This document shows, piece by piece, positions 1 through 64,000 of a stretch of DNA of 64,000 nt. The DNA comes from Planctomycetota bacterium. GTDB taxonomy: Bacteria > Planctomycetota > Planctomycetia > Pirellulales > UBA1268. The notes under the pieces were generated by a model. That model worked only from the letters and a program-made list of their open reading frames with translations. It made no database searches and was not told the origin of the DNA. A program made the translations under genes and the position numbers. How positions within the stretch are numbered: the stretch's first letter is position 1; every line of letters starts with the position of its first letter. The stretch lies in contig QWOP01000025.1 in assembly GCA_003669605.1 (NCBI GenBank), positions 1-64,000 on the forward strand, read 5' to 3'.

Positions 1-1
1 C

Positions 2-1717
2 GCCTTTCTTCGTGATCTCGGGAGCATGAATGACGAGATCGTCGCCCACACGCGCGGTCGCTGTGCGGCGATTTGGGGGAACGTGCGGGCCGTGTTCGGC
101 AGCCATGAGGCGATCCTCGGCCGCGTGCCGCCGCTCGGCCTCCGCGGTGAGGACGGCCGGACGCGGAAATACAACGCCGCCTTTGTCGCTGCCGACGGGA
201 GCCTCGTGGGCAACGGAGTGTTCTCCGGCTCCACGCCGAAATCGCTCCTTCCCAACTACCGCGAGTTTGACGACGCCCGGCATTTTTATTCGCTGCCGAA
301 GCTCGCCCAGGAGCTCGGCGTGGCGCCTGCCGATCTCGTCGCGCCTTTCGAGCTCTCGATCGGCGGGGAGCAGCGGAAGGTGGGCGTCCTCCTCTGCGAA
401 GACCTGTGGGACGACGACTACGCCTTCAAGCCGGTCGACGTCCTGAAAGCGAAGGGGGCCGATGTGATCGTCAACCTCTCCGCCTCCCCGTTCGGCATCG
501 GCAAGCAGGCGAAGCGCGATCGTGTCCTCGCCGCCCGCACCCGCGGCTGCGAGTGTTTTTATGTCAATGCAACCGGTGCCCAAGATAACGGCAAAAATGT
601 CTTCCTCTTCGATGGCGCAAGCCCCGTCTACGTCGATGGCCGCAAAGTCGCTCAAGGGGCGTCGTTCCGCGAGGACAGCGTCTCGTTGGTCTCGGGCCTC
701 GTGGCTGATCCACCCGAGATCGCCAAGGTCCATGCCGCAATTGTTGCGGGACTGAAGGCGACGCTCGAGCGGATCGGGGGGCGGAAGGTCGTCGTCGGGC
801 TCTCTGGCGGCATCGATTCGGGGGTCGTCGCGAGCTTGTGCGCTGAAGCAATTGGGAGTGACAACGTCATCGGCGTCACCATGCCCAGCCGGTTCAACTC
901 CGCGACCACGCGCAGCCTCGCCGCCGAGTTGGCCAAGCGGCTCGGGATCCGTTTTCTCGTAGCGCCGATCGAAGAGGCGGTCGACGTCACGCGCCAGCAG
1001 ATTGAGGGGCTCACCGGGGCTCCCGTCGAAGGTCTCGTCGACGAAAACATCCAGGCCCGCGACCGCGGCAGCCGGGTGCTCGCGGGGCTCGCTGCGCAGA
1101 TTGGTGCCATCGATCGATGCGGCGTCGTGTTTACCAACAACGGCAACAAGACAGAGCTCGCCCAGGGCTATTGCACGCTCTACGGCGACGTCGGCGGCGC
1201 GGTGGCACCGATCGCGGATCTTTACAAGACACAGGTCTACGATCTCGCCCGCCACATCAACGCCACCCGTGGTCAGCCGATCCCTGCCGGGATGCTCGCG
1301 GTAAAACCCTCGGCCGAGCTCTCCGCCGCCCAGAATCCGGAGCAGGGGGGGGGCGACCCCTTTCAGTTTGAGTATCACGATCGGCTCCTCTATCAGATGG
1401 TCGAACTGCGTCGAGACCCAGAAGAAATCCTCGCCGACTTCGCCGCTGGCCGGCTCGCGAAGACGCTCGGGCTTGCCACTGAAGAGACCGTCGTAGGGAC
1501 GTTCTTTCCCGACGCGGCTGCGTTTGTTGCTGACCTCGAGCTCGTCTGGCGGCGGTTCAAGGGAAGCTTCTTCAAGCGGGTGCAGGCGCCGCCGATCGTG
1601 GCGGTGAGCAAGCGGGCCTTCGGCTTCGATCTCCGCGAGGCCCAGATCGGGGCTCGGTTTACGCGGGGATATGCGTTGCTCAAGGAGGAGGTTCTGGCCG
1701 CAGCCCGCGACGGGTGA
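2..1717 (+). CDS. nadE: Glutamine-dependent NAD+ synthetase, 5' end cut by window
   Basis: Makes NAD+ from deamido-NAD+ and ATP in the cytoplasm, taking ammonia from glutamine. The frame is open to the left edge, so the first visible ATG (base 26) is probably internal and the start of the nitrilase-like domain is missing. Counted from that ATG, the nitrilase nucleophile lies in LLCEDLW (Cys124). The C-terminal synthetase domain carries the PP-loop motif SGGIDSG (from Ser260), and the later segment FTNNGNKTELAQGY is typical of the family. The Cys-bearing amidase half marks the glutamine-using form rather than the short ammonia-only form. A hairpin-forming repeat follows the stop, so it is probably transcribed separately from the next gene. 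Confidence 0.95.
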   Translation, partial: AFLRDLGSMNDEIVAHTRGRCAAIWGNVRAVFGSHEAILGRVPPLGLRGEDGRTRKYNAAFVAADGSLVGNGVFSGSTPKSLLPNYREFDDARHFYSLPKLAQELGVAPADLVAPFELSIGGEQRKVGVLLCEDLWDDDYAFKPVDVLKAKGADVIVNLSASPFGIGKQAKRDRVLAARTRGCECFYVNATGAQDNGKNVFLFDGASPVYVDGRKVAQGASFREDSVSLVSGLVADPPEIAKVHAAIVAGLKATLERIGGRKVVVGLSGGIDSGVVASLCAEAIGSDNVIGVTMPSRFNSATTRSLAAELAKRLGIRFLVAPIEEAVDVTRQQIEGLTGAPVEGLVDENIQARDRGSRVLAGLAAQIGAIDRCGVVFTNNGNKTELAQGYCTLYGDVGGAVAPIADLYKTQVYDLARHINATRGQPIPAGMLAVKPSAELSAAQNPEQGGGDPFQFEYHDRLLYQMVELRRDPEEILADFAAGRLAKTLGLATEETVVGTFFPDAAAFVADLELVWRRFKGSFFKRVQAPPIVAVSKRAFGFDLREAQIGARFTRGYALLKEEVLAAARDG

Positions 1718-1718
1718 G

Positions 1719-1800
1719 GAAAAAAGGTGCCAGCCACCTTTTTCCCGGGGTGGACGGATCACCAGCGAGGTGGGCAAATGGTGGCTGGCACCTTTTTCCA
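1719..1800. repeat. REP-like pair of inverted hairpins
   Basis: Two copies of one element face each other: aaaaaggtgccagccacc at 1721-1738 and its exact reverse complement at 1780-1797. The first copy can also fold alone, with a 9-bp stem (aaaaaggtg/caccttttt) and a 5-base loop, ending in a T run. The pair sits between the nadE stop and the next start, where it could act as a bidirectional terminator. The layout resembles paired REP elements. I see no transposase nearby. The inverted arrangement is directly visible; mobility and function are inferred. Confidence 0.75.
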
Positions 1801-1829
1801 GTCCGGTTGGACGAAACAGGAGGAGCGAG

Positions 1830-4436
1830 ATGCGATTGTTCACCGTCGGTGGCGTGCTGGTGGCCTGGCTGGCGATGCTTTTCGTGTTCCGGCCGGCTTC
1901 GGCCGGAGAGCCTGTCCGCGTGATGAGTTTCAACATCCGCTACGGCACCGCCGATGACGGTGTCAACGCCTGGCCGAACCGGAAACAGTTCCTCGCCGAC
2001 ACGATTGCCAAGTTCGATCCCGATCTCCTCGGCACGCAGGAGACGCTGGCTTTTCAGCGCGACGAGCTCCTTGGGCTTCTCCATCGCTACGAGGCTGCGG
2101 GTGTCGGCCGCGACGATGGACGTGAGCAGGGGGAGATGGCGGCGCTGTTTTTTAAGACGGAACGTTTTCAGAAGACGGCCGGCGGAGATTTCTGGCTGTC
2201 GCCGACTCCCGACGTGGTCGGCAGCAAAGGCTGGGATGCCGCCCTGCCACGGATCGCCACCTGGGTAAAGCTCGCCGACAAGACCGATCCGGCCGCACTG
2301 CCAACCCTGTTTCTCAACACCCACTTCGACCATCAGGGGGCTTGGGCCCGCCGCGAGTCGGCCGCGCTTATCCGCCGCTGGCTCGGGGAAAATGGCGATG
2401 GCTGCCGGCTTGTTGTCAGCGGTGATTTCAACGCCGGGGAAGGGACGCCCCCCTACGAAGCCCTCTTCAATGCTGGCGACGACGGCCCCGCAACGCTTGT
2501 CGACACCTTCCGCGTGGCGGTGCCGACGCGCGAATTGGCTGGCGCGGAAGGGACGTTCACTGGGTTTGACGCCCGCAACACCGGCGGCGTGCGGATCGAC
2601 TGGATCGGCTGCTCGCGGGACTGGCGGGTGGCTGCAGGGGGCGTCGACCGCAGTGAGCGCGACGGCCGCACCCCGTCGGATCACGCCGCCGTGACGGCCG
2701 TTTTGCAACCAGGAGCCGAGCCGGCCGGCGCAGGGACGGCCGACGCTCGCTTGGCCGAGTTTTTCCGCGACCACCTCCAGGAGAGCTTCCGGCTTCGGCC
2801 GCTTGAGGCCAGTGCGCTCGGCGACCACTCCTTTGATCACCTCCTCGACGACATTTCCCCTGAGGCTCGGGCCGGATGGCTCGACCACTGGAAGCGACAG
2901 CTTGCGGCTCTTGAGCAGGCGTTCGGCGGTGCGGCACCTGAAAAGCTCTCCGTCGATGGCCAGATCGACTACGAAATCCTCCGCGAAGATCTCCTCCGCA
3001 GCATCTGGCTGGCCGAGAACGAGCGGCCGTTCGAGCAGGACGCGCGGGTCTACGGCGCTTACACGACCGACTCGGTCTACGCGCTCCTGACGCAGTCGAC
3101 GCTGCCCAAAGAAAAAAACCTCGAGAATGCGATTGCGCGGATGAAGCTCATTCCGGCGGTCGTTGACGCGGCCAAAGTGTCGCTCGTTGACCCGACCCCG
3201 ACGATGCTCGAAACGGCGATCGGGCAGAACCGTGGGTCGGTCGCTTTCTATTCTGGCGATCTCTTTTCACTGGCCAGTGATTCGCCGCAACTGCCGGCGC
3301 TCCGTGAGGCTGCCAAGCCGGTTGTCGTGGCGCTTGAGCGTCATCAGGCATTCCTCGAGAAGGAACTCCTCCCCCAGGCCCGTGGACCTTGGCGGCTCGG
3401 GAAGGAGAAGTTTTCCCAGAAGCTCGAGCTCGTTCTCGACATGGGGTGGGATGCCGATCGCGTCGTTGCCGAGGCCCGGGGCGAGTTTGTGCGGGTGCAC
3501 CGTGATCTGATTGCCGTGTCGCGGCAGCTGTGGCACAAGCACTTCTCCGGCAGGCCGCTGCCCCCGGAGGATGATGCTGGGCGGAGAGAGCTTGTGCGGC
3601 TCGTGATCGGCGCGGTGAACCGTGATCATGGCGCGCCCGAGACGCTCGTCCGCGATGCGCGAGAGACGGTGGCGGGGCTGAAGGAGTTCATTCGCACTTT
3701 CGATATCGTCAGTCTCCCTGAGCCTGACCGCTGCCGAATTCTCGAGATGCCGGAGTTTCGCCGCGGCAATTCCGCTGCCTATCTCGAAAATGCCCTGCCG
3801 CTCGATCCCAGTGGCCCCAGCACCTACGCCATCAGCCCGCCCCCGGCGTCATGGGATGAACGCCGCCGAGAAAGCTTCCTCGAGGAATACAACCGGCAGA
3901 TGCTGCGGATCCTCACGATCCACGAAGCCTATCCGGGGCATTATGTGCAACTGGAGTGGTCGAACCGTTGCCCGTCGCTCGTCCGCCGCGTGCTCCATTC
4001 GGGGACAAATATCGAAGGCTGGGCGGTCTACACCGAGCAGATGATGCTCGATCAGGGCTACGGTGAAGGCGACTTGGCCCTCCGGCTGATGCAACTCAAG
4101 TTTTATTTGCGTTCTGTCTGCAATGCCCTGCTCGATCATGGCATGCACTGCGAAGACTGGAGCGACGAGAAGGCCCTCCAGTTCCTCATCGACGACGCCT
4201 TCCAGACGGAGGGGGAAGCGCGGCCGAAAATCGTCCGCGCCAAGCAGAGCTCCGTGCAGCTCTCCACCTACTTCGCCGGCCGCACCGCCCATCACCGTCT
4301 CCGCCAAGAGATCCAGCGCGAGCAGGGGGAGGCTTTTGAGCTCGGCCGCTACCACGAGGCGGTGCTCTTCTGCGGCTCGGTGCCGGTGAAGCATCTCCCG
4401 GTGCTCGTCCGCCAGCGGCTCAAGTCGCCGCGGTAG
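1830..4436 (+). CDS. Exported endonuclease/exonuclease/phosphatase domain fused to DUF885 peptidase-like domain
   Basis: An 868-aa protein with a signal peptide (residues about 1-26) and two unrelated enzymatic folds. Residues about 28-292 match the endonuclease/exonuclease/phosphatase fold, with MSFNIRYG, GTQET, NTHFDH, SGDFNAG, RIDWI and SDHA in the right order. Residues about 305-868 match DUF885, with the zinc-site signature HEAYPGH at 698-704 and a glutamate in the downstream NIEGWAVYTEQ. DUF885 proteins are usually separate exported putative metallopeptidases. I chose the ATG at 1830 because AGGAGG lies just upstream and the signal peptide begins there; the frame itself opens earlier, inside nadE. 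Nuclease, sphingomyelinase-like or phosphatase activity cannot be told apart from sequence alone. The frame runs through both domains without a break. Confidence 0.88.
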   Translation: MRLFTVGGVLVAWLAMLFVFRPASAGEPVRVMSFNIRYGTADDGVNAWPNRKQFLADTIAKFDPDLLGTQETLAFQRDELLGLLHRYEAAGVGRDDGREQGEMAALFFKTERFQKTAGGDFWLSPTPDVVGSKGWDAALPRIATWVKLADKTDPAALPTLFLNTHFDHQGAWARRESAALIRRWLGENGDGCRLVVSGDFNAGEGTPPYEALFNAGDDGPATLVDTFRVAVPTRELAGAEGTFTGFDARNTGGVRIDWIGCSRDWRVAAGGVDRSERDGRTPSDHAAVTAVLQPGAEPAGAGTADARLAEFFRDHLQESFRLRPLEASALGDHSFDHLLDDISPEARAGWLDHWKRQLAALEQAFGGAAPEKLSVDGQIDYEILREDLLRSIWLAENERPFEQDARVYGAYTTDSVYALLTQSTLPKEKNLENAIARMKLIPAVVDAAKVSLVDPTPTMLETAIGQNRGSVAFYSGDLFSLASDSPQLPALREAAKPVVVALERHQAFLEKELLPQARGPWRLGKEKFSQKLELVLDMGWDADRVVAEARGEFVRVHRDLIAVSRQLWHKHFSGRPLPPEDDAGRRELVRLVIGAVNRDHGAPETLVRDARETVAGLKEFIRTFDIVSLPEPDRCRILEMPEFRRGNSAAYLENALPLDPSGPSTYAISPPPASWDERRRESFLEEYNRQMLRILTIHEAYPGHYVQLEWSNRCPSLVRRVLHSGTNIEGWAVYTEQMMLDQGYGEGDLALRLMQLKFYLRSVCNALLDHGMHCEDWSDEKALQFLIDDAFQTEGEARPKIVRAKQSSVQLSTYFAGRTAHHRLRQEIQREQGEAFELGRYHEAVLFCGSVPVKHLPVLVRQRLKSPR

Positions 4437-4544
4437 GTTTGGGGGGCGCGTAGCCGGGATGCGTGGCGGATGGGCTCTGTGGCATACTCGTCGAGCCCGG
4501 CAACGAACTGCCCGGGCGATCGTGACACCTGAGGGGATTCATCT

Positions 4545-7500
4545 GTGATCGGCATCAACCGCTCGTGCTTTGCTCTGGGGCTGCTGGCTCTCCTGGCGCC
4601 GGCCTGGCCCGCCGTGGCGCCGGCCGCCGAGATCGTCCCTGCTGAGAAGCTCTTTCGACGGGACAACCTCGTCGCCTGGTGCATCGTGCCATTTGACGAC
4701 GAGGCCCGGTCGCCGGCTGACCGGGCGGCGATGATGAAGCGGTTGGGAATCGTGAAATATGCCTACGACTACCGGGCGGAGCATGTGCCGCAGTTCGACG
4801 ACGAGATGAAAGCTATCCAAGCGGAGGGGATCGAGCTGATCGCCTGGTGGTTTCCTGGCGAGCTCAACGACGAGGCGCGGCTGATCCTCGGCGTCCTCAA
4901 AGCCCACGGCATGACGCCCAGCCTGTGGGTCAGTGGGGGTGGCGGGCCGACGGCTTCGCCAGAGGAACAACAGGCCCGCGTGGCAGCCGAAGCCGCCCGG
5001 ATCGGTCCGATCGCTGAGGCGGCCAAGAATATCGGTTGCACCGTCGGGCTCTACAACCATGGCGGCTGGTTCGGCGAGCCGGAGAACCAAATCGAGATCA
5101 TCGAAGCGCTCCGGGCCGGCGAGGGGAAAATCACGAATGTCGGCATCGTCTACAACCAGCATCATGGCCATCTCCATGCGGGCCGATTCCGTGAGTTGCT
5201 CGCGCGGATCAAGCCCTATCTCCAGGTGCTCAATCTGAATGGCATGTTCGCCGATGGCGAGGCCCGCGGCCTGAAGATCGCTCCTGTCGGCACCGGAGAA
5301 CAGGATCTCGAGCTTCTGAAGATTGTTCAGGAGAGTGGTTTCGAGGGGCCGTTTGGGATCCTCAATCACACGCAACTCGACGCTGAGGATCGGCTCCGCG
5401 ACAACATCCAGGGGCTCGGCTGGGTGGCTGCGAAGCTCGACGGCAAGGATCCCGGAGCACTGCCGGGAATGAAGACCTGGCAGGCACCGCCGGCCACGGT
5501 ACCGAAGGCCGCGTCGAGCGGACCGCCGGGGGGCATTCCCCACGATCCAGCCCTCGTTGCGGCGCTTGCTGCGGAGGCGCGTGGGGAGGGAGCTAGCGCC
5601 GCCAGTGGCGCTCGGGTGTTTGTCCGCCACACGCTGGCCTGCGTCTCTTGCCACAAGGTGGGGGAGCATGGCGGCACCGTCGGCCCGGCACTGACGAAAC
5701 TTGGCGCCGAGAAGACCGTTGAGCACATTGCCGAGTCGCTTCTCTGGCCACAGCATGCCATTCAACCGGAATACCGCTCGGTGACGGTGATCACCTCCGA
5801 TGGCGGTAGCCGCCGCGGCTACCGGGAGCGGGAAGACAACGCCGTGGTTGTACTCCGCGACCCGGCCACGGGGGCCCGCGAGGAGATCGCCAAGGGGGAG
5901 ATTGAGGCCATCGAAGAAACCGGGAGCCTGATGCCCGACGGGCTGATGCAGGGAGTCCATCCGCGCGACAGGCGCGATCTCGTCCGCTTCCTCGCCGACC
6001 TCGGCCGGCATGCAGACCTGCCGGCGGCCACCATGGCCGCGATTGTGGCCGCCGCCCACCCCACCACAGCAGCGGCCTTCGAGCCCGATCGGGCACCGCT
6101 TTTTCCCGAGGCTTTTCCCGACTGGCAATTGCCTGTCAACCGGGACCGGCAGTACGACTTCTATGCCAAGGAAGCGCGCTGGTTCCGGGCGCTATGCCCC
6201 ACGCCGTCACTGCTGCCGCAGTATCCCGGCCTCGACAGCGGAAAACTGGGGCACTGGGGCAATCAGAACGAGGAGACCTGGCGCGACGGCCGCTGGAACC
6301 AGACCGTTCTCGGTTCGCTGCAGGCAGGGGTGCTCCATGCCTTCGGGAAGACGGTTGTCCGCGGTGTCTGCATCCAGCTCGGGGAAGGAGTCAGCGTATG
6401 CTTCGACCCCGACTCGATCAGCTATCCCCTGGCCTGGAAGGGAGGATTCCTCACGCTCTCTGACACCCGCTATGGCTTCCTCGGTGGCCTCGCGCCGGCT
6501 GGAGAGGAGATGCCGCTGCCGCCAGCGGTCACGCAGCCCGCCGCAGGCGTGGTGGCATATGAAGGGTTTGTCCGACAGGGAAGCCGAGTCGGCTTTCTCT
6601 ACACGCGTGACGGCGTCCGGATGCTGGATGTCCCGACGCTCAAGGAAGGGGCTGTTGAGCGGGTGGTTGGCCCGGTTGCAACGCATCCTTTCGCCGCCAT
6701 GCTCGCCGGCGGCGCCCCCCAGTGGCCGGAATCGATCGAGACCAAGATCATCCGTGGCACCCAGGTGCCCTATGCGGTCGACACCTTTGAGCTGCCGACC
6801 AAAAATCCCTGGAAAGCGCTGCTGTTCTGCGGCGACCATGATTTCCTCCCCGACGGCTCGATCGTCGTTTGCACGATGCAGGGGGATGTGTGGCACGCCC
6901 TTCCGTTGGATCCCGGACCGGATGGGGATCCCCGCCGGCTGCGGTGGCGGCGGATCGCCGCCGGGCTTCATCACCCGCTCGGCATGACGATCGTTGACGG
7001 CACGATCCATGTGCTTGGCCGCGACCAGATCACGAAACTCATCGATACCAATGCCGATGGCGAGGCGGACCGCTACGAGTGTTTCTCGCGGGCCTACACC
7101 GCCTCTGCAGGGGGCCACGACTACACCTGCGGGCTCGTTCGCGATGACCAGGGCCGCTTCATCACCGCCTGCAGCGCCCAGGGGCTGGTGCGGATCTCAG
7201 CCGATGGGAAGGATGCTGAAGTGCTGGCCACGGGCCTGCGCAACTCCGACGGCGTCGGTATCTGCCCCGACGGGACGATCACCGCCGGATCGAGCGAGGG
7301 AGACTGGGTGCCGGCGAGCCTCGTCGGGGCCGTCCCTCCGGGGAGGCCCCAGCCAGGGACTCCACCGCTCCATTTCGGGCACAAGGGCCCGGTCTCGGGC
7401 CGCGTCCCCGATCTGCCGCTGGTCTATCTCCCGCGGGGACTCGACAACAACTGCGGCGGGCAGGTGTGGGTGCCGGAAGGAGCAATGGGGCCGCTCGGCG

Positions 7501-8594
7501 GGCAACTTGTCCATCTGTCGTTTGGCGCGGGGACGGCGATGGTGCTCCTCCGCGACGAGGTGGCCGGGCAGCAGCAGGGGGCGATCGTGCCGCTGCCGGT
7601 GTCGTTTCGGTCTGGATCGCACCGGGGACGATTCAATCCCCGCGACGGGGCGATCTATGTCAGCGGAATGGCTGGCTGGGGCACCTACACGGCCGCCGAC
7701 GGTTGCCTGGAGCGCGTCCGTTACACCGGCCACAGGCTCCAGCAGCCGGTCGGCTTCCATCTCCACGACAACGGCGTGCAGATCGATTTCTCGGAGCCGA
7801 TTGATGCGGCGGTGGCCGCCGATCCCGCCCGGCATTTCGCGCAGTGCTGGAACTACCGCTACAGCGGCGGATACGGATCGGACGAATGGTCGACACAGCA
7901 CGAGGGGCTCCGTGGCCACGATTCTTTGCCGATCACCGCTGCCATCTGCTCCGCCGACTTGCGATCGCTGTTCCTGGAGATCCCGGAGATTCAGCCGGTC
8001 GACCAGTTGCAGTTGTTGGTGACGAGCAACGCCGGCAGCGAGCACGATCTGGTGATCACCGCCAACCGGCTCGACAAGCGATTCCCAGGGGCGGCCGAGC
8101 GGACGCTGCCGTTGCTTCCGCATCCGTTGGCGGCCGACGTGGCCCGGGCACTGCACACCCGCCCCAACCCGTTCGCAGCGCCGATCGAGGGGGCGCGGCA
8201 GATCGCGATCGCGGTTGGCCCGAACCTCTCCTATCTCCCCAAGACAGTCGCCGCGAGTCCCGGTGAGGCGATCTCGATCCAACTCACCAATCCCGACACC
8301 GTGCCCCACAACTGGGCGCTCCTCCGGCCCGATTCGCTTCCCGTGATTGGGGCGGCGGTGAATGCCTTGGTGACCGATCCGGAGGCGGCGGCCCGAAACT
8401 ACGTGCCGGAGTCAGCCGATGTGGTGGCCTGGACCGACATTGTGGCGCCCGGTGGCACCGCGACGATCCAGTTCCGCGTCCCCGATCAGCCGGGCCGGTA
8501 TCCCTTTATCTGCACCTTTCCAGGGCATTGGATGGCGATGCAGGGGGAACTTGTCGTGGCCGAACAGCCGGGGGGGGCACGGGCGGCAAACTGA
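4545..8594 (+). CDS. Secreted mosaic protein: TIM barrel, cytochrome c site, DUF6797-like region, propeller, cupredoxin
   Basis: A 1349-aa exported protein starting at GTG 4545 (GAGGGG upstream), with a signal peptide of about 27 residues. Residues about 30-310 look like a xylose-isomerase-type TIM barrel (sugar phosphate isomerase/epimerase family). A haem c site CVSCH is at 366-370, followed by the usual PVC-type segment (GPALTKLG, LLWPQHAIQPEYRS). Residues about 510-720 look like DUF6797 (PGLDSGKLGHWGNQNEE). A PQQ/sorbosone-dehydrogenase-like propeller follows. The C-terminus is an azurin/auracyanin-type cupredoxin with likely copper ligands His1255, Cys1323, His1328 and Met1332, at the azurin spacing C-x4-H-x3-M. 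The probable role is periplasmic oxidation of a sugar-like substrate with electrons passing through haem and copper. The domain calls come from motifs; the substrate is unknown. Confidence 0.87.
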   Translation: MIGINRSCFALGLLALLAPAWPAVAPAAEIVPAEKLFRRDNLVAWCIVPFDDEARSPADRAAMMKRLGIVKYAYDYRAEHVPQFDDEMKAIQAEGIELIAWWFPGELNDEARLILGVLKAHGMTPSLWVSGGGGPTASPEEQQARVAAEAARIGPIAEAAKNIGCTVGLYNHGGWFGEPENQIEIIEALRAGEGKITNVGIVYNQHHGHLHAGRFRELLARIKPYLQVLNLNGMFADGEARGLKIAPVGTGEQDLELLKIVQESGFEGPFGILNHTQLDAEDRLRDNIQGLGWVAAKLDGKDPGALPGMKTWQAPPATVPKAASSGPPGGIPHDPALVAALAAEARGEGASAASGARVFVRHTLACVSCHKVGEHGGTVGPALTKLGAEKTVEHIAESLLWPQHAIQPEYRSVTVITSDGGSRRGYREREDNAVVVLRDPATGAREEIAKGEIEAIEETGSLMPDGLMQGVHPRDRRDLVRFLADLGRHADLPAATMAAIVAAAHPTTAAAFEPDRAPLFPEAFPDWQLPVNRDRQYDFYAKEARWFRALCPTPSLLPQYPGLDSGKLGHWGNQNEETWRDGRWNQTVLGSLQAGVLHAFGKTVVRGVCIQLGEGVSVCFDPDSISYPLAWKGGFLTLSDTRYGFLGGLAPAGEEMPLPPAVTQPAAGVVAYEGFVRQGSRVGFLYTRDGVRMLDVPTLKEGAVERVVGPVATHPFAAMLAGGAPQWPESIETKIIRGTQVPYAVDTFELPTKNPWKALLFCGDHDFLPDGSIVVCTMQGDVWHALPLDPGPDGDPRRLRWRRIAAGLHHPLGMTIVDGTIHVLGRDQITKLIDTNADGEADRYECFSRAYTASAGGHDYTCGLVRDDQGRFITACSAQGLVRISADGKDAEVLATGLRNSDGVGICPDGTITAGSSEGDWVPASLVGAVPPGRPQPGTPPLHFGHKGPVSGRVPDLPLVYLPRGLDNNCGGQVWVPEGAMGPLGGQLVHLSFGAGTAMVLLRDEVAGQQQGAIVPLPVSFRSGSHRGRFNPRDGAIYVSGMAGWGTYTAADGCLERVRYTGHRLQQPVGFHLHDNGVQIDFSEPIDAAVAADPARHFAQCWNYRYSGGYGSDEWSTQHEGLRGHDSLPITAAICSADLRSLFLEIPEIQPVDQLQLLVTSNAGSEHDLVITANRLDKRFPGAAERTLPLLPHPLAADVARALHTRPNPFAAPIEGARQIAIAVGPNLSYLPKTVAASPGEAISIQLTNPDTVPHNWALLRPDSLPVIGAAVNALVTDPEAAARNYVPESADVVAWTDIVAPGGTATIQFRVPDQPGRYPFICTFPGHWMAMQGELVVAEQPGGARAAN

Positions 8595-8619
8595 TCCTCC
8601 TCGTTGCCAACAGTCCGGC

Positions 8620-8625
8620 TACAAT
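8620..8625 (+). promoter_or_regulatory. Possible -10 element just before the RND adaptor start
   Basis: TACAAT lies 6 bases before the ATG at 8632. If it is used as a -10 box, transcription would start at or next to the start codon and give a leaderless mRNA. No -35 box at normal spacing is convincing, and the preceding gene ends only 37 bases upstream, so read-through is an alternative. Confidence 0.25.
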
Positions 8626-8631
8626 TCCCAG

Positions 8632-10038
8632 ATGAAATTTCTCCGCACAATTCTCAGCTGGGTACTGCCGCTGGTCATTCTGGGTGGCGCCGTGGCCTTG
8701 TTTCTGCTGATGGGGAGCCAGCCCCCGCCGCAGCGTGTGGATGTGTCGGAGCCCTCCGCGGTGCCCGTGCGGACTGCCGAGGTCGTCCGGCAGGAGGGGG
8801 GCGTCGACATCGAGGCCGATGGCGTCGTGGTGCCGCTCCGCGAAGTGACGCTGGCCGCGGAAGTCGCCGGGCGGGTCCAGGAGAAGTCGGCTGCCTGTAA
8901 GTCTGGGCAATACGTCACCAAGGGCACTGTGCTGTTCCGCATCGATCCGCGGGACTATCAACTCGATGTCTCTCGTCTCGAGCGCGAACTGCAGCAGGCC
9001 GTGCTGACAATCGACGAGATCGACGAAGAGTTGGAGCAGAATGCGGCTTCGGTCGACTTGGCGAAGCGACAAGTCGATCTTGCCCAGCGTGAGTCTTCCC
9101 GCCTCGACACTCTCAAGGCAGGGAGGATCGTCACCGAGTCGGCGGCCGACCAGGCGATCCGCGACGAGCTCACCGTTGCCAATTCGCTCACCATGCTCCA
9201 GGGCCAGAAGCGGGTCCTGCAGAAGCGGCGCAACCGTCTTCAGGAAGCCGAGGCCCTCGCCTCGACGATGCTTGAGCGCGCCAAACTCGATCTCTCACGG
9301 ACGAGCGTCATCGCCCCGGTCGACGGGGTGGTCGTCGATGACAAGGTGGAGCAGGATTCCTACGTCGCCAAGGGGACGACGCTGGTGGTCTTGGAAGACA
9401 CCAGCGCCGCTGAGGTGAAGAGCAGCCTGAGAATGGACGAGGTAGCGCGGGTGTGGGGCGCCCAATCGGCTGCCGTGGCAGCCTCTCCCGGTGCGCATGA
9501 AATTCCCGAAACTCCGGCCTCGGTGGTATTCACGCTCGGCGACCGGACCTACCAGTGGGCCGGAACGCTCAGCCGTCAGGAGGGACGGGGGCTCGACGAG
9601 AAAACGCGTACGCTCCCCTGCCGCGTGCTCATCCCCGATCCGACGGCGGTCCGGGCGATCGATTCCTACGGCGCGTTCATGCCGCAGTTGCCTGCCGAGG
9701 CGCCGAGGTCGCTGCTCCGCGGGATGTTCGTCCAAGTCCGAGTTCATGTCGATGCCGGGCAGGATCTGGTCTCGATTCCGGAGGATGCCCAGCGCCCCAC
9801 CGGCGAGGTGTGGGTGGTGCGCGACGGTAGGCTGGTAGTCCTCAAACCGCGACCGATCCACGTTGCCTCCGGCAGGGTCTATTTCGACTCGGCTTCCTCC
9901 GGACTCGTCGCCGGTGACCGCGCCGTCACCAGCCAGTTGGCCAATCCACGTGACGGCATGGCCGTCAGTGACAGCGATGACGCTTCGGCACCGCGCCCTG
10001 ACACCCGGTCGGCGACGGCCCCTGTCGACCCCGGCTGA
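8632..10038 (+). CDS. RND efflux periplasmic adaptor (membrane fusion protein, HlyD/AcrA type)
   Basis: A 468-aa membrane fusion protein that links an inner-membrane RND pump to an outer-membrane channel. One N-terminal membrane segment (residues about 7-27) anchors it, and no lipobox is present. A biotinyl-lipoyl-like half (EVTLAAEVAGRV) precedes a coiled-coil hairpin at about residues 105-215, then the second lipoyl half with TSVIAPVDGVV, then beta-barrel and membrane-proximal parts. I chose ATG 8632 because the membrane segment starts there; the longer frame upstream runs inside the previous gene. The RND permease follows 65 bases later and the two must work together. No outer-membrane TolC-like gene or regulator is adjacent. 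The substrate cannot be told from sequence. Confidence 0.93.
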   Translation: MKFLRTILSWVLPLVILGGAVALFLLMGSQPPPQRVDVSEPSAVPVRTAEVVRQEGGVDIEADGVVVPLREVTLAAEVAGRVQEKSAACKSGQYVTKGTVLFRIDPRDYQLDVSRLERELQQAVLTIDEIDEELEQNAASVDLAKRQVDLAQRESSRLDTLKAGRIVTESAADQAIRDELTVANSLTMLQGQKRVLQKRRNRLQEAEALASTMLERAKLDLSRTSVIAPVDGVVVDDKVEQDSYVAKGTTLVVLEDTSAAEVKSSLRMDEVARVWGAQSAAVAASPGAHEIPETPASVVFTLGDRTYQWAGTLSRQEGRGLDEKTRTLPCRVLIPDPTAVRAIDSYGAFMPQLPAEAPRSLLRGMFVQVRVHVDAGQDLVSIPEDAQRPTGEVWVVRDGRLVVLKPRPIHVASGRVYFDSASSGLVAGDRAVTSQLANPRDGMAVSDSDDASAPRPDTRSATAPVDPG

Positions 10039-10103
10039 CCACCACGGCAAATCGCCGCAACTCTCCTTTCTTGCCCCTGACGCCCACCAGACGCCCGAGG
10101 ACC

Positions 10104-13100
10104 ATGCGGATGCGCTCGATCGTCAGTTGGACCGTCCGCAACATGCCGGCGATGAACACGCTGGTGGTGGCGATCCTGCTTGTGGGTGGCATGGCTTTTG
10201 CCGCCATGCGCCGCGAGACGTTCCCTGAGTTCGAACTGGAGATCGTCCTCGTCGCGGTTCCCTATCCAGGGGCAACCCCCGAGGAGGTTGAGGAGGGGAT
10301 CTGCCAGAAGATCGAGGAGGCCTGCCGGAGCGTGGCGGGCATCAAGAAATTGACGAGCGTGGCCCAGGAGGGGATGGGGTACTGCGTCTTCGAACTCAAC
10401 GGGAATGTGAAGGACACGCTCAAGGTGCTCGGCGAGATCCGCTCCGAGGTCGAACGGATCCCCAGTCTCCCAGAACTCGCCGAAGATCCGAAGGTGGAGC
10501 AGGTGACGCTGCGCACGCCGGCGATCAAGGTCGGCGTCCTCGCTCCCGTGGCGACCGACGGTGACGAGGAGGTATCCGAAGCGGGACTGCGTGATGTGGC
10601 CGAGCAGGTCCGCGATGATCTGCTGTCGTTACCTGCCGTGTCGGCGGCCAACCTCATCGGGGCGCGGGACTTCGAGATCGACATCGAGATCCGTGAGGAG
10701 ACGCTGCGGAAATACGGACTGTCGCTGCAGAAGGTGGCTGAGATCGTCCGCCGAGAGAACCTCGAACTGCCCGGTGGCACGATCCGCAGCCAGGGGGGGG
10801 AGATCCTCCTGCGCGGCAAGAACAAACGCTATATCGGCCAGGAGATCGCCAAGCTTCCGCTTGTCACGCTCCCCGACGGCCTTGTGCTCACCGTCGGTGA
10901 TCTGGGCACGGTCCGCGACGATTTTGCCGACATCGCCTCCACCAACCGCATCAACGGCCGCAAGGGGATGGTGGTCTCGATCGACCGCAGTTCCGGTGAA
11001 GATCTGCTGGCGATGGTGGCGGCCGTGCGTGGCTATACCGAGATGGCTCGGCTCCCAGCCGGCTACGAACTGACGGTGTGGGCCGACCAGTCGATCGACG
11101 TCCGCGATCGCTTGGAGATGCTCGTCTCCAACGGTCTCCAGGGACTGGCGATCGTGTTTGTGATGCTGGCACTGTTTCTCGATCTGAAGACGGCTTTCTG
11201 GGTGGCCTCCGGGATCCCGTTCGCGATGCTTGGTACGGGGGCTTTGATGTACCTCACCGACCAGACGCTCAACATGCTCTCGATGTTTGCCTTCCTGATG
11301 GCGATCGGCATCGTTGTCGACGATGCGATCGTCGTCAGTGACAATGTCGACCGACACCGGCGGATGGGAAAGGGGCTTCAGCGCGCGGCAATCGACGGCA
11401 CGGTGGAGGTGATCCCGAGCGTGATCTCGAGCGTGCTCACGACCGTGATCACGTTCCTGCCGCTCTGTTTTGTGTCGGGAGTGATGGGGAAATTTATCGC
11501 CGTCATGCCCTTCGCCTTCATCACGGCGCTCTTGATGTCGCTCAGCGAAGCCCTGCTCGTCCTCCCCGGCCACCTTTCCCACGAGAAGAACCTCGTGTTT
11601 ACGGTGTTGGGATTTTTCCTGACGCCACTCAAGCCGCTCATGCCGCTGGTGACTTGGGCCCAGCGGACCTGCGACCGGAGCCTCAAATGGTTTGTGAAAA
11701 CGATCTACGCCCCGTCGCTCGACGTGGCCCTCGATAACCGGCTGAGCGTGCTGGCCTTCGCCATGGGGCTCCTCTTGCTTGCCGTGGGGTTGGTACGGAG
11801 CGGAGTGACGCCCTTCTCCCTTTTTCCCAAGGTCGATGCTAACCGGCTGATGGCCAAGGTCTCGTTCCCCGACGGCACGCCGGCGGATGTCACCGAGGAG
11901 GCGACGGCCCGGATCGAGCAGGCGGCGTTCGACGTCGCCAAGCGATTGGCCCCCGATGGGGCTCCGATCGTGGAACTGGTCAACCGCTCGGTCGGGCAGG
12001 TGTCGATGGTCGGCGAAGTGGGGCCTGGTGCCCGGGCCAGTGGAAGCCATGTTGGCGCCGTCTCGGTGGAGCTGGTCGATGGCGAGAAGCGAAATGTGAC
12101 CAGTGAGCAGTTCATCAGCGAGTGGCGGAAGTCGTCGGGTGAATTCCCCGGCATCGACTCGCTCGTCTACGGCAGTGAGAACATCGGCCCCGGCGGCAAG
12201 CCGATCGATTTTAAGCTGCTCGCCCCGAGCGATCCCGAGGGAGTGCGGCAACTTGAGGCCGCTGTGGAACGCTGCAAGGATTGGCTCCGGCAGTATCCCG
12301 GGGTGATCGACATCGACGACGATTCCAGGCCAGGCAAGTGGGAGTACCAGGTCAAGATCAAGCCCCGTGCCGAGGCGATGGGGGTGTCGCTGGCGGACCT
12401 GGCTGCCACCATCCGGGCGAGTTTCTACGGCGAGGAGGTGATGCGCCTTCAGCGGGGTCGCCACGAAGTGAAATTGATGGTCCGCTACCCAGCTGACCAG
12501 CGTCGCAGTTTCGCTGCTCTTGACGACATCCGGGTGACGGGGCCGGACGGCGTCAAACGCCCGGTCGGCGAACTCGCCGACGTGAAGGTGGTCCGTGGCT
12601 ACTCGGAGATCAACCGTCTCGGCCAGAAGCGTTCGATTTCAGTGATCGCCGACATCGACGTCGCGCAAAGTTCCCTCACCAGCACCCAGGTGACGGCTGA
12701 CCTTGAGAAACGCCTCATGCCCGATCTCTTGCGCGAGTATCCGCTGGTGCGCGTTCGCTGGGAGGGGGAACAGGAGCAGACCCGCGAGTCGCTCCGCAGC
12801 CTGGGAGTGGGGTTCGTCGTGGCGTTGTTTGCGATGTTCGTCCTCCTGACGATGGAGTTTAAGTCGTACTTTCAACCGTTCATCATCTTGGCGGCGATCC
12901 CGGTCGGATGTGTCGGTGCCGTCTTTGGTCATGCCGCGATGGGAATGCCGCTGACGTTGTTCAGCATGTTCGGATTGGTGGCCTTGGCGGGTGTGGTGGT
13001 TAACGACTCGATCGTTCTGGTGGACTTCATCAATGCCCGTGTCCGTGAGGGACAGCCCCTGCGGCGGGCGCTGCGGGAGGCTGGCTGCGTCCGCTTCCGG

Positions 13101-13436
13101 CCGGTTTTTCTCACCAGTATCACAACCATCGGTGGGCTGCTGCCGCTGCTGCTGGAGAAGAGCTTCCAGGCGCAGTTCCTGATCCCGATGGCGACGGCTT
13201 TGGCATTCGGACTGGCGCTGACGACACTCCTCGTGCTGATCCTCGTTCCGGTGATGTACTCATTCTTCGGAACGAGTGCCAGCGAGGACGATCACGAGGA
13301 GGATTCCTTCATGGAGGGGATCAGTGCCGTTGATCCCGACGCGGCAGAGAAGGAATGGCTTCCCGACAGTCTTCGCGGGGAGTCCCCGGCTGCAGCCGGC
13401 GCCGGGGCTGAAGGATCGCATTTGGCTGGGCACTGA
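10104..13436 (+). CDS. RND-family efflux permease (AcrB/MexB superfamily)
   Basis: A proton-driven inner-membrane pump of about 1110 aa, a little longer than typical AcrB. It has the duplicated RND layout: one membrane helix, a large periplasmic loop, then five helices, twice. The helix-4 motif GIVVDDAIVVSDN carries the proton-relay aspartates (Asp406, Asp407); the equivalent second-half segment is GVVVNDSIVLVDF. Porter-domain segments such as YPGATPEEVEE are clear. ATG 10104 and ATG 10110 are both possible starts; GAGGA at 10097-10101 fits the second slightly better by spacing. A TTG further upstream also opens the frame but has no ribosome site. The cytoplasmic tail after the last helix is acidic and low in complexity. 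It is encoded directly after its adaptor. Confidence 0.94.
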   Translation: MRMRSIVSWTVRNMPAMNTLVVAILLVGGMAFAAMRRETFPEFELEIVLVAVPYPGATPEEVEEGICQKIEEACRSVAGIKKLTSVAQEGMGYCVFELNGNVKDTLKVLGEIRSEVERIPSLPELAEDPKVEQVTLRTPAIKVGVLAPVATDGDEEVSEAGLRDVAEQVRDDLLSLPAVSAANLIGARDFEIDIEIREETLRKYGLSLQKVAEIVRRENLELPGGTIRSQGGEILLRGKNKRYIGQEIAKLPLVTLPDGLVLTVGDLGTVRDDFADIASTNRINGRKGMVVSIDRSSGEDLLAMVAAVRGYTEMARLPAGYELTVWADQSIDVRDRLEMLVSNGLQGLAIVFVMLALFLDLKTAFWVASGIPFAMLGTGALMYLTDQTLNMLSMFAFLMAIGIVVDDAIVVSDNVDRHRRMGKGLQRAAIDGTVEVIPSVISSVLTTVITFLPLCFVSGVMGKFIAVMPFAFITALLMSLSEALLVLPGHLSHEKNLVFTVLGFFLTPLKPLMPLVTWAQRTCDRSLKWFVKTIYAPSLDVALDNRLSVLAFAMGLLLLAVGLVRSGVTPFSLFPKVDANRLMAKVSFPDGTPADVTEEATARIEQAAFDVAKRLAPDGAPIVELVNRSVGQVSMVGEVGPGARASGSHVGAVSVELVDGEKRNVTSEQFISEWRKSSGEFPGIDSLVYGSENIGPGGKPIDFKLLAPSDPEGVRQLEAAVERCKDWLRQYPGVIDIDDDSRPGKWEYQVKIKPRAEAMGVSLADLAATIRASFYGEEVMRLQRGRHEVKLMVRYPADQRRSFAALDDIRVTGPDGVKRPVGELADVKVVRGYSEINRLGQKRSISVIADIDVAQSSLTSTQVTADLEKRLMPDLLREYPLVRVRWEGEQEQTRESLRSLGVGFVVALFAMFVLLTMEFKSYFQPFIILAAIPVGCVGAVFGHAAMGMPLTLFSMFGLVALAGVVVNDSIVLVDFINARVREGQPLRRALREAGCVRFRPVFLTSITTIGGLLPLLLEKSFQAQFLIPMATALAFGLALTTLLVLILVPVMYSFFGTSASEDDHEEDSFMEGISAVDPDAAEKEWLPDSLRGESPAAAGAGAEGSHLAGH

Positions 13437-13552
13437 CTTCGGCCGCCGTCTCGATGTGGCTGCGGACAGCGCGTGGGCAAAGTGATCGGATCGCCGCGAT
13501 GATTCATCGCCCATTGTTCCCAGATCGGCAGACCCGGAAGCCCCCGCGAGGA

Positions 13553-14968
13553 TCACCCCAGCCCGGGGATCGGCCGGCCCTGGGAGAGCGTTGCCTGGAG
13601 CGCTTTGGGGAGGCTGTCGAGGAGGCGGACTTCGGAGAGATCGAGGAGCGTCCGCATGATCGTCCCCACGAGATCGGCAATAAACACCGGGTCGGAGGCG
13701 GGCTGACCGCCGTCGCGGCTTGAGCGGCCGATGACGTTTCCCTTCCCCAAGCCGCCGCCGTAGAGCAGCAGCGGCGCCAGTCCCCCCCAGTGGTCGCGGC
13801 CACCGGCGGCGTTGAGCTGCGGTGTCCGCCCCATCTCACCGCAACAGACCAGCAGAATCTTTTCAGACAATCCGCGCGCCTCAATGTCGTCGATCAGCGC
13901 CGCCACCGCATGGTCGAAGGGGGCGCCGACATAGCCCATCCCCTCGGTGACCGGGGCATTGTTGATGTCGGCGTGCATGTCCCAAACGAAGCTCGTCGTC
14001 ACCGTCACAAACCCCGCCCCCCGCTCGCAGAGGCGGCGCGCGAGGAGGAGGAGCTTCCCGATCGATTGGCCATGGTCGGCGTAGTGCTTGTGGTTGTTCC
14101 ACTTCTTGTCGATCGACTCCGGTCGGAAGTGTGGCGCCGTGTCGTAACGCTCGACGATTCGGGGATCCTCTTTCTCCAGGTCGAAGGCGTCGGACACCCC
14201 CCGCAGCAGGGCGTCAAACGCGGAATCGTGGATCGCTCCGGCCCCGCGGATGGCGGCCAGATCGCGCCACCGCTTGCCCCGGTCGAGTTCGGCGAGCAAC
14301 CCGCGCCGGTCCCCGAGACGGTCCTGGGGGAGATGGAGCTTCATGTCTTCCTGGAAACTTCCGCCACCGCCGGGGACGAGCGGAGCATAGGAGGGGCCGA
14401 GGTCGCCGGCGGAGGCGAAGTTCCCGAAATCGGTGATCGGCGGGCCGGCATCCTTGATGACGGCTGGGGGAAAGAGGGTGATGTTCGTGGGCATGGCCGT
14501 GGCCGGCCGCATCGGGCCTGCCACCCGCGAATAGAGCGAGCCCATGTTGGCCCGCTGCGTCGCCACACCGACCACCGGCTTGATGTCGTGGTTGCCGTCG
14601 CCGGTGACGAATGAACGGACGGTGTTGAAGAGGTGGGCCCGGGTGGCCAGCTGCGCGAAGGTGGCACCGAAGTTGATCCCCGCAATCGAGGTGGGGATGT
14701 CGCCGGTCTGGCTGCGGACGTTGCTTGTGCCTTCCGACTTGGGGTCAAACGTCTCGAACTGCGACGGGCCGCCGTGCATGAAAAGAAAGATCACCGACTT
14801 GTCGCGGAGGAACGGCCGGGCGGCCTCCGCGGCTCCTCCGATTCCCGGTCCGCCAATGCCGGGCAATCCCGCTCCGAGCAGTCCGGCCATGCCCGCCCCA
14901 CCGACGCGCAGGAACGACCGCCGCGCCAGGGCGCCGCCAGAGTGCATCGAATTAGCGAAAGTCAGCAT
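13553..14968 (-). CDS. DUF1501 protein with twin-arginine signal
   Basis: A 471-aa member of DUF1501, a family related to sulfatases/alkaline phosphatases and abundant in planctomycetes, with unproven activity. The N-terminus has a Tat-type signal (ARRSFLRVGGAG) followed by a glycine- and alanine-rich hydrophobic stretch, so export in folded form is likely. Family segments include SVIFLFMHGGPSQFETFDPK and, near the C-terminus, LLVCCGEMGRTPQLN and GRDHWGG. The start at 14968 has GGAGGAG about 8 bases upstream. In planctomycetes DUF1501 genes usually sit beside a DUF1549/DUF1553 cytochrome gene; that partner is absent here. The neighbour is instead a divergent giant ceramidase/PVC-dehydrogenase gene with 98 bases between the starts, so a shared promoter region is possible. 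Confidence 0.92.
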   Translation of the reverse strand: MLTFANSMHSGGALARRSFLRVGGAGMAGLLGAGLPGIGGPGIGGAAEAARPFLRDKSVIFLFMHGGPSQFETFDPKSEGTSNVRSQTGDIPTSIAGINFGATFAQLATRAHLFNTVRSFVTGDGNHDIKPVVGVATQRANMGSLYSRVAGPMRPATAMPTNITLFPPAVIKDAGPPITDFGNFASAGDLGPSYAPLVPGGGGSFQEDMKLHLPQDRLGDRRGLLAELDRGKRWRDLAAIRGAGAIHDSAFDALLRGVSDAFDLEKEDPRIVERYDTAPHFRPESIDKKWNNHKHYADHGQSIGKLLLLARRLCERGAGFVTVTTSFVWDMHADINNAPVTEGMGYVGAPFDHAVAALIDDIEARGLSEKILLVCCGEMGRTPQLNAAGGRDHWGGLAPLLLYGGGLGKGNVIGRSSRDGGQPASDPVFIADLVGTIMRTLLDLSEVRLLDSLPKALQATLSQGRPIPGLG

Positions 14969-15066
14969 CGCTCATCTCCTCCCCGTCGGCAAAAGTCTAC
15001 AGTAGTGCCTGGAGGGGCTGCCAGCCGACCTGCTGCCCACCGTGCCTGTTTCCAGGAGCAATCGCC

Positions 15067-18000
15067 ATGCTGCGGATGGTCGTCGTCGTCGCAATCGGAT
15101 CGCTATGGGCCGCCAGTCACCTGCCGCGGGCCACAGCGGTGGAATCGGCACCGACATTTCGGGCCGGTGCGGCCGCCGTCGATATCACCCCCCGCAATGC
15201 TCCTCCAGAGCCCCCTTCGATCGTCGCCGGCGGCTTTCTCGAGGGACGCGCCGACCGCGTTCACGACCCGCTGCTGGTGCGGGCGATGGTCCTGGATGAC
15301 GGTGGGAGCGAGGGCCACAAACCGGTGCGGCTGGCACTTGTCGTCGTCGACACCTGCATGATGCCGCAGACCCTGATCGACGAGGCCAAGGTGCAGGCAG
15401 CGGCGCGATCGGGCATTCCGGTCGAGCGGATGATGGTCTCGGCGACACACACCCATTCGGCTCCCGCAGCGATGGGGTGCCTCGGTACCCGTCTTGACGC
15501 CCCGTATGCCGCCCGTCTGCCGGGGGCGATCGCCGAGGCAATTGTGGCTGCGAACGACCGGCTGGCAGCGGCGCGGCTCGGTTGGGGATTTGTCGATGAT
15601 TGGCATCACACCCACAACCGCCGCTGGGTGCGGCGGCCGGAGACGCGTGTCGTCGATCCGTTTGGTAATCCCACCGCTCTGGCCAACATGCATCCGGGAC
15701 ATCTTTCCAAAGAGATCATCGGGCCATCGGGTCCGGTCGATCCGCAGCTGTCGGTGATCTCGATCCAGTCTGCTGCGGGAAAACCGCTGGCGGTGTTTGC
15801 CAACTATTCGCAGCACTATTTTGGGTCGCCAGCCGTCTCGTCAGACTATTTCGGACTCTTCAGCCGGTTCGTTACCTCGGCCCTCGGTGAGCCCGGCGAC
15901 GGCAACGGCCCTTTTGTCTGCGCGCTCTCGCAAGGGACCAGCGGCGATCTAATGTGGATGGACTACGGCTCCGCGCAGCGTCCCACAGCGATCCAGGAGT
16001 ACGCCGCCGCGGTGGCCCGCAACGCAGTCGCCGTGCTGGAATCGATCGAGTATCGCGACCACGTGTCGCTGGCGATGACTGAAAAAGTCCTGCCGCTTGC
16101 CTACCGGGTGCCTGATGCGGCGCGGCTGGCATGGGCCAAGCCGATTGCCGCGGGGATCATCGATGACCTTCCCCAGAACATCCCCCAGGTCTACGCCCGC
16201 GAGGCGCTGATCCTCAACGAGCGGAAGCAGACGAGCCTCACCCTCCAAGCGATCCGTATCGGTGATGTCACGATCGCCACGCTCCCCAACGAGGTCTATG
16301 CGCTTACCGGACTCAAACTGCGCAGCCGCTCTCCGGCGGGCATGCACTTCAACGTCGAACTGGCCAACGGTGCCGAAGGCTACATCCCGCCGCCAGAGCA
16401 GCACGTCCTCGGCGGCTACACCACCTGGCCTGCCCGGACTGCCGGCCTCGAAGTGGCTGCCGAAACGAAGATCGTCGAGACCCTCGTGGCCGCGCTTGAG
16501 GAGGTGACGGGGAAGCCGAGGCGTGTGCCGGGCAAGCGCCACGGACCGGCGGCCGAGGGGCTGCTGGCTGCCAAGCCGATTGGCCTCTGGAGGCTCGACG
16601 ACGAGGATGGTGCCGCACCGCACAATGCCGTCGCGGGTGGCATGCCAGCGCGGCTTGCACCTGGCTTTGCCTGGTATCTCCCCGGCGTTGGCACAGGGAG
16701 CGGCTGCGGCGACGGCGAGGCCCTCGTGCCATCGGCGTTTTCGCAATCCGACTCCATCAACCGAGCGGTTCATCTGGCCGGCGGTCAACTCATCCTTCCC
16801 GGCAAAGCCCCGGCCGGCGATGCCACGCTCATCGCCTGGGTGTGGCTGGGCGAGCGAAGTGGCGCAAGTTCCCGCCAAGGGGCGCTGTGCACTGGCCTCG
16901 CCGCCGAACCACTCATCGCCCGGCAGGATGCCGACCACGCGCTCGGCTTTGCGCTTGGCGAGCAGCGGACAGAGATGCGCTTCCGCGCCGACGACTGGCA
17001 TCAGGTGGCAATCGTCCGCCGCGGCGATGGAGTCGAAGTCTATCTCGACGGCCACCCGCAACCGGTGCTGGAGGGGAGAGCCGCGACCGCGGCGACGGCG
17101 ATCGTCCTCGGAGAAGGCCTGCAGGGAAAGCTCGACGAGGTGGCGCTCTTTGACCGCGCTCTCGATCCGGTCGGGATGGCCGCGTTGTGGGAGGAGTCTG
17201 GTCTTGGCCAAGAGCGAACCGCTGCCGAGACGCGACGGCGCGAGGCAGACGAAGAACGCCTTCGGCTGGCAAACCCGCCCCCGTTTCCCGCTGACCATGC
17301 CGCGCAGGTGGCGGCGGTCCGGCCGGTGCAGGCCTGGCCGCTGGCCGAGTCGCCTGAGGGGCTCACGGTCCAGGGGGCCGTCGGCTTCGATCCGCGGGCC
17401 TTCGCCACCTTCCGCGGCGGCCGGCTGGCGGGGCACAGCGACGCTCTCGATGACGACTGGAGTGTCGCCTGCTGGTTTCGCAGCGATCTCGGCAACGAGT
17501 CCCGCCCCGTTGCCGCCTATCTTTTCTCGCGCGGCCCCGCCGATGCCGCAGGGGCACCGGGGGATCATCTTGGCATCGGCGGCTCGGCCCCGCCGACTGT
17601 CCCCGGGCGGCTGATTGTCTTCAACGGCAATGAGGGCAACGAGATTCTCTCCGGAAAGACCGTCCTCCCGCCCCGGAGTTGGAATCATGTCGTCATGGCC
17701 CGAAAAGGGAGCCGGGTGACGCTGTGGCTCAATGGTGCAAGCGAGCCGGAGATCGAGGGGGAGATTGTTCCGACGGCTCCCGACGCGCGGGAGTATTTCC
17801 TTGGCAGCCGCAACGATCATTTCGCCCCTCTCGATGGCCATCTCGCCGAGGTCGCCCTCTTTGATCGGGCACTCGAGGCTGCCGAGGCCGCGGCCCTTTT
17901 TGCCGCTTCAGGCCTGGAGCCTGGGAAGCCGCGGCTCGCGCCGCCGTTGCCTCTGGCGGCACCGGTGCTGCCGCGATCGCCTGAGGAGACCCGGCGGGGG

Positions 18001-20871
18001 ATCCACGTGCCGCCTGGATTCCGGGTGGAGCTTGTCGCCAGCGAGCCCGATGTTCTCGATCCGGTGGCCTTCGACTGGGATGCCGAGGGGCGGCTGTGGG
18101 TGGTGGAGATGGCTGATTATCCAAGCGGCATGGATGGCAAGGGTGCTGCTGGCGGCCGCGTTCGCGTTCTCGAAGACGCTGACGGCGACGGCCGCTACGA
18201 GACGAGCCGGCTCTTCGCCGAGGGGCTTTCCTTTCCCAACGGGATTGCCGTGTGGCGCGACGGCGTGATTGTCACCGCTGCACCGCAGATCCTCTTCCTG
18301 CAGGATACAGATGGCGACGGGGCGTGCGACCATGAGGAAGTCCTCATCGACGGCTTCATGGAGGGGAATCAGCAACTGCGCGTCAACGGCCTCCGCTGGG
18401 GGCTCGACAACACCCTGTGGTGCGCCAGTGGCGGACATCATCCGGGCCATGGCACCGAGACCATTGTCTCGTCACGGCGCAGTGGCAAGGATTACTCCGT
18501 TGGCAGCCACGACTTCCGTTTCGATCCCGATTCGGGGGAGGTGTGGATCGAATCGGGGCCGTCGCAGTTTGGCCGCAATCGCGACCCCTTTGGCCACTGG
18601 TTCGGAACGCAAAACGCCAATCCCCTTTGGCACTGGGTGATTGCCGATCGTTACCTCGCCCGCAATCCCTACGTGCCGGCCGGGAGTGCGATCCGGCATG
18701 TCGTCGGCCCCGACAGCCCGGTTGTTCATCCGGCGAGTTCCCCTGAAAAACGCTTTCATTCGTTCGAGCAGGCGGGGCGGTTTACCTCAGCCTGCGGGAG
18801 CACGATCGACGCTGGCCGGGGGCTCTTTCCATTCGTGGCCGGGAGCACGCGGCTCCACGCCTTCACCTGCGAGCCCTTCCACAATCTCGTTCAGCACAAT
18901 CTCCTTCGCGACGACGGCGCGAGTTTTGTTTCCGAGCGTCCGGCAGGGGAGGGGCCGACTGATTTTTTTTCAAGCGACGACCGCTGGTGCCGGCCGGTGA
19001 TGACGCGGATCGGTCCCGACGGGAATCTCTATGTGGCTGATATGTATCGGGCGATGATCGAGCATCCCGACTGGCTGCCGCCGGAAGGTCGCGAGGAACT
19101 CCTCCCGCAGTATCGGCTCGGTGACGACCGTGGCCGGATCTGGCGTGTGGTCCGCACCGGGGCTCCACCGGCTCGCTTCCCGGCAGCTGTTTCGGCAGCT
19201 GTTTCGGCATCAAAAGCGGCGGCGGATCTGGTCGCCCTTCTCGACGCCGACCAGGCCTGGCAGCGGGATTTCGCTCACAAGCTTCTTCTGCAGGAGCGTG
19301 AGCCAGCGCGGCGGGCCGCCGCCATCGGGCCCCTTTTCAAACTGGCGACGTCGAGCTCCCGCCCCGAGACGAGAGTCCAGGCGCTGTGGGCGCTCGAGGG
19401 CTTGCAGAGCCTCGATGACCAACTGCTCGTCCAGGCGCTGGCTGATCCTTACGCTGGCGTCCGCGAAAACGCCCTGCAATTGGCAGAGCGGCGGCAGTCG
19501 CCGGCGGTGATCGCGGCGGCGGTTGCTCTCGCCACTGATCCCGACGCCAAGGTCCGCCTTCAGCTCGCGCTTTCCTGTGGCGAGTGGGGGGAAGAGGAGG
19601 CGATGGTGGGGATAGCGCTTGTGGCGATCGCGTCGCAGGCGCCTGACGATCCCCTCTTCCGCACTGCCGTGATGAGTTCGGCGCTGCGGCATGCCGACGT
19701 GTTTGCCAGTGGCATCGCGCACGCTGGCCTGCACGTTGCCGCGGCCTACCGCGAGCCGCTCTTGCGGCAATCGCTCGGCCGCCGCGACACCGGCACGATT
19801 GGGGCCCTCCTAGCGGCCCCGCTCGCCCTCCCGCCGGACGAGCGAGTGGCGGCCCTCGATCCGCTTTTGGCCGACATGCAGCGCCTCGGGGCTGATCCCT
19901 GGAATCTTGCCGGGGAACAAGCCTCCGATAGGCCTGAAAGCGCCGCCCCGCCGCTCGCTGGAGTGGTGGCCGATCTTGATGGGGAACTGGCCCGCTGCCG
20001 GGACGTTGTCGGTGACACCGCTGCCAGTGACGACGCCCGTCGGGCGGCGGCGATCCTTCTGGCCCGCACAAGCCGCTGGCGCGACGATGGTATCGCGGCG
20101 CTTGCCGAGTGGCTCGGGGCCCGGATCGATCCGGCGATCCAGGCGGAGGTCATTGAGGTGATCATCCGCTCGGGGGCTGAGAGCGCTCCGGCGGTTCTGG
20201 CCGCCGCTTGGCCGGGCATGGGCCCGGGCTTGCGGAGTCTGGCGATCGATGGCTGGCTCTCGCGTGGCCCCTGGACAGCCGATCTTCTGGAGAGAATAGA
20301 GGCCGGGCTTGTCGGCGCCGGTTCGCTCTCGCTCCCGCAGCGCGACCGGCTCCTGCGTCTTGCTGACGCGGGCCTTGCGGCCCGGTCGCAAGCGCTCCTT
20401 GCTGTTGGCGCGTCCGCCTCGCGGCGTGATGTTGTCGAGCGTTACGCCGGGGCGCTTGCCGAGAGCGGCGATGCGCCTGCGGGGCGGGAAGTGTTTCTGC
20501 GGGTCTGTGCCAATTGCCACCGCCGCGGCGAGTTGGGGCGGGAGGTGGGGCCGAATCTGGCCACTGTCATCGAGCACGCTCCGGCGCGGCTCTTGGCCAA
20601 CATTCTCGACCCGAGTGCGGATATCCAGCCGGGCTACCAGGGCTCGACCTGTGTGCTGGCCACCGGGGAGGTTGTCAGTGGCCTGATCGCGGCGGAATCG
20701 GGGGGGAGCGTGACGATGAAGCTTGCCGATGGCTCGATCCGAAACATCGCCAGAGCCGAGATCGAGGAACTGGTGACGTCGAACCGCTCGTTTATGCCGG
20801 AGGGTGTGGAGGAGACGGTCTCGGTCGGGCAGATGCGCGACCTGATCGAGTTTCTCCGCGGGGGCTTGTGA
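15067..20871 (+). CDS. Giant exported mosaic: neutral ceramidase-like, two LamG, PVC-type dehydrogenase, HEAT-like repeats, cytochrome c
   Basis: A 1934-aa exported protein; ATG 15067 has AGGAGC 7 bases upstream and begins a signal peptide of about 25 residues. Order of parts: a neutral/alkaline ceramidase-like domain (about 30-480; AGAAAVDITPRN, SATHTHSAP, and GTSGDL with candidate nucleophile Ser292); two LamG/concanavalin-type lectin domains (about 495-710 and 755-955); a PVC-type dehydrogenase propeller (about 975-1370; PPGFRVELVASEPDVLDP); HEAT-like repeats (about 1390-1790); and a PVC-type C-terminal haem domain with CANCH at 1814-1818. The tail ending SFMPEGVEE is typical of that haem domain. 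The protein may bind a glycan or glycolipid, hydrolyse an amide, and oxidise a product. The domains are recognised from motifs; the combined function is inferred. Confidence 0.88.
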   Translation: MLRMVVVVAIGSLWAASHLPRATAVESAPTFRAGAAAVDITPRNAPPEPPSIVAGGFLEGRADRVHDPLLVRAMVLDDGGSEGHKPVRLALVVVDTCMMPQTLIDEAKVQAAARSGIPVERMMVSATHTHSAPAAMGCLGTRLDAPYAARLPGAIAEAIVAANDRLAAARLGWGFVDDWHHTHNRRWVRRPETRVVDPFGNPTALANMHPGHLSKEIIGPSGPVDPQLSVISIQSAAGKPLAVFANYSQHYFGSPAVSSDYFGLFSRFVTSALGEPGDGNGPFVCALSQGTSGDLMWMDYGSAQRPTAIQEYAAAVARNAVAVLESIEYRDHVSLAMTEKVLPLAYRVPDAARLAWAKPIAAGIIDDLPQNIPQVYAREALILNERKQTSLTLQAIRIGDVTIATLPNEVYALTGLKLRSRSPAGMHFNVELANGAEGYIPPPEQHVLGGYTTWPARTAGLEVAAETKIVETLVAALEEVTGKPRRVPGKRHGPAAEGLLAAKPIGLWRLDDEDGAAPHNAVAGGMPARLAPGFAWYLPGVGTGSGCGDGEALVPSAFSQSDSINRAVHLAGGQLILPGKAPAGDATLIAWVWLGERSGASSRQGALCTGLAAEPLIARQDADHALGFALGEQRTEMRFRADDWHQVAIVRRGDGVEVYLDGHPQPVLEGRAATAATAIVLGEGLQGKLDEVALFDRALDPVGMAALWEESGLGQERTAAETRRREADEERLRLANPPPFPADHAAQVAAVRPVQAWPLAESPEGLTVQGAVGFDPRAFATFRGGRLAGHSDALDDDWSVACWFRSDLGNESRPVAAYLFSRGPADAAGAPGDHLGIGGSAPPTVPGRLIVFNGNEGNEILSGKTVLPPRSWNHVVMARKGSRVTLWLNGASEPEIEGEIVPTAPDAREYFLGSRNDHFAPLDGHLAEVALFDRALEAAEAAALFAASGLEPGKPRLAPPLPLAAPVLPRSPEETRRGIHVPPGFRVELVASEPDVLDPVAFDWDAEGRLWVVEMADYPSGMDGKGAAGGRVRVLEDADGDGRYETSRLFAEGLSFPNGIAVWRDGVIVTAAPQILFLQDTDGDGACDHEEVLIDGFMEGNQQLRVNGLRWGLDNTLWCASGGHHPGHGTETIVSSRRSGKDYSVGSHDFRFDPDSGEVWIESGPSQFGRNRDPFGHWFGTQNANPLWHWVIADRYLARNPYVPAGSAIRHVVGPDSPVVHPASSPEKRFHSFEQAGRFTSACGSTIDAGRGLFPFVAGSTRLHAFTCEPFHNLVQHNLLRDDGASFVSERPAGEGPTDFFSSDDRWCRPVMTRIGPDGNLYVADMYRAMIEHPDWLPPEGREELLPQYRLGDDRGRIWRVVRTGAPPARFPAAVSAAVSASKAAADLVALLDADQAWQRDFAHKLLLQEREPARRAAAIGPLFKLATSSSRPETRVQALWALEGLQSLDDQLLVQALADPYAGVRENALQLAERRQSPAVIAAAVALATDPDAKVRLQLALSCGEWGEEEAMVGIALVAIASQAPDDPLFRTAVMSSALRHADVFASGIAHAGLHVAAAYREPLLRQSLGRRDTGTIGALLAAPLALPPDERVAALDPLLADMQRLGADPWNLAGEQASDRPESAAPPLAGVVADLDGELARCRDVVGDTAASDDARRAAAILLARTSRWRDDGIAALAEWLGARIDPAIQAEVIEVIIRSGAESAPAVLAAAWPGMGPGLRSLAIDGWLSRGPWTADLLERIEAGLVGAGSLSLPQRDRLLRLADAGLAARSQALLAVGASASRRDVVERYAGALAESGDAPAGREVFLRVCANCHRRGELGREVGPNLATVIEHAPARLLANILDPSADIQPGYQGSTCVLATGEVVSGLIAAESGGSVTMKLADGSIRNIARAEIEELVTSNRSFMPEGVEETVSVGQMRDLIEFLRGGL

Positions 20872-20877
20872 GAGGGG

Positions 20878-20896
20878 GGCGGTGCTACTCACCGCC
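20878..20896 (+). terminator. Hairpin after giant mosaic gene
   Basis: A perfect 7-bp stem (ggcggtg/caccgcc) with a 5-base loop begins 7 bases after the stop codon. The downstream flank is only moderately T-rich (gttcgtgtcttctc), so termination strength is uncertain. Confidence 0.5.
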
Positions 20897-21005
20897 GTTC
20901 GTGTCTTCTCAGACCTCCCGGAAAGAGGCTTTTCGGTGGCTCGAAAGGGGCTCTGGCTAGGCTACCGACTCCGCGCGGCAGTCGGGGCGAGTGGCACCAG
21001 CACAC

Positions 21006-21209
21006 TTACTTCTTAACGATGATCTCCACTGAGCCGATATCCCCCTTTTCGGGCGCGCATCGAGCAAACTGCGAGTATCGCACCGATGAGTGCTTGACGG
21101 AGTCCTTCATGGCGGCACGGAGGTAAATCGTCGTCGCCCCTACGAGTTCCTTGAAAGCGTGGCCATGGTTATTGATCGGCCGCACAATGCCAAGATTGCT
21201 CTGGACGGA
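21006..21209 (-). pseudogene. Probable C-terminal gene remnant, unrecognised
   Basis: On the minus strand an open frame of 67 codons runs from an in-frame TGA (21210-21212) to TAA at 21006. It has protein-like composition: it contains NNHGHAFKELVGATTIYL and ends RCAPEKGDIGSVEIIVKK. It has no good start; a GTG at 21185 and an ATG at 21110 lack ribosome sites. Codon use is less GC-rich at third positions than in the neighbours. I do not recognise the family. The likeliest reading is the decayed 3' end of a gene; a short real gene starting at GTG 21185 (59 aa) is the alternative. Confidence 0.35.
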
Positions 21210-21341
21210 TCAGACGCCGCGACTGCCGGCGGGGGGATTGCGCCGGGGGGCCTGCCTGCAGCCGCTCGGCTCCCTGCCGTGGAGGGTTCCCTCCCGCACG
21301 GCTATGATGCTTGACGCCCGTTCAGGAACCCTCGGCCCCCA

Positions 21342-21965
21342 ATGTCGACAAACCAGCCCCTCCGCCGCCTCTGCGAGCTGTTTCCGCTGCTTCAGGCTGG
21401 TGATAGCGCTACGCGCGAGGAGGTCGTCGGCCTCGTCGTCGAGCGGATGCGGGAAGTCACCCACCGCATGCTCCGGTCGTTTCGCACCGTCCGCCGCTGG
21501 GACGACACTGACGACGTCCTCCAAAACGCCACCATCCGCTTCCTCCGGGCCCTCGAAGCCACCCCCCTGGAGTCCCCCGAGCACCTCGTCAATCTCGCCA
21601 CCCTCCAGATCCGTCGGGAACTCGTCGACTTGGCCCGCAAACACCGCGGCCCCGAGTCGTATGCCGCCAACCACGAGAGCAATTCGACCGTCGTCGACAG
21701 CGATGTGGTGATGCGCGTCAGCTACGCCTCCGATCCGTTCTTTCCGGAGCCTGGGATCGAACGCTGGGCCGCCTTCCACCAGGCCGCCGCCGCACTCCCC
21801 GCCGAGGAACGGAAGGTGTTTGAATTGGCCTGGTTCCTCGGGGCCGAACAGGTCGAGGTCGCCGACCACCTCGGCTGCTCGGTGCGGACCGTGAAACGCC
21901 GCTGGGACGCGATCAAGCAGACGCTGCGCGACGCCCTCGGCGCGGATGCGCCCTGCTCCGGGTGA
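21342..21965 (+). CDS. ECF-type RNA polymerase sigma factor
   Basis: A 207-aa sigma-70 family protein of the extracytoplasmic-function type. Region 2 is seen around RRWDDTDDVLQNATIRFLRA. Region 4, with its helix-turn-helix, is around EVADHLGCSVRTVKRRWDAI at the C-terminus. The linker between them carries a longer segment than the shortest ECF factors. A Ser/Thr kinase gene starts 19 bases after its stop. No anti-sigma factor is adjacent, which fits the planctomycete ECF groups linked to Ser/Thr kinases, where phosphorylation is thought to take the place of a classical anti-sigma. The promoters it serves are unknown. The start at 21342 is the first ATG in the frame. Confidence 0.9.
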   Translation: MSTNQPLRRLCELFPLLQAGDSATREEVVGLVVERMREVTHRMLRSFRTVRRWDDTDDVLQNATIRFLRALEATPLESPEHLVNLATLQIRRELVDLARKHRGPESYAANHESNSTVVDSDVVMRVSYASDPFFPEPGIERWAAFHQAAAALPAEERKVFELAWFLGAEQVEVADHLGCSVRTVKRRWDAIKQTLRDALGADAPCSG

Positions 21966-21984
21966 GCGTCACCGAGGCCTGTCC

Positions 21985-23820
21985 ATGACCGACCATCATC
22001 GCGATGCAAGTGATCCCGCGGCCGAGGTCACCAGTTCCCCCGCAACGCCTGCCACCACCACCACCACCGCTGCCGCCGCTGCCGCCACCACCGCCGCCGC
22101 TGCCGCCGAGGGCCCATTCGACCTCGAGCCGTTGTGGCAGCTCATCGAGGAGGCCCTCCCCCCCGCCGCCGCCGATCCGTTCGTCGGCACGAGCATGGGA
22201 GGCGTCCGGCTCGTGCGCGTCGTCGGTGAGGGGGGGATGGGACGGGTCTACGAGGGGATTCAGGAGCAGCCATCAAGGACGGTGGCGGTGAAGCTTCAGC
22301 GGCCTGGCCGGCTCGAGCACGAGAGCACGAAGCGCTTCCTCCGCGAGCTCGAGATCCTCGGGACCCTCTCCCACCCGGCGCTGTGCCGCGTCTACCACGC
22401 CGGCTTCCTTCCCTGCGGAGGCGAACGGCTGCCATGGTTTGTGATGGAGTTCATCGCCGATGCCCTCCCCATCAACCGCTTCGCCGAGGTCCACGCGCTT
22501 CCCCTCCGCCGCCGCGTCGAGCTCTTTCGCGACGTGTGCTCAGGCATCGCTGTCGCCCATGCCGGCGGCGTCGTTCACCGCGACATCAAGGTGGGCAACA
22601 TTCTCGTGGGAGCTGACGGGCTTGCGAAGGTGATCGACTTCGGGGTCGCCACCGCGTTTCGTGGTGATCTCCACGCCACCCGCCTGACGCACTCGGGGCA
22701 CCTCGTGGGAACGATCGAGTCGATCGCCCCGGAACTCCTCGCTGCCCGACCGCCGGGCGAGAGCCCCCAGACAGACGTCTGGTCGCTCGGAGTTGTCCTC
22801 CACGAGTTGCTCACCGGATCGAGCCCCTTCCGGCTCGAGGAGGGATCGATTGTGGCGACGATGGAGCGGATCCGCACCCACCGCCCCGCGCTTGCCGCGC
22901 GGGCAGCGTCCCGAGTCGGCCGGGCCCTCGGCGGGATCGTCGACAAGGCGCTCGCCCCCGCCGCGGCCGATCGTCACGCCGATGCCGCAGCCCTCACTCG
23001 CAATCTGACAGATCTTCTCGCCCGCTTTCCCGAAGGCCATCCCGACTGGGATGCGGGAGGGCACCTGGCGCTTGCCAAGCCCCGGCCAGATCGCGGCCGC
23101 TGGCTCCTGCCGGCGCTTGGCGTCATGGGGATTTCTGCTGCCCTTGCCCCGTGGGCCTGGATGCAGCGGGCGCGCGGGCCCAGCTTGCCCGCTGCCGCGT
23201 CCACCTCGGGGAACGAGTCGCGCGAAAGCCTGACCAGAGGCGACCCACCGGCGTTCTCATCCTCGCCGATCGAACGGGCCGACTTCCGCCACGCAGTCCG
23301 CGACGTCGACGACCCGGAGGCCGAGCGATACCTCGTCGAGTCGAGCGGCATCGGCAAGTGGCACGAGGATTATGGGCAGCACTTTCGGTATTGGGGGCCG
23401 GAGGCATTCGACGTCGAGGGGCGGCTGGTCTACCGCTACGACTTCCCGAGACCGAGCCGGCGAATTTACCTCAAGGCCAATCTCGTCTGTCGGGAGCAGT
23501 CGCTCAAGGAGGGCATCATCGGGAACGGGGCCGGTGCGCTCGAGTTCTCCACGGATGGCCTCGAGTGGCGGCCGTTGATCAACACCCTCGAGCCGCGGAT
23601 CTACGGGGCCATCGTGCTCTTTGACGAACTGCTTCCCGACGAGGCCTGCGGCAGCCGTTCGCTCTGGCTGCGGGTGCGGCTCCTGGCGGTCGGCCCCTGG
23701 AAGAACGCCGACTACAGCGTGGCCCAGTTTCTCCGCAATCGGAGGACCGATACGGCCACCTGCTTTGAACTGGCTGTCGAGTGCGCGCCGGCAGCGGAAG
23801 GGGCCGACGGCATCGATTGA
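21985..23820 (+). CDS. Membrane Ser/Thr protein kinase with extracytoplasmic sensor-like domain
   Basis: A 611-aa Hanks-type kinase, probably co-transcribed with the sigma factor just upstream. A Thr/Ala-rich run at about residues 20-42 precedes the kinase domain (about 70-350). The domain has a glycine loop GEGGMGRVYEG, the lysine in VAVKLQR, HRDIKVGN with catalytic Asp200, and DFG with Asp218. One membrane helix follows at about 373-393. The remaining roughly 210 residues should lie outside the cytoplasm and look like a beta-rich sensor or binding domain that I cannot name. I prefer ATG 21985 (GAGG upstream) to the earlier in-frame ATG at 21946, which overlaps the sigma gene. It may sense an envelope signal and control the sigma factor by phosphorylation; that link is inferred from context. 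Confidence 0.92.
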   Translation: MTDHHRDASDPAAEVTSSPATPATTTTTAAAAAATTAAAAAEGPFDLEPLWQLIEEALPPAAADPFVGTSMGGVRLVRVVGEGGMGRVYEGIQEQPSRTVAVKLQRPGRLEHESTKRFLRELEILGTLSHPALCRVYHAGFLPCGGERLPWFVMEFIADALPINRFAEVHALPLRRRVELFRDVCSGIAVAHAGGVVHRDIKVGNILVGADGLAKVIDFGVATAFRGDLHATRLTHSGHLVGTIESIAPELLAARPPGESPQTDVWSLGVVLHELLTGSSPFRLEEGSIVATMERIRTHRPALAARAASRVGRALGGIVDKALAPAAADRHADAAALTRNLTDLLARFPEGHPDWDAGGHLALAKPRPDRGRWLLPALGVMGISAALAPWAWMQRARGPSLPAAASTSGNESRESLTRGDPPAFSSSPIERADFRHAVRDVDDPEAERYLVESSGIGKWHEDYGQHFRYWGPEAFDVEGRLVYRYDFPRPSRRIYLKANLVCREQSLKEGIIGNGAGALEFSTDGLEWRPLINTLEPRIYGAIVLFDELLPDEACGSRSLWLRVRLLAVGPWKNADYSVAQFLRNRRTDTATCFELAVECAPAAEGADGID

Positions 23821-23862
23821 GAGGGGGGGCTGGCCTCGTGGAACTGGCAATCGTCGCCAGGC

Positions 23863-24954
23863 TCAGCGATTGAAGAGGAAGTGGCAGATGTCGCCATCCT
23901 GCATGACATATTCCTTCCCCTCGACGCGAAGCTTGCCGGCGGCGCGGATGTCTTTCTCGGTCTTGTAGTGCTCGAGGTCGGGAAGGGTATAGATCTCGGC
24001 GCGGATGAAGCCCTTCTCGAAGTCGGTGTGGATCACCCCCGCTGCCTGCGGTGCCGTCGCGCCCACCGGCACGGTCCAGGCCCGCACCTCCTTCTCGCCG
24101 GCAGTGAAGTAACTCTGCAGGCCGAGTGTGCGGTAGGCGGCCCGGGCGAGGGCTGCGAGCGATGGCTCTTCGAGGCCGGCGCTTGAGAGCATCTCCCCCC
24201 GGTCGGCCTCGTCGAGTTCGGCGATCTCTGCCTCGAGTTTCGCACAGACCGGCACCACCTCGGCCCCGGCCTTCGCGGCGGCGTCCCGCACCTTCTGCAC
24301 CAGTTCCCCCGCGCCGGCAAGATCGGCCTCATCGACGTTGGCCACGTAGAGGATCGGCTTGGCGGAGAGGAGGCCGATCTCGCGGACGGCCGCCTTCTCA
24401 GCGGCGTCGAGGGACAGCGTCCGGACCGGCTGCTGTTGGCTGAGGTGGGCCAGGCACTTCTTCATCACCTCCACCCGCTGCTTCGCCTCTTTGTCGGTGC
24501 TCTTGGCCGCCCGTTCGGCCTTGGGGAGGAGGTTATCCAGATGCTGGATGTCGGCCAGTTCCAGCTCCACCTCGATTGTCTCCATGTCGGCCACCGGATC
24601 GACCTTGCCAGCGACGTGGATCACGTCCGGGTCCTCGAAGCAGCGGACCACCTGAAGGATGGCGTCGACCTCACGGATGTGGGAAAGAAATTTGTTGCCG
24701 AGGCCTTGGCCCTCGCTCGCCCCCTTCACGATGCCGGCGATATCGACCAGCTTGAGGGCAGCGGGAATCACCTTCTGCGGAGGGATGAAGCGCGTGATCC
24801 GCTGGAGTCGCTGGTCGGGGACGCTCACCATCCCCTCATTGGGCTCGATCGTGCAGAAGGGATAGTTGGCGCTCTGCGCCGCCTTCGACATCGTCAGGGC
24901 GTTGAAGAGGGTGCTCTTGCCGACGTTGGGGAGACCGACGATGCCTGCTTCCAT
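23863..24954 (-). CDS. ychF: Ribosome-binding ATPase YchF (Obg-family)
   Basis: A cytoplasmic P-loop protein of 363 aa, the usual YchF length. It binds ATP rather than GTP, associates with ribosomes and is linked to translation and oxidative-stress control. It has the G1 motif GLPNVGKS at the N-terminus, [10 protein letters not shown] as the G3 region, and NVDEADL in place of NKxD, as expected for YchF's relaxed nucleotide specificity. The C-terminal TGS domain is seen in [13 protein letters not shown], ending in [13 protein letters not shown]. The frame stays open 63 codons further upstream, but the conserved start [14 protein letters not shown] fixes the ATG at 24954. It runs convergent to the kinase gene, with 42 bases between stops. 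Confidence 0.96.
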
Positions 24955-25307
24955 GGGTGCGGTACTGATCCGGGGGGGCGGGGGAAGGGCTTGAGTGCCG
25001 GTGCTCGATCGCCGGCATGACGGGGGGAGCCAGACATCATGCCCGATACTCTGTCCTGCCGACAGGGGAGCCTCTTCGCCCCCCGCTGGCTGCCTGTGGC
25101 AGTCCAGCCCGGCCTCCTTGACGTTGCCGATCGACCACCTCACCGGCGGGACGGAGCGGAAAAAATGCCCGTCGTGTCCTCGACAGCGGCCGGTTCCCTA
25201 CAATGACTGGCCTGAAGGTGCCGATTGTTTCCGCAAGCCCCCACCGTGGCGGCCGGGTGATCTGAATCCCGCCGAGCGCGGTGGACCTCGACAGGTAGGA
25301 GGCCCCC
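24955..25307. other. 353-base divergent intergenic region between ychF and msrA
   Basis: The starts of ychF (minus) and msrA (plus) face away from each other here, so both promoters should lie in this stretch. A TACAAT hexamer at 25199-25204 could serve msrA. A clear ribosome site, AGGAGG, is at 25296-25301. Frames that cross the region lack start signals and I see no gene. Confidence 0.6.
25199..25204 (+). promoter_or_regulatory. Possible -10 box for msrA
   Basis: TACAAT matches a sigma-70 -10 box and lies 103 bases before the msrA start. TCGACA lies upstream at 13-base spacing, which is too short for a normal -35. A weak call. Confidence 0.25.
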
Positions 25308-25988
25308 ATGATCACGATCATCCAGATGTCTCTTTTTCCCCCGGTCCCCGGCCCACAAGGCCGCCGCGCGGCGGTGCTGTCGGCGATCCTCGCAGGAGTG
25401 ATGACGATGGTGACCCCGGCCCCGGGCGCTGACCCGGCAGACGACACCGACATGCCCGTCGCCAAGGCGACATTCGCCGGGGGGTGCTTTTGGTGCACCG
25501 AGGCGGTCTACGCTGAGATCAAGGGGGTGAAGTCGGTGACCAGCGGGTACATCGGCGGCAAGGTCCCCAATCCGACCTACAAGCAGGTCTGCACCGGTCT
25601 CACCGGCCACGCCGAAGCGGTCGAGATCGAGTACGACCCAACACTGGTGCCCTACGAGAAACTGCTCGAGGTGTTCTTCAGCACCCACGATCCGACGACC
25701 CTCAACCGGCAGGGGGCGGATGCGGGGACGCAGTACCGCTCGGGGGTCTTCTACCATGACCAGGCGCAGAAGGAGACCGCGGAGCAAGTGATTGCAAAAC
25801 TCGACGCCTCCAAGGTCTTCCCCAAGAGGATTGTCACGGAGGTGACCGAGGCCAGCCGATTTTACCCGGCGGAGGACTATCACCAGAACTACTTCGCCCT
25901 GAATCCCCTTCAGCCCTACTGCCAGGCGGCGGTGGCGCCGAAGGTGGCGAAGGTCCGCAAGGTGTTCAAGGACCTGCTCAAGGAGTGA
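25308..25988 (+). CDS. msrA: Peptide-methionine (S)-S-oxide reductase, probably exported
   Basis: Repairs oxidised methionine (S-sulfoxide) in proteins. The family motif GCFWCTE holds the catalytic Cys60, and later segments GYIGGKVPNPTY, TGHAEAVE, STHDPT, AGTQYRS and EDYHQNYF match MsrA throughout. The first roughly 40 residues precede the catalytic domain and contain a hydrophobic stretch ending near PAPGAD, which reads as a signal peptide, so it probably works outside the cytoplasm. AGGAGG lies 6 bases before the ATG. No MsrB domain is fused or adjacent. The next lipoprotein gene follows within a few bases, so the two may form one transcript. Confidence 0.95.
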   Translation: MITIIQMSLFPPVPGPQGRRAAVLSAILAGVMTMVTPAPGADPADDTDMPVAKATFAGGCFWCTEAVYAEIKGVKSVTSGYIGGKVPNPTYKQVCTGLTGHAEAVEIEYDPTLVPYEKLLEVFFSTHDPTTLNRQGADAGTQYRSGVFYHDQAQKETAEQVIAKLDASKVFPKRIVTEVTEASRFYPAEDYHQNYFALNPLQPYCQAAVAPKVAKVRKVFKDLLKE

Positions 25989-25996
25989 CCGCGGCG

Positions 25997-27706
25997 ATGA
26001 ACCTGCCGGTACCGCCGCTGCTCAGTCGGGAGATGAGGCGTCTGCTCGCCGTCATCGTGGCGGTGGTGCCACTCCTGCTCCCCAGCGGCTGCCGGCCGGC
26101 AGCGACCGTGGGTGCACCGGGGCCTGCAGCCGTCGCGCGGTCATCTGCCTCGGCACCGTTGAGGCCACTTTCGGAGCCTGCTCGCCAACAGGTCGAGCGA
26201 TTCTGTGGAGACTGCCATCGGCTGCCAGCGGCGGAGAGTTTTCCCAAGGCCAACTGGCCGCACGAGGTGCGGCAAGGGTACGACTTCTATCTGACGTCGT
26301 TGCGGAGCGATCTTCCCCGGCCCGCTGAAGGGGATGCAATCCGCTACTTCCAGGATCAGGCACCGGAATCGCTCACCATCCCACGGGCGGCGGATCGCTC
26401 CGAGGAGCCGGCAACTGTGGCCTTTGTCCGGGCGGAGCTCGGAAGTGGGGTGGAACTGGCCCGTCCTGCATTGGCCCAGGTGCTGCTCGTGCCGCCGGTC
26501 GGAGGGGGCGATCGGCTCTCCCGTGGCGGAGTGAGCCTGTCAGGCGCGGCGCTTTCCGGAGTCGAACTCCTCACGACCGACATGCGTGGCGGCGAGATCC
26601 GCCGCTGGCGGTTGGGGGCGGGGGAGGCAATCAGTGAGGTCATCGGTCGGGGAACGAACCCCTGCCGGCTCTCGGCCTACGATGTGGCCGCGGACGGCGG
26701 ATCGCGGTGGTTGGTGGGCGACCTGGGGTCGTTTCTGCCGGAGGATCACTCCCGCGGAGCCGCGTTTGTGCTCGATGAAACCAGCGGCAGTGTGGCGCCG
26801 CTCTTGGAGGGGGTTTCCCGAGTCATCGAGGCCCGCCCTTTCGACTTTGATGGCGACGGCCACCGTGATTGCCTGGTTGCCGAATTTGGATGGCGGGCGA
26901 CCGGGGCCCTGTCGGTGGTGATCGAAGAGGCCTCCGGGCAGCGGCGGCGGGAGATCCTCGATCCCCGGCATGGCGTGCTCGGAGTGCAGGTGGCCGATCT
27001 GGACGGCGACGGCAGCGCCGAGATCATCGCCGCTTTTGCCCAGGAGCATGAAACGGTCGACGCCTGGTTCCGCCGCCGGCCAGTCGAGGGAGGAGCGGCA
27101 GTGGGAGCGACTGGGGAGTTGGATGGCCGAGCCACCGATGCCTGGGAGCACCGCGAACTCCTCCGCCTCCCCGATCCGTCCTGGGGGTCCAGCGGCCTGG
27201 AAATCGTCGATCTCGATGGGGATGGCGACCTCGACATCCTCCACTGCAACGGCGACACCATGGACACCGGTCTGGCCCGGCCGGAACATGGCATCCGCGC
27301 TTTGCTCAACGATGGAAAAGGGGGCTTTAGTGTCGTGGAGATCGCCGCCATGCCGGGGGTTTCCCAGGCATCTGCGGCCGATCTCGATGGCGATGGCGAC
27401 CAGGACATCGTGGCGGTGGCCCTCCATCCAGCCGCCGGCAACCATCCCCCCGGGACGTTCGATTCGGTCTTCTGGCTGGAGCAGCGGCCCGGCGGGAACT
27501 GGGCTCCCCACGCCATCGAATTCGACCGCTGCCAGCATGCCGCATTGGCCATTGGCGACGTCGACAGCGACGGCCGGCTCGACGTCATCGTCGGCAATTG
27601 GCTGGCATCCGGGGGCGACTTGGCCGTTCCGGGCCTTGACGTGTGGCTCAACCGCCCCGCCACGGCGGCGCTACCCGGGCAGCCGGCCACCGCCAGCGGC
27701 AGGTAA
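25997..27706 (+). CDS. Lipoprotein with CxxCH site and FG-GAP/VCBS repeats
   Basis: A 569-aa predicted lipoprotein: a hydrophobic N-terminus ends in the lipobox LLPSGC, with lipidation at Cys32. A CGDCH motif at 70-74, set in QVERFCGDCHRLP, suggests one covalently bound haem c. The rest is a beta-propeller of FG-GAP/VCBS repeats with many calcium-type loops (DFDGDGH, DLDGDGS, DLDGDGD, DVDSDGR). I chose ATG 25997 because AAGGAG (25979-25984) lies a suitable distance upstream; a GTG at 25985 overlaps the msrA stop but sits directly on that site. It probably sits on the periplasmic or outer face of the envelope. Substrate and redox partner are unknown. Related to the CRTAC1 proteins in this window but without their C-terminal domain. 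Confidence 0.82.
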   Translation: MNLPVPPLLSREMRRLLAVIVAVVPLLLPSGCRPAATVGAPGPAAVARSSASAPLRPLSEPARQQVERFCGDCHRLPAAESFPKANWPHEVRQGYDFYLTSLRSDLPRPAEGDAIRYFQDQAPESLTIPRAADRSEEPATVAFVRAELGSGVELARPALAQVLLVPPVGGGDRLSRGGVSLSGAALSGVELLTTDMRGGEIRRWRLGAGEAISEVIGRGTNPCRLSAYDVAADGGSRWLVGDLGSFLPEDHSRGAAFVLDETSGSVAPLLEGVSRVIEARPFDFDGDGHRDCLVAEFGWRATGALSVVIEEASGQRRREILDPRHGVLGVQVADLDGDGSAEIIAAFAQEHETVDAWFRRRPVEGGAAVGATGELDGRATDAWEHRELLRLPDPSWGSSGLEIVDLDGDGDLDILHCNGDTMDTGLARPEHGIRALLNDGKGGFSVVEIAAMPGVSQASAADLDGDGDQDIVAVALHPAAGNHPPGTFDSVFWLEQRPGGNWAPHAIEFDRCQHAALAIGDVDSDGRLDVIVGNWLASGGDLAVPGLDVWLNRPATAALPGQPATASGR

Positions 27707-27721
27707 GGGGCTTTGGCCCCT
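27706..27721 (+). terminator. Hairpin overlapping the stop of the FG-GAP lipoprotein gene
   Basis: A perfect 6-bp stem (aggggc/gcccct) with a 4-base loop starts at the last base of the TAA stop. No T run follows, so it may only stabilise the mRNA end. Confidence 0.45.
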
Positions 27722-28050
27722 GGGTGGCAGCCCGTCTGCTACCGCTGGAATAAGTCCCGCTGTTGAAGCCGCTTGGAACTCCGATTTGGCTTTCGGGTGT
27801 CTTGCGTCCGCTTTGGCTCGGGCTGTATAAAAGGCTCTGGCTTCGGGGAGGGGAAACCGCTCAGGCGAGTGGTTCGAAAGAAAAGGTTTGTTCTGTCTGC
27901 GCCTTTTGTGCGCATTTCATCCCAGGCACCACCGCGACGCCCGCACCACGATTTGCATTCTCTGCGGTTTTATTTTTCGCGATTCGTAGGTTTTTTTGGA
28001 TCCTCTTTTTCCATCCGTCATCCCCAGTTGGTCCATTCGGAGAATTCACC
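27707..28050 (+). other. 344-base leader upstream of the DUF1559 gene
   Basis: No gene is visible. Besides the hairpin at its left end it holds another possible RNA hairpin, aaccgctc at 27855-27862 pairing with gagtggtt at 27867-27874 (one G-U pair). A T-rich strand follows at about 27969-28015, then a ribosome site (cggaga) before the ATG. The drop in GC suggests that the promoter or an mRNA leader lies here. I could not match a known riboswitch. Confidence 0.5.
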
Positions 28051-29034
28051 ATGGCAAGACAAGTGCGATCATTTCGCAGGGCGTTCACGCTCGTCGAATT
28101 GCTCGTGGTCATCGCGATCATCGGTACGCTCGTCGGACTGCTGCTCCCGGCCGTTCAGGCGGCCCGGGAGGCTTCCCGCCGCAGCAGTTGTCAGAACAAT
28201 CTCAAGCAGTACGGCCTAGCACTTCAGAACCATCACGACACGATGGGCTACATCCCCTCTGGTGCCCCCACCACGCCGTGGGGAACGCCGTTTCTCTCTT
28301 GGCAAGCGAGCATCATGCCATTCATTGAGCAGACCGGGGTGGCGTCCAAGATCAAGTTCAACAGCGGTGGCGACGAGCGCTTCCGGAATATCGACGGGCA
28401 TGACTTGCGAAGCACGAAGATCAAGATGGCCCGCTGCCCTTCCGATACCGGTGCGGATGATATGTGGGGGTGGTTCCAGGGGAGCTACTCGGGCAGCCTC
28501 GGCTCGCAGCGCACCCCTTCGGCAGACGGCAATTGCAACCAGTATCTGGGATTCGCGGAGAGCCCGGCTGGCCAGGCAGACCATGGCAATGCCTGGAACT
28601 TCAAGGACATCTCCGGCATGTTCTCCCGGCTCGTGACCGAGCAGAAGGGCGTTACCTTCTCGATGGTGCAGGATGGACTGAGCAAGACGATCTTCGTCGG
28701 CGAGATGCTCCCGGAGTGCCATGACCATGACGAAGGGTTTTGGAGTTTCAACGGCAAGAACAATGCCCATGCTTCGACGAGCGTGCCGATCAACACCATG
28801 ACCACCTGTTACGACTCCCAGGCCGCCGCTCAGCAGAAGGGTGTGCCCAATCCGCAGTGCTGGGCGAAGAGCAACTGGAACTATTCCTGGGGCTTCCGTT
28901 CGCGGCATCCCGGTGGGGCGATGTTTCTCTTTGGCGATGGCCACACGCAAATGCTTCCCGAGACGATCGACCACACCACCTACCAGCGGCTCGGTGGCCG
29001 CAGGGACGGCGGTACCATCAACCTCGATGAATGA
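28051..29034 (+). CDS. DUF1559 protein with prepilin-type N-terminus
   Basis: A 327-aa member of DUF1559, a family hugely expanded in planctomycetes. It begins like a type IV pseudopilin: a short basic leader, then FTLVELLVVIAIIGTLVG, in which the glutamate is the usual position 5 of the processed protein. Prepilin peptidase would normally cut before the Phe, although the residue before it here is Ala rather than Gly. The family segment LLPAVQAAREASRRSSCQNN follows, and near the end FLFGDGHTQ is the typical H-x-G-box-like C-terminus. The frame is open upstream, but the leader peptide sets the start at 28051. A small partner lipoprotein gene follows, as is common for this family. Possibly a minor pilin or surface protein; the role is unproven. 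Confidence 0.93.
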   Translation: MARQVRSFRRAFTLVELLVVIAIIGTLVGLLLPAVQAAREASRRSSCQNNLKQYGLALQNHHDTMGYIPSGAPTTPWGTPFLSWQASIMPFIEQTGVASKIKFNSGGDERFRNIDGHDLRSTKIKMARCPSDTGADDMWGWFQGSYSGSLGSQRTPSADGNCNQYLGFAESPAGQADHGNAWNFKDISGMFSRLVTEQKGVTFSMVQDGLSKTIFVGEMLPECHDHDEGFWSFNGKNNAHASTSVPINTMTTCYDSQAAAQQKGVPNPQCWAKSNWNYSWGFRSRHPGGAMFLFGDGHTQMLPETIDHTTYQRLGGRRDGGTINLDE

Positions 29035-29058
29035 TCGTTCGGCTGAGCTCCTCTGCTT

Positions 29059-29090
29059 CCTCTTCCCGGGGCGAATGCCTCGGGAAGAGG
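29059..29090 (+). terminator. Hairpin after the DUF1559 gene
   Basis: A perfect 10-bp stem (cctcttcccg/cgggaagagg) with a 12-base loop, 24 bases after the stop. No U tract follows, but the stem is strong. It would separate the DUF1559 gene from the lipoprotein gene or stabilise its transcript. Confidence 0.6.
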
Positions 29091-29148
29091 AGCCGCGGGG
29101 GGCGTGGTAAAAACAGTCTGTTTCCATTCGACCCTGGGAGAATGTGCC

Positions 29149-29676
29149 GTGAGTGAAGGACGGGGAAAGTGGCTGGCTGTCGCCTCTGCGACACGCCGTG
29201 CAAGATCGGTCGCCATGACTGTCGTGATGGTCATGACTGTCATGAGTGTCATGCCTGCCATGACCGGCTGCGGTGGCGGGGTGAAGAAGCCGAAGGTCTA
29301 TCCGGCCACCGGAACGGTGACTCTCGGGGGGAAGCCGCTCGCGGATGCCACGGTCAGTTTTGTGCCCAGCGTCGGTGCCCCCAGTGATGGCCGCAGCGAT
29401 GCCGCTGGCAAGTTTACGATCATGACCAATGGCAAGCCTGGCGCGGCCCTGGGGCAAAACAAGGTGACGGTGAGCAAGTTCAGCGGCGCGGCCCCGACGA
29501 TGCCCGCGGCCCCGACGCCGGACGACATGAAAAAGATGTACGAAAAGAAGAAGAAGGGGGACCGGGAGAAGGGGGACGTGCCGGAGAAGTACGGCCGCCC
29601 CGACACCAGCGGACTCTCGGCCGAAGTGACCACAGATGGATCGAAGAATGTGTATACCTTCGAGCTTCAAGACTGA
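29149..29676 (+). CDS. Small lipoprotein with carboxypeptidase-regulatory-like domain
   Basis: A 175-aa predicted lipoprotein. A long basic N-terminus and a Met/Val-rich hydrophobic core end at a lipobox-like AMTGC. The mature part opens with VYPATGTVTLGGKPLADATV, the usual planctomycete small Ig-like/carboxypeptidase-regulatory fold. A lysine- and glutamate-rich, probably flexible segment (KKMYEKKKKGDREKGD) lies before the C-terminal strand. I chose GTG 29149 because GGGAG lies 8 bases upstream. The alternative, ATG 29215, would start inside the repeat-coded hydrophobic core and leave no basic region. Genes of this kind regularly follow DUF1559 genes. The protein is probably envelope-anchored; a role as partner of the pseudopilin is inferred only from context. 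Confidence 0.8.
   Translation: MSEGRGKWLAVASATRRARSVAMTVVMVMTVMSVMPAMTGCGGGVKKPKVYPATGTVTLGGKPLADATVSFVPSVGAPSDGRSDAAGKFTIMTNGKPGAALGQNKVTVSKFSGAAPTMPAAPTPDDMKKMYEKKKKGDREKGDVPEKYGRPDTSGLSAEVTTDGSKNVYTFELQD
29215..29268 (+). repeat. Degenerate 9-base tandem repeat encoding the lipoprotein signal
   Basis: Six in-frame 9-base units run from 29215: atgactgtc, gtgatggtc, atgactgtc, atgagtgtc, atgcctgcc, atgaccggc. They encode most of the hydrophobic core of the signal peptide (MTVVMVMTVMSVMPAMTG). Confidence 0.8.
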
Positions 29677-29707
29677 CACGGACTGACAGAAATTGTCGGA
29701 CTGACAG
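29671..29707 (+). repeat. Short repeats of gactgaca across the lipoprotein stop codon
   Basis: gactgaca occurs at 29671-29678, 29681-29688 and 29699-29706, the last two inside identical ggactgacag copies 18 bases apart. The first copy contains the stop codon. No function is apparent. Confidence 0.6.
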
Positions 29708-29763
29708 GGATTCTGGTCCGTGGAGACACGGCTTGTCTGCGATGGTGTGGGGCTCTGGGGCTC

Positions 29764-31149
29764 ATGGGCGAGGCACGACCGATCGGCTCCCGATACCGCC
29801 GCAACGTGCTCGTCGGCCTCCTCGCGGTGCTGCTGGTGGTGGCGGCGGTGTGGGGGAGTTCTTTCCGGGATGCCGCCGACCTGGCGGCGATCGAGGCGGC
29901 GATCGCGGACCACGACTGGCCGCGGGCGGAGTCGCTCCTTGGTGCCGCTCCTCCATCCGATCCGCCGCCTACCGACTCTCGGCAGCGCCAGGCGGCCGCA
30001 CAGCGGCAGTTTCTCCTCGGACGCGTCGCCCGCCGACAGCGACGGTTTTCAGAGGCCGAGCGGTGCTTCGACGCCGCGGAGCAACTTGGCTTGAGCAGCC
30101 GCGATATCAACCGCCAACGGCTTCTCCAGCGGGCTCAGTCGGGCGAGGTGATGGCCGTCGAGGACGAGATCGGGCGGATGCTCGCCGAGGGGGGAGACGA
30201 CACCTTTGCGGAGGATTGCTACGAAGCGCTCGCCGAGGGGTTTATCACGGCCTATCGGATGCCCGACGCGCAGCGCTGCCTGGACTACTGGTCGCAGTGG
30301 CAGCCCCGAAACCCCCTTCCCTCCTACTGGAAGGGGATGATCGAAACCCGCTACGAACGGCCAGTCTTCGCTCTGGAGCACTTTGCATCCGCCCTCGCTC
30401 TCAATCCCCGCTTCTACGATGCCCGCATCCGGCTGGCCAAACTGGAACTCGACACCGCGCGGATCGACGACGCCCAGCGGCATTTCGGGGAGTGTCTCAC
30501 GGATCGTCCCGATGACCCGGCGGCGACGATCGGCCTGGCCGATTGCCTGCTTCGTGCCGGCGACTTCGCCGCGGCGCGGTCGCTGTACCACGACGCGCTG
30601 GCGACCGATCTGAGCGGCGAACAGGCCTCGGGGGCGCTTGTGGAACTTGGACAGATGGCGCTCGAGGAGGGGGATGTCGGCCGGGCCGCGGCGCTTTTGA
30701 GCCAGGCAGTGGCCGTCGATCCACGCGGCACCCGGGCGCGGCTGATGCTCGCCGGAGCACTGTTGCGGGCCGGTGACGAGGAGGGGGCCACGCGGCAGCG
30801 GGAGATTGCCAATCGATTCGCCGAAAAACAGCGGCGCTTGGCCGTCATCACCCACGACGCCCTCGGCAAACCAGACGATCCCGATCTCCGTGCTGAGGTG
30901 GGTGCGATCCTCATCGACGAGGGATTTGTCGCGGAGGGATTGCAGTGGGTGGAAATGGCACTGGGCATCGATCCCGATCACCATCCGTCGCATCGGGTGC
31001 TGGCCGACTATTACACTGCCCTTGGTGAAGGGGAGCGGGCGGCGCACCACCTGGCGCTGGCAAAGGGCGCCCCGCGACCGGGACCCTTCGCCGCGCCGCG
31101 GGCAGCAGCGGAGATCCCCGGAGGAGCGAAGGACGGGCCGACGCCATGA
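29764..31149 (+). CDS. Membrane-anchored TPR protein
   Basis: A 461-aa protein with one N-terminal membrane segment (about residues 14-33), so most of it lies in the periplasm. The remainder is alpha-helical with tetratricopeptide-like repeats, clearest at ALEHFASALALNPRFYDARI, DFAAARSLYHDALATDLSG and DVGRAAALLSQAVAVDP, plus a C-terminal set around VEMALGIDPDHHPSHRVLAD. TPR arrays serve as protein-binding scaffolds. Its stop overlaps the start of the CRTAC1 lipoprotein gene by 4 bases (ATGA), so the two are translationally coupled, and another TPR gene follows. Partners and substrate are not known. The start is the first ATG of the frame; no strong ribosome site was seen. Confidence 0.85.
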   Translation: MGEARPIGSRYRRNVLVGLLAVLLVVAAVWGSSFRDAADLAAIEAAIADHDWPRAESLLGAAPPSDPPPTDSRQRQAAAQRQFLLGRVARRQRRFSEAERCFDAAEQLGLSSRDINRQRLLQRAQSGEVMAVEDEIGRMLAEGGDDTFAEDCYEALAEGFITAYRMPDAQRCLDYWSQWQPRNPLPSYWKGMIETRYERPVFALEHFASALALNPRFYDARIRLAKLELDTARIDDAQRHFGECLTDRPDDPAATIGLADCLLRAGDFAAARSLYHDALATDLSGEQASGALVELGQMALEEGDVGRAAALLSQAVAVDPRGTRARLMLAGALLRAGDEEGATRQREIANRFAEKQRRLAVITHDALGKPDDPDLRAEVGAILIDEGFVAEGLQWVEMALGIDPDHHPSHRVLADYYTALGEGERAAHHLALAKGAPRPGPFAAPRAAAEIPGGAKDGPTP

Positions 31150-32942
31150 TCACTCTGCCGCCGCTTTGCGCCACCACCAGCCGCCGCGCCGGGAGGTGGG
31201 CGCTGGTCCTGTTGGTGGTCATCCTCGCCCTCGCTCAAGCGTCGGGATGCAGCCGTCGACAGGCACTTCCGCTGCCATTGGCCGGCAGGACAGACCCGCC
31301 GCGGCGTGACTCCGTCCGGCCCGAAGTCGCCATTCACTTTGAGGAGCGGGCCGCCGCACTCGGCGTTTACTCTCTCTACCGAAACGGGGGCGAGGCGGAG
31401 CAGTGCACGATCCTTGAGTCGCTCGGCGGCGGGGTGGGGTGGTTCGATTTTGACCGCGACGGATGGCTCGACCTCGTGGCCACTGGTGGCGGGGAGATCA
31501 CGCCGCCGGCAACGATCACGGGGCTGCCCTGTACGGTGTTTCGCAACCTCGGCGGGAAGGGTTTTTCAGCGGCGGCCACCGAGTCGGGGATCAGCGATTC
31601 CGGGCTCTATTCCCACGGAGTGGCAGTCGGTGACCACGACAGCGATGGCTTCCCCGATCTGATCGTGACCGGATACGGAGTTCCCCGGTTCTGGAAAAAC
31701 ATGGGGGACGGAACCTTCGTCCCTGCACCATCCCCCAGTGGCGACGATGATCGCTGGAGTTCGAGCGCCGGATGGGCTGATCTCAACGGGGATGGCGTCC
31801 TCGACTTGTACCTTGCCCGGTATGTCGACTGGTCGTTCGACAATCACCCCGTCTGCGGCCCTTCCTCCGCCGTCCGCGATATTTGCCCGCCGCGATCTTT
31901 TAGCGGCCTGCCCGATTCGGTCTATCTCGGCAACGGCGACGGCACCTTCACAGATGCCGCGGCCGATGTGGGGCTGCGGAGCGATGGCAAGGGGCTGGGA
32001 GTGCTGTTAGCCGACGTCGATCTCGATGGTGATGTCGATGTCTACGTCGCCAACGACACCACCGACAATTTCCTCTACATCAACGATGGCCATGGCCATC
32101 TCGAGGAGAGCGGGCTTGTCAGCGGCACCGCCATCGACGATCAAGGGGTGCCCAACGGGAGCATGGGAATCGACCTTTGTGACTTCAACCGCGATGGGCA
32201 ACCCGATCTATGGGTGACGAATTTCGAGCGGGAATGGTTTGCCCTCTACAGGAACGAGGGGAGGGGCAATTTCCTCCACGTCAGCCGCCGCTACGGCATC
32301 ACCGACATCGGCGGCTTGTTTGTGGGATTCGGAACAGCGTGTGATGATTTCAATGCTGACGGATGGGTCGATATCGTGGTCACCGACGGCCACGTGGTCA
32401 AGTATCCAGATGCCTCGCCGCTCCTCCAGGAACCGCTCTACCTCGCCTTCGACGGCGATCGGTTTCGGCGGGGAACTCCCCCGTCCGGGAGTTACTTCGC
32501 CCAGCCGCACATGGGTCGGGGGCTTGCCAGCGGCGATTTCGACGGCGACGGCGATCTTGATCTGGCAATTTCACACGTCGGCGAACCGTTGGCGGTGCTC
32601 GAAAACACCTTCCCGCAGTCTGGTCGGTCGCTGCTGGTGCACTTGGTGGGCACGGTCTCCAACCGCGATGCGGTGGGGGCCCGGCTGGAGATCCTCGCCG
32701 CCACCGGGCCAGCTCCCGCCCTGCAGGTCACCGGCGGTGGGAGCTACCTCTCGCACAGCGACCGGAAGGTGCATCTGGTCTTGGCAAAAGAGGAGAACGC
32801 GGGCGGCGGAGGATCGTCCCCGGTGCGACTGCGTGTCCGCTGGCCTTCCGGGATCGTTCAGGATGTGGCGATTCCCGGGAATCGCACCGCGCTGACGGTT
32901 GTCGAGACCGCGCCGGGCTCATCGTCGGAGGGTCCGCGGTGA
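31146..32942 (+). CDS. CRTAC1/ASPIC-UnbV family lipoprotein with FG-GAP propeller
   Basis: A 598-aa predicted lipoprotein (hydrophobic core ending AQASGC, lipidated at Cys35). The body is an FG-GAP/VCBS propeller with Asp-rich calcium-type loops such as DFDRDGW, DHDSDGF, DLNGDGV, DVDLDGDVD and DFDGDGD. The C-terminal domain is of ASPIC/UnbV type: SNRDAVGARLEI, then YLSHSDRKVHL, then a VRWPSG segment. In animals the related CRTAC1 is an extracellular calcium-binding matrix protein; the bacterial role is not established. The gene is coupled by 4-base overlaps to TPR genes on both sides, suggesting that the three products form one envelope complex. Start ATG 31146 lies inside the upstream stop. 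Confidence 0.9.
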   Translation: MITLPPLCATTSRRAGRWALVLLVVILALAQASGCSRRQALPLPLAGRTDPPRRDSVRPEVAIHFEERAAALGVYSLYRNGGEAEQCTILESLGGGVGWFDFDRDGWLDLVATGGGEITPPATITGLPCTVFRNLGGKGFSAAATESGISDSGLYSHGVAVGDHDSDGFPDLIVTGYGVPRFWKNMGDGTFVPAPSPSGDDDRWSSSAGWADLNGDGVLDLYLARYVDWSFDNHPVCGPSSAVRDICPPRSFSGLPDSVYLGNGDGTFTDAAADVGLRSDGKGLGVLLADVDLDGDVDVYVANDTTDNFLYINDGHGHLEESGLVSGTAIDDQGVPNGSMGIDLCDFNRDGQPDLWVTNFEREWFALYRNEGRGNFLHVSRRYGITDIGGLFVGFGTACDDFNADGWVDIVVTDGHVVKYPDASPLLQEPLYLAFDGDRFRRGTPPSGSYFAQPHMGRGLASGDFDGDGDLDLAISHVGEPLAVLENTFPQSGRSLLVHLVGTVSNRDAVGARLEILAATGPAPALQVTGGGSYLSHSDRKVHLVLAKEENAGGGGSSPVRLRVRWPSGIVQDVAIPGNRTALTVVETAPGSSSEGPR

Positions 32943-34144
32943 TGGCCTGGAGCAGATTGGCAAGGGGCGCGACGGCGGCTGTGTGTTTCCTCCTCGCGGC
33001 AGGCGGAATGGCGGTACTGACACTGCGTGGCTGCCATCGGGAGGGGGCGGTTGATCCGGCGTTGCTGGTTGCCCAAGGATGGGAGGCGGTCGATCGTCAG
33101 GATGCGGTGGCCGCGCGGGAGACGGTGCGGAGGCTGCGCGCCCGAGGGGCCGAGGATCTGGCATCGGTCCTTCAGGCGCGGCTTTTGGTGGCCCGCGGAT
33201 TCTTCCGTCCGGCGATCGACATCCTCGCCGGGCTCGGTGCCACCGGTGAAGCACGGACCGACACCGAACTCGATCGCCTCGGGCATCTGGTGCGGGGGGA
33301 GGCGGCCTACCGGCTGCAGATGTATCCCGTAGCGGAGCAGGAATTCAGACGGGTGCTCGCCGTGGCCCCCGATTCCCCCGACGCCCATCGGCTTCTGGCG
33401 GCGATGTACTACGACGCCGGCGTGATTCCGGCGGCGATCGAGCATCTCCAGCAGACCGCCAGGCTTGCGCCTTCCGATCCCCGGCCGCTGCGACTGCTGG
33501 GACTGATCCACAACGACTACGAGCGGTATGAGGAGGCAGTGGGGTTTTACGAGCAATCCCTGGAGCGGTCGCCGGAGCAGGTGGACCGTGACGAGGTGCT
33601 CACCGAGCTAGCGGCTTGCCAGGTGAAGCTCCGCCGCCATCGTGATGCCCTGGTGACGCTCGGCAAACTCCCGACAGGAAACGTGGCCGATGTCCTCCGC
33701 GCGGAGTGCCATCTCGCCATCGGCGACCGCGGTGTGGCGGAGGGGATCATGGCTGGCGTGCTGCGATCCTCACCGGATGACCTCGGCGCGCTCTTGGTCG
33801 ATGGAGCGATCCGGTTGGAGGATGGCGACGCTGGCGGCGCCGTCGAGCCGCTCTCCCGGGCCGTCGCTCTTCATCCACGCGACTATCTGGCACATCTCAA
33901 ACTCGCCCAGGCGTATGCCGGGTGCGGACGGGACGTCGAGGCCAACGCCGAGCGAACTGAGGCGGAACGGCTCCGCGGCCTCCGTCGCGAATTCGCTGAT
34001 CTCCATCAGGAGGCCTGGAACGCACCCGGTGACGCTTTGGTGCGGCGGAAACTGGCAGGCCTCGCTGCGCAACTCGGCCGGCCCGACCTGGAACAGGTCT
34101 GGCTCGATGCCGCGGCCGCCGTTGTCCCCGGCAGCAACCCATGA
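32942..34144 (+). CDS. Exported or membrane-anchored TPR protein
   Basis: A 400-aa TPR-rich protein with one hydrophobic N-terminal segment (about 11-29), ending near a Cys that could be a lipobox but is not ideal (LTLRGC). TPR-like units run through the rest, for example QEFRRVLAVAPDSPDAHRLL, AIEHLQQTARLAPSDP and AVEPLSRAVALHPRDY. GGAGG at 32928-32932 serves either GTG 32939 or ATG 32942; I took the ATG. It overlaps the stop of the CRTAC1 gene and closes the TPR-CRTAC1-TPR operon. A 9-base tandem repeat straddles its stop codon. Function beyond protein binding cannot be assigned. Confidence 0.85.
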   Translation: MAWSRLARGATAAVCFLLAAGGMAVLTLRGCHREGAVDPALLVAQGWEAVDRQDAVAARETVRRLRARGAEDLASVLQARLLVARGFFRPAIDILAGLGATGEARTDTELDRLGHLVRGEAAYRLQMYPVAEQEFRRVLAVAPDSPDAHRLLAAMYYDAGVIPAAIEHLQQTARLAPSDPRPLRLLGLIHNDYERYEEAVGFYEQSLERSPEQVDRDEVLTELAACQVKLRRHRDALVTLGKLPTGNVADVLRAECHLAIGDRGVAEGIMAGVLRSSPDDLGALLVDGAIRLEDGDAGGAVEPLSRAVALHPRDYLAHLKLAQAYAGCGRDVEANAERTEAERLRGLRREFADLHQEAWNAPGDALVRRKLAGLAAQLGRPDLEQVWLDAAAAVVPGSNP

Positions 34145-34176
34145 CAAACATGACGAACACGACAAACACGACAAAC
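34141..34176 (+). repeat. Four 9-base tandem repeats (consensus AYGACRAAC)
   Basis: atgacaaac, atgacgaac, acgacaaac and acgacaaac follow one another, with a partial copy (atg) after them. The first unit contains the TGA stop of the TPR gene. Confidence 0.85.
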
Positions 34177-34217
34177 ATGGGGAATTCAGTCGCCGCTGCG
34201 CCGCCCGCTGCCTTCCT

Positions 34218-34249
34218 GACTCGGTCGATCGCGGACTCAGTCGATCGCT
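34218..34249. repeat. Direct repeat of 16 bases, two copies
   Basis: gactcggtcgatcgcg at 34218-34233 and gactcagtcgatcgct at 34234-34249 lie side by side between convergent genes, with a third partial copy (gactc) following. Each copy contains the palindrome cgatcg. Confidence 0.7.
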
Positions 34250-34283
34250 GACTCCAGGGAATCACCCCTGCACGGCGGTGCGG

Positions 34284-37200
34284 TCAGGCGTCGGCAAAGC
34301 GGACCACCAGTTCCCCCGCCTCCACCGGAGTGCCCGGGCTGACGAGCACCTCGGCGATCTTCCCGTCCCGTTCGGCGTAGACGGTGGTCTCCATCTTCAT
34401 CGCCTCCAGGCTGAGGAGTTTTTGACCGCGGGAGACGGTGTCGCCAGATTGCACCGCCACCGTGACGATCAGCCCGGGCATCGGTGAACCGACCTCTCGG
34501 GAGTCCCCGATCACGGCCTTGGGACGCCGCTGCACCAGAGCCTCCAGGCTGCGGTCGGCGACCGAGACACTGCGCGGCTGGCCGTTGAGTTCAAAGAACA
34601 CCGTCCGTGTGCCGTCGATATGGGGCTCGCCCACCGTCAGCAGGCGGATGACAAGCGTCTTGCCCGGCTCGATGTCGACGGGGAGTTCCTCCCCCGGCTT
34701 CGGCCCCTCCAGGAAGGCCGGCGTAGGGAGCACGCTGACGTCGCCGTGCCGTGCCCGGTGCTGGGCGAAATCCTGGAAGACGCGCGGATAGAGGAGCCAG
34801 GAGAGTACGTCCTGACGGCCGGGAGGATGGCCAAGCAGTTCCCCGACCTTCTTCTCCGCCGCAGTGAAGTCGGCCGGCGGCATCGATTCACCGGGGCGCC
34901 CGGTGACCAAGTCGCCGGGACGGACGACACGTTTGACGACGGCGGCCGGGAATCCCCCGGGAGGCTGTCCCATCCGCCCGGAGAGCAGATCGACGACCGA
35001 TTCCGGAAACGCCATCTCCCGCGAATCGGAGAGCAGTTCGGAAGCCTGCATTCCGTTGGTGACCAGGAGCAGCGCGAGGTCGCCGACTGCTTTGCTGGTG
35101 GGGGTCACTTTGACGATGTCGCCGAGGAGTTGATTGACATCGGCGTACGTCCGGCACACATCCTCCCAACGGTCGGCTAGCCCCAGCGCCTTGGCCTGTT
35201 CGAGGAGATTGGTGAATTGTCCGCCGGGCATCTCGTGGAGGTAGAGATCGGCGTCGGGGGCCTTCATGCCGCACTCGAAGGCCGTGTAGTGCTCCCGGAC
35301 GGCCGACCAGTAGCGGGCCAGGTGCCGCAGCGGCTCCGGATCGAGTCCGGTGTCGAGGGGCGTGTTGCGAACCGCCTCCACCAAGGCGTTGAGATTCGGC
35401 TGGCTGGTGAGGCCCGCCAGCGGCGCCATCGCCGCATCGACGATGCTCACCCCATTCTCGGCAGCCTTCAGTTCGCTTGCCAGTGCCGCAGCGGAGGTGT
35501 CGTGGGTGTGGAAGTGGATGGGGATGCCGATCGACTCGCGGAGCGCCTTGACGAGTGTGGCCGCGGCATACGGCTTGCACAGGCCGGCCATGTCTTTGAC
35601 TGCCAGCATGTGGGCGCCGTGCTTTTCGAGTTGCTTGGCGAGGTCGACGTAGTACGCCAGCGAGTATTTGCTCCGCCGGGGATCAAGGACGTCGCCGGTG
35701 TAGCAGATGGCGGCCTCGCAGATCCCGCCCGCTTCGAGCACGGCGTCCATCGCCACCCGCATATTTGGCACCCAGTTGAGCGGGTCAAAGACACGGAAGA
35801 GGTCGATGCCGGCGGCCGCCGATTCTTTTACGAATGCCTGGACGACGTTGTCGGGGTAGTTGGTGTATCCCACCGCGTTGCTGGCCCGCAGCAGCATCTG
35901 GAAGAGGATGTTGGGGATCCGTTCGCGGAGCCGTGCCAGGCGGTTCCAGGGGCATTCCTTGAGAAACCGCATCGATGTGTCGAATGTCGCCCCGCCCCAC
36001 ATCTCCAGCGAGAACAGCCCCGGAGCCAGCCGGGCGTAGGCATCGGCGATGGCCAGCATGTCGAAGGACCGCATCCGCGTCGCCAGCAGCGACTGATGGG
36101 CGTCGCGCATCGTGGTGTCGGTGACGAGCAATTGCTTCTGCTGGCCCACCCAGGCGGCGAATTTTTCCGGGCCGAGTTCGAGGAACCTCGTCCGCGTGCC
36201 GGGCGGCGGCGTCGAGAGTGGGTCGAATACCGGCTGGGGGGCCGGCGTGCGGCGTGCCGCTGTGGGCCTTCCTTTGACGAGCGGATTGCCGTTGACGAGC
36301 GTGTCGGCGAGGTATTCAAGGACACGGGTCGCCCGGTCGCGGCGGATCGGAAAATCGAACAGCCCCGGGGTCTCGTCGATAAACCGGGTGGTGCAGCGGC
36401 CAGCGAGAAAGTCGGGATGGGTGACGAGGTTGACCAGGAACGGAATGTTCGTCTTCACGCCCCGGACGCGGAATTCCTGCAGGCAGCGCTCGATGTGGCC
36501 CGCGGCCTCTTCCAGCGACAGCCCGCGGGCGGTGACCTTGACGAGGAGGGAATCGAAGTAGGGGGTGACCACGGCGCCAGAGAAGGCGGTGCCGGCATCG
36601 AGGCGGATGCCCATGCCACTGGCGGAGCGGTAGGCGGTCATCCGGCCGTAGTCGGGCAGGAAACGGTTCTCCGGGTCCTCGGTGGTGACCCGGCACTGGA
36701 TCGCCGTTCCCATCGAGCCAATCTTCGATTGCTCGCCGAGTCCGATCTGCGGATCACCCAGCCGGTAGCCCTCCGCCACGCGGAGTTGCCGGCGGACGAT
36801 GTCGATGCCGGTGATCTCTTCGGTGACGGTGTGCTCTACCTGAATGCGAGGATTAACCTCGATAAAGTAGAAGCGACCGGTGTCGGCATCGACGAGAAAC
36901 TCAACGGTGCCGGCGTTCTCGTAGCGGGCGAGCCTGCCGATCGCCAGAGCGGCCTCGCAGATCGCTTGCCGCATGCCAGGGTCGAGGTTGGGGGCGGGAG
37001 CAACCTCCACCACCTTCTGATGGCGTCGCTGCACGGAGCAGTCGCGTTCGAAAAGATGAACCAGCCCGCCGTGCATATCGCCGAGGAGTTGCACCTCGAT
37101 GTGGCGGGCCCGCTGGATGAACTTCTCCACAAACACCTTGGCGGAGCCGAAGGCGGTCTGGCTCTCGCGCTGGGCGCTCTCCAGTGCCACTGCCAACTCG

Positions 37201-37736
37201 TTCTCGCCATGGACGACGCGCATGCCCCTGCCGCCGCCGCCATGGGCCGCCTTGAGGATCACCGGCCAGCCGAGCTCCTTGGCAATCTTCAGGGCGTCGG
37301 CTTGGCTGGTGACCGGTTGGGAACTGCCAGCCAGGATCGGCACGCCGGCGCGCTTGGCCAGATCGCGGGCGGCGGTCTTGTCGCCGAGCGTCTCCAGCAG
37401 TTCGATCCGGGGGCCGACGAAAGTGATGCCAGCCTCGGCGCAGGCCGAAGCGAATGCCGGGTTTTCGGAGAGGAATCCATAGCCGGGGTGGATGGCATCG
37501 ACGCCGTGGGCCTTGGCGAGGGCAACAATCGCCCCGATGTCGAGATAAGAGCGGATCGGTTCGCCGGGGCGGCCCACCAGATACGACTCGTCAGCCTTGA
37601 ATCGATGGAGGGCGAACCGGTCCTCATGGGCGTAGATCGCGACCGTGCGGATCCCCAGTTCATGCGCCGAGCGGAAGACGCGGATGGCGATCTCGCTGCG
37701 GTTGGCGACCATCAACTTGGTGATCGGGCGGACCAT
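34284..37736 (-). CDS. pyc: Pyruvate carboxylase (single-chain)
   Basis: Carboxylates pyruvate to oxaloacetate using ATP, bicarbonate and biotin, in the cytoplasm, to refill the TCA cycle. The 1150 aa is full family length. Order: biotin carboxylase (KLMVANRSEIAIRVFR at the start; HGGGGRGM; FYFIEVNPRIQVEHT), carboxyltransferase (VTDTTMRDAHQSLLATRMR, EMWGGATFDTSMRF, FHTHDTS), a conserved linker, and the C-terminal biotinyl domain with EAMKMET, biotinylated at Lys1114. The start is ATG 37736, with AGGA about 8 bases upstream and the conserved N-terminus right after. The frame continues upstream through tsaB, but that part is not conserved. It lies 61 bases downstream of tsaB on the same strand. 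A long open frame on the opposite strand is a composition artefact. Confidence 0.97.
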   Translation of the reverse strand: MVRPITKLMVANRSEIAIRVFRSAHELGIRTVAIYAHEDRFALHRFKADESYLVGRPGEPIRSYLDIGAIVALAKAHGVDAIHPGYGFLSENPAFASACAEAGITFVGPRIELLETLGDKTAARDLAKRAGVPILAGSSQPVTSQADALKIAKELGWPVILKAAHGGGGRGMRVVHGENELAVALESAQRESQTAFGSAKVFVEKFIQRARHIEVQLLGDMHGGLVHLFERDCSVQRRHQKVVEVAPAPNLDPGMRQAICEAALAIGRLARYENAGTVEFLVDADTGRFYFIEVNPRIQVEHTVTEEITGIDIVRRQLRVAEGYRLGDPQIGLGEQSKIGSMGTAIQCRVTTEDPENRFLPDYGRMTAYRSASGMGIRLDAGTAFSGAVVTPYFDSLLVKVTARGLSLEEAAGHIERCLQEFRVRGVKTNIPFLVNLVTHPDFLAGRCTTRFIDETPGLFDFPIRRDRATRVLEYLADTLVNGNPLVKGRPTAARRTPAPQPVFDPLSTPPPGTRTRFLELGPEKFAAWVGQQKQLLVTDTTMRDAHQSLLATRMRSFDMLAIADAYARLAPGLFSLEMWGGATFDTSMRFLKECPWNRLARLRERIPNILFQMLLRASNAVGYTNYPDNVVQAFVKESAAAGIDLFRVFDPLNWVPNMRVAMDAVLEAGGICEAAICYTGDVLDPRRSKYSLAYYVDLAKQLEKHGAHMLAVKDMAGLCKPYAAATLVKALRESIGIPIHFHTHDTSAAALASELKAAENGVSIVDAAMAPLAGLTSQPNLNALVEAVRNTPLDTGLDPEPLRHLARYWSAVREHYTAFECGMKAPDADLYLHEMPGGQFTNLLEQAKALGLADRWEDVCRTYADVNQLLGDIVKVTPTSKAVGDLALLLVTNGMQASELLSDSREMAFPESVVDLLSGRMGQPPGGFPAAVVKRVVRPGDLVTGRPGESMPPADFTAAEKKVGELLGHPPGRQDVLSWLLYPRVFQDFAQHRARHGDVSVLPTPAFLEGPKPGEELPVDIEPGKTLVIRLLTVGEPHIDGTRTVFFELNGQPRSVSVADRSLEALVQRRPKAVIGDSREVGSPMPGLIVTVAVQSGDTVSRGQKLLSLEAMKMETTVYAERDGKIAEVLVSPGTPVEAGELVVRFADA

Positions 37737-37797
37737 GGAGCGTTTCCTGCGTGAGAAGAGAGACCCAAAAAACCCTGAATCTACGTCCTGCGGAGCG

Positions 37798-38490
37798 TCA
37801 TCGGGAAGTGCGGGGGGCGTTTTCCTCGGCATAACTTGGCCTCGCGTACTCCGGCTGCAACCCCTCGGGCCGGACGGTGTGACCTGCGGTGGCGAGCAGC
37901 CGGGCCAGGACCGCCACCCCGCCAGCCGTTGGACTCCACTGTTCCTGGGGGAGGACGACGAGGTCAGAGCGGCTGGCGAGGCTCTCGTTTCGCCCTTCCA
38001 CCAGCAGGGCCGGGCCCCCCACCCGGGCGCCCGGCGGGAGGGACGCAATCCACGCCGATCCCGGCATCAGTCCGGCATCCTCCCGAACCCATCCGGCTAC
38101 AGCGGCAGGGTGAGGCCTGAGGACCGCAGCCACGACATCCCCCCGTCCGGCGTCAAAAGCGAGGTGGAGGGGCGAGGTGCCCCCCGCGGCCAGAGCAATG
38201 GTGTCGAAACCGGACACGCCCACCAACGCCGCACCGCAGGCCCAGGCGATCGCTTTGGCGGTCGAGACCCCAACCCGCAGGCCGGTGAACGAACCGGGAC
38301 CATGGATCACCGCCATCAATTCGGCCGCCGCCACCGGCCAGCCAAGGCTTAAGGAAGCCTCGGCGAGGGCCGCGGCAATCCGTCTGGCGTGGGCCTTGGC
38401 CGGGGCCATCGGCACCTCCACGATCCGTTCCCCATCGGCTGCGGCGACCGAGCCGGAAGAGAGGCTTGAGTCGATGGCAAGGATTCTCAT
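37798..38490 (-). CDS. tsaB: tRNA N6-threonylcarbamoyladenosine synthesis protein TsaB
   Basis: Partner of TsaD and TsaE in forming the t6A base at position 37 of ANN-decoding tRNAs. The 230 aa is normal for TsaB. The N-terminus MRILAIDSSLSSGSVA and the segments HARRIAAALAEA and GPGSFTGLRVGVSTAKAIAW are the family's actin/Hsp70-like ATPase-fold signature. The C-terminal half is more variable, as is usual. No tsaD or tsaE is nearby. It is upstream of the pyruvate carboxylase gene on the same strand and divergent from the phosphoesterase gene. Confidence 0.93.
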   Translation of the reverse strand: MRILAIDSSLSSGSVAAADGERIVEVPMAPAKAHARRIAAALAEASLSLGWPVAAAELMAVIHGPGSFTGLRVGVSTAKAIAWACGAALVGVSGFDTIALAAGGTSPLHLAFDAGRGDVVAAVLRPHPAAVAGWVREDAGLMPGSAWIASLPPGARVGGPALLVEGRNESLASRSDLVVLPQEQWSPTAGGVAVLARLLATAGHTVRPEGLQPEYARPSYAEENAPRTSR

Positions 38491-38688
38491 GCAGCACCTC
38501 CGAGAGACGTCGCTTGACCCTGGTTTGCAAGGCCCGTAGGCTCGTTTTCCGCAGCGCCGTCGCTCCTGTCGCTCATGAACTGCTCATGATCGGTGACGCG
38601 ATGGCCTGCATCGACGGACCTCCCGCCGTGGGCGGCGGCACCATTATCCTCCCGCCGCGGACGGCGGCACCATTTGGATGCGACAGTC

Positions 38689-39474
38689 GTGAAGCGGGCC
38701 ATTATCAGCGACATCCATGGCAACCTCGAGGCCCTCCAGGCGGTTCTCGCGGACATCGATCGGCAGCAGGTCGATGCGGTGAGTTGTCTGGGCGACATCG
38801 TCGGCTACGGTCCGAATCCCTGCGAGTGCGTCACGCTCGTCCGCGACCGCTGCGGCCTGGTGATCCTCGGCAACCACGACCAAGGAGCGCTGTTCGACCC
38901 GGATGGCTTCAATGTTGGCGCGGAGCGGGCGATCCGCTGGACGCGGTCGCAACTCGAACACCACGACGCCATGCCGAGGAACGCCAACAGCCAGTTGATG
39001 GATTTTCTTGGTGAACTGCCCCGCACCCATACCGAAGGCTCCCTGCTGTTTGTCCATGGATCGGCTCGGCGGCCGCTCGACGAGTATGTATTCCCCGAGG
39101 ACATCTACAATCCGCTCAAGATGACGCACATCTTCGAACTTGTCGGTCGCTACTGTTTCCAAGGCCACACCCACATTCCCGGCGTGTTCACCGTCGCCCC
39201 CGATTTCGAGTCGCCCGTGATCGCGGTTGGGGATGATGAGTGGCGACGGCCCCTGCCGGCCCCGAAGGCGATGGTTAATGTGGGCTCTGTGGGGCAGCCG
39301 CGCGATGGTGACCCGCGCGCCAGTTACGTGATTGCCGAGACCGGCAGCGATACAGAGCCCGTTGTCGTCCGCTTCCGCCGCGTGCCGTATGCGGCGGAGA
39401 CCACCTGCCGAAAGATCCACGCCATCCCCGATCTCGACAGGTATCTCGGCGACAGGCTGCTCCAGGGGCGTTAG
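38689..39474 (+). CDS. Calcineurin-like metallophosphoesterase (YfcE/MJ0936-like)
   Basis: A 261-aa protein of the calcineurin-like phosphoesterase superfamily, with all metal-site motifs: [20 protein letters not shown], a histidine in VHGSAR, and GHTHIPG near the C-terminus. Related small proteins are phosphodiesterases, often of unknown substrate. The fold begins at once at the GTG 38689 ([12 protein letters not shown]); the frame opens further upstream, but that part is repetitive and lacks conservation. No signal peptide is present, so it is cytoplasmic. The stop codon lies in a 14-base tandem repeat. The phosphoester substrate is not determined. Confidence 0.9.
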
Positions 39475-39503
39475 GAGTGGGGCGTTAGGAGTGGGGCGTT
39501 AGC
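39465..39503 (+). repeat. 14-base tandem repeat spanning a stop codon
   Basis: ggggcgttaggagt at 39465-39478 and again at 39479-39492, then 11 bases of a third copy. The TAG stop of the phosphoesterase gene is in the first copy and recurs in the others. Confidence 0.85.
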
Positions 39504-39626
39504 AGGCTCTCGCGAGCCCACTCAAAAGCCGCCAGATGCGTGCCGGGGCTGGGGGGCATTCTGTGCCGACGGGGTTCTCCCGACGACAAAAGCGGTCGCC
39601 GTGGGCCGCAATGCCCCGCGGGCTGC

Positions 39627-39632
39627 TATACT
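39627..39632 (+). promoter_or_regulatory. Possible -10 box for yidC
   Basis: TATACT lies 118 bases before the proposed yidC start. No clear -35 box is seen at normal spacing. A weak call. Confidence 0.22.
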
Positions 39633-39744
39633 CTCCCGCTCGCGGTAGCCGTCGCTCCGCGAGCAGAACAGTGCGACCTCCAGAGATGCTCCCCCGCCGC
39701 TCGCTCTGGGTCCGGTACCGTTGGCGGCGCTGGATGCAGGGGTC

Positions 39745-42123
39745 GTGGAACGTCGCCATATTCAATTTGCGATCATCGCGTTTGCGATCTTCGTCGGCAG
39801 CCAGTTGCTGCAATCGCTGATCTTCCCCCGGCCTCCGGTACAGCCCGGGCAGGAGGCAGCCGCACCCGTGGATGGATCTTTGCCCGACGCCGTCGCCGGC
39901 GCGGAGTCCACTGCCGGTGAAGCTGCCGAGAAAGCCGCGTCAACGGGGCGCCCCGATGGCGGCCCAGAAACTTCCGGCTCCGAATTGGCAGCCGCGGGAG
40001 AGATCGGAGCGGCTGCTGAGGACGATTCGGTGGCCGCGCCGCGAACGCGCTACAGCCTCGGGTCGCTCGACCGTGCCGCGCCGTCCCAACTCCTCGTGAC
40101 ACTCACCAGCCGCGGTGCCGCTGTGGAGCGGATCGAGTTGGCCGGCGAGCAGTTCCACGATCAGGATGACAGGCGTGGTTACCTCGGGCATTTGTCGGTG
40201 GCACCGGTCGCCGGCGGCTGCCGTGTCGGCGTCGTCGGCGCGGGGACGCCTGGGCACCTGGCAGGACTGCGTGTCGGCGACGTGATCGAACGGGCAGGCG
40301 GCGCCGCGATGGCTGATGCCGGCACTCTGGACCGTGCCCTTGACGGCACCTCACCGGGGGGCACGCTGGCGCTTGACATCCTCCGTGATGGTCAATCGCT
40401 CAGCTTGACTGTGACACTCGACCGTCGTCCGCTGGAAGTGGTGCGGCCGGAATACCGCTCGGCCCCGGTGGAGAACCCCGACGATTCCCCGGTCGATCCG
40501 CTCTCGTTCCGGATGTCGCTGGAATCGGTCGATGGCCGTGCCCGTCGCGAACCCCTTGCCGAACTGCCGCGCTATCCGCTCACCGATCGCGATTGGGCGG
40601 CGGCTCCTTTACCGGACGGCGAGGGAGTCCGGTTTACCACCCGCCTGCCCGGCGGGATCGTGGTGGCCAAGGAATACAGGCTCGTGCCCTCAGCCGACGC
40701 CTCCGGTGGTCCATCCAACCTAGAACTGGTGGTCGAACTATCGTCCGCCGCCGATCCGGTCACGGTCGCCTACGCACTGGATGGCCCGACGGGATTGCCC
40801 ACCGAAGGCTGGTGGTACACCTCGCGGGTGGCCCGAGACTGGGGCACGCTGGCAGTCCGCGATGTGGCGATGCGGTTCGCTGGGGAGCCGAGCACGCTTG
40901 TCAGCGGACTGAAGATGGCCGACGGCACGCTCGCCCATCCAGCGACGGCAGTCCTCGACGGCAAGCCGCTGTCGTTTGCCGGCGTCGATGCCCTCTATTT
41001 TGCGGCGGCGCTGATCCCCGCAGTCGGAGGTGCCGATGCGCCGAGTCTGGCGGAGGTGCGGCCGCTGGTGGTGGGCGAGATCCCCACTGCCGCCCGCAAA
41101 AAGCTGGTTGATGTCACCGCCAGGCTTGTCTCGCGGCCCATCGAACTGGTTCCCGGTTCCACCGTCCGCCATCGCTACGGGATCTACGCCGGGCCCAAGA
41201 AGCCCGATTTGCTTTCCCGGTACGGTGCCGAGGGAGCGACGATGGACGACCTCGTCTACTACGGTTGGTTCGGATGGGTTGCCCGTCCGATGATCGCCAT
41301 TCTGCATGCCATCCACGCCTGCATCGGCAACTACGGGATCGCGATCCTCCTCCTCACCGTGGCCGTCCGCGGGGCGATGTTTCCGGTGAGTCGCAAGCAA
41401 GCCATCTCCTCGCAGAAGATGCAACTCCTGCAGCCGGAGATGAAGGCGATCACGGAGAAGTACAAGGACGAACCGGAAAAGCGGACGCGCGCCACCCAAG
41501 AACTGTGGCGGAAGCACGACTACAACCCTGCCGGCGGTTGCTTGCTGGTGTTCATTCAAGTCCCGATCTTCATGGGGCTCTACCGGTCGCTGGCGACTGA
41601 CGTGGAACTTCGGCAGGCACCGCTGTTGAGTTCAACGATCCGTTGGTGCTCGAATATGGCCGCTCCAGACATGCTCTATGACTGGTCCAACGTGCTCCCC
41701 GCCTTTCTCACCGCACCGGAAGGCTGGTTGGGACCGTTCCTCAATGTCTTCCCACTGGTGACCATCGGGCTGATGCTCTGGCAACAGCAGTTGTTCATGC
41801 CGCCAGCGGTCGATGAGCAGTCGCAGGTTCAGCAGCAGGTGATGAAGTACATGATGTTTTTCATGGCCCTGATGTTCTTCAAGGTTCCCTGCGGCCTGTG
41901 CCTGTACTTCATCGCCTCGAGCATGTGGGGGATCGCGGAGCGGCTCATGCTTCCCACCACCCCCGTGGCCGCAGCGACTGCGACGGCGGGCCCTGCCAAG
42001 CGGATGTTTGACTTCCCCTTCTTCTCGGGCTCCGGGGGTAAAAATGGGTCGGCTGGAGATGGCGAGAACGGCCATCAAGGGGACGCTGCCCGCCGTCGTC
42101 GTCAGTCCCGTAAGAAGCGTTGA
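39745..42123 (+). CDS. yidC: Membrane protein insertase YidC with PDZ-like insertion
   Basis: Inserts proteins into the inner membrane, alone or with SecYEG. The N-terminal helix (HIQFAIIAFAIFVGSQLL) is followed by a long low-complexity stretch and a large periplasmic domain. The conserved C-terminal insertase core (about 505-745) includes GNYGIAILLLTVAVRGAMF, SRKQAISSQKMQLLQPEM, YNPAGGCLLVFIQVPIFMGL and FKVPCGLCLYFIASSMWG. The tail is basic (RRRRQSRKKR). Residues about 140-231 look like a PDZ domain (GHLAGLRVGDVIERAGG, LALDILRDGQSLSLTV) placed early in the periplasmic region, which is not part of standard YidC. At about 792 aa it is well above the E. coli length of 548. The start is uncertain: GTG 39745 gives MERRHIQF; a TTG at 39721 would add 8 residues. 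mnmE follows 5 bases later. Confidence 0.93.
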   Translation: MERRHIQFAIIAFAIFVGSQLLQSLIFPRPPVQPGQEAAAPVDGSLPDAVAGAESTAGEAAEKAASTGRPDGGPETSGSELAAAGEIGAAAEDDSVAAPRTRYSLGSLDRAAPSQLLVTLTSRGAAVERIELAGEQFHDQDDRRGYLGHLSVAPVAGGCRVGVVGAGTPGHLAGLRVGDVIERAGGAAMADAGTLDRALDGTSPGGTLALDILRDGQSLSLTVTLDRRPLEVVRPEYRSAPVENPDDSPVDPLSFRMSLESVDGRARREPLAELPRYPLTDRDWAAAPLPDGEGVRFTTRLPGGIVVAKEYRLVPSADASGGPSNLELVVELSSAADPVTVAYALDGPTGLPTEGWWYTSRVARDWGTLAVRDVAMRFAGEPSTLVSGLKMADGTLAHPATAVLDGKPLSFAGVDALYFAAALIPAVGGADAPSLAEVRPLVVGEIPTAARKKLVDVTARLVSRPIELVPGSTVRHRYGIYAGPKKPDLLSRYGAEGATMDDLVYYGWFGWVARPMIAILHAIHACIGNYGIAILLLTVAVRGAMFPVSRKQAISSQKMQLLQPEMKAITEKYKDEPEKRTRATQELWRKHDYNPAGGCLLVFIQVPIFMGLYRSLATDVELRQAPLLSSTIRWCSNMAAPDMLYDWSNVLPAFLTAPEGWLGPFLNVFPLVTIGLMLWQQQLFMPPAVDEQSQVQQQVMKYMMFFMALMFFKVPCGLCLYFIASSMWGIAERLMLPTTPVAAATATAGPAKRMFDFPFFSGSGGKNGSAGDGENGHQGDAARRRRQSRKKR

Positions 42124-42128
42124 GCGGC

Positions 42129-43667
42129 ATGGCAGACGCGGTGGTGATGTGGGATCCCGATGACCTGATCGTCGCCCCCGCCACGCTCCCTGGGCGGGGA
42201 GTGCGGGCGATTGTCCGGCTGGCCGGAGTGGGGCTGGAAACGCTCCTTGAGGCGCTGCTCGATTTTGATCCGGACGCGTTGCCGGCAGGTTCTGGCCCGC
42301 CTGCCGACCTGGGGCCGGATGGCAATTCCAACGGTTCAGCTCACAGGGGGGATGGCGCTCGGGGGCCACTGGTCCGCCAGGCCACGCTCCATCCCCAGGG
42401 GCTGGGGAAGGAGTGGGGGAGCGTGCCGGTGATGGTTTTGTCATGGCCCGGTCCCGGGGGACCGATTGGGGGGCCGCTTGCCGAGGTGCAGTTGCCCTGC
42501 TCGGAACCGCTGGTCGATGCTTTTGTGGCTGCAACAGGCCGGCATGGCGCTCGTCTGGCCCGGGGGGGGGAATTCACGCTGCGGGCGTTTCTCGGTGGCC
42601 GGCTCGATCTCCTCCAGGCGGAGGCGGTGCTGGCGGTGGTCGACGCCCGTTCGCCCGACGAACTCTCCCACGCTCTCGACCGGCTCGCCGGCGGTGCCGG
42701 CCGGGCGCTGTGTGCCGTTCGTGAACGTCTCCTCGATCTGGCTGCCGACGTCGATGCGGCGATCGATTTTGCTGAAGAGCACAGCCCCGACAACCTGGGG
42801 CTGACGGCGGCAGATTTTTGGGAGGGAGTGTGGGAAGGTCTCGCCGGGATCGCGGCGGAATTGGCGGCCATCGCTGAGCGTATTGAAGCCCGTGACGCGG
42901 GAGTGATCGGCCGCCTTCCCCGGGTTGTCCTCTCCGGTCCGCCGAACATCGGAAAGAGCAGCCTCTTCAACGCGCTGGTCGGCCGCGAGGCGGCGCTGGT
43001 CGCCGACGAAGAGGGGACGACGCGCGACTGGCTGGAAGCGCCGGTCGGGAGTGTGGTGGCCGGCGGTGTGGTGGAGTGGCTGCTGGTCGACACTGCCGGC
43101 GCGGGCACCAAAGCGCCCCTCAAGGATGGCGACGATCCAGATTGGGCGGAGATCGCAGGTTGGGCGGAGATCGCAGGCTGGGCGGCGATCGAGAGGGCGG
43201 TCGACGAGGCCCAGCGGGCTGAGATTGTCATCCGCTGCCGCGATTGTGCGGCAGTCGATCTGGCGCTACCGCCACCGCCAGCCGCAGGAAGGCCGGTGTG
43301 GATCGATGTCATCACCCGCTGTGACCAGCCAATCCGGGGGCCGACACCGGCCGGGGCGATTGCCACGAGCACCGTGACCGGCGTCGGCCTGGAACCGCTC
43401 CGGGCTGCGGTGGCCCAGGCGGTGGCGGGGCTGCCTCGGCATGGCGGAGCCGCGGAGCGGATGCGGGCTGGGGTGGCGTTGGCCAGCGATGAAGTTGCGG
43501 TGGCGGCCGGTATCGCGGCGTCCGGACGGGTCGGAGGCCCGGCGGAGGAGCCGCTTGTGGCCGATGCAATCCTCCGGGCCATCGACTGCCTCGGCGATGT
43601 CACCGGGGCCACCATCGGCACCGATTTGCTCGAGCGGATATTCTCCCGTCACTGCATCGGCAAGTAA
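42129..43667 (+). CDS. mnmE: tRNA modification GTPase MnmE, divergent
   Basis: With MnmG, installs the carboxymethylaminomethyl group on wobble uridine 34 of certain tRNAs. The 512 aa is slightly over the usual 450. The N-terminal folate-binding domain is poorly conserved. The helical part contains FTLRAFLGGRLDLLQAEAV. The embedded G domain has G1 GPPNIGKSS, G2 TTRD, G3 DTAG. The G4 position reads TRCD instead of NKxD. The C-terminus ends HCIGK, close to the family's FCIGK with the key cysteine. A hexapeptide repeat (WAEIAG twice, then WAAIER) lies just after G3. I prefer ATG 42129; a TTG at 42120 overlaps the yidC stop. It probably shares a transcript with yidC, an old bacterial neighbourhood. 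Confidence 0.88.
   Translation: MADAVVMWDPDDLIVAPATLPGRGVRAIVRLAGVGLETLLEALLDFDPDALPAGSGPPADLGPDGNSNGSAHRGDGARGPLVRQATLHPQGLGKEWGSVPVMVLSWPGPGGPIGGPLAEVQLPCSEPLVDAFVAATGRHGARLARGGEFTLRAFLGGRLDLLQAEAVLAVVDARSPDELSHALDRLAGGAGRALCAVRERLLDLAADVDAAIDFAEEHSPDNLGLTAADFWEGVWEGLAGIAAELAAIAERIEARDAGVIGRLPRVVLSGPPNIGKSSLFNALVGREAALVADEEGTTRDWLEAPVGSVVAGGVVEWLLVDTAGAGTKAPLKDGDDPDWAEIAGWAEIAGWAAIERAVDEAQRAEIVIRCRDCAAVDLALPPPPAAGRPVWIDVITRCDQPIRGPTPAGAIATSTVTGVGLEPLRAAVAQAVAGLPRHGGAAERMRAGVALASDEVAVAAGIAASGRVGGPAEEPLVADAILRAIDCLGDVTGATIGTDLLERIFSRHCIGK
43143..43196 (+). repeat. 18-base tandem repeat inside mnmE
   Basis: Units at 43143-43160 and 43161-43178 encode WAEIAG, with one silent base change at the end of the unit; a third diverged unit at 43179-43196 encodes WAAIER. 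They lie in the GTPase domain between G3 and G4. Confidence 0.8.
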
Positions 43668-43726
43668 TCCTCCCGAAACAGTCCCTCCGAAGTCGCCCTC
43701 GTACGCCCCCTTGCCGGCGTTGTTCC

Positions 43727-45472
43727 ATGGCTCTTCCTGGGACCTCCGCGGACCATCAGGACCGTTCCGTGACCCCCTCCGACCTGCCGACGATCCTCGA
43801 GCAACTCACGGCCGGCGCTGCCCGGTGGGCCGCCATCGATCCGCGTTCCCGTGCCGAGATCGCCCGCCGGACAGCCTGTGCCACGGTGGCGGTGGCTCGG
43901 GCCTGGGCGGACGCGGCGGTGGAAGTGAAGCAGGCGCCAGGGAACGGGCCATCGCGTGCCGAGGAGATTGCCACCGGGCCGATGGGAACGGCGCGGCTGT
44001 GCCTGCTCACCGCCCGGTCACTCCTCGACATCGACCGCTCCGGCACACCGGGAACGGCATCCCCCCCGCGCGTCCTCCATCCGGGCCGCCGCAGCGTGGC
44101 CGGCACGCCGGCGCCGCTGATTGGGCTCGATGTGTTGCCGGCTCGCGGCCCTTCCGGCACGCTCTACGATCCGCTCATCCACGGCGGGCTGCGGGCCACC
44201 ATCCGCTGCCATGATCCCGGCGGCCCAGCGGCTTTCTTGAAATCGTGGCAGCACGAGGCGGACCAGCGTCCCCGCGGTGGGGGCGTGAGCCTGGTGCTCG
44301 GCGCCGGCAACGTCACCGGGCTCGGTCCCGCCGATGTCCTTTGCCAGGTCTTCGAGCATGGCCGCGCCGCACTCCTCAAACTCCACCCGCTCCAGTCCTC
44401 GCTGGAGACTGTGTTCACGGTGGCTCTGGCCCCGCTGATCGAGGCGGGGCTGGTGGCGATTCTCAGCGGAGGCGCCGACGTTGCCCGCTCGGCGATCGCC
44501 GCCCCACAGCTGACGCACGTGCATGTCACCGGCGGCCGGGCGACGTACGAGGCGATCCTCTTCGGCGGTCCGCGGCCATCCGGCCCTGCCCCCCAGCCGC
44601 GGCTCACTCAATCGATCAGCTGTGAGTTGGGGAATGTGACCCCCTGGTTCATTCTGCCGGGGAGGTATTCAACGGCGGAGCTCGCCTTTCAGGCAGACCA
44701 GCTCGCAGCCTCGATCATCAACAACACCTCCTTCAACTGCATTGCCACGAAGGTCATCGTCACGTGTCGCTCCTGGGAGCAGCGCCAGGCGTTTCTCGGC
44801 TTGGTACAGCGGCGGCTGGCCTCACTCCCTCCCCGTCCGGGCTGGTATCCAGGGGCTGCCGCAGTCTGGTCGGAGGCCACCGGCCACGCTTCTCCCGCCG
44901 ACGGCACACTTCCGTGGAGCGTGGTCTGTGGAGTTGATCCGGCCAGAGATGGCCGGCTGTTGGAGCGGGAATGGTTTGTTCCAGTGGTGGCCGAAGTGCC
45001 CCTCGATGCCGGCACCCTTGCTGAGTTCTGCAGTCGGGCCCTCGGGCTCTCGCATCGACTCCCGGGATCGTTGGCCGCGAGCGTGACGATCCCCTCCGGC
45101 CTTCCGGAAACGGCGCGGCTGCATGCCGAGCAGTTGGTCGATCACCTCGCCTTCGGAGTGGTGGCGGTCAATACGTGGTCGGCGCTGGCGTATTCGCTGG
45201 GGAACGTGCCTTGGGGGGGATTCCCCGGTGCGACCATGCTAGAGCCGAAGAGTGGTATCGGCTTCGTCCACGATCCGCTGCTGCTGCCGCTGGTCCACAA
45301 CTCCGTGATTCGGGCGCCGTTGTGGAGCGCACTGCGGCCGCCATGGTTTGCCTGGCATCGTTCCGGCACCCGCCTAGCGCAGGGCGTTGTCGATCTCTAC
45401 GGCCGGTGTGCCGCCGGCCAGAATTGTTTGGGAATACTCCTGCGGATGTTCCCGGAGGTCCTCCGCGGATAG
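43727..45472 (+). CDS. Aldehyde dehydrogenase superfamily protein, atypical
   Basis: A 581-aa protein with the aldehyde dehydrogenase fold: a nucleotide-binding region around SLVLGAGNVTGLGPADVLCQ, then THVHVTGGRATYEAILFGG, then SCELGNVTPWFI, and the probable catalytic Cys338 in NTSFNCIATKVIV. The usual glycine-rich NAD motif and the glutamate site are altered compared with standard family members, so it could be an acyl-CoA reductase-like or other divergent branch. I took ATG 43727, but GTG 43769 has a better ribosome site (AGGA at 43758-43761) and would remove 14 residues. No signal peptide. It follows mnmE by 59 bases and is convergent with the helicase gene. The natural substrate cannot be told. 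Confidence 0.78.
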   Translation: MALPGTSADHQDRSVTPSDLPTILEQLTAGAARWAAIDPRSRAEIARRTACATVAVARAWADAAVEVKQAPGNGPSRAEEIATGPMGTARLCLLTARSLLDIDRSGTPGTASPPRVLHPGRRSVAGTPAPLIGLDVLPARGPSGTLYDPLIHGGLRATIRCHDPGGPAAFLKSWQHEADQRPRGGGVSLVLGAGNVTGLGPADVLCQVFEHGRAALLKLHPLQSSLETVFTVALAPLIEAGLVAILSGGADVARSAIAAPQLTHVHVTGGRATYEAILFGGPRPSGPAPQPRLTQSISCELGNVTPWFILPGRYSTAELAFQADQLAASIINNTSFNCIATKVIVTCRSWEQRQAFLGLVQRRLASLPPRPGWYPGAAAVWSEATGHASPADGTLPWSVVCGVDPARDGRLLEREWFVPVVAEVPLDAGTLAEFCSRALGLSHRLPGSLAASVTIPSGLPETARLHAEQLVDHLAFGVVAVNTWSALAYSLGNVPWGGFPGATMLEPKSGIGFVHDPLLLPLVHNSVIRAPLWSALRPPWFAWHRSGTRLAQGVVDLYGRCAAGQNCLGILLRMFPEVLRG

Positions 45473-45508
45473 TCGAAAGTCGCCGACCGGGGGCTTTTCC
45501 ACGGGCAA

Positions 45509-47929
45509 CTAGCGGCGACCGCGGCGCTGGATTCGCTTACCACCAACAGGCTGCGGCGGTGCGTTTTTATCTGGAGGCGGCTGCTCGCTGAACTTCTCGG
45601 CTTGACCGGTGAGTTCGTAGAGAAACCGGCTGGGGCGGCCGGGACGGCTCTTGCCCCACTTCATCCGTGTCAGGCACATCGAGAGCATCAGGCGGCGACG
45701 GGCCCGAGTGATCCCCACGTAGCACAGGCGGCGTTCCTCGTCGATCGCCTGCAGCCCGTCGGCCAGCGAGCGGTGATGGGGGAGGATGCCCTCCTCCATT
45801 CCCACCATCCACACGAAATCGAATTCGAGTCCCTTGGCGGCGTGGAGCGTCATCAGCCGCAGCACTTGTGCCTTGGGCTTGTCCTCCTTGAAGCGTTCGG
45901 TCTCCTTGACGTCGAGCACGAGATCGTCGAGGAAGCCGCGGACGAGGCGTCTGAAATCCCGCTCTTGGCGGTGCTCTTTCTGGTGCTCTGCCAGAGCGTT
46001 GACCATCTGTTCGACGCACACCCAGCGGGCTTCGAACTCCGCCGGATCCTCATGTTCCTTTTCGAGAAATCGGCGGTAGCCAGCGGCATCGAGCATGGTG
46101 GTGAGGATGGCCGCGGCTTCGGGCATCGTCTCAGCGGCCCGGACGGTGAACAGTTGCTCCAGCGCCACCACACCCCCGACGGCTGCGGCCGAAAGGACTC
46201 CGTCGGAGCGCCGGCCGAGGAGTTCACGCCACAGGCTGTGCCCGGCCGACGACGCGGCTGTGCGAGCGGCGAGGATCGTCGTCGACGACAGGCCGCGGGG
46301 CGGCACGTTGGCGATTCGTGAAAGCGCCAAGTCATCGTCCGGGTCGACCATCATCCGCAGGAAAGACATCACGTCCTTGACCTCGCGGCGGTCGAAGTAC
46401 GACCGGCTGCCGACGAGTTCGTAGGGAATGCCGCGGCGGCGGAGTTCTTGTTCAAAAACCCGTGTCTGGTCGCCTGTCCGGAGGAGGATCACCGCCTCGG
46501 GGGGATCGACCTCCCGCTCGCGGATCCGGCTCTCCACATCCCCCACCACCCGGCGTGCCTCGTCGACGTCGTCCTGCGCCTGGACGATCTGCGGTGGAGG
46601 TCCTGACGGGGAATGCGACACCAGGGTCTTGCCGTGCCGGCGGGTGTTGCAGGCGATCAGCGTGTTGGCAGCGTGGATGATCTCCGGCGTGGAGCGGTAA
46701 TTTTCCTCCAGCCGGATGGTGATCGCCTTTGGCCAGCGCCGCGGAAACTCGAGGATGTGGGAGATCTGTGCACCGCGCCAGGCGTAGATCGACTGATCGT
46801 CGTCCCCCACCACGCAGAGGCTGCGGTGATCGCGGGCCAGTGCGGAGAGGATCCGCTCCTGGATGCCGCTGGTGTCCTGGTATTCATCGACGAGAACATG
46901 GTCGAACCGGCCGGCCTCGGTCAGTCGGACGTCTTCGTGGGTGTCGAAGAGTTCCTCGACGAGGAGGAGGAGGTCGTCGAAATCAACGGCACCGGCGGTG
47001 CGGAGGGCGTGCTGGTAGCGCCGGTAGCCTGCGGCGGCGAGCGTCCAGTGGTCCGGTGCATCGGCGGCGAGCGTCTCCATCGCGGCGTCGGGCCGGACCG
47101 CGGCGCTCTTCCAGCGGCTCACCCGGTCAACGAGGTCTCCCGGCGAGAGGGTGGTGTCCGGAACTTTCAGTTCCTTGAGGACCTTCCGGGCCGTCGACTC
47201 CTGTTCGCCACGGTCGATGATTGCGAACCGCTCCGGGTAGCCGAGTCTGGCTGCATGGCGACGGAGGATCCGTACGCAGAGCGAGTGGATGGTGGAGATC
47301 TCCGGCAGTTCGACCGATCGTTCGCCCCCCGATTTGGCCTTTAATGCCCCCTTGGCCCGGGCGAGCATCTCCCGGGCGGCCTTGTTGGTAAACGTCACGG
47401 CGAGGATCCGTGACGCCCTCGTGCCCCGCCACACCAGGTGGCCGATACGGGCGATCACCACCCTGGTTTTGCCGGTGCCGGCTCCGGCGAGAACCAGCAG
47501 TGGACCGATCGGTGCCTGGACTGCCTGGAGCTGGGCAGGATTGAGCCCGTGACCACCACTGCGGGCAGGTTGACGCGGTCCGGCGGGCGGCGCCGGTGGG
47601 AGGGCCTGCGGTGAGAGTGCCAACGGGGCCGGAAGGGGAGCGACGGGATCTGCCGCTCCCGCAGACGGCTCCGCGGGGGGATTGTCGGGGGCGTGCTGGT
47701 CGCCGCGGCCGTCGTCGTTGCCGCCAGCGAAAGGGGGGGTGTTCACCGGGAGAGTGCATCCATGCGGGGGAATCACAGCGCTTGGCGGTGCCGAATCCTG
47801 GGCCGCCGTGGCCGAACGGGTGGCGGAATGTACCACACCCTCACCCGCTGTCCCGCCAGATCGGCTTGACGCCCCGGACCGGTCCGTTTCTATTGGGTTT
47901 TTCCCGTAGACGGAAGGATTCTGACCCAT
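45509..47929 (-). CDS. UvrD/PcrA-type superfamily 1 DNA helicase
   Basis: ATP-driven 3'-5' DNA helicase for repair and replication restart. Motifs in order: Q-motif GLNPAQLQAVQA, Walker A LAGAGTGKTRV, Ia VTFTNKAAREM, Walker B VDEYQDTSG, III VVGDDDQSIYAWRGA, IV RLEENYRS, V LMTLHAAKGLEFDFVW, VI VGITRARRRL. The frame of 806 aa includes about 125 residues of proline-rich, disordered N-terminus before the Q-motif and a short basic tail (RIQRRGRR). Its ATG at 47929 shares bases with the divergent next gene's ATG at 47928, so the true start may be later, for example GTG 47836. The exact subtype (UvrD, PcrA, Rep) is not resolved. Confidence 0.92.
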   Translation of the reverse strand: MGQNPSVYGKNPIETDRSGASSRSGGTAGEGVVHSATRSATAAQDSAPPSAVIPPHGCTLPVNTPPFAGGNDDGRGDQHAPDNPPAEPSAGAADPVAPLPAPLALSPQALPPAPPAGPRQPARSGGHGLNPAQLQAVQAPIGPLLVLAGAGTGKTRVVIARIGHLVWRGTRASRILAVTFTNKAAREMLARAKGALKAKSGGERSVELPEISTIHSLCVRILRRHAARLGYPERFAIIDRGEQESTARKVLKELKVPDTTLSPGDLVDRVSRWKSAAVRPDAAMETLAADAPDHWTLAAAGYRRYQHALRTAGAVDFDDLLLLVEELFDTHEDVRLTEAGRFDHVLVDEYQDTSGIQERILSALARDHRSLCVVGDDDQSIYAWRGAQISHILEFPRRWPKAITIRLEENYRSTPEIIHAANTLIACNTRRHGKTLVSHSPSGPPPQIVQAQDDVDEARRVVGDVESRIREREVDPPEAVILLRTGDQTRVFEQELRRRGIPYELVGSRSYFDRREVKDVMSFLRMMVDPDDDLALSRIANVPPRGLSSTTILAARTAASSAGHSLWRELLGRRSDGVLSAAAVGGVVALEQLFTVRAAETMPEAAAILTTMLDAAGYRRFLEKEHEDPAEFEARWVCVEQMVNALAEHQKEHRQERDFRRLVRGFLDDLVLDVKETERFKEDKPKAQVLRLMTLHAAKGLEFDFVWMVGMEEGILPHHRSLADGLQAIDEERRLCYVGITRARRRLMLSMCLTRMKWGKSRPGRPSRFLYELTGQAEKFSEQPPPDKNAPPQPVGGKRIQRRGRR

Positions 47930-48776
47930 GAAGAAACGTTCGGCACGTCCCAGCGCAACCCGTCATCACCAGCGCCGTTTCGGCGAGCGGCAGATCAGCG
48001 CCGACGACGAGACGCCCGGTGTCCACGCGGACCGTCCGCTGCAGTTGGCTGGGCGCTCCGACGCCGCCGACGAACTCGCCGATGAGGTTGAGAGCAATGC
48101 CCTCGTCGACAACGCCACCGCCATCTACGACGTGATCCGCCCTTATACGCGGGCGATTCTCCTCGGTCTGGCCGGTGCCTTGCTGGCGGCGGTCGCCTGG
48201 ATACTCGTCTCCTCCCAGCAAGCGGCCCTCCAGTCGCAGGGTTGGGACGCCTATCTGGCTGCGGTGTCCAGCGGCGATCCTGCGGCGCTCAATGAAGTCA
48301 CCACACGCCATGCCGGCACTCCCGCTGCTGACTGGTCGCGACTGATGCTCGCTGAGATGTCGCTCGAGGAGGGGACGCAGTTGCTGTTCGCCGACCGCGA
48401 TCGGGCGTTGCCGAGGTTGCAGTCGGCCGTCGATCTGTACGCCGGCATCCTCTCCGACAAACCGCAGGCGATCCTGGCTGAACGGGCGACGTTCGGAATC
48501 GCGAAAGCCCGGGAGAGCATGGGGCAGTTGGACGAGGCTCGGCAGGGCTATGAGGCACTGGCAAGCGATTTTCCGACCAGTGCCCTTGCCGGCATGGCCC
48601 GCCAGCGTTCCAAGGCCCTGGCCGGAGACAGCGCCACTGAGTGGTACAGCTGGTTTGCGGCCCAGAAGATGACTCCACCGGTGCCTCCGGCTGCGGCGGC
48701 TGAAACCGGAGCGTCTGAAACTGGGGCGGATGCGGCCCCCGCGGCCCCCGCCGATGGCGCGGTCCCACCGGAGTGA
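47928..48776 (+). CDS. YfgM-like membrane protein with TPR-like repeats
   Basis: A 282-aa protein with a charged cytoplasmic N-terminus (about 70 residues), one membrane helix (about 76-96; ILLGLAGALLAAVAWILV), and a periplasmic helical part with TPR-like units (ALPRLQSAVDLYAGIL; QLDEARQGYEALASDFPTSA). It resembles YfgM, which sits beside the Sec translocon and works with periplasmic chaperones, but the match is only by layout. An Ala/Pro-rich tail ends it. GGAAGGA lies about 10 bases before the ATG. Its stop overlaps the pseudouridine synthase start by 4 bases (GTGA), so the two are co-translated. Confidence 0.75.
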   Translation: MKKRSARPSATRHHQRRFGERQISADDETPGVHADRPLQLAGRSDAADELADEVESNALVDNATAIYDVIRPYTRAILLGLAGALLAAVAWILVSSQQAALQSQGWDAYLAAVSSGDPAALNEVTTRHAGTPAADWSRLMLAEMSLEEGTQLLFADRDRALPRLQSAVDLYAGILSDKPQAILAERATFGIAKARESMGQLDEARQGYEALASDFPTSALAGMARQRSKALAGDSATEWYSWFAAQKMTPPVPPAAAAETGASETGADAAPAAPADGAVPPE

Positions 48777-49885
48777 ACTCTTTCGACGACGACAGCCCCG
48801 GTATCGAAGGCGGCAGTGACGGCGAGCGGTTCATCGACAGCGATGTCGTTTTACCGCTGCAAGTTCCGCCGGTGGGCCTTGGGCCCGATGCCCCAGTGCC
48901 GGCCGGGATTCCCCCCGCCGGCAGCGTCCTGACGCTGACTGTCGATGGCGAGGCAGCGGGCACCAGGCTCGACGTCTTGCTGGTGCGTCATGCCGGTGGC
49001 ATGAGCCGATCGGCTGTGGCCCGCGTCATCGAGGCCGGGACGGTGCGGGTCGACGGAGTCGTCGCCCGCTCCTCGCTCCTCCTCCGTGCCGGTTCGGTTG
49101 TCTGCTTTACCTTTCCTGAGCTCCCGCGGACAGGCCCCGAGGCGGAGGAGATCGCCCTGGATTTCCTCCATCTCGACGACGCGATGGCGGCGGTCAACAA
49201 GCCGGCAGGAATGGTCGTCCATCCCGCCAAGGGCAACTGGAAGGGAACGCTTGCCGGGGCGCTCAAATGGCACCTGGAACGCAGCGGTGGCCTCTCCGAT
49301 GTTGGTGGCCCGACTCGGCCCGGGATCGTCCATCGCCTCGATCGCGATACCAGTGGCGTGATCGTCGTCGCCCGCTCGGAGGAGGCACACCACGCCCTTG
49401 CGAAGCAGTTTGAGGAACGGACCACCGAGAAGAGCTATCTGGCAGTGACGCAGGGCGAACCACGGTTCGATCGCGATGAGATCGACCTGCCGATCGGGAT
49501 CCATCCCTACCAGCGTGAACGGATGGCCGTCCGACGAGACCACTCCACCAGCCGTGACGCGGTGACGCGCTTCGAGGTTGTGGAGCGATTCCGTCGCGCG
49601 GCACTGCTGCGGGTGACGCCGAAGACGGGTCGCACCCATCAGATCCGCGTTCATCTGGCTGCGATCGGCTGTCCGGTGCTCGCTGACAGCCTCTACAGCG
49701 GTCGTGGAAGCGTCGACCGCGCTTTTCTCGGTCTGCGGGGGGATGCCGCGCCGATCATCGCGCGGCAGGCGCTCCATGCAGCCAGTCTGGGGATCGACCA
49801 CCCTGTAACGCGGCAGCGGTTGCTGCTGGCAGCACCGCTGCCGGCCGACATCGAGGCGCTCCTGGCTGTCCTCCGCGCTGGCTAG
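48773..49885 (+). CDS. RluA/RluD-family pseudouridine synthase
   Basis: Converts specific uridines in rRNA (or tRNA) to pseudouridine. A disordered N-terminus of about 55 residues precedes an S4-like RNA-binding domain (GTRLDVLLVRHAGGMSRSAVAR), as in RluC/RluD rather than RluA. The catalytic motif is HRLDRDTSG, with nucleophile Asp190, and the C-terminal segment GRTHQIRVHLAAIGCPVLAD is typical. 370 aa. The start is GTG 48773, overlapping the upstream stop by 4 bases; another in-frame GTG or an internal Met could trim the unconserved leader. Which rRNA positions it serves cannot be told. Confidence 0.93.
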   Translation: MNSFDDDSPGIEGGSDGERFIDSDVVLPLQVPPVGLGPDAPVPAGIPPAGSVLTLTVDGEAAGTRLDVLLVRHAGGMSRSAVARVIEAGTVRVDGVVARSSLLLRAGSVVCFTFPELPRTGPEAEEIALDFLHLDDAMAAVNKPAGMVVHPAKGNWKGTLAGALKWHLERSGGLSDVGGPTRPGIVHRLDRDTSGVIVVARSEEAHHALAKQFEERTTEKSYLAVTQGEPRFDRDEIDLPIGIHPYQRERMAVRRDHSTSRDAVTRFEVVERFRRAALLRVTPKTGRTHQIRVHLAAIGCPVLADSLYSGRGSVDRAFLGLRGDAAPIIARQALHAASLGIDHPVTRQRLLLAAPLPADIEALLAVLRAG

Positions 49886-50002
49886 GCCGGTCGTCGGGGG
49901 CCATCGATTGCCGGGGTGCCTGGCATCCCCTATCCTGCCTAAAGAGCGGCGCCTTTGAAACGTGCCAGACGGTGCCTCCTGACTGGCCAAGGGGGTCTGG
50001 TG

Positions 50003-51085
50003 GTGGAACGCATCCCAAGACTGAGACGGTTGGTGGCTGCGGCGGGCAGAGCCCGGTGGGGCGTGCTGATCAGCCTGGCGGTGGTTCTGCTCGGTGGATT
50101 CTTTGCCGGGTGCAGTTGCCGCAGCGACAGCGACAAAAGTGGCCCCCCACGCATCGGTCCTGCACCGCAGCCGGTGATTCGATCGACGCCCCGGTCCACC
50201 GTCGGCAGTTCCACCGTCGGCGAACCCCGCCCTGCCTGGCAGCCCCCCGTTCCTGATTCCTTCCAACCGCTCCGCGAAGAATTGCTCGGACTGGCTCACA
50301 CCCTGCGCGCGGCGTGGCCCGACGCCCCGGAAGGGGTCGATCTGGAGGCCTCGATGCACGATCGCTTCGGCAGTCTCGACGCCGCCACACGCTGCTGGGA
50401 GGAGTGGCAAGCCACTCACCCCGATTCTGCCGAGGCCGAGTTGCGTCTGGGAAAATTCGCCAAGGAGCGTGGTGACGATGCAGGGGCGCTTGAACACCTG
50501 CAGGCCGCCTTCGATCGCAGCCCCGAGCTCCCCGGAGCGCAGGTGCTTCTCGGCGAATCATTGACCGCTGCCGGGCGTGCCAGCGATGCGGTGGCGGTCC
50601 TCTCCAGGGAGTTGCCCTCCACAGCCGGTAATCCCAACCGGCTCGCCCTCCTCGGCCATGCCCACCTGCAAGCGGGCAACTATGTCGCAGCCCGGGAGGC
50701 CTTCAATCGCGTGTTGGCAATCGATCCCTCGTACACCCAGGCGATCTACGGATTGGGCACAGCGTCTGCTCGCCTGGGCTTGGCGGAGGAATCGAAGGCC
50801 TACTTCGCAGATTTCGCCCGGCGGAAAGAAAAGAGCCTCGCTGCCGACCGGGCGACAGCCGTCAATCGGCTCGACGACTTGCCGGCCCTCCATTCGGCCG
50901 CCGCCAACTGGTATGCGGTGGCCGGAAAGATCGCGGCATCGCGTGGCGACATGGGATCGGCTGAATCGTATTGGCGGCGGTCGCTGGCGTTTGCCCCCGG
51001 GCAACGCGATGCCCGGGGAGGACTCGCTGAACTGCTCCGCAGACAGGGACGCGACACCGAAGCAATCCAAGTCCGCGGACAGTAG
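50003..51085 (+). CDS. TPR lipoprotein upstream of a CRTAC1 gene
   Basis: A 360-aa predicted lipoprotein: a basic start, one hydrophobic segment, then FFAGCSCRS as the lipobox. TPR-like units include GALEHLQAAFDRSPELPGAQ, YVAAREAFNRVLAIDPSY and GSAESYWRRSLAFAPGQ. GTG 50003 has AAGGGGG 7 bases upstream. The frame opens earlier, with a TTG at 49955, but that part is not signal-like. A CRTAC1-type gene follows 25 bases later, repeating the TPR-CRTAC1 arrangement found 20 kb away. The pair probably acts together on the periplasmic or outer face of the envelope. Confidence 0.8.
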   Translation: MERIPRLRRLVAAAGRARWGVLISLAVVLLGGFFAGCSCRSDSDKSGPPRIGPAPQPVIRSTPRSTVGSSTVGEPRPAWQPPVPDSFQPLREELLGLAHTLRAAWPDAPEGVDLEASMHDRFGSLDAATRCWEEWQATHPDSAEAELRLGKFAKERGDDAGALEHLQAAFDRSPELPGAQVLLGESLTAAGRASDAVAVLSRELPSTAGNPNRLALLGHAHLQAGNYVAAREAFNRVLAIDPSYTQAIYGLGTASARLGLAEESKAYFADFARRKEKSLAADRATAVNRLDDLPALHSAAANWYAVAGKIAASRGDMGSAESYWRRSLAFAPGQRDARGGLAELLRRQGRDTEAIQVRGQ

Positions 51086-51110
51086 AGTGATCCGCAGCGG
51101 GGGTACGACC

Positions 51111-52877
51111 ATGAGCCGATCAAGCGCTGCTGGAGAGAAAACGTGGAGGACAAGCAGCGGCTTGCCACAGGGGCTGCGGGCGTTGGTGGCGATCCTGGTG
51201 GTGGCCGCGCCGCTGCTGGTGGCAACCCCGGCGGCAGATCCGTCTGCGGTGCCCGGTCCAATCGCGTTCGAGGAGGTCTCGGCTGCGGCCGGGATCGACT
51301 TCGTCCACGATGACGGCAGCAGTGGTCGGCGATACATCGTCGAGACCGTCTCGGCCGGCGTGGCGACGTTCGATTACGACAGCGATGGCCGGATCGACAT
51401 CTATTTTCCCAACGGTACGCTCCTCCCCGGTGCGGAGGCGTCGGAGCCTTTCCGGACGCCCCGAGCGGCGCTGTATCGCAATCTCGGCGACTGGCGGTTT
51501 GAGGACGTGACCGTGGCCGCCGGGTTGGATGGGGCGGCTTACGGCGTCGGAGTGACCGTGGGCGACGTCGACGACGACGGCCTCCCCGATATCTATCTGA
51601 GCACCTTCGGCGCCAAGCGACTGTACCGCAACAACGGCGACGGCACATTCCGTGATGACACCTCCGCAGCTGGCGTCGGTGACGGCGACAAACTCGGCGC
51701 CGGAGTGGCGATGCTCGACATCGATGCCGACGGAGATCTCGATATCTATGCTGCCAACTACGTCCGCTTCTCGTTCGACAACCACCTCTCCCCGCGCCTG
51801 CGGGGGGTGCCGCTGTACCACGGTCCGCGCGACTACGAGGCTTGGCCCGACAGCCTCTTTCGTAATGAAGGGGACGGGCGGTTTGTCGACATCAGTGCCG
51901 ACTCCGGGATTGCCACGGTCACCGGCCCCGGCATGGGGGTCGTGTGTCTCGATGAGGACGACGATGGCGACAGCGACATCTTCGTCCTCAATGACGTGGC
52001 GGCAAACTTCCTCTTCCGCAACGACGGGAGAGGGCGGTTTGAGGAGGTGGCCCTCGGCGCCGGTCTGGCCTACGACATGTTTGGGCAGCCCAACGGCAGC
52101 ATGGGGGTCGATTGCGGCGATGTCGATAACGACGGCTGGCTCGATCTGTGGATGACCTCCTACCAAGGAGAACGCCCGGTGCTGTACCGGAACCTCGCCG
52201 GAAGCGGCTTCGAGGACATCACCTCCCAAAGCTCAGCAGCGGCCGGGTCGGTGCCGTGGGTGAAGTGGGGCGCAGGGATCATCGACTTCGACAACGACGG
52301 CCTCCGCGATCTGTTTCTGGCCTGTGGCCACATCAACGACACCGTCGAGCAGTTCGACGATTCCACCGCCTACCGCAACCACAACATCCTCCTGCGGAAT
52401 ACCGGTGGAAAGTTTGTCAATCTCTCCGCGGAGGCGGGACTGGAGGCGGTCCCGCGACGCAGCGCCCGTGGTGCGGCATTTGACGACCTCGACAACGATG
52501 GCGACATCGACGTGGTCGTGCTCAACTCCCGCGAGGCGGCCACGGTGCTGCGGAACCTCGACCGCGAACGGCGCGGGGTAAACCACTGGCTGGGGGTGCG
52601 GCTGGTGGGGACTCTCGGCAACCGGGATGGCGTCGGGGCGAAAGTCAGTCTCACATTGAGCGATCGGACGCTCGTCGACGAGGTTCACTCTGGCCGCGGC
52701 TACCAGGGGCACTTTGGCAGCCGGCTCCATTTCGGTCTGGGGCAGTCGGCTGCCGTCGATCGGCTCGAGGTCCGCTGGATCGGGGGCCAGAGCGAGGAAT
52801 TTGTTGTTTCGGCCGTCGATCGAGTTTTGACGCTCCGCCAGGGGAACGGACGCCACTTGAGTCCTGCCGAAGAGTGA
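51111..52877 (+). CDS. CRTAC1/ASPIC-UnbV family exported protein, second copy
   Basis: A 588-aa exported protein with a signal peptide (VAILVVAAPLLVATPAAD). The FG-GAP/VCBS propeller has many Asp-rich loops: DYDSDGRID, DVDDDGLPD, DIDADGDLD, DEDDDGDSD, DVDNDGWLD. The ASPIC/UnbV C-terminus is seen in GNRDGVGAKVSLTL, SGRGYQGHFGSRLHFGLG and LEVRWIGG. The frame is open far upstream inside the TPR gene, but ATG 51111, with GCGGGGG upstream and the signal peptide after it, is the likely start. It differs from the first CRTAC1 protein in lacking a lipobox. It is convergent with the glycosyltransferase gene, with 3 bases between stops. Confidence 0.9.
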   Translation: MSRSSAAGEKTWRTSSGLPQGLRALVAILVVAAPLLVATPAADPSAVPGPIAFEEVSAAAGIDFVHDDGSSGRRYIVETVSAGVATFDYDSDGRIDIYFPNGTLLPGAEASEPFRTPRAALYRNLGDWRFEDVTVAAGLDGAAYGVGVTVGDVDDDGLPDIYLSTFGAKRLYRNNGDGTFRDDTSAAGVGDGDKLGAGVAMLDIDADGDLDIYAANYVRFSFDNHLSPRLRGVPLYHGPRDYEAWPDSLFRNEGDGRFVDISADSGIATVTGPGMGVVCLDEDDDGDSDIFVLNDVAANFLFRNDGRGRFEEVALGAGLAYDMFGQPNGSMGVDCGDVDNDGWLDLWMTSYQGERPVLYRNLAGSGFEDITSQSSAAAGSVPWVKWGAGIIDFDNDGLRDLFLACGHINDTVEQFDDSTAYRNHNILLRNTGGKFVNLSAEAGLEAVPRRSARGAAFDDLDNDGDIDVVVLNSREAATVLRNLDRERRGVNHWLGVRLVGTLGNRDGVGAKVSLTLSDRTLVDEVHSGRGYQGHFGSRLHFGLGQSAAVDRLEVRWIGGQSEEFVVSAVDRVLTLRQGNGRHLSPAEE

Positions 52878-52880
52878 GTT

Positions 52881-53732
52881 TCAGGGGCCTTGTTTGCCGC
52901 CGTGGCCCGTCCGATCGTCCGATCCGATGGGCCGCTCAGAGGGAGAGGGCTCATCGAAAAGCACCAGTGCCCGGGGGAGTGTCGAATCGATGATCCGCGA
53001 TAACGCGACCACGAAGCCGATGACGCCGTCCCGCCACCCTCCCTGGATGCACCACGCCTTAGCAAACGCTCCCACGCCGCGCAGCGGCAGCATCCAAGCC
53101 GACGTCCGTTCTCCCTTGGCGCGGAGGATGGCGGCCTTCGGAACGGCATACCGGATCGAGCGGCAGAGGATCTCCGCAGGGGAACGAAAACTGTGGTGGA
53201 GGATCGATCCTGGCGCCAATCGCGGCGGCGTTGCGCCGCGCACCTGCTCGTGAACTGAATGATCGCTGAAGCCCGATCGGGTGCGGTTGAACAGCCGCAA
53301 CACCCGCTCGCCCCCCCAGGGCCCATACCGCACCTCACGACAGCCGATGAACGTCCGCCGTCGCCATTCCCAGCAGGTGTCTGGATCGGAGAGATCGAGC
53401 GTGGCGATTCCCCGGAGCGCTTCCTCGTCGAGGGCCTCGTCGGCATCGAGCGAGAGGATCCAGTCATAAGACGCCAGTTCGACGGCGCGGCGCTTCTGTG
53501 GACCGTAGCCGAGGAACGCCTGGTGTTCGAGGCGGGCAGCGAAAGCCTGGGCGATGGCGGATGTGGCATCAGTCGATCCGGAGTCGAGCACGAGTCTCTC
53601 GGCGCAGCACTCGACACTCGCCAGCGTGGTCGCCAAGTGGCAGGCAGCGTTGAGCGTGATCACGATGGCGGTGACTGGCAGACTGCCGGTGGTCTGTCTC
53701 TCTGCTGCTGGATTGCGCTGGATCGCGCTCAT
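52881..53732 (-). CDS. Glycosyltransferase family 2, LPS-core WaaE/KdtX type
   Basis: A 283-aa GT-A fold glycosyltransferase. It begins with VTAIVITLNAACHLATTL and has LVLDSGSTDATSAIA and LSLDADEALDEE, where the aspartates bind the sugar nucleotide and metal. Its middle (GCREVRYGPWGGERVLRLF) and HHSFRSPAEILCRSIRYA resemble the lipopolysaccharide core glucosyltransferase group. Near the C-terminus a hydrophobic stretch may attach it to the membrane. Its ATG overlaps the stop of the upstream histidine kinase by 4 bases (ATGA), so it is translationally coupled to it. A role in envelope glycan or LPS-core synthesis is inferred from family and from the lipid A genes nearby. Confidence 0.87.
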   Translation of the reverse strand: MSAIQRNPAAERQTTGSLPVTAIVITLNAACHLATTLASVECCAERLVLDSGSTDATSAIAQAFAARLEHQAFLGYGPQKRRAVELASYDWILSLDADEALDEEALRGIATLDLSDPDTCWEWRRRTFIGCREVRYGPWGGERVLRLFNRTRSGFSDHSVHEQVRGATPPRLAPGSILHHSFRSPAEILCRSIRYAVPKAAILRAKGERTSAWMLPLRGVGAFAKAWCIQGGWRDGVIGFVVALSRIIDSTLPRALVLFDEPSPSERPIGSDDRTGHGGKQGP

Positions 53733-55525
53733 CGTCCGCCTTCATCCGTGAGTTCGGGGGGGGAGGGGAGGTCAGTCGCGGAGCCTGATTCCCGGGGACC
53801 GCTACCGATGATGGTGCCTCCCGGCAAGTCGGGTGGCTCTGGAAAGTCCGCGGCGGGGTGGGGCTCGTCACCAGCTTGATGGAGGGGGAATTCGAGGTGG
53901 AACGTGCTCCCCTCGCCGAGACGGCTATCGGCGCGGATATCGCCGCCATGTTCGTGGAGGATCTTCTGGCTCACAGTCAGCCCCAGCCCGGTACCGCGCG
54001 AACCCTTGGTGGAGACGAAGAGCTTGAAGATCTGGGCGAGCGTCTCCTCCGACATGCCTTCGCCGTTGTCGGTGATCGTGATTCGCACAAGCTTCCGCGT
54101 TCGATCACAGTGAACGCGGATCTCCACTTCCGCTCCTTGCCGCCCCTCAACAGCGTCGAGTGCGTTGCTGACGACGTTGAGCACAGCCCGCGAGATTCCC
54201 TCCGGATCAAACAGCATCCGGGGGAGATCGGCCGGCGGCGTCCAGCGGAGGGTGGTCCCCGATTCCTCGGCACGGTGGTGGACCGTCTCGACGATGTCGG
54301 TGATCAACGCCGTCAGGTCCGAGGGCACTGGGTCGGGTTCGCGCTCCTTGCTGAACGAGAGCATGTCCATGACCAGCGAGGAGATCTTATTTTGGTTGCG
54401 GGAGACGATCTGCCAGCCCTTGGTAAGCACGGCCAGGTCTTCGTTCTCCAGCCCCATCTCCACCAGATAACTGCCACCGCGAATCCCCTGGAGGATGTTT
54501 TTGATGTGGTGGGAAAGAGTGGCAATCGTGTGGCCGACCGCCGCCAGCCGCTCAGACTGCACCATCGCCGAGTAATAGGTGGTGTCTTCCACAGCCAGCG
54601 CTGCCTGATGGCCGATGGCCACCATCAACTTGAGGTGCTCGTCGGTGAACTGTCGTTGGCCGGGCCCCATCGCCTCTGCCAGCGGGGTGGTGGTGTCGAC
54701 GTAAAGAATGCCGACGGTGCCATAGCGGCCCTGCATCGGCACGCAGATCGCTTCTCGGACACCGGTCCGCATCACGCTGTGACCGGTGTTGAAGCGGTCG
54801 TCGTCCTGGGCATCGCTTGTCAGCACTCCTTCGCCCCGCTCCAGCACGTAGTCGAGGATCGTCCGGCTGATGGCCATCGAGGAGACGTTGGCCGAACGCC
54901 GGTCGCGGCGGGCCTTGGTCTTGAGTTGGCGGGTTTCCGGGTCAAGGAGCATCACACAGCCGCGGTCGGCCTCGACCCATTCGAAAACCAGTTGCAGAAT
55001 GCGGCCCAGGAGCTCGTCGATGTCGAGGGTGTGGCTGACTGCCAGTGCGGTGCGGTACATCACCTGCAGATTGCTGCGGGCCCGGGCCAGCCAGCGGTTA
55101 TCGGTGTCTCCCGGTGGCCCATCCAGCGGTGCGTTGATCGCCTCCTCGCGGAATGATTTCACGATCCGCGAGCCGTCATCACCGCGGACAGCGGGCACGA
55201 TGTCGATGCCGACGTCGTCTGGCTGGCGGGCCGTCTCCCTGGAATAGACCAGGAGCGTTCGCCCCACGAGGATCTGGTCGCCGTTCTTCAGTTCGGCCCG
55301 CTCCACCCGCTGGTTGTTGACGAACGTACCATTGGAACTTTTCAGGTCGCCGACGACGTGGTTCTCGGCGACCAAACGAATCTCTGCATGACGCCGGGAG
55401 ACCTCGTTGTCCTCGAGTTGCACCAGATTGCCTGCCTCGCGGCCGATGCTCACGGCTCCCTCCCGGGAGGCGAGATCGTAGCGAACGCCGCGGTTGCGGC
55501 CCTGGATGACGAAGAGCGACGGCAA
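53729..55525 (-). CDS. Soluble FHA-GAF sensor histidine kinase
   Basis: A 598-aa cytoplasmic kinase with no membrane segment. An N-terminal FHA domain (about 5-100; Gly28-Arg29, SRRH at 43-46, SSNGTFVN at 63-70) binds phosphothreonine. A GAF domain follows (about 150-310). The histidine kinase part has an H-box TLSHHIKNIL with likely phosphoacceptor His339, an N-box NVVSNALDAVEG, DNGEGM and GTGLGLTVSQKI. The tail is proline-rich and disordered. The frame is open for 495 more codons upstream, across the divergent peptidase gene, but conserved sequence starts at LPSLFVIQGRNRG, so I chose TTG 55525 (GGAG about 9 bases before). No response regulator is adjacent. FHA input suggests control by Ser/Thr kinases such as the one at 21985. 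Confidence 0.9.
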   Translation of the reverse strand: MPSLFVIQGRNRGVRYDLASREGAVSIGREAGNLVQLEDNEVSRRHAEIRLVAENHVVGDLKSSNGTFVNNQRVERAELKNGDQILVGRTLLVYSRETARQPDDVGIDIVPAVRGDDGSRIVKSFREEAINAPLDGPPGDTDNRWLARARSNLQVMYRTALAVSHTLDIDELLGRILQLVFEWVEADRGCVMLLDPETRQLKTKARRDRRSANVSSMAISRTILDYVLERGEGVLTSDAQDDDRFNTGHSVMRTGVREAICVPMQGRYGTVGILYVDTTTPLAEAMGPGQRQFTDEHLKLMVAIGHQAALAVEDTTYYSAMVQSERLAAVGHTIATLSHHIKNILQGIRGGSYLVEMGLENEDLAVLTKGWQIVSRNQNKISSLVMDMLSFSKEREPDPVPSDLTALITDIVETVHHRAEESGTTLRWTPPADLPRMLFDPEGISRAVLNVVSNALDAVEGRQGAEVEIRVHCDRTRKLVRITITDNGEGMSEETLAQIFKLFVSTKGSRGTGLGLTVSQKILHEHGGDIRADSRLGEGSTFHLEFPLHQAGDEPHPAADFPEPPDLPGGTIIGSGPRESGSATDLPSPPELTDEGGR

Positions 55526-55760
55526 GGGGTGAACTCCGGGCGGCGGGTAGGAATTATGGCAAGCCGACCCGGAAGGGATTTTGTCACAGCGCACCCCAGC
55601 CGGGAAGAAGAAAGATTGCCAGCAGACCGCGACGGCCGCAGGCGTCAACGGTGTTCCCGCCGGACGGTGCTGTCGGCTTGGTAGACTTTGTCTCCTCTCG
55701 GCTCGTACTGCCGACCCTTTCGGTCGGCCGGATTGGAATCCGCGGCGCCGTCGAGCAGCA

Positions 55761-55782
55761 CATTGACCAGGGCATTGACCAG
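55761..55782 (+). repeat. Direct repeat of cattgaccag upstream of the M28 gene
   Basis: cattgaccag occurs at 55761-55770 and 55773-55782, two bases apart, 32 bases before the peptidase start. It lies in the divergent region with the kinase gene and could be an operator, but nothing proves it. Confidence 0.4.
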
Positions 55783-55813
55783 CCTGAAAAACGTTTTCAC
55801 CCGGGAGGAATAC

Positions 55814-57955
55814 ATGCTTGTGCCATCGAAGAGAGCGGGGGTGTCCGCGGCCGTCTGGATCCTGATGCTGACGGTGGCCTGCACGGAGCCTGGGGGCCCA
55901 AGTCACTCTCAAGAGCCGGTTCCCCCGCCGGCCGATCCTGCCGCCCTGGAGGCTCTGCCGGCTGCCGCTGCGCCGCTGGCTGCCACGCCTCCCCGGCCTC
56001 CCCGAGTGCTGACGCCGCCTGAGGCCGCCAGGCGCGACCGGCTGCGGAGCAGCGTGGCATGGCTGGCGTCTCCGGAGCGAGAGGGGCGTGGCCCCGGCAC
56101 CGCCGGCATCGATCAAGCCGGCGCATGGCTCGCCGAGCAGTTTGTCGCCCTCGGACTCGACACCACCGTTGTCGGCGAGGAACCGTTTCAGTCGTTTCCC
56201 ATGACCCTCGATGCCCAACTCGGTGCTGCCGACGAAAATGCCCTGCAGCTCGTCGCGCCTCCCGCAGGCGACGGTACTGCGGCGGTGCAGACACTCGTCC
56301 TTGGGACCGACTACACACCTCTGGCTGCTGGAGGCTCGGGGGAGTTTGATCTGCCGCTGGTGTTCGCCGGCTACGGGATTACCGCCACCACGGAACAGTA
56401 CGACGATTTCGCCCCCCTCCAAGGCGACGGTGCCAAGGGAGCGGCGGTGGTGATCCTCCGCCAGGAACCGCAAAAGGATGATCCGCAGAGCAAGTTCGAC
56501 GGCAACCAGACGTCGCAGTACGCGGCGCTTTCGCGGAAGGTGGCCAATGCGTCGGAGCATGAGGTGGGAGGAGTGGTGTTTTGCAACGACGCCTCCAACA
56601 CCGAAGACGCCTTGATGGCGTTCACCCGCGCCGGCAGCGGTGCCGACAAAAGAACCCTGCCGGTGATCCAACTGAAGCGGTCGCGAGTGGATGCCATCGT
56701 GGAGCAGACGCTCGGGAAACGCTTGGCCGACCTCGAGAAGGCGATCGACGATGGGCCCACGCCGCAGTCTGCGCCGCTGTCGGGCTGGCGGATCCGCGGC
56801 AAGGTGTCGATCGATCGCTCGGAGACCGTGGCCCGGAATGTGTTGGCGATCCTCCCCGGCGTCGGTGCCGATGCCCCGGCTGTTGGCTCGGATCCGAGCG
56901 CCGTGGGGAATGCCGGACCGCATGGCGAGGCGACAGAAGCCCCTGCCGATCCGCACGCCACAGTGACCGTGGAGGCCGCTGGGCCGCCAGATGACGCGGC
57001 AGGACCGCATCGTCTAGCCGCGCCGGCTGTGGCGATTCTCCCCGCAGAAACCGTGATCCTGGGGGCCCACTACGACCACCTTGGCTATGGTGGGAGCAAT
57101 TCTGCCGCTCCGGGCGATTCGAGTGTCCATCACGGTGCCGACGATAACGCCAGCGGCACGGCGATGCTTGTTGAAGTAGCGCGGATGCTCGCCGAGGAGG
57201 GGCCGTACCCGCGGACGATCCTGTTTGCCGCCTTCTCCGGCGAGGAGCGCGGCTTGCTCGGCAGCGCCCACTACACCTCCAATGCCCCAGTGCCACTGGA
57301 TGACACCGTGGCGATGGTCAACCTCGATATGGTCGGCCGGCTCGACGGCGAGAAGTTGATCATCCATGGGACGGGCACGGGCAGTTTGCTCGACGGCATG
57401 ATCGATCGGCTGGGGGCCCGTTACGGTTTTCTCGTCACCAAGGATCCGGGTGGTTTCGGCCCCAGCGACCATGCCAGTTTCTACGCCAAGAAGGTCCCGG
57501 TGCTGCATATCTTCACCGGCACCCACACCGACTACCACCGGCCCACAGACACCGCCGAGAAGATCAACTACGACGGCATGGCGCGGGTGGCGCGGTTGGT
57601 GGTCGAGGCGGTGAAGGAATTGGCCAACGCTCCGCTGCGGCCAGAGTACATCGAGGTTGCCTCCAAACCGATGGCCCGCCGCGACGGCGATCGCCCCTAC
57701 TTCGGCAGCATTCCCGACTTTGCCAATCCAGGGAAGGGATATGCGATCTCCGGGGTTTCGAAGGATTCACCGGCAGCCCAGGGGGGGCTGCAGCCGGGTG
57801 ATCTGATCGTCCGTCTCGGAGAGAGCGCTGTCACCGGGCTGGATGATTTCGACAGCGCCCTCCGCAAGCACAAAGGGGGCGACACGGTTCCTGTCGTGGT
57901 GAAGCGCGGCGGGCAGGACGTGGCCTTGAGTGTCACCCTTGGGGCGCCAAAATAG
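55814..57955 (+). CDS. M28-family metallopeptidase lipoprotein with PDZ domain
   Basis: A 713-aa predicted lipoprotein (LMLTVAC lipobox, after a short basic start). A PA-like insert lies at about residues 170-320. The catalytic M28 domain has the zinc ligands in order: GAHYDHLG (His419), HHGADDNASG (Asp443), SGEERGLLGS (Glu477/Glu478), NLDMVGR and THTDYHRPTD. The C-terminus (about 640-710) is a PDZ domain (GGLQPGDLIVRLGE, DDFDSALRKHKGG). GGGAGGA lies 4-5 bases before the ATG. Family members are aminopeptidases or carboxypeptidases, usually exported; membrane anchoring on the periplasmic side is expected. It is divergent from the histidine kinase gene. A 6-bp hairpin overlaps the stop. Confidence 0.93.
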   Translation: MLVPSKRAGVSAAVWILMLTVACTEPGGPSHSQEPVPPPADPAALEALPAAAAPLAATPPRPPRVLTPPEAARRDRLRSSVAWLASPEREGRGPGTAGIDQAGAWLAEQFVALGLDTTVVGEEPFQSFPMTLDAQLGAADENALQLVAPPAGDGTAAVQTLVLGTDYTPLAAGGSGEFDLPLVFAGYGITATTEQYDDFAPLQGDGAKGAAVVILRQEPQKDDPQSKFDGNQTSQYAALSRKVANASEHEVGGVVFCNDASNTEDALMAFTRAGSGADKRTLPVIQLKRSRVDAIVEQTLGKRLADLEKAIDDGPTPQSAPLSGWRIRGKVSIDRSETVARNVLAILPGVGADAPAVGSDPSAVGNAGPHGEATEAPADPHATVTVEAAGPPDDAAGPHRLAAPAVAILPAETVILGAHYDHLGYGGSNSAAPGDSSVHHGADDNASGTAMLVEVARMLAEEGPYPRTILFAAFSGEERGLLGSAHYTSNAPVPLDDTVAMVNLDMVGRLDGEKLIIHGTGTGSLLDGMIDRLGARYGFLVTKDPGGFGPSDHASFYAKKVPVLHIFTGTHTDYHRPTDTAEKINYDGMARVARLVVEAVKELANAPLRPEYIEVASKPMARRDGDRPYFGSIPDFANPGKGYAISGVSKDSPAAQGGLQPGDLIVRLGESAVTGLDDFDSALRKHKGGDTVPVVVKRGGQDVALSVTLGAPK

Positions 57956-57970
57956 CCGGTTTTTCCGGCT
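57954..57970 (+). terminator. Hairpin at end of the M28 gene
   Basis: A perfect 6-bp stem (agccgg/ccggct) with a TTTTT loop, beginning at the second base of the TAG stop codon. The T run is in the loop and not after it, so it is a weak terminator candidate. Confidence 0.45.
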
Positions 57971-58143
57971 GTCTCGCTGGCGATACCAATGCCCTTTTTG
58001 GCCTTGAGCCATGAAGGGATCGCTGCCATAGTCCCGCCCCGAACCGGCCCTGTGCCGCGGCCACGGATGGTCGCGATGGAGGTGCCGGGCCCCCGTCCTC
58101 CGCCGCGGCGGACACGCGAGCGACCCAGCAAGGAGTGCTATCC

Positions 58144-58806
58144 GTGAAGTGGCAACTGGCAGCGATTTTCTGTGCGATCCTCGCGGTGCCGGCGCAGGCT
58201 CAGGTGCCGCAGCGCCCCGTCGCCCCGGCCGCCGCAGCTCCGGCGGCGGTTCCGGCGACGGCCCTCTCGGCCGCCTCCCCCGCCACCCATGTGGCGGTGA
58301 TCGACGTCGGCTACATCTTTAAAAATCACAACCGCTTTAAGGCGGCGATGGACAAGATGAAGGAAGACGTGATGGCGGAGGAGAACACCCTCAAGGCGGA
58401 TCGTGACCGGATCAACGGCATGATGGAACAGATCAAGGGCTTCAACGTCGGCACGCCTGAGTTTAAGAAACTTGAGTCCGATATCGCCAAGGCACAGGGC
58501 GACTTCAACGTCAACGCCCAGTTGAAGAAGAAGGAGTTCATGGAAGTCGAGGCCAAGGTCTACCTGCAGGTGTACACCGAGGTCGAGAAAGCTGTCGAGC
58601 AGTTTGCCCGTGAGCATCGGATCGCGATCGTCCATCGTTTCGACGGCGATCCGGTCGACAACAGCGATCGGAATCAGATCCTCCGCGGGATCACCAAGGC
58701 GATCGTGTACCTCGAGCCCGGCATCGACATCACGCCGGACATCCTCAAGATGCTCAACACGCCGGCGGTCGCCGCCCAGCCTGCCGCCCAGCCCCGCACC
58801 CGCTGA
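58144..58806 (+). CDS. OmpH/Skp-family periplasmic chaperone-like protein
   Basis: A 220-aa exported protein. A signal peptide of about 22 residues ends at AQA, followed by an Ala/Pro-rich linker. The body has the OmpH/Skp layout: a strand HVAVIDVGYIFKN, then a long charged coiled coil (about 60-150), then a closing strand region (HRIAIVHRF). In proteobacteria, Skp escorts outer-membrane proteins. The gene sits just before lpxC and lpxA, as skp does near the lpx genes in many Gram-negative bacteria, supporting that role. I chose GTG 58144 because AAGGAG (58130-58135) lies 8 bases upstream; GTG 58135 overlaps that site. A strong hairpin separates it from lpxC. Confidence 0.87.
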   Translation: MKWQLAAIFCAILAVPAQAQVPQRPVAPAAAAPAAVPATALSAASPATHVAVIDVGYIFKNHNRFKAAMDKMKEDVMAEENTLKADRDRINGMMEQIKGFNVGTPEFKKLESDIAKAQGDFNVNAQLKKKEFMEVEAKVYLQVYTEVEKAVEQFAREHRIAIVHRFDGDPVDNSDRNQILRGITKAIVYLEPGIDITPDILKMLNTPAVAAQPAAQPRTR

Positions 58807-58817
58807 ATAAAGCCCGT

Positions 58818-58848
58818 CCGTGGCCGCTCCGCCGAGGAGCGGCCACGG
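58818..58848 (+). terminator. 13-bp hairpin between OmpH and lpxC genes
   Basis: A perfect 13-bp stem (ccgtggccgctcc/ggagcggccacgg) with a 5-base loop, 11 bases after the ompH stop and 31 bases before the lpxC start. No U tract follows, so it may terminate weakly, attenuate or protect the upstream mRNA. Confidence 0.6.
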
Positions 58849-58879
58849 CGGCGTCTGCCCCCCCGCCCGCGGCCAGCCC

Positions 58880-59746
58880 ATGCCCTATTCCCTACCCGAG
58901 AGGCCGCAGCGCACCCTTCGCATGCCGGCGGTCGTCACCGGCCGCGGCTACTGGAGCGGGGTCGAGAACCGGGTGGAATTCCGCCCCTCGGCTGTCGGCA
59001 GCGGCGTCGTTTTCCTGCGATCTGATCTCGGGCCGGAGGCTCTGGTTCCGGCCGTGGTGGCCTCGGTGGTCGAGGCCCGTAACCGCACCCGGATCGAGCG
59101 CGGTCCGGCGTGTGTGCATCTCATCGAGCATGTCATGAGCGCCCTGGCCGGTCTGGGAATCGACAACTGCACCGTCGTGGTTACCGCTGAGGAGCTTCCC
59201 GGTATGGATGGTTCCGCACAGGCTTTTGTCGCCGCCCTCGATGGAGCGGGGGCTGTCGATCAGGAACTGCCCGCCGCACCGCTCGCGGTCGAGGCGACAG
59301 TCCGCGTGGGGAGCGATGTGTCGTGGATCGAGGCCTCTCCCCCTCGTTTCTCGGGGCTTTCAATCGAATACACGCTCGACTACGGCCCTGGGCCGATCGG
59401 CCGCCAACAACTCGATATCGACATCACGCCCACGGCCTATCGCGAACAACTCGCCGCGGCCCGGACCTTTCTGTCGATAGGGGACGCCGCCAGGCTGCGG
59501 GCGTCGGGGCTGGGGGCAACGGTGTCGCCGGGGGACTTGGTCCTCTTCGGACCCGATGGCCCTGTGGGTACTGCCTTACGCTGGCCGGACGAGTGCGTCC
59601 GCCACAAAGTGCTCGACGCCGTCGGCGATCTGGCACTCGCCGGCCGTCCTCTCCATGCCCACATCCGTGCCTTTCGGAGCGGACATGCCCTCAACGCCAC
59701 GCTCGTCGGCGAATTGCTGGCCCGCGCTGGCGACCAGTTGGCCTAA
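58880..59746 (+). CDS. lpxC: UDP-3-O-acyl-GlcNAc deacetylase LpxC
   Basis: The committed step of lipid A synthesis: a zinc enzyme that removes the N-acetyl group from UDP-3-O-acyl-GlcNAc. The 288 aa is slightly short of the usual 305. It has the zinc motif HLIEHVMSALAGLGIDN (the HxxEH site), the conserved PGMDGSAQAFV, RHKVLDAVGDLALAG with the third histidine and aspartate, and FRSGHALNATL with the catalytic histidine. ATG 58880 follows a linker with no strong ribosome site; the frame opens 60 bases earlier across the hairpin. lpxA begins 25 bases downstream, so the two form one operon. Confidence 0.96.
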   Translation: MPYSLPERPQRTLRMPAVVTGRGYWSGVENRVEFRPSAVGSGVVFLRSDLGPEALVPAVVASVVEARNRTRIERGPACVHLIEHVMSALAGLGIDNCTVVVTAEELPGMDGSAQAFVAALDGAGAVDQELPAAPLAVEATVRVGSDVSWIEASPPRFSGLSIEYTLDYGPGPIGRQQLDIDITPTAYREQLAAARTFLSIGDAARLRASGLGATVSPGDLVLFGPDGPVGTALRWPDECVRHKVLDAVGDLALAGRPLHAHIRAFRSGHALNATLVGELLARAGDQLA

Positions 59747-59771
59747 CGGCCCGACACGACTCGGAATCCCG

Positions 59772-60626
59772 ATGCTGGACCGCACGCCCCAATCCGATTC
59801 ACTCCCGCCGCAGCCGGTCGGCCCGGCGAAGGTGCATCCCACCGCCCTGGTGCCAGCCAACGCGTCGCTGGGGCCTGGTGTCCGGGTGGGGCCCCACTGC
59901 GTGGTCTCGCCGCGGGCCGTGATCGGCGCCGGCACGATCCTCGAGAACAACGTCACGATCATGGGAGAGGTGCGGATCGGAGAACGCAACCGGATCTTCC
60001 CCAACGCCGTCATCGGCGCCGATCCGCAGGACGTCAGCTACCGTGGCACCGACACGAGCGTCTCAATTGGAGACGACAACATTATCCGCGAGGGGGTGAC
60101 GATCAATCGGGCCAGCGAAAAGGAGGAGGGAGTGACCACCGTCGGGAGTCGCAACTTCCTCATGGCCTACTCGCACGTGGCCCACGATTGCCAGATTGGC
60201 GATCAGGTGATCATCGCCAACGGCACGCTCCTCGGCGGGCACGTCCGCATCCATTCCCACGCCTCGATCTCCGGCGGCGTCGCCGTGCACCACTGGGCTA
60301 CGATCGGCAGTTATGCCTTCGTGGCTGGGCTCTCCCGGGTGTTGCACGATGTGCCCCCCTACATGCTCTGCGAGGGCTCGCCGGCCCGGCCGCGGTGCGT
60401 GAATGTTGTGGCACTGCGGCGCGACGGTGTCGCTGCCGCCACGTTGACTGCAATCACCGAGGCGCATCGCCTGCTCTACCGGGCCCGCGTCGGGCAGGAG
60501 CGGGCCCGTGACATTCTCCGCTCCCAGGGAATGCTCGTCCCGGAGGTGGAGACGGTCCTGACATTTCTTTTCCAGCAGCAGGAGGGGCGGCACGGCCGCG
60601 CTCTGCAACGACGGAGGGCTGCATGA
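59772..60626 (+). CDS. lpxA: UDP-GlcNAc O-acyltransferase LpxA
   Basis: First acyltransferase of lipid A synthesis, loading a hydroxyacyl chain from ACP. The 284 aa has left-handed beta-helix hexapeptide repeats (PGVRVGPHCVVSPRAVIGAG, TILENNVTIMGEVRIG), the catalytic histidine in MAYSHVAHDCQIGD, and the C-terminal helical part after the coil. The turn that sets acyl-chain length in E. coli (Gly173) aligns here to the Gly in AFVAGLSR, which would fit a long chain; that is inference. The start, ATG 59772, is followed by a short nonconserved leader before KVHPTALV. Its stop overlaps the next gene by 4 bases. Confidence 0.95.
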   Translation: MLDRTPQSDSLPPQPVGPAKVHPTALVPANASLGPGVRVGPHCVVSPRAVIGAGTILENNVTIMGEVRIGERNRIFPNAVIGADPQDVSYRGTDTSVSIGDDNIIREGVTINRASEKEEGVTTVGSRNFLMAYSHVAHDCQIGDQVIIANGTLLGGHVRIHSHASISGGVAVHHWATIGSYAFVAGLSRVLHDVPPYMLCEGSPARPRCVNVVALRRDGVAAATLTAITEAHRLLYRARVGQERARDILRSQGMLVPEVETVLTFLFQQQEGRHGRALQRRRAA

Positions 60627-61705
60627 AGCGGATGCGGGTGGCGGTAGTTGGTTGCGGACACCTTGGCGCGATCCATGCTCGGTTGCTGGCCGGCCGATCC
60701 GATGCCCAGCTGGTGGCGGTGGTCGATCCGTTTCCCGCTGCGCGGGAGAAGGTGGCGGTCGAGCACCGCTGTGAGGCGCTGTCGGAACCGATGGATCTCG
60801 TCGGCAAGGTTGACGTGGCAATCGTCGCCGCTCCCACGGGCCGCCATGCCGCCGTGGCGCTGCCGCTTCTGGAGGCGGGCATTGATCTGCTCATCGAGAA
60901 GCCGATTGCCGCCACCGTGGAAGAGGCACGGAGCATCGTCACCACCGCCCGCCGCTATGGCCGGACCGTCGCGGTCGGGCATGTGGAGCGATTCAATCCG
61001 GCCTGGAGGATGGCCGTCGAGCGTGCCGGCCGGATCGTGTCGATCGAGTCGCTGCGACTGGCCCCGTTCACGTTCCGCTGTATGGATGTGGGGGTCGTTC
61101 ACGACCTGATGATCCACGACATCGATCTGGTCCTGTCGCTGGAGCCGGGGAGACTTGAGCGGGTGGATGCCCAGGGGCTCATCGCCACCGGCGGGCATGA
61201 GGACGCCGTCCGCGCTCAGTTGGTGTTCTCGTCGGGGTTGATCGCTCATCTCACCGCCTCGCGGATTCACCCTACGCTCCACCGTGGACTCTCGCTGTGG
61301 TCCTCTGAGGGGGTGGTGTCGGTTGACTTCCAGGCCAAGGCGGTCGAGGTGGTGGCCCCATCGCTGGCGGTGCGAACCGGTGGGTTTGTCGCCGATCACG
61401 TTCCGCTGGAGCAACGGGCAACGATGAAGGAGAAGTTTTTTACCGACATTCTCCCCCGGGAATCACTCGCGATCCCCGAAACCAACGCCATTGTCTGCGA
61501 GCACGACGACTTCCTCGGTGCTGTTCGCGACGGTCGGCAACCGCTGGTGCCCGCTTCTGCTGGCGCCGCGGCGCTGGAGATCGCCAACCGGGTGATCGAC
61601 ACGCTCCGCTGCACGCACTTCGGGGATGGGGACGGCCGCCGGACCGCTCATCCGCAGGCTCCGCCGATCGTGCCGCTGCCCGGCCGGCTCCGCCGCACCG
61701 GTTGA
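60623..61705 (+). CDS. Gfo/Idh/MocA oxidoreductase coupled to lpxA, possibly GnnA-like
   Basis: A 360-aa NAD(P)-dependent oxidoreductase. The Rossmann fold starts VAVVGCGHLGAIHARLL, and the family's EKPIAATVEEA and VGHVERFNPAW follow; MIHDIDLVLSL is at the usual catalytic-histidine position. Its ATG overlaps the lpxA stop (ATGA), so the two are co-translated. Gfo/Idh enzymes beside lpxA include GnnA, which oxidises UDP-GlcNAc at C3 so that GnnB can aminate it, giving 2,3-diamino-glucose lipid A. No GnnB-like aminotransferase is seen in this window, so that assignment is a hypothesis. Other sugar-dehydrogenase roles are possible. Confidence 0.85.
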   Translation: MKRMRVAVVGCGHLGAIHARLLAGRSDAQLVAVVDPFPAAREKVAVEHRCEALSEPMDLVGKVDVAIVAAPTGRHAAVALPLLEAGIDLLIEKPIAATVEEARSIVTTARRYGRTVAVGHVERFNPAWRMAVERAGRIVSIESLRLAPFTFRCMDVGVVHDLMIHDIDLVLSLEPGRLERVDAQGLIATGGHEDAVRAQLVFSSGLIAHLTASRIHPTLHRGLSLWSSEGVVSVDFQAKAVEVVAPSLAVRTGGFVADHVPLEQRATMKEKFFTDILPRESLAIPETNAIVCEHDDFLGAVRDGRQPLVPASAGAAALEIANRVIDTLRCTHFGDGDGRRTAHPQAPPIVPLPGRLRRTG

Positions 61706-61800
61706 TGAGGGCTGCATTCCCCCTGACGTGGCCGACGGCACTGCTGGGCAGGAGAGGCCCCAGTCGTCTCAGACCGGTTTTTTTAAAAAGGCCACCGCCG

Positions 61801-63297
61801 TCACGCGAGGTCGCGGTCCTGGAAGAGGACCATCGCCACCAACAGGGCCACTGCCGAGTAGAGACCGGCGTAGAGCGCCGCCCAACCCAGGTAACTCCAA
61901 GGGACGGGGACGCCTCCCACCACCGCGGCTTCGATGGTGAAGTGTTCCAGCACCGGAAGGATGGTGGCAAAAAGTTGTCCCACGAAGCGGACGATGGCGA
62001 ACTTGCCGACGCTCGACTGAACGATCAGCGGCACCAGGTGGCCCAGGGCATAGACCGTGAAGCAGATGATCAGGTTGGGAACCATGCCCAGCCTCGTGGA
62101 GACCGCAAGGCTGACTGCCGCCAAGAGGATCGTTTCCAGCAGCGAGAGCACCAATCCCGGGACAACCGTAATCATCTCGTCGGCACAGTCGCGCCACACC
62201 GGATCGAGTTTTCCCCCCTCGCGGGCGTCATAGACGACCTTGAGGCTCGTTGTTGCCAGTAAGACCGTCCCCAGCACGAGGAACACCAGCAGCGCGACGA
62301 GCACCAGGCCGACAAATTTTCCGAGGACAAACTGCCAGCGGGTCAGCGGTTTGGAGAGGACGGTCAGCGCGGTGCGCCCCTCGATCTCCTCCGACACCGC
62401 AACGCTGGCTGTCCACACCACCACCAGCAGCGCCAACACCTTGATCAGCGTTAGGCCGCTGTCCTTGAGCATCTTCACGTCCTCGCCGAACGTGTTGTAA
62501 GGGATGACGATGAATGCCAGCAGCATCACCGCACCGAGGATCAGGGCCACCGCGAATACCGGCTGTCCGATGGCCTCCTTGGTGGTTGCAGACGCCACCG
62601 CCGCCGTTCGCCGGGGGAGCACTCGGAACAGCCCATAGGCCAAGGCAATCGAGAGGAGGCTGATCACCGTCCAGGGGAGGATTGCCGACTGAGGATACTC
62701 CGGCACGAGTCGCGCTCGGACGGTGAGATCGACGGGAGAATCGGACGTGTTGGTGGTCGCGATCCGCGCCCGCTTGCCGAGAAACGGATTGGGCTTCGAA
62801 GCGTCCTCTGCCCGTTGCCACTTCCAGGTTTCGCCTGGGACTACCTCCACGTCGGCCACCTTCGAGAGTGCGAATCCCTCGATCGGTTGCTGCGTGCGGA
62901 CGGTGACCGGTTTGGCTGCGGTGAACTCAAGCGATTGGATTTCCTGTGGACGGAGGTCGAGTTCGACCTCATCCAACTCGGCACCCGCCGGGACGGTGAT
63001 GCGTTGCTCGAAGACATCAGCGGCGGCCATCCGCGCCAGCGATTGCCCAATCTGCTCAAGCGGTATCAGTGGCGTGAATGCCAGTGCCAGGGCCGACAGC
63101 GTCAGCAACAACCACGCCATCGGGCCGGCAAAGCCGTCACGGAGGCTGGCGCGGGCCTCGGCGGCGAGGCGCGGCTGGAGCAGCGAGAGCAAGCCCCAAG
63201 CCAGAAGGATGATCACCAGGGAAATGAACGCGCCAGCGCCGAGGAGCCAGATGGGGGGCAGGGCGATCTTGAAGTCGGCGGCGAAGAGGGGCGTCAT
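61801..63297 (-). CDS. ABC-2 type transporter permease
   Basis: A 498-aa inner-membrane protein with about six to eight membrane helices. An N-terminal pair (WLLGAGAFISLVIILLAWG; AWLLLTLSALALAFTPLI) is followed by a periplasmic domain (about 85-215) and then a block of helices including FAVALILGAVMLLAFIVI and LVLVALLVFLVLGTVLLA. A conserved cytoplasmic EEIEGRTALTVLSKPLTRWQ matches ABC-2 permeases, which put the transmembrane part of exporters together with a separate ATPase. No ATPase gene is adjacent in view. It sits on the same strand as the M16 peptidase upstream (123 bases). The transported substrate is unknown. Confidence 0.88.
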   Translation of the reverse strand: MTPLFAADFKIALPPIWLLGAGAFISLVIILLAWGLLSLLQPRLAAEARASLRDGFAGPMAWLLLTLSALALAFTPLIPLEQIGQSLARMAAADVFEQRITVPAGAELDEVELDLRPQEIQSLEFTAAKPVTVRTQQPIEGFALSKVADVEVVPGETWKWQRAEDASKPNPFLGKRARIATTNTSDSPVDLTVRARLVPEYPQSAILPWTVISLLSIALAYGLFRVLPRRTAAVASATTKEAIGQPVFAVALILGAVMLLAFIVIPYNTFGEDVKMLKDSGLTLIKVLALLVVVWTASVAVSEEIEGRTALTVLSKPLTRWQFVLGKFVGLVLVALLVFLVLGTVLLATTSLKVVYDAREGGKLDPVWRDCADEMITVVPGLVLSLLETILLAAVSLAVSTRLGMVPNLIICFTVYALGHLVPLIVQSSVGKFAIVRFVGQLFATILPVLEHFTIEAAVVGGVPVPWSYLGWAALYAGLYSAVALLVAMVLFQDRDLA

Positions 63298-63420
63298 GGG
63301 ACCCTGCGGAGGGGAAGAGAGGCTTGGGAATGGAATGGTTGCGGACGCGCCAAGTTGCAGTCCGGTTGGGAACGGGATGAGGTCGGCGGCGAAACCGTCG
63401 GCCTCCCTCCGCCCCAGGCT

Positions 63421-64000
63421 CTATTGTGCCGCAGAAACACCGTTCACGGAAGGATCCTGTGGCCGCGGGCCGGCCAGGACTGTTGCTGCTGTGCCGTGGA
63501 GCGGCCAGCGGGAGAGGACTCTGCGGACATCATCGACGCTGAGGTTCTCGATGGTCCGCAGGTCATCGGCAACCGAGCGGTAGCTGCCGGAATGGGCCCA
63601 TTCGGGGCCCACGTCGAACAGGCGACGACGGGGCCGCTCCCCGAGGAGCACCCAGCGGCCTGCCAGTTTGTTGCGGTTGTGCTCAAGTTCAGGCTCGTCG
63701 ATCCCCTCGTCGGCGGCCTTCCGGTAGACCTCCTCGATCCGGGCCAGGACATCGGTGACATCCTCGGCGTCGCAGGCCACCTGCGTGGCAAACATCCCAG
63801 CGTCGAGGAAGTCCTGATGGTGGCACGATGCCTGTTCGACCTCACCGGTGTCGACCAGATCCCAGTACAGCCGGCTGCCGGAGGTATCGCCGAGGATCGC
63901 CGAAAGCAGTTTTGCCGCGAACCGGTCGTCGTCATCGCCAGCCGGTCCGGCCGACATCCGCACCGCGTACTCAAGCGTCGATGCCGGGCGGTGGACGATC
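63421..64000 (-). CDS. M16-family peptidase, C-terminal part (cut by window edge)
   Basis: The frame is open to the right edge, so this is the 3' end of a longer gene. The visible part (about 190 residues) matches the C-terminal non-catalytic domain of M16 (pitrilysin/insulinase-like) peptidases: AAKLLSAILGDTSGSRLYWD, then LARIEEVYRKAADEGIDEPE, and the ending NLSVDDVRRVLSRWP. The catalytic HxxEH zinc site lies off the window, so neither activity nor type (processing peptidase or inactive partner) can be judged. A GTG at 63963 is inside the conserved region and is not the true start. Confidence 0.85.
   Translation of the reverse strand, partial: IVHRPASTLEYAVRMSAGPAGDDDDRFAAKLLSAILGDTSGSRLYWDLVDTGEVEQASCHHQDFLDAGMFATQVACDAEDVTDVLARIEEVYRKAADEGIDEPELEHNRNKLAGRWVLLGERPRRRLFDVGPEWAHSGSYRSVADDLRTIENLSVDDVRRVLSRWPLHGTAATVLAGPRPQDPSVNGVSAAQ

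Follow-up and report, generated by a model that had tools for sequence, protein, structure and literature searches.

A planctomycete protein family uniting a sugar-epimerase-like barrel without its metal ligands with haem c, six-bladed propeller and blue-copper domains

The fusion protein and its relatives

The window, i.e. the whole stretch of 64,000 nucleotides from a Planctomycetota bacterium that was analysed here, contains near its start an open reading frame whose product combines a xylose-isomerase-like TIM barrel, a haem c domain, DUF6797, a six-bladed beta-propeller and a cupredoxin domain (Table 1). The original prediction had assigned a sugar-epimerase barrel, haem c, a propeller and an azurin-like copper site to this one chain, and both sequence profiles and AlphaFold2 models back the presence of the four folds, the haem and copper ligands being intact; the CVSCH motif and the residues H1255, C1323, H1328, and M1332 lie exactly where they had been predicted. 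In the profile searches, TIGR02603 (NCBIfam; residues 352-484, 81.3 bits against a cut-off of 68.15, E 6e-23), DUF6797 (Pfam PF20601; residues 618-695, 29.7 bits against a cut-off of 24.9), and Cupredoxin_1 (Pfam; residues 1218-1338) scored above their cut-offs, and AP_endonuc_2 (Pfam) matched barrel residues 117-272 with a score slightly below its cut-off (E 2.3e-6). The protein has a signal-peptide-like start and is probably periplasmic or otherwise exported.

Two AlphaFold2 models were built from window and locus sequences, one covering the haem, propeller, and cupredoxin domains (residues 333-1345; pLDDT 88, pTM 0.82) and the other the barrel and the haem domain (residues 29-505; pLDDT 88, pTM 0.62). 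Because of the pTM of the latter and a disordered linker (residues 316-329), the modelled placement of the barrel relative to the rest of the chain is uncertain.

In total, 80 related loci were collected, mostly from Planctomycetota and including isolates, which rules out an assembly artefact of one MAG. The original remark that no characterised protein is known to have the full combination holds in that restricted sense only, as the barrel-haem-propeller-copper architecture recurs in tens of genomes. We found no description of the fusion protein in the open-access literature, although one may exist elsewhere.

Table 1 Features of the fusion protein, with positions in the window
Feature	Position	Strand	Basis
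Whole ORF, GTG start, 1349 aa	4545..8594	+	Close relatives align from residue 1 (80-82%)
Signal-peptide-like N-terminus (MIGINRSCFALGLLALLAPAWPAVAPAA)	4545..4628	+	Read from sequence
Xylose-isomerase-like TIM barrel, residues about 40-305	4662..5459	+	Pfam, AlphaFold2, structure and profile comparison
Metal-ligand positions occupied by Y170, N204, N230, L273 in place of E, D, H, E; N171, H172, H206, H207, H209, N232 invariant, followed by H275	5052..5363	+	Alignments
Haem c domain (TIGR02603), residues 346-487	5580..6005	+	NCBIfam; nearest solved protein Kustd1711
CVSCH motif for haem c attachment, residues 366-370	5640..5654	+	Sequence and conservation
Met463, probable distal haem ligand	5931..5933	+	Aligned with Met292 of Kustd1711 (PMC11791136)
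DUF6797, residues 618-695	6396..6629	+	Pfam PF20601
Six-bladed beta-propeller, residues about 742-1061	6768..7727	+	AlphaFold2 and structure comparison
His858 (83/83), resembling the catalytic histidine in soluble sugar dehydrogenases	7116..7118	+	Placed by eye (PMC6881810)
Arg899-Asn900 (83/83), aligned with sugar dehydrogenase Arg-Asn	7239..7244	+	hhalign (PMC6881810)
Auracyanin/azurin-type cupredoxin, residues 1216-1339	8190..8561	+	Pfam and structure comparison
His1255, copper ligand (VPHN)	8307..8309	+	Conserved 85/85
Cys1323-His1328-Met1332, copper ligands (CTFPGHWMAM)	8511..8540	+	Conserved 85/85

The barrel and its lost metal site

In structure comparisons, the modelled barrel (pLDDT mostly above 85) resembles UlaE, YcjR, and xylose isomerases with Z scores of about 20. 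The organism's own genome has 24 matches to ordinary xylose-isomerase-like barrels, and comparison of the barrel profile with ten of the ordinary barrels of this genome gave a probability of 97.7% (E 1.9e-12); the TIM-barrel fold and this profile relationship place the barrel in the xylose-isomerase-like superfamily. The Glu/Asp/His/Glu set of the metal-dependent sugar isomerases and epimerases is absent from it in the alignments: the profile alignment shows replacement of Glu by Tyr170, Asp by Asn204, His by Asn230, and Glu by Leu273, and alignments with 3wqo and 4ovx concur where they are clear. Y170, N204, and N230 are invariant in 67 of 67 relatives, position 273 being Leu or Ile. The same invariance holds for N171, H172, H206, H209, N232, and H275, and one histidine, H207, is retained. 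An invariant or near-invariant pocket is composed of W45, D75, W102, W128, Y170, N171, H172, N204, H207, N230, and H275, which sit at or just past the C-terminal ends of the strands predicted by AlphaFold2. This pocket is conserved, yet it differs from that of the metal-dependent epimerases. YcjR (6wn6), UlaE (3cqi), and D-tagatose 3-epimerase share the barrel fold with the fusion protein, but they possess the Glu/Asp/His/Glu ligands, which the fusion barrel lacks, and no redox fusion.

Since the four canonical metal ligands are replaced, ordinary epimerase chemistry by the barrel is unlikely, and its identity as a canonical sugar epimerase is rejected. The proposal that a sugar-epimerase site serves as electron source is accordingly not supported: the fold and the domain order agree with a canonical metal-dependent epimerase barrel feeding electrons via haem to copper, but all four ligands are replaced, three of them invariantly, and the epimerases of this fold are not known to carry a redox cofactor, which makes such a route most improbable. 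A somewhat unlikely alternative, though a far better one, is that the barrel itself is the enzyme, namely a sugar lyase, isomerase, or hydrolase of a new kind that works without metal and whose reaction precedes or follows an oxidation at another site. It would agree with the Asn/His/Trp pocket at the C-terminal strand ends, with the occurrence of the barrel alone and, joined to LamG, beside sugar-type oxidoreductases, and with the presence among the nearest folds of YcjR, named 3-keto-glucoside 4-epimerase; against it, the matches include no known enzyme of the xylose-isomerase-like fold that is free of a metal site.

The haem, copper, and propeller domains

CVSCH is the sole CxxCH motif of the fusion protein. 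C366, C369, and H370 are conserved in 80 of 80 relatives and the distal Met463 in at least 95%, the CxxCH motif being intact wherever the haem domain is present. Three relatives (L062, L102, and L110) have no CxxCH; in them, barrel and propeller are separated by a LamG-like segment instead, and the haem is thus dispensable in some family members. The nearest solved protein is Kustd1711, a dihaem cytochrome c of Kuenenia (PDB 7zs0), whose CxxCH and distal Met292 align with CVSCH and Met463 of the fusion protein, but which consists of two haem domains and has no barrel, propeller, or cupredoxin (PMC11791136). With calcium its haems have potentials of about +350 to +385 mV, and without it the values are about -116 to -145 mV; the calcium is located 6.9 A from the iron and bound by backbone carbonyls, a propionate, and water (PMC11791136), ligands that leave no mark in a sequence.

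The cupredoxin domain of the AlphaFold2 model superposes on auracyanin A with a Z score of 18.7 and an rmsd of 1.4 A over 118 residues, and this fold together with the His-Cys-His-Met set (H1255/C1323/H1328/M1332), conserved in 85 of 85 relatives, defines a type-1 copper site. Hence the two features on which the original prediction hinged, a cupredoxin fold at the C-terminus and a conserved haem motif, are both in place. Its claim of azurin spacing is correct for the Cys-side copper loop but not for the first ligand, which lies in VPHN rather than in the MGHN of azurin, and the cut-off for azurin proper (TIGR02695) was missed (34.5 against 105.1 bits). The best match in sequence and structure is to auracyanins A and B of Chloroflexus (2aan, 1qhq), which are separate proteins, whereas the cupredoxin described here is fused.

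Nitrous oxide reductases, which share a propeller and a cupredoxin with the fusion protein, head the Foldseek list. They have a seven-bladed CuZ propeller and a two-Cys CuA site, and CuA needs two cysteines. The cupredoxin domain of the fusion protein contains a single cysteine, Cys1323, and no two-Cys CuA loop, and the Foldseek top matches superpose very poorly (rmsd >20 A), so that identity as a CuA protein or N2O reductase is rejected. A parallel of this kind is cNosZ, a single chain of which likewise combines a propeller with a cupredoxin and a cytochrome c (PMC8139620). The fusion protein differs from such enzymes by its six blades and its one-Cys type-1 site.

In 30 genomes of the host's family, azurin-type matches were confined to large ORFs and contig ends, and 18 of 18 inspected azurin-type ORFs outside the fusion protein's own family contain a CxxCH motif 66-81 residues past the copper Cys. 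To carry haem together with blue copper in a single chain is therefore habitual in the host's family, a second example in the same genome being a TIGR02604 propeller-azurin-haem protein (L176). Of the predicted intramolecular redox route, the haem-copper pair is thereby supported in kind. In a published survey, planctomycete azurin hits were judged to be contamination or misannotation (PMC8779525); this view has to be qualified, as the azurin-type domains found here are real, though they form part of large proteins.

Comparison of the modelled propeller with six-bladed propellers yielded Z scores of about 17-19.5, the sugar dehydrogenases 2ism (18.6), 3a9g (17.9), and 3das (17.6) being tied with the NHL propeller PknD (19.5), which has no known enzyme activity. 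His858, Arg899, and Asn900 are conserved in 83 of 83 relatives, and Glu918 is also strictly conserved. In sGDH and AA12, a catalytic role has been considered for Arg-Asn and His residues (PMC6881810). R899-N900 aligns with the Arg-Asn of planctomycete GSDH propellers in a weak match (hhalign probability 55%, E 1.2e-4), and His858 lies outside this match, its likeness to the catalytic His having been placed by eye only. Pfam GSDH (PF07995) did not match the fusion protein, and a search of solved structures with the propeller profile yielded mainly NHL-type proteins, with no sugar dehydrogenase among them. The likeness to soluble sugar dehydrogenases is a lead rather than a membership; should there be a redox carbohydrate site at all, the propeller is a more plausible candidate for it than the barrel. 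CcPDH/AA12 and soluble glucose dehydrogenase have a six-bladed propeller with His and Arg-Asn, like the fusion protein (PMC4332668, PMC6881810), and the fusion of haem and a CBM to the PQQ propeller in CcPDH sets a precedent (PMC4332668), although its haem is of type b rather than c, it has neither copper domain nor barrel, and PQQ use by the fusion protein is only putative. Among 244 genomes of the phylum, the PQQ synthesis gene pqqC had no match in any of the 15 carriers, whereas genome G155 did match, and PQQ, if used by the carriers, must therefore come by uptake. A search limited to genomes of the host's family gave no pqqC match in any genome and carries no weight by itself.

It is quite unlikely that propeller and barrel serve as a mere scaffold that binds polysaccharide or protein partners, with haem and copper relaying the electrons of another enzyme. 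The equal likeness of the propeller to NHL binding propellers, the missing pqqC matches in the carriers, and the existence of haem-less members speak for such a role, but the strict conservation of His858, Arg899, Asn900, Glu918, and the barrel pocket suggests chemistry.

Architecture variants and the proposed function

The 75 relatives classified by BLAST matches and gap length, with LamG confirmed by Pfam in only a few, comprise 24 with barrel and haem, 24 with barrel, LamG, and haem, 21 whose ORF has no barrel, 3 with the barrel encoded by a neighbouring gene, 2 with barrel and LamG but no haem, and 1 with the barrel at the C-terminus; LamG is thus inserted in 26 of the 75, and ThuA is present in L058. 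Barrel and redox part are encoded by adjacent genes in L030, L032, and L117; L031 (and the fragment L037) has them fused the other way round, whereas the barrel comes first in the other fusions. The supported clade that holds the C-terminal fusion also contains all three neighbouring-gene members, a pattern consistent with barrel and redox part having been split and re-fused locally. The barrel was found in 14 of 15 carriers of the C-terminal part and in 19 of the 244 genomes overall (Fisher p 8e-18), and among genomes without the fusion in 4 of 5 with the C-terminal part against 5 of 229 (p 5e-6), both p-values ignoring relatedness among the genomes.

A free barrel-LamG protein adjoins two Gfo/Idh/MocA oxidoreductases in L149, and a Gfo/Idh/MocA gene is located close to several barrel-less members. 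The neighbours of stand-alone barrels are otherwise varied, being informative only in L149 and loosely in L139. No conserved operon surrounds the gene outside near relatives, and no operon names a substrate. LamG, ThuA, and the Gfo/Idh/MocA neighbours point to carbohydrates, and LamG on planctomycete-type cytochromes has earlier been read as a carbohydrate link (PMC5615132). The PVC-type multidomain cytochromes (TIGR02603/TIGR02604; PSCyt with LamG, PMC5615132) share haem domain, propellers, and LamG with the fusion protein, which is a variant of this known design; they have, however, no barrel, and haem and azurin are adjacent in them rather than flanking the propeller.

We tentatively favour the reading that the fusion protein is an exported, sugar-active multidomain protein of planctomycetes with a built-in electron wire and with the propeller as the likeliest site of oxidation, and we give it slightly less than an even chance. 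The metal-less barrel, often joined to the LamG lectin domain, would bind or process a sugar or sugar derivative, the propeller, whose invariant His858 and Arg899-Asn900 are reminiscent of soluble sugar dehydrogenases, would perform the oxidation, and electrons would be exchanged between the haem c and blue-copper domains of the chain before passing on to the respiratory chain; COX1, a haem-copper oxidase gene, is present in the genome. Sugar as substrate, the propeller as catalyst, and the order and direction of electron flow are what we infer. Azurin-type copper typically has a potential between the Kustd1711 haem values with and without calcium. Because the Kustd1711 haem reaches about +350 mV with calcium (PMC11791136), transfer from copper to haem would be as possible as the reverse. 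Fused cytochromes acting as built-in redox mediators have a precedent (PMC6472588). The more specific picture of a self-wired sugar oxidoreductase with an active site of a new kind, in which the barrel exchanged its metal for an Asn/His/Trp pocket and is coupled within one chain to haem c, blue copper, and a propeller resembling dehydrogenases, with repeated splitting and re-fusion in planctomycetes, is rather doubtful as a whole.

Numerous large cytochrome proteins of planctomycetes and their relatives have no assigned function and are suspected of a link to carbohydrates (PMC5615132). In the fusion family, such a haem is linked with a carbohydrate-type barrel through fused genes, neighbouring genes, and co-occurrence across genomes, and with a blue-copper domain as well; the idea of self-wired oxidative sugar breakdown thereby becomes testable with one recombinant protein.

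Free-standing barrel and azurin-haem proteins

The barrel also occurs outside the fused form: one genome (G032) encodes, besides the fused form, a free barrel-LamG protein, which is adjoined by two Gfo/Idh/MocA oxidoreductases. A 1771-residue frame in the source genome of the window contains a TIGR02604 propeller, an azurin-type domain and a TIGR02603 haem domain, and its N-terminus, as judged by eye, is GDSL-like.

Coordinates of the proteins and ORFs considered here
Feature	Location	Strand
Free-standing barrel-LamG protein	L149 6559-8073	-
1771-residue frame, source genome of the window	L176 1486-6798	-
Endonuclease/exonuclease/phosphatase domain and full DUF885 domain, single ORF	window 1671-4436	+
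1934-aa ORF	window 15067-20871	+

MAG titles and pqqC

Seven loci of relatives (L038, L039, L043, L056, L069, L107, L110) carry Kuenenia stuttgartiensis or Akkermansia muciniphila in their MAG titles, which look wrong because several of the Kuenenia stuttgartiensis-titled loci cluster with Planctomycetaceae MAGs in the tree of relatives. In genome G155 (locus L223), the PQQ synthesis gene pqqC is apparently present in two pieces in neighbouring frames, perhaps owing to a frameshift.

Other ORFs of the window

The endonuclease/exonuclease/phosphatase-DUF885 ORF was found upstream of the fusion-protein gene in eight near-relative loci. The 1934-aa product ends in a cytochrome c, ahead of which it has a weakly ceramidase-like N-terminus, LamG stretches, HEAT and a DUF7133 propeller; it is a further giant cytochrome of carbohydrate type within the window.
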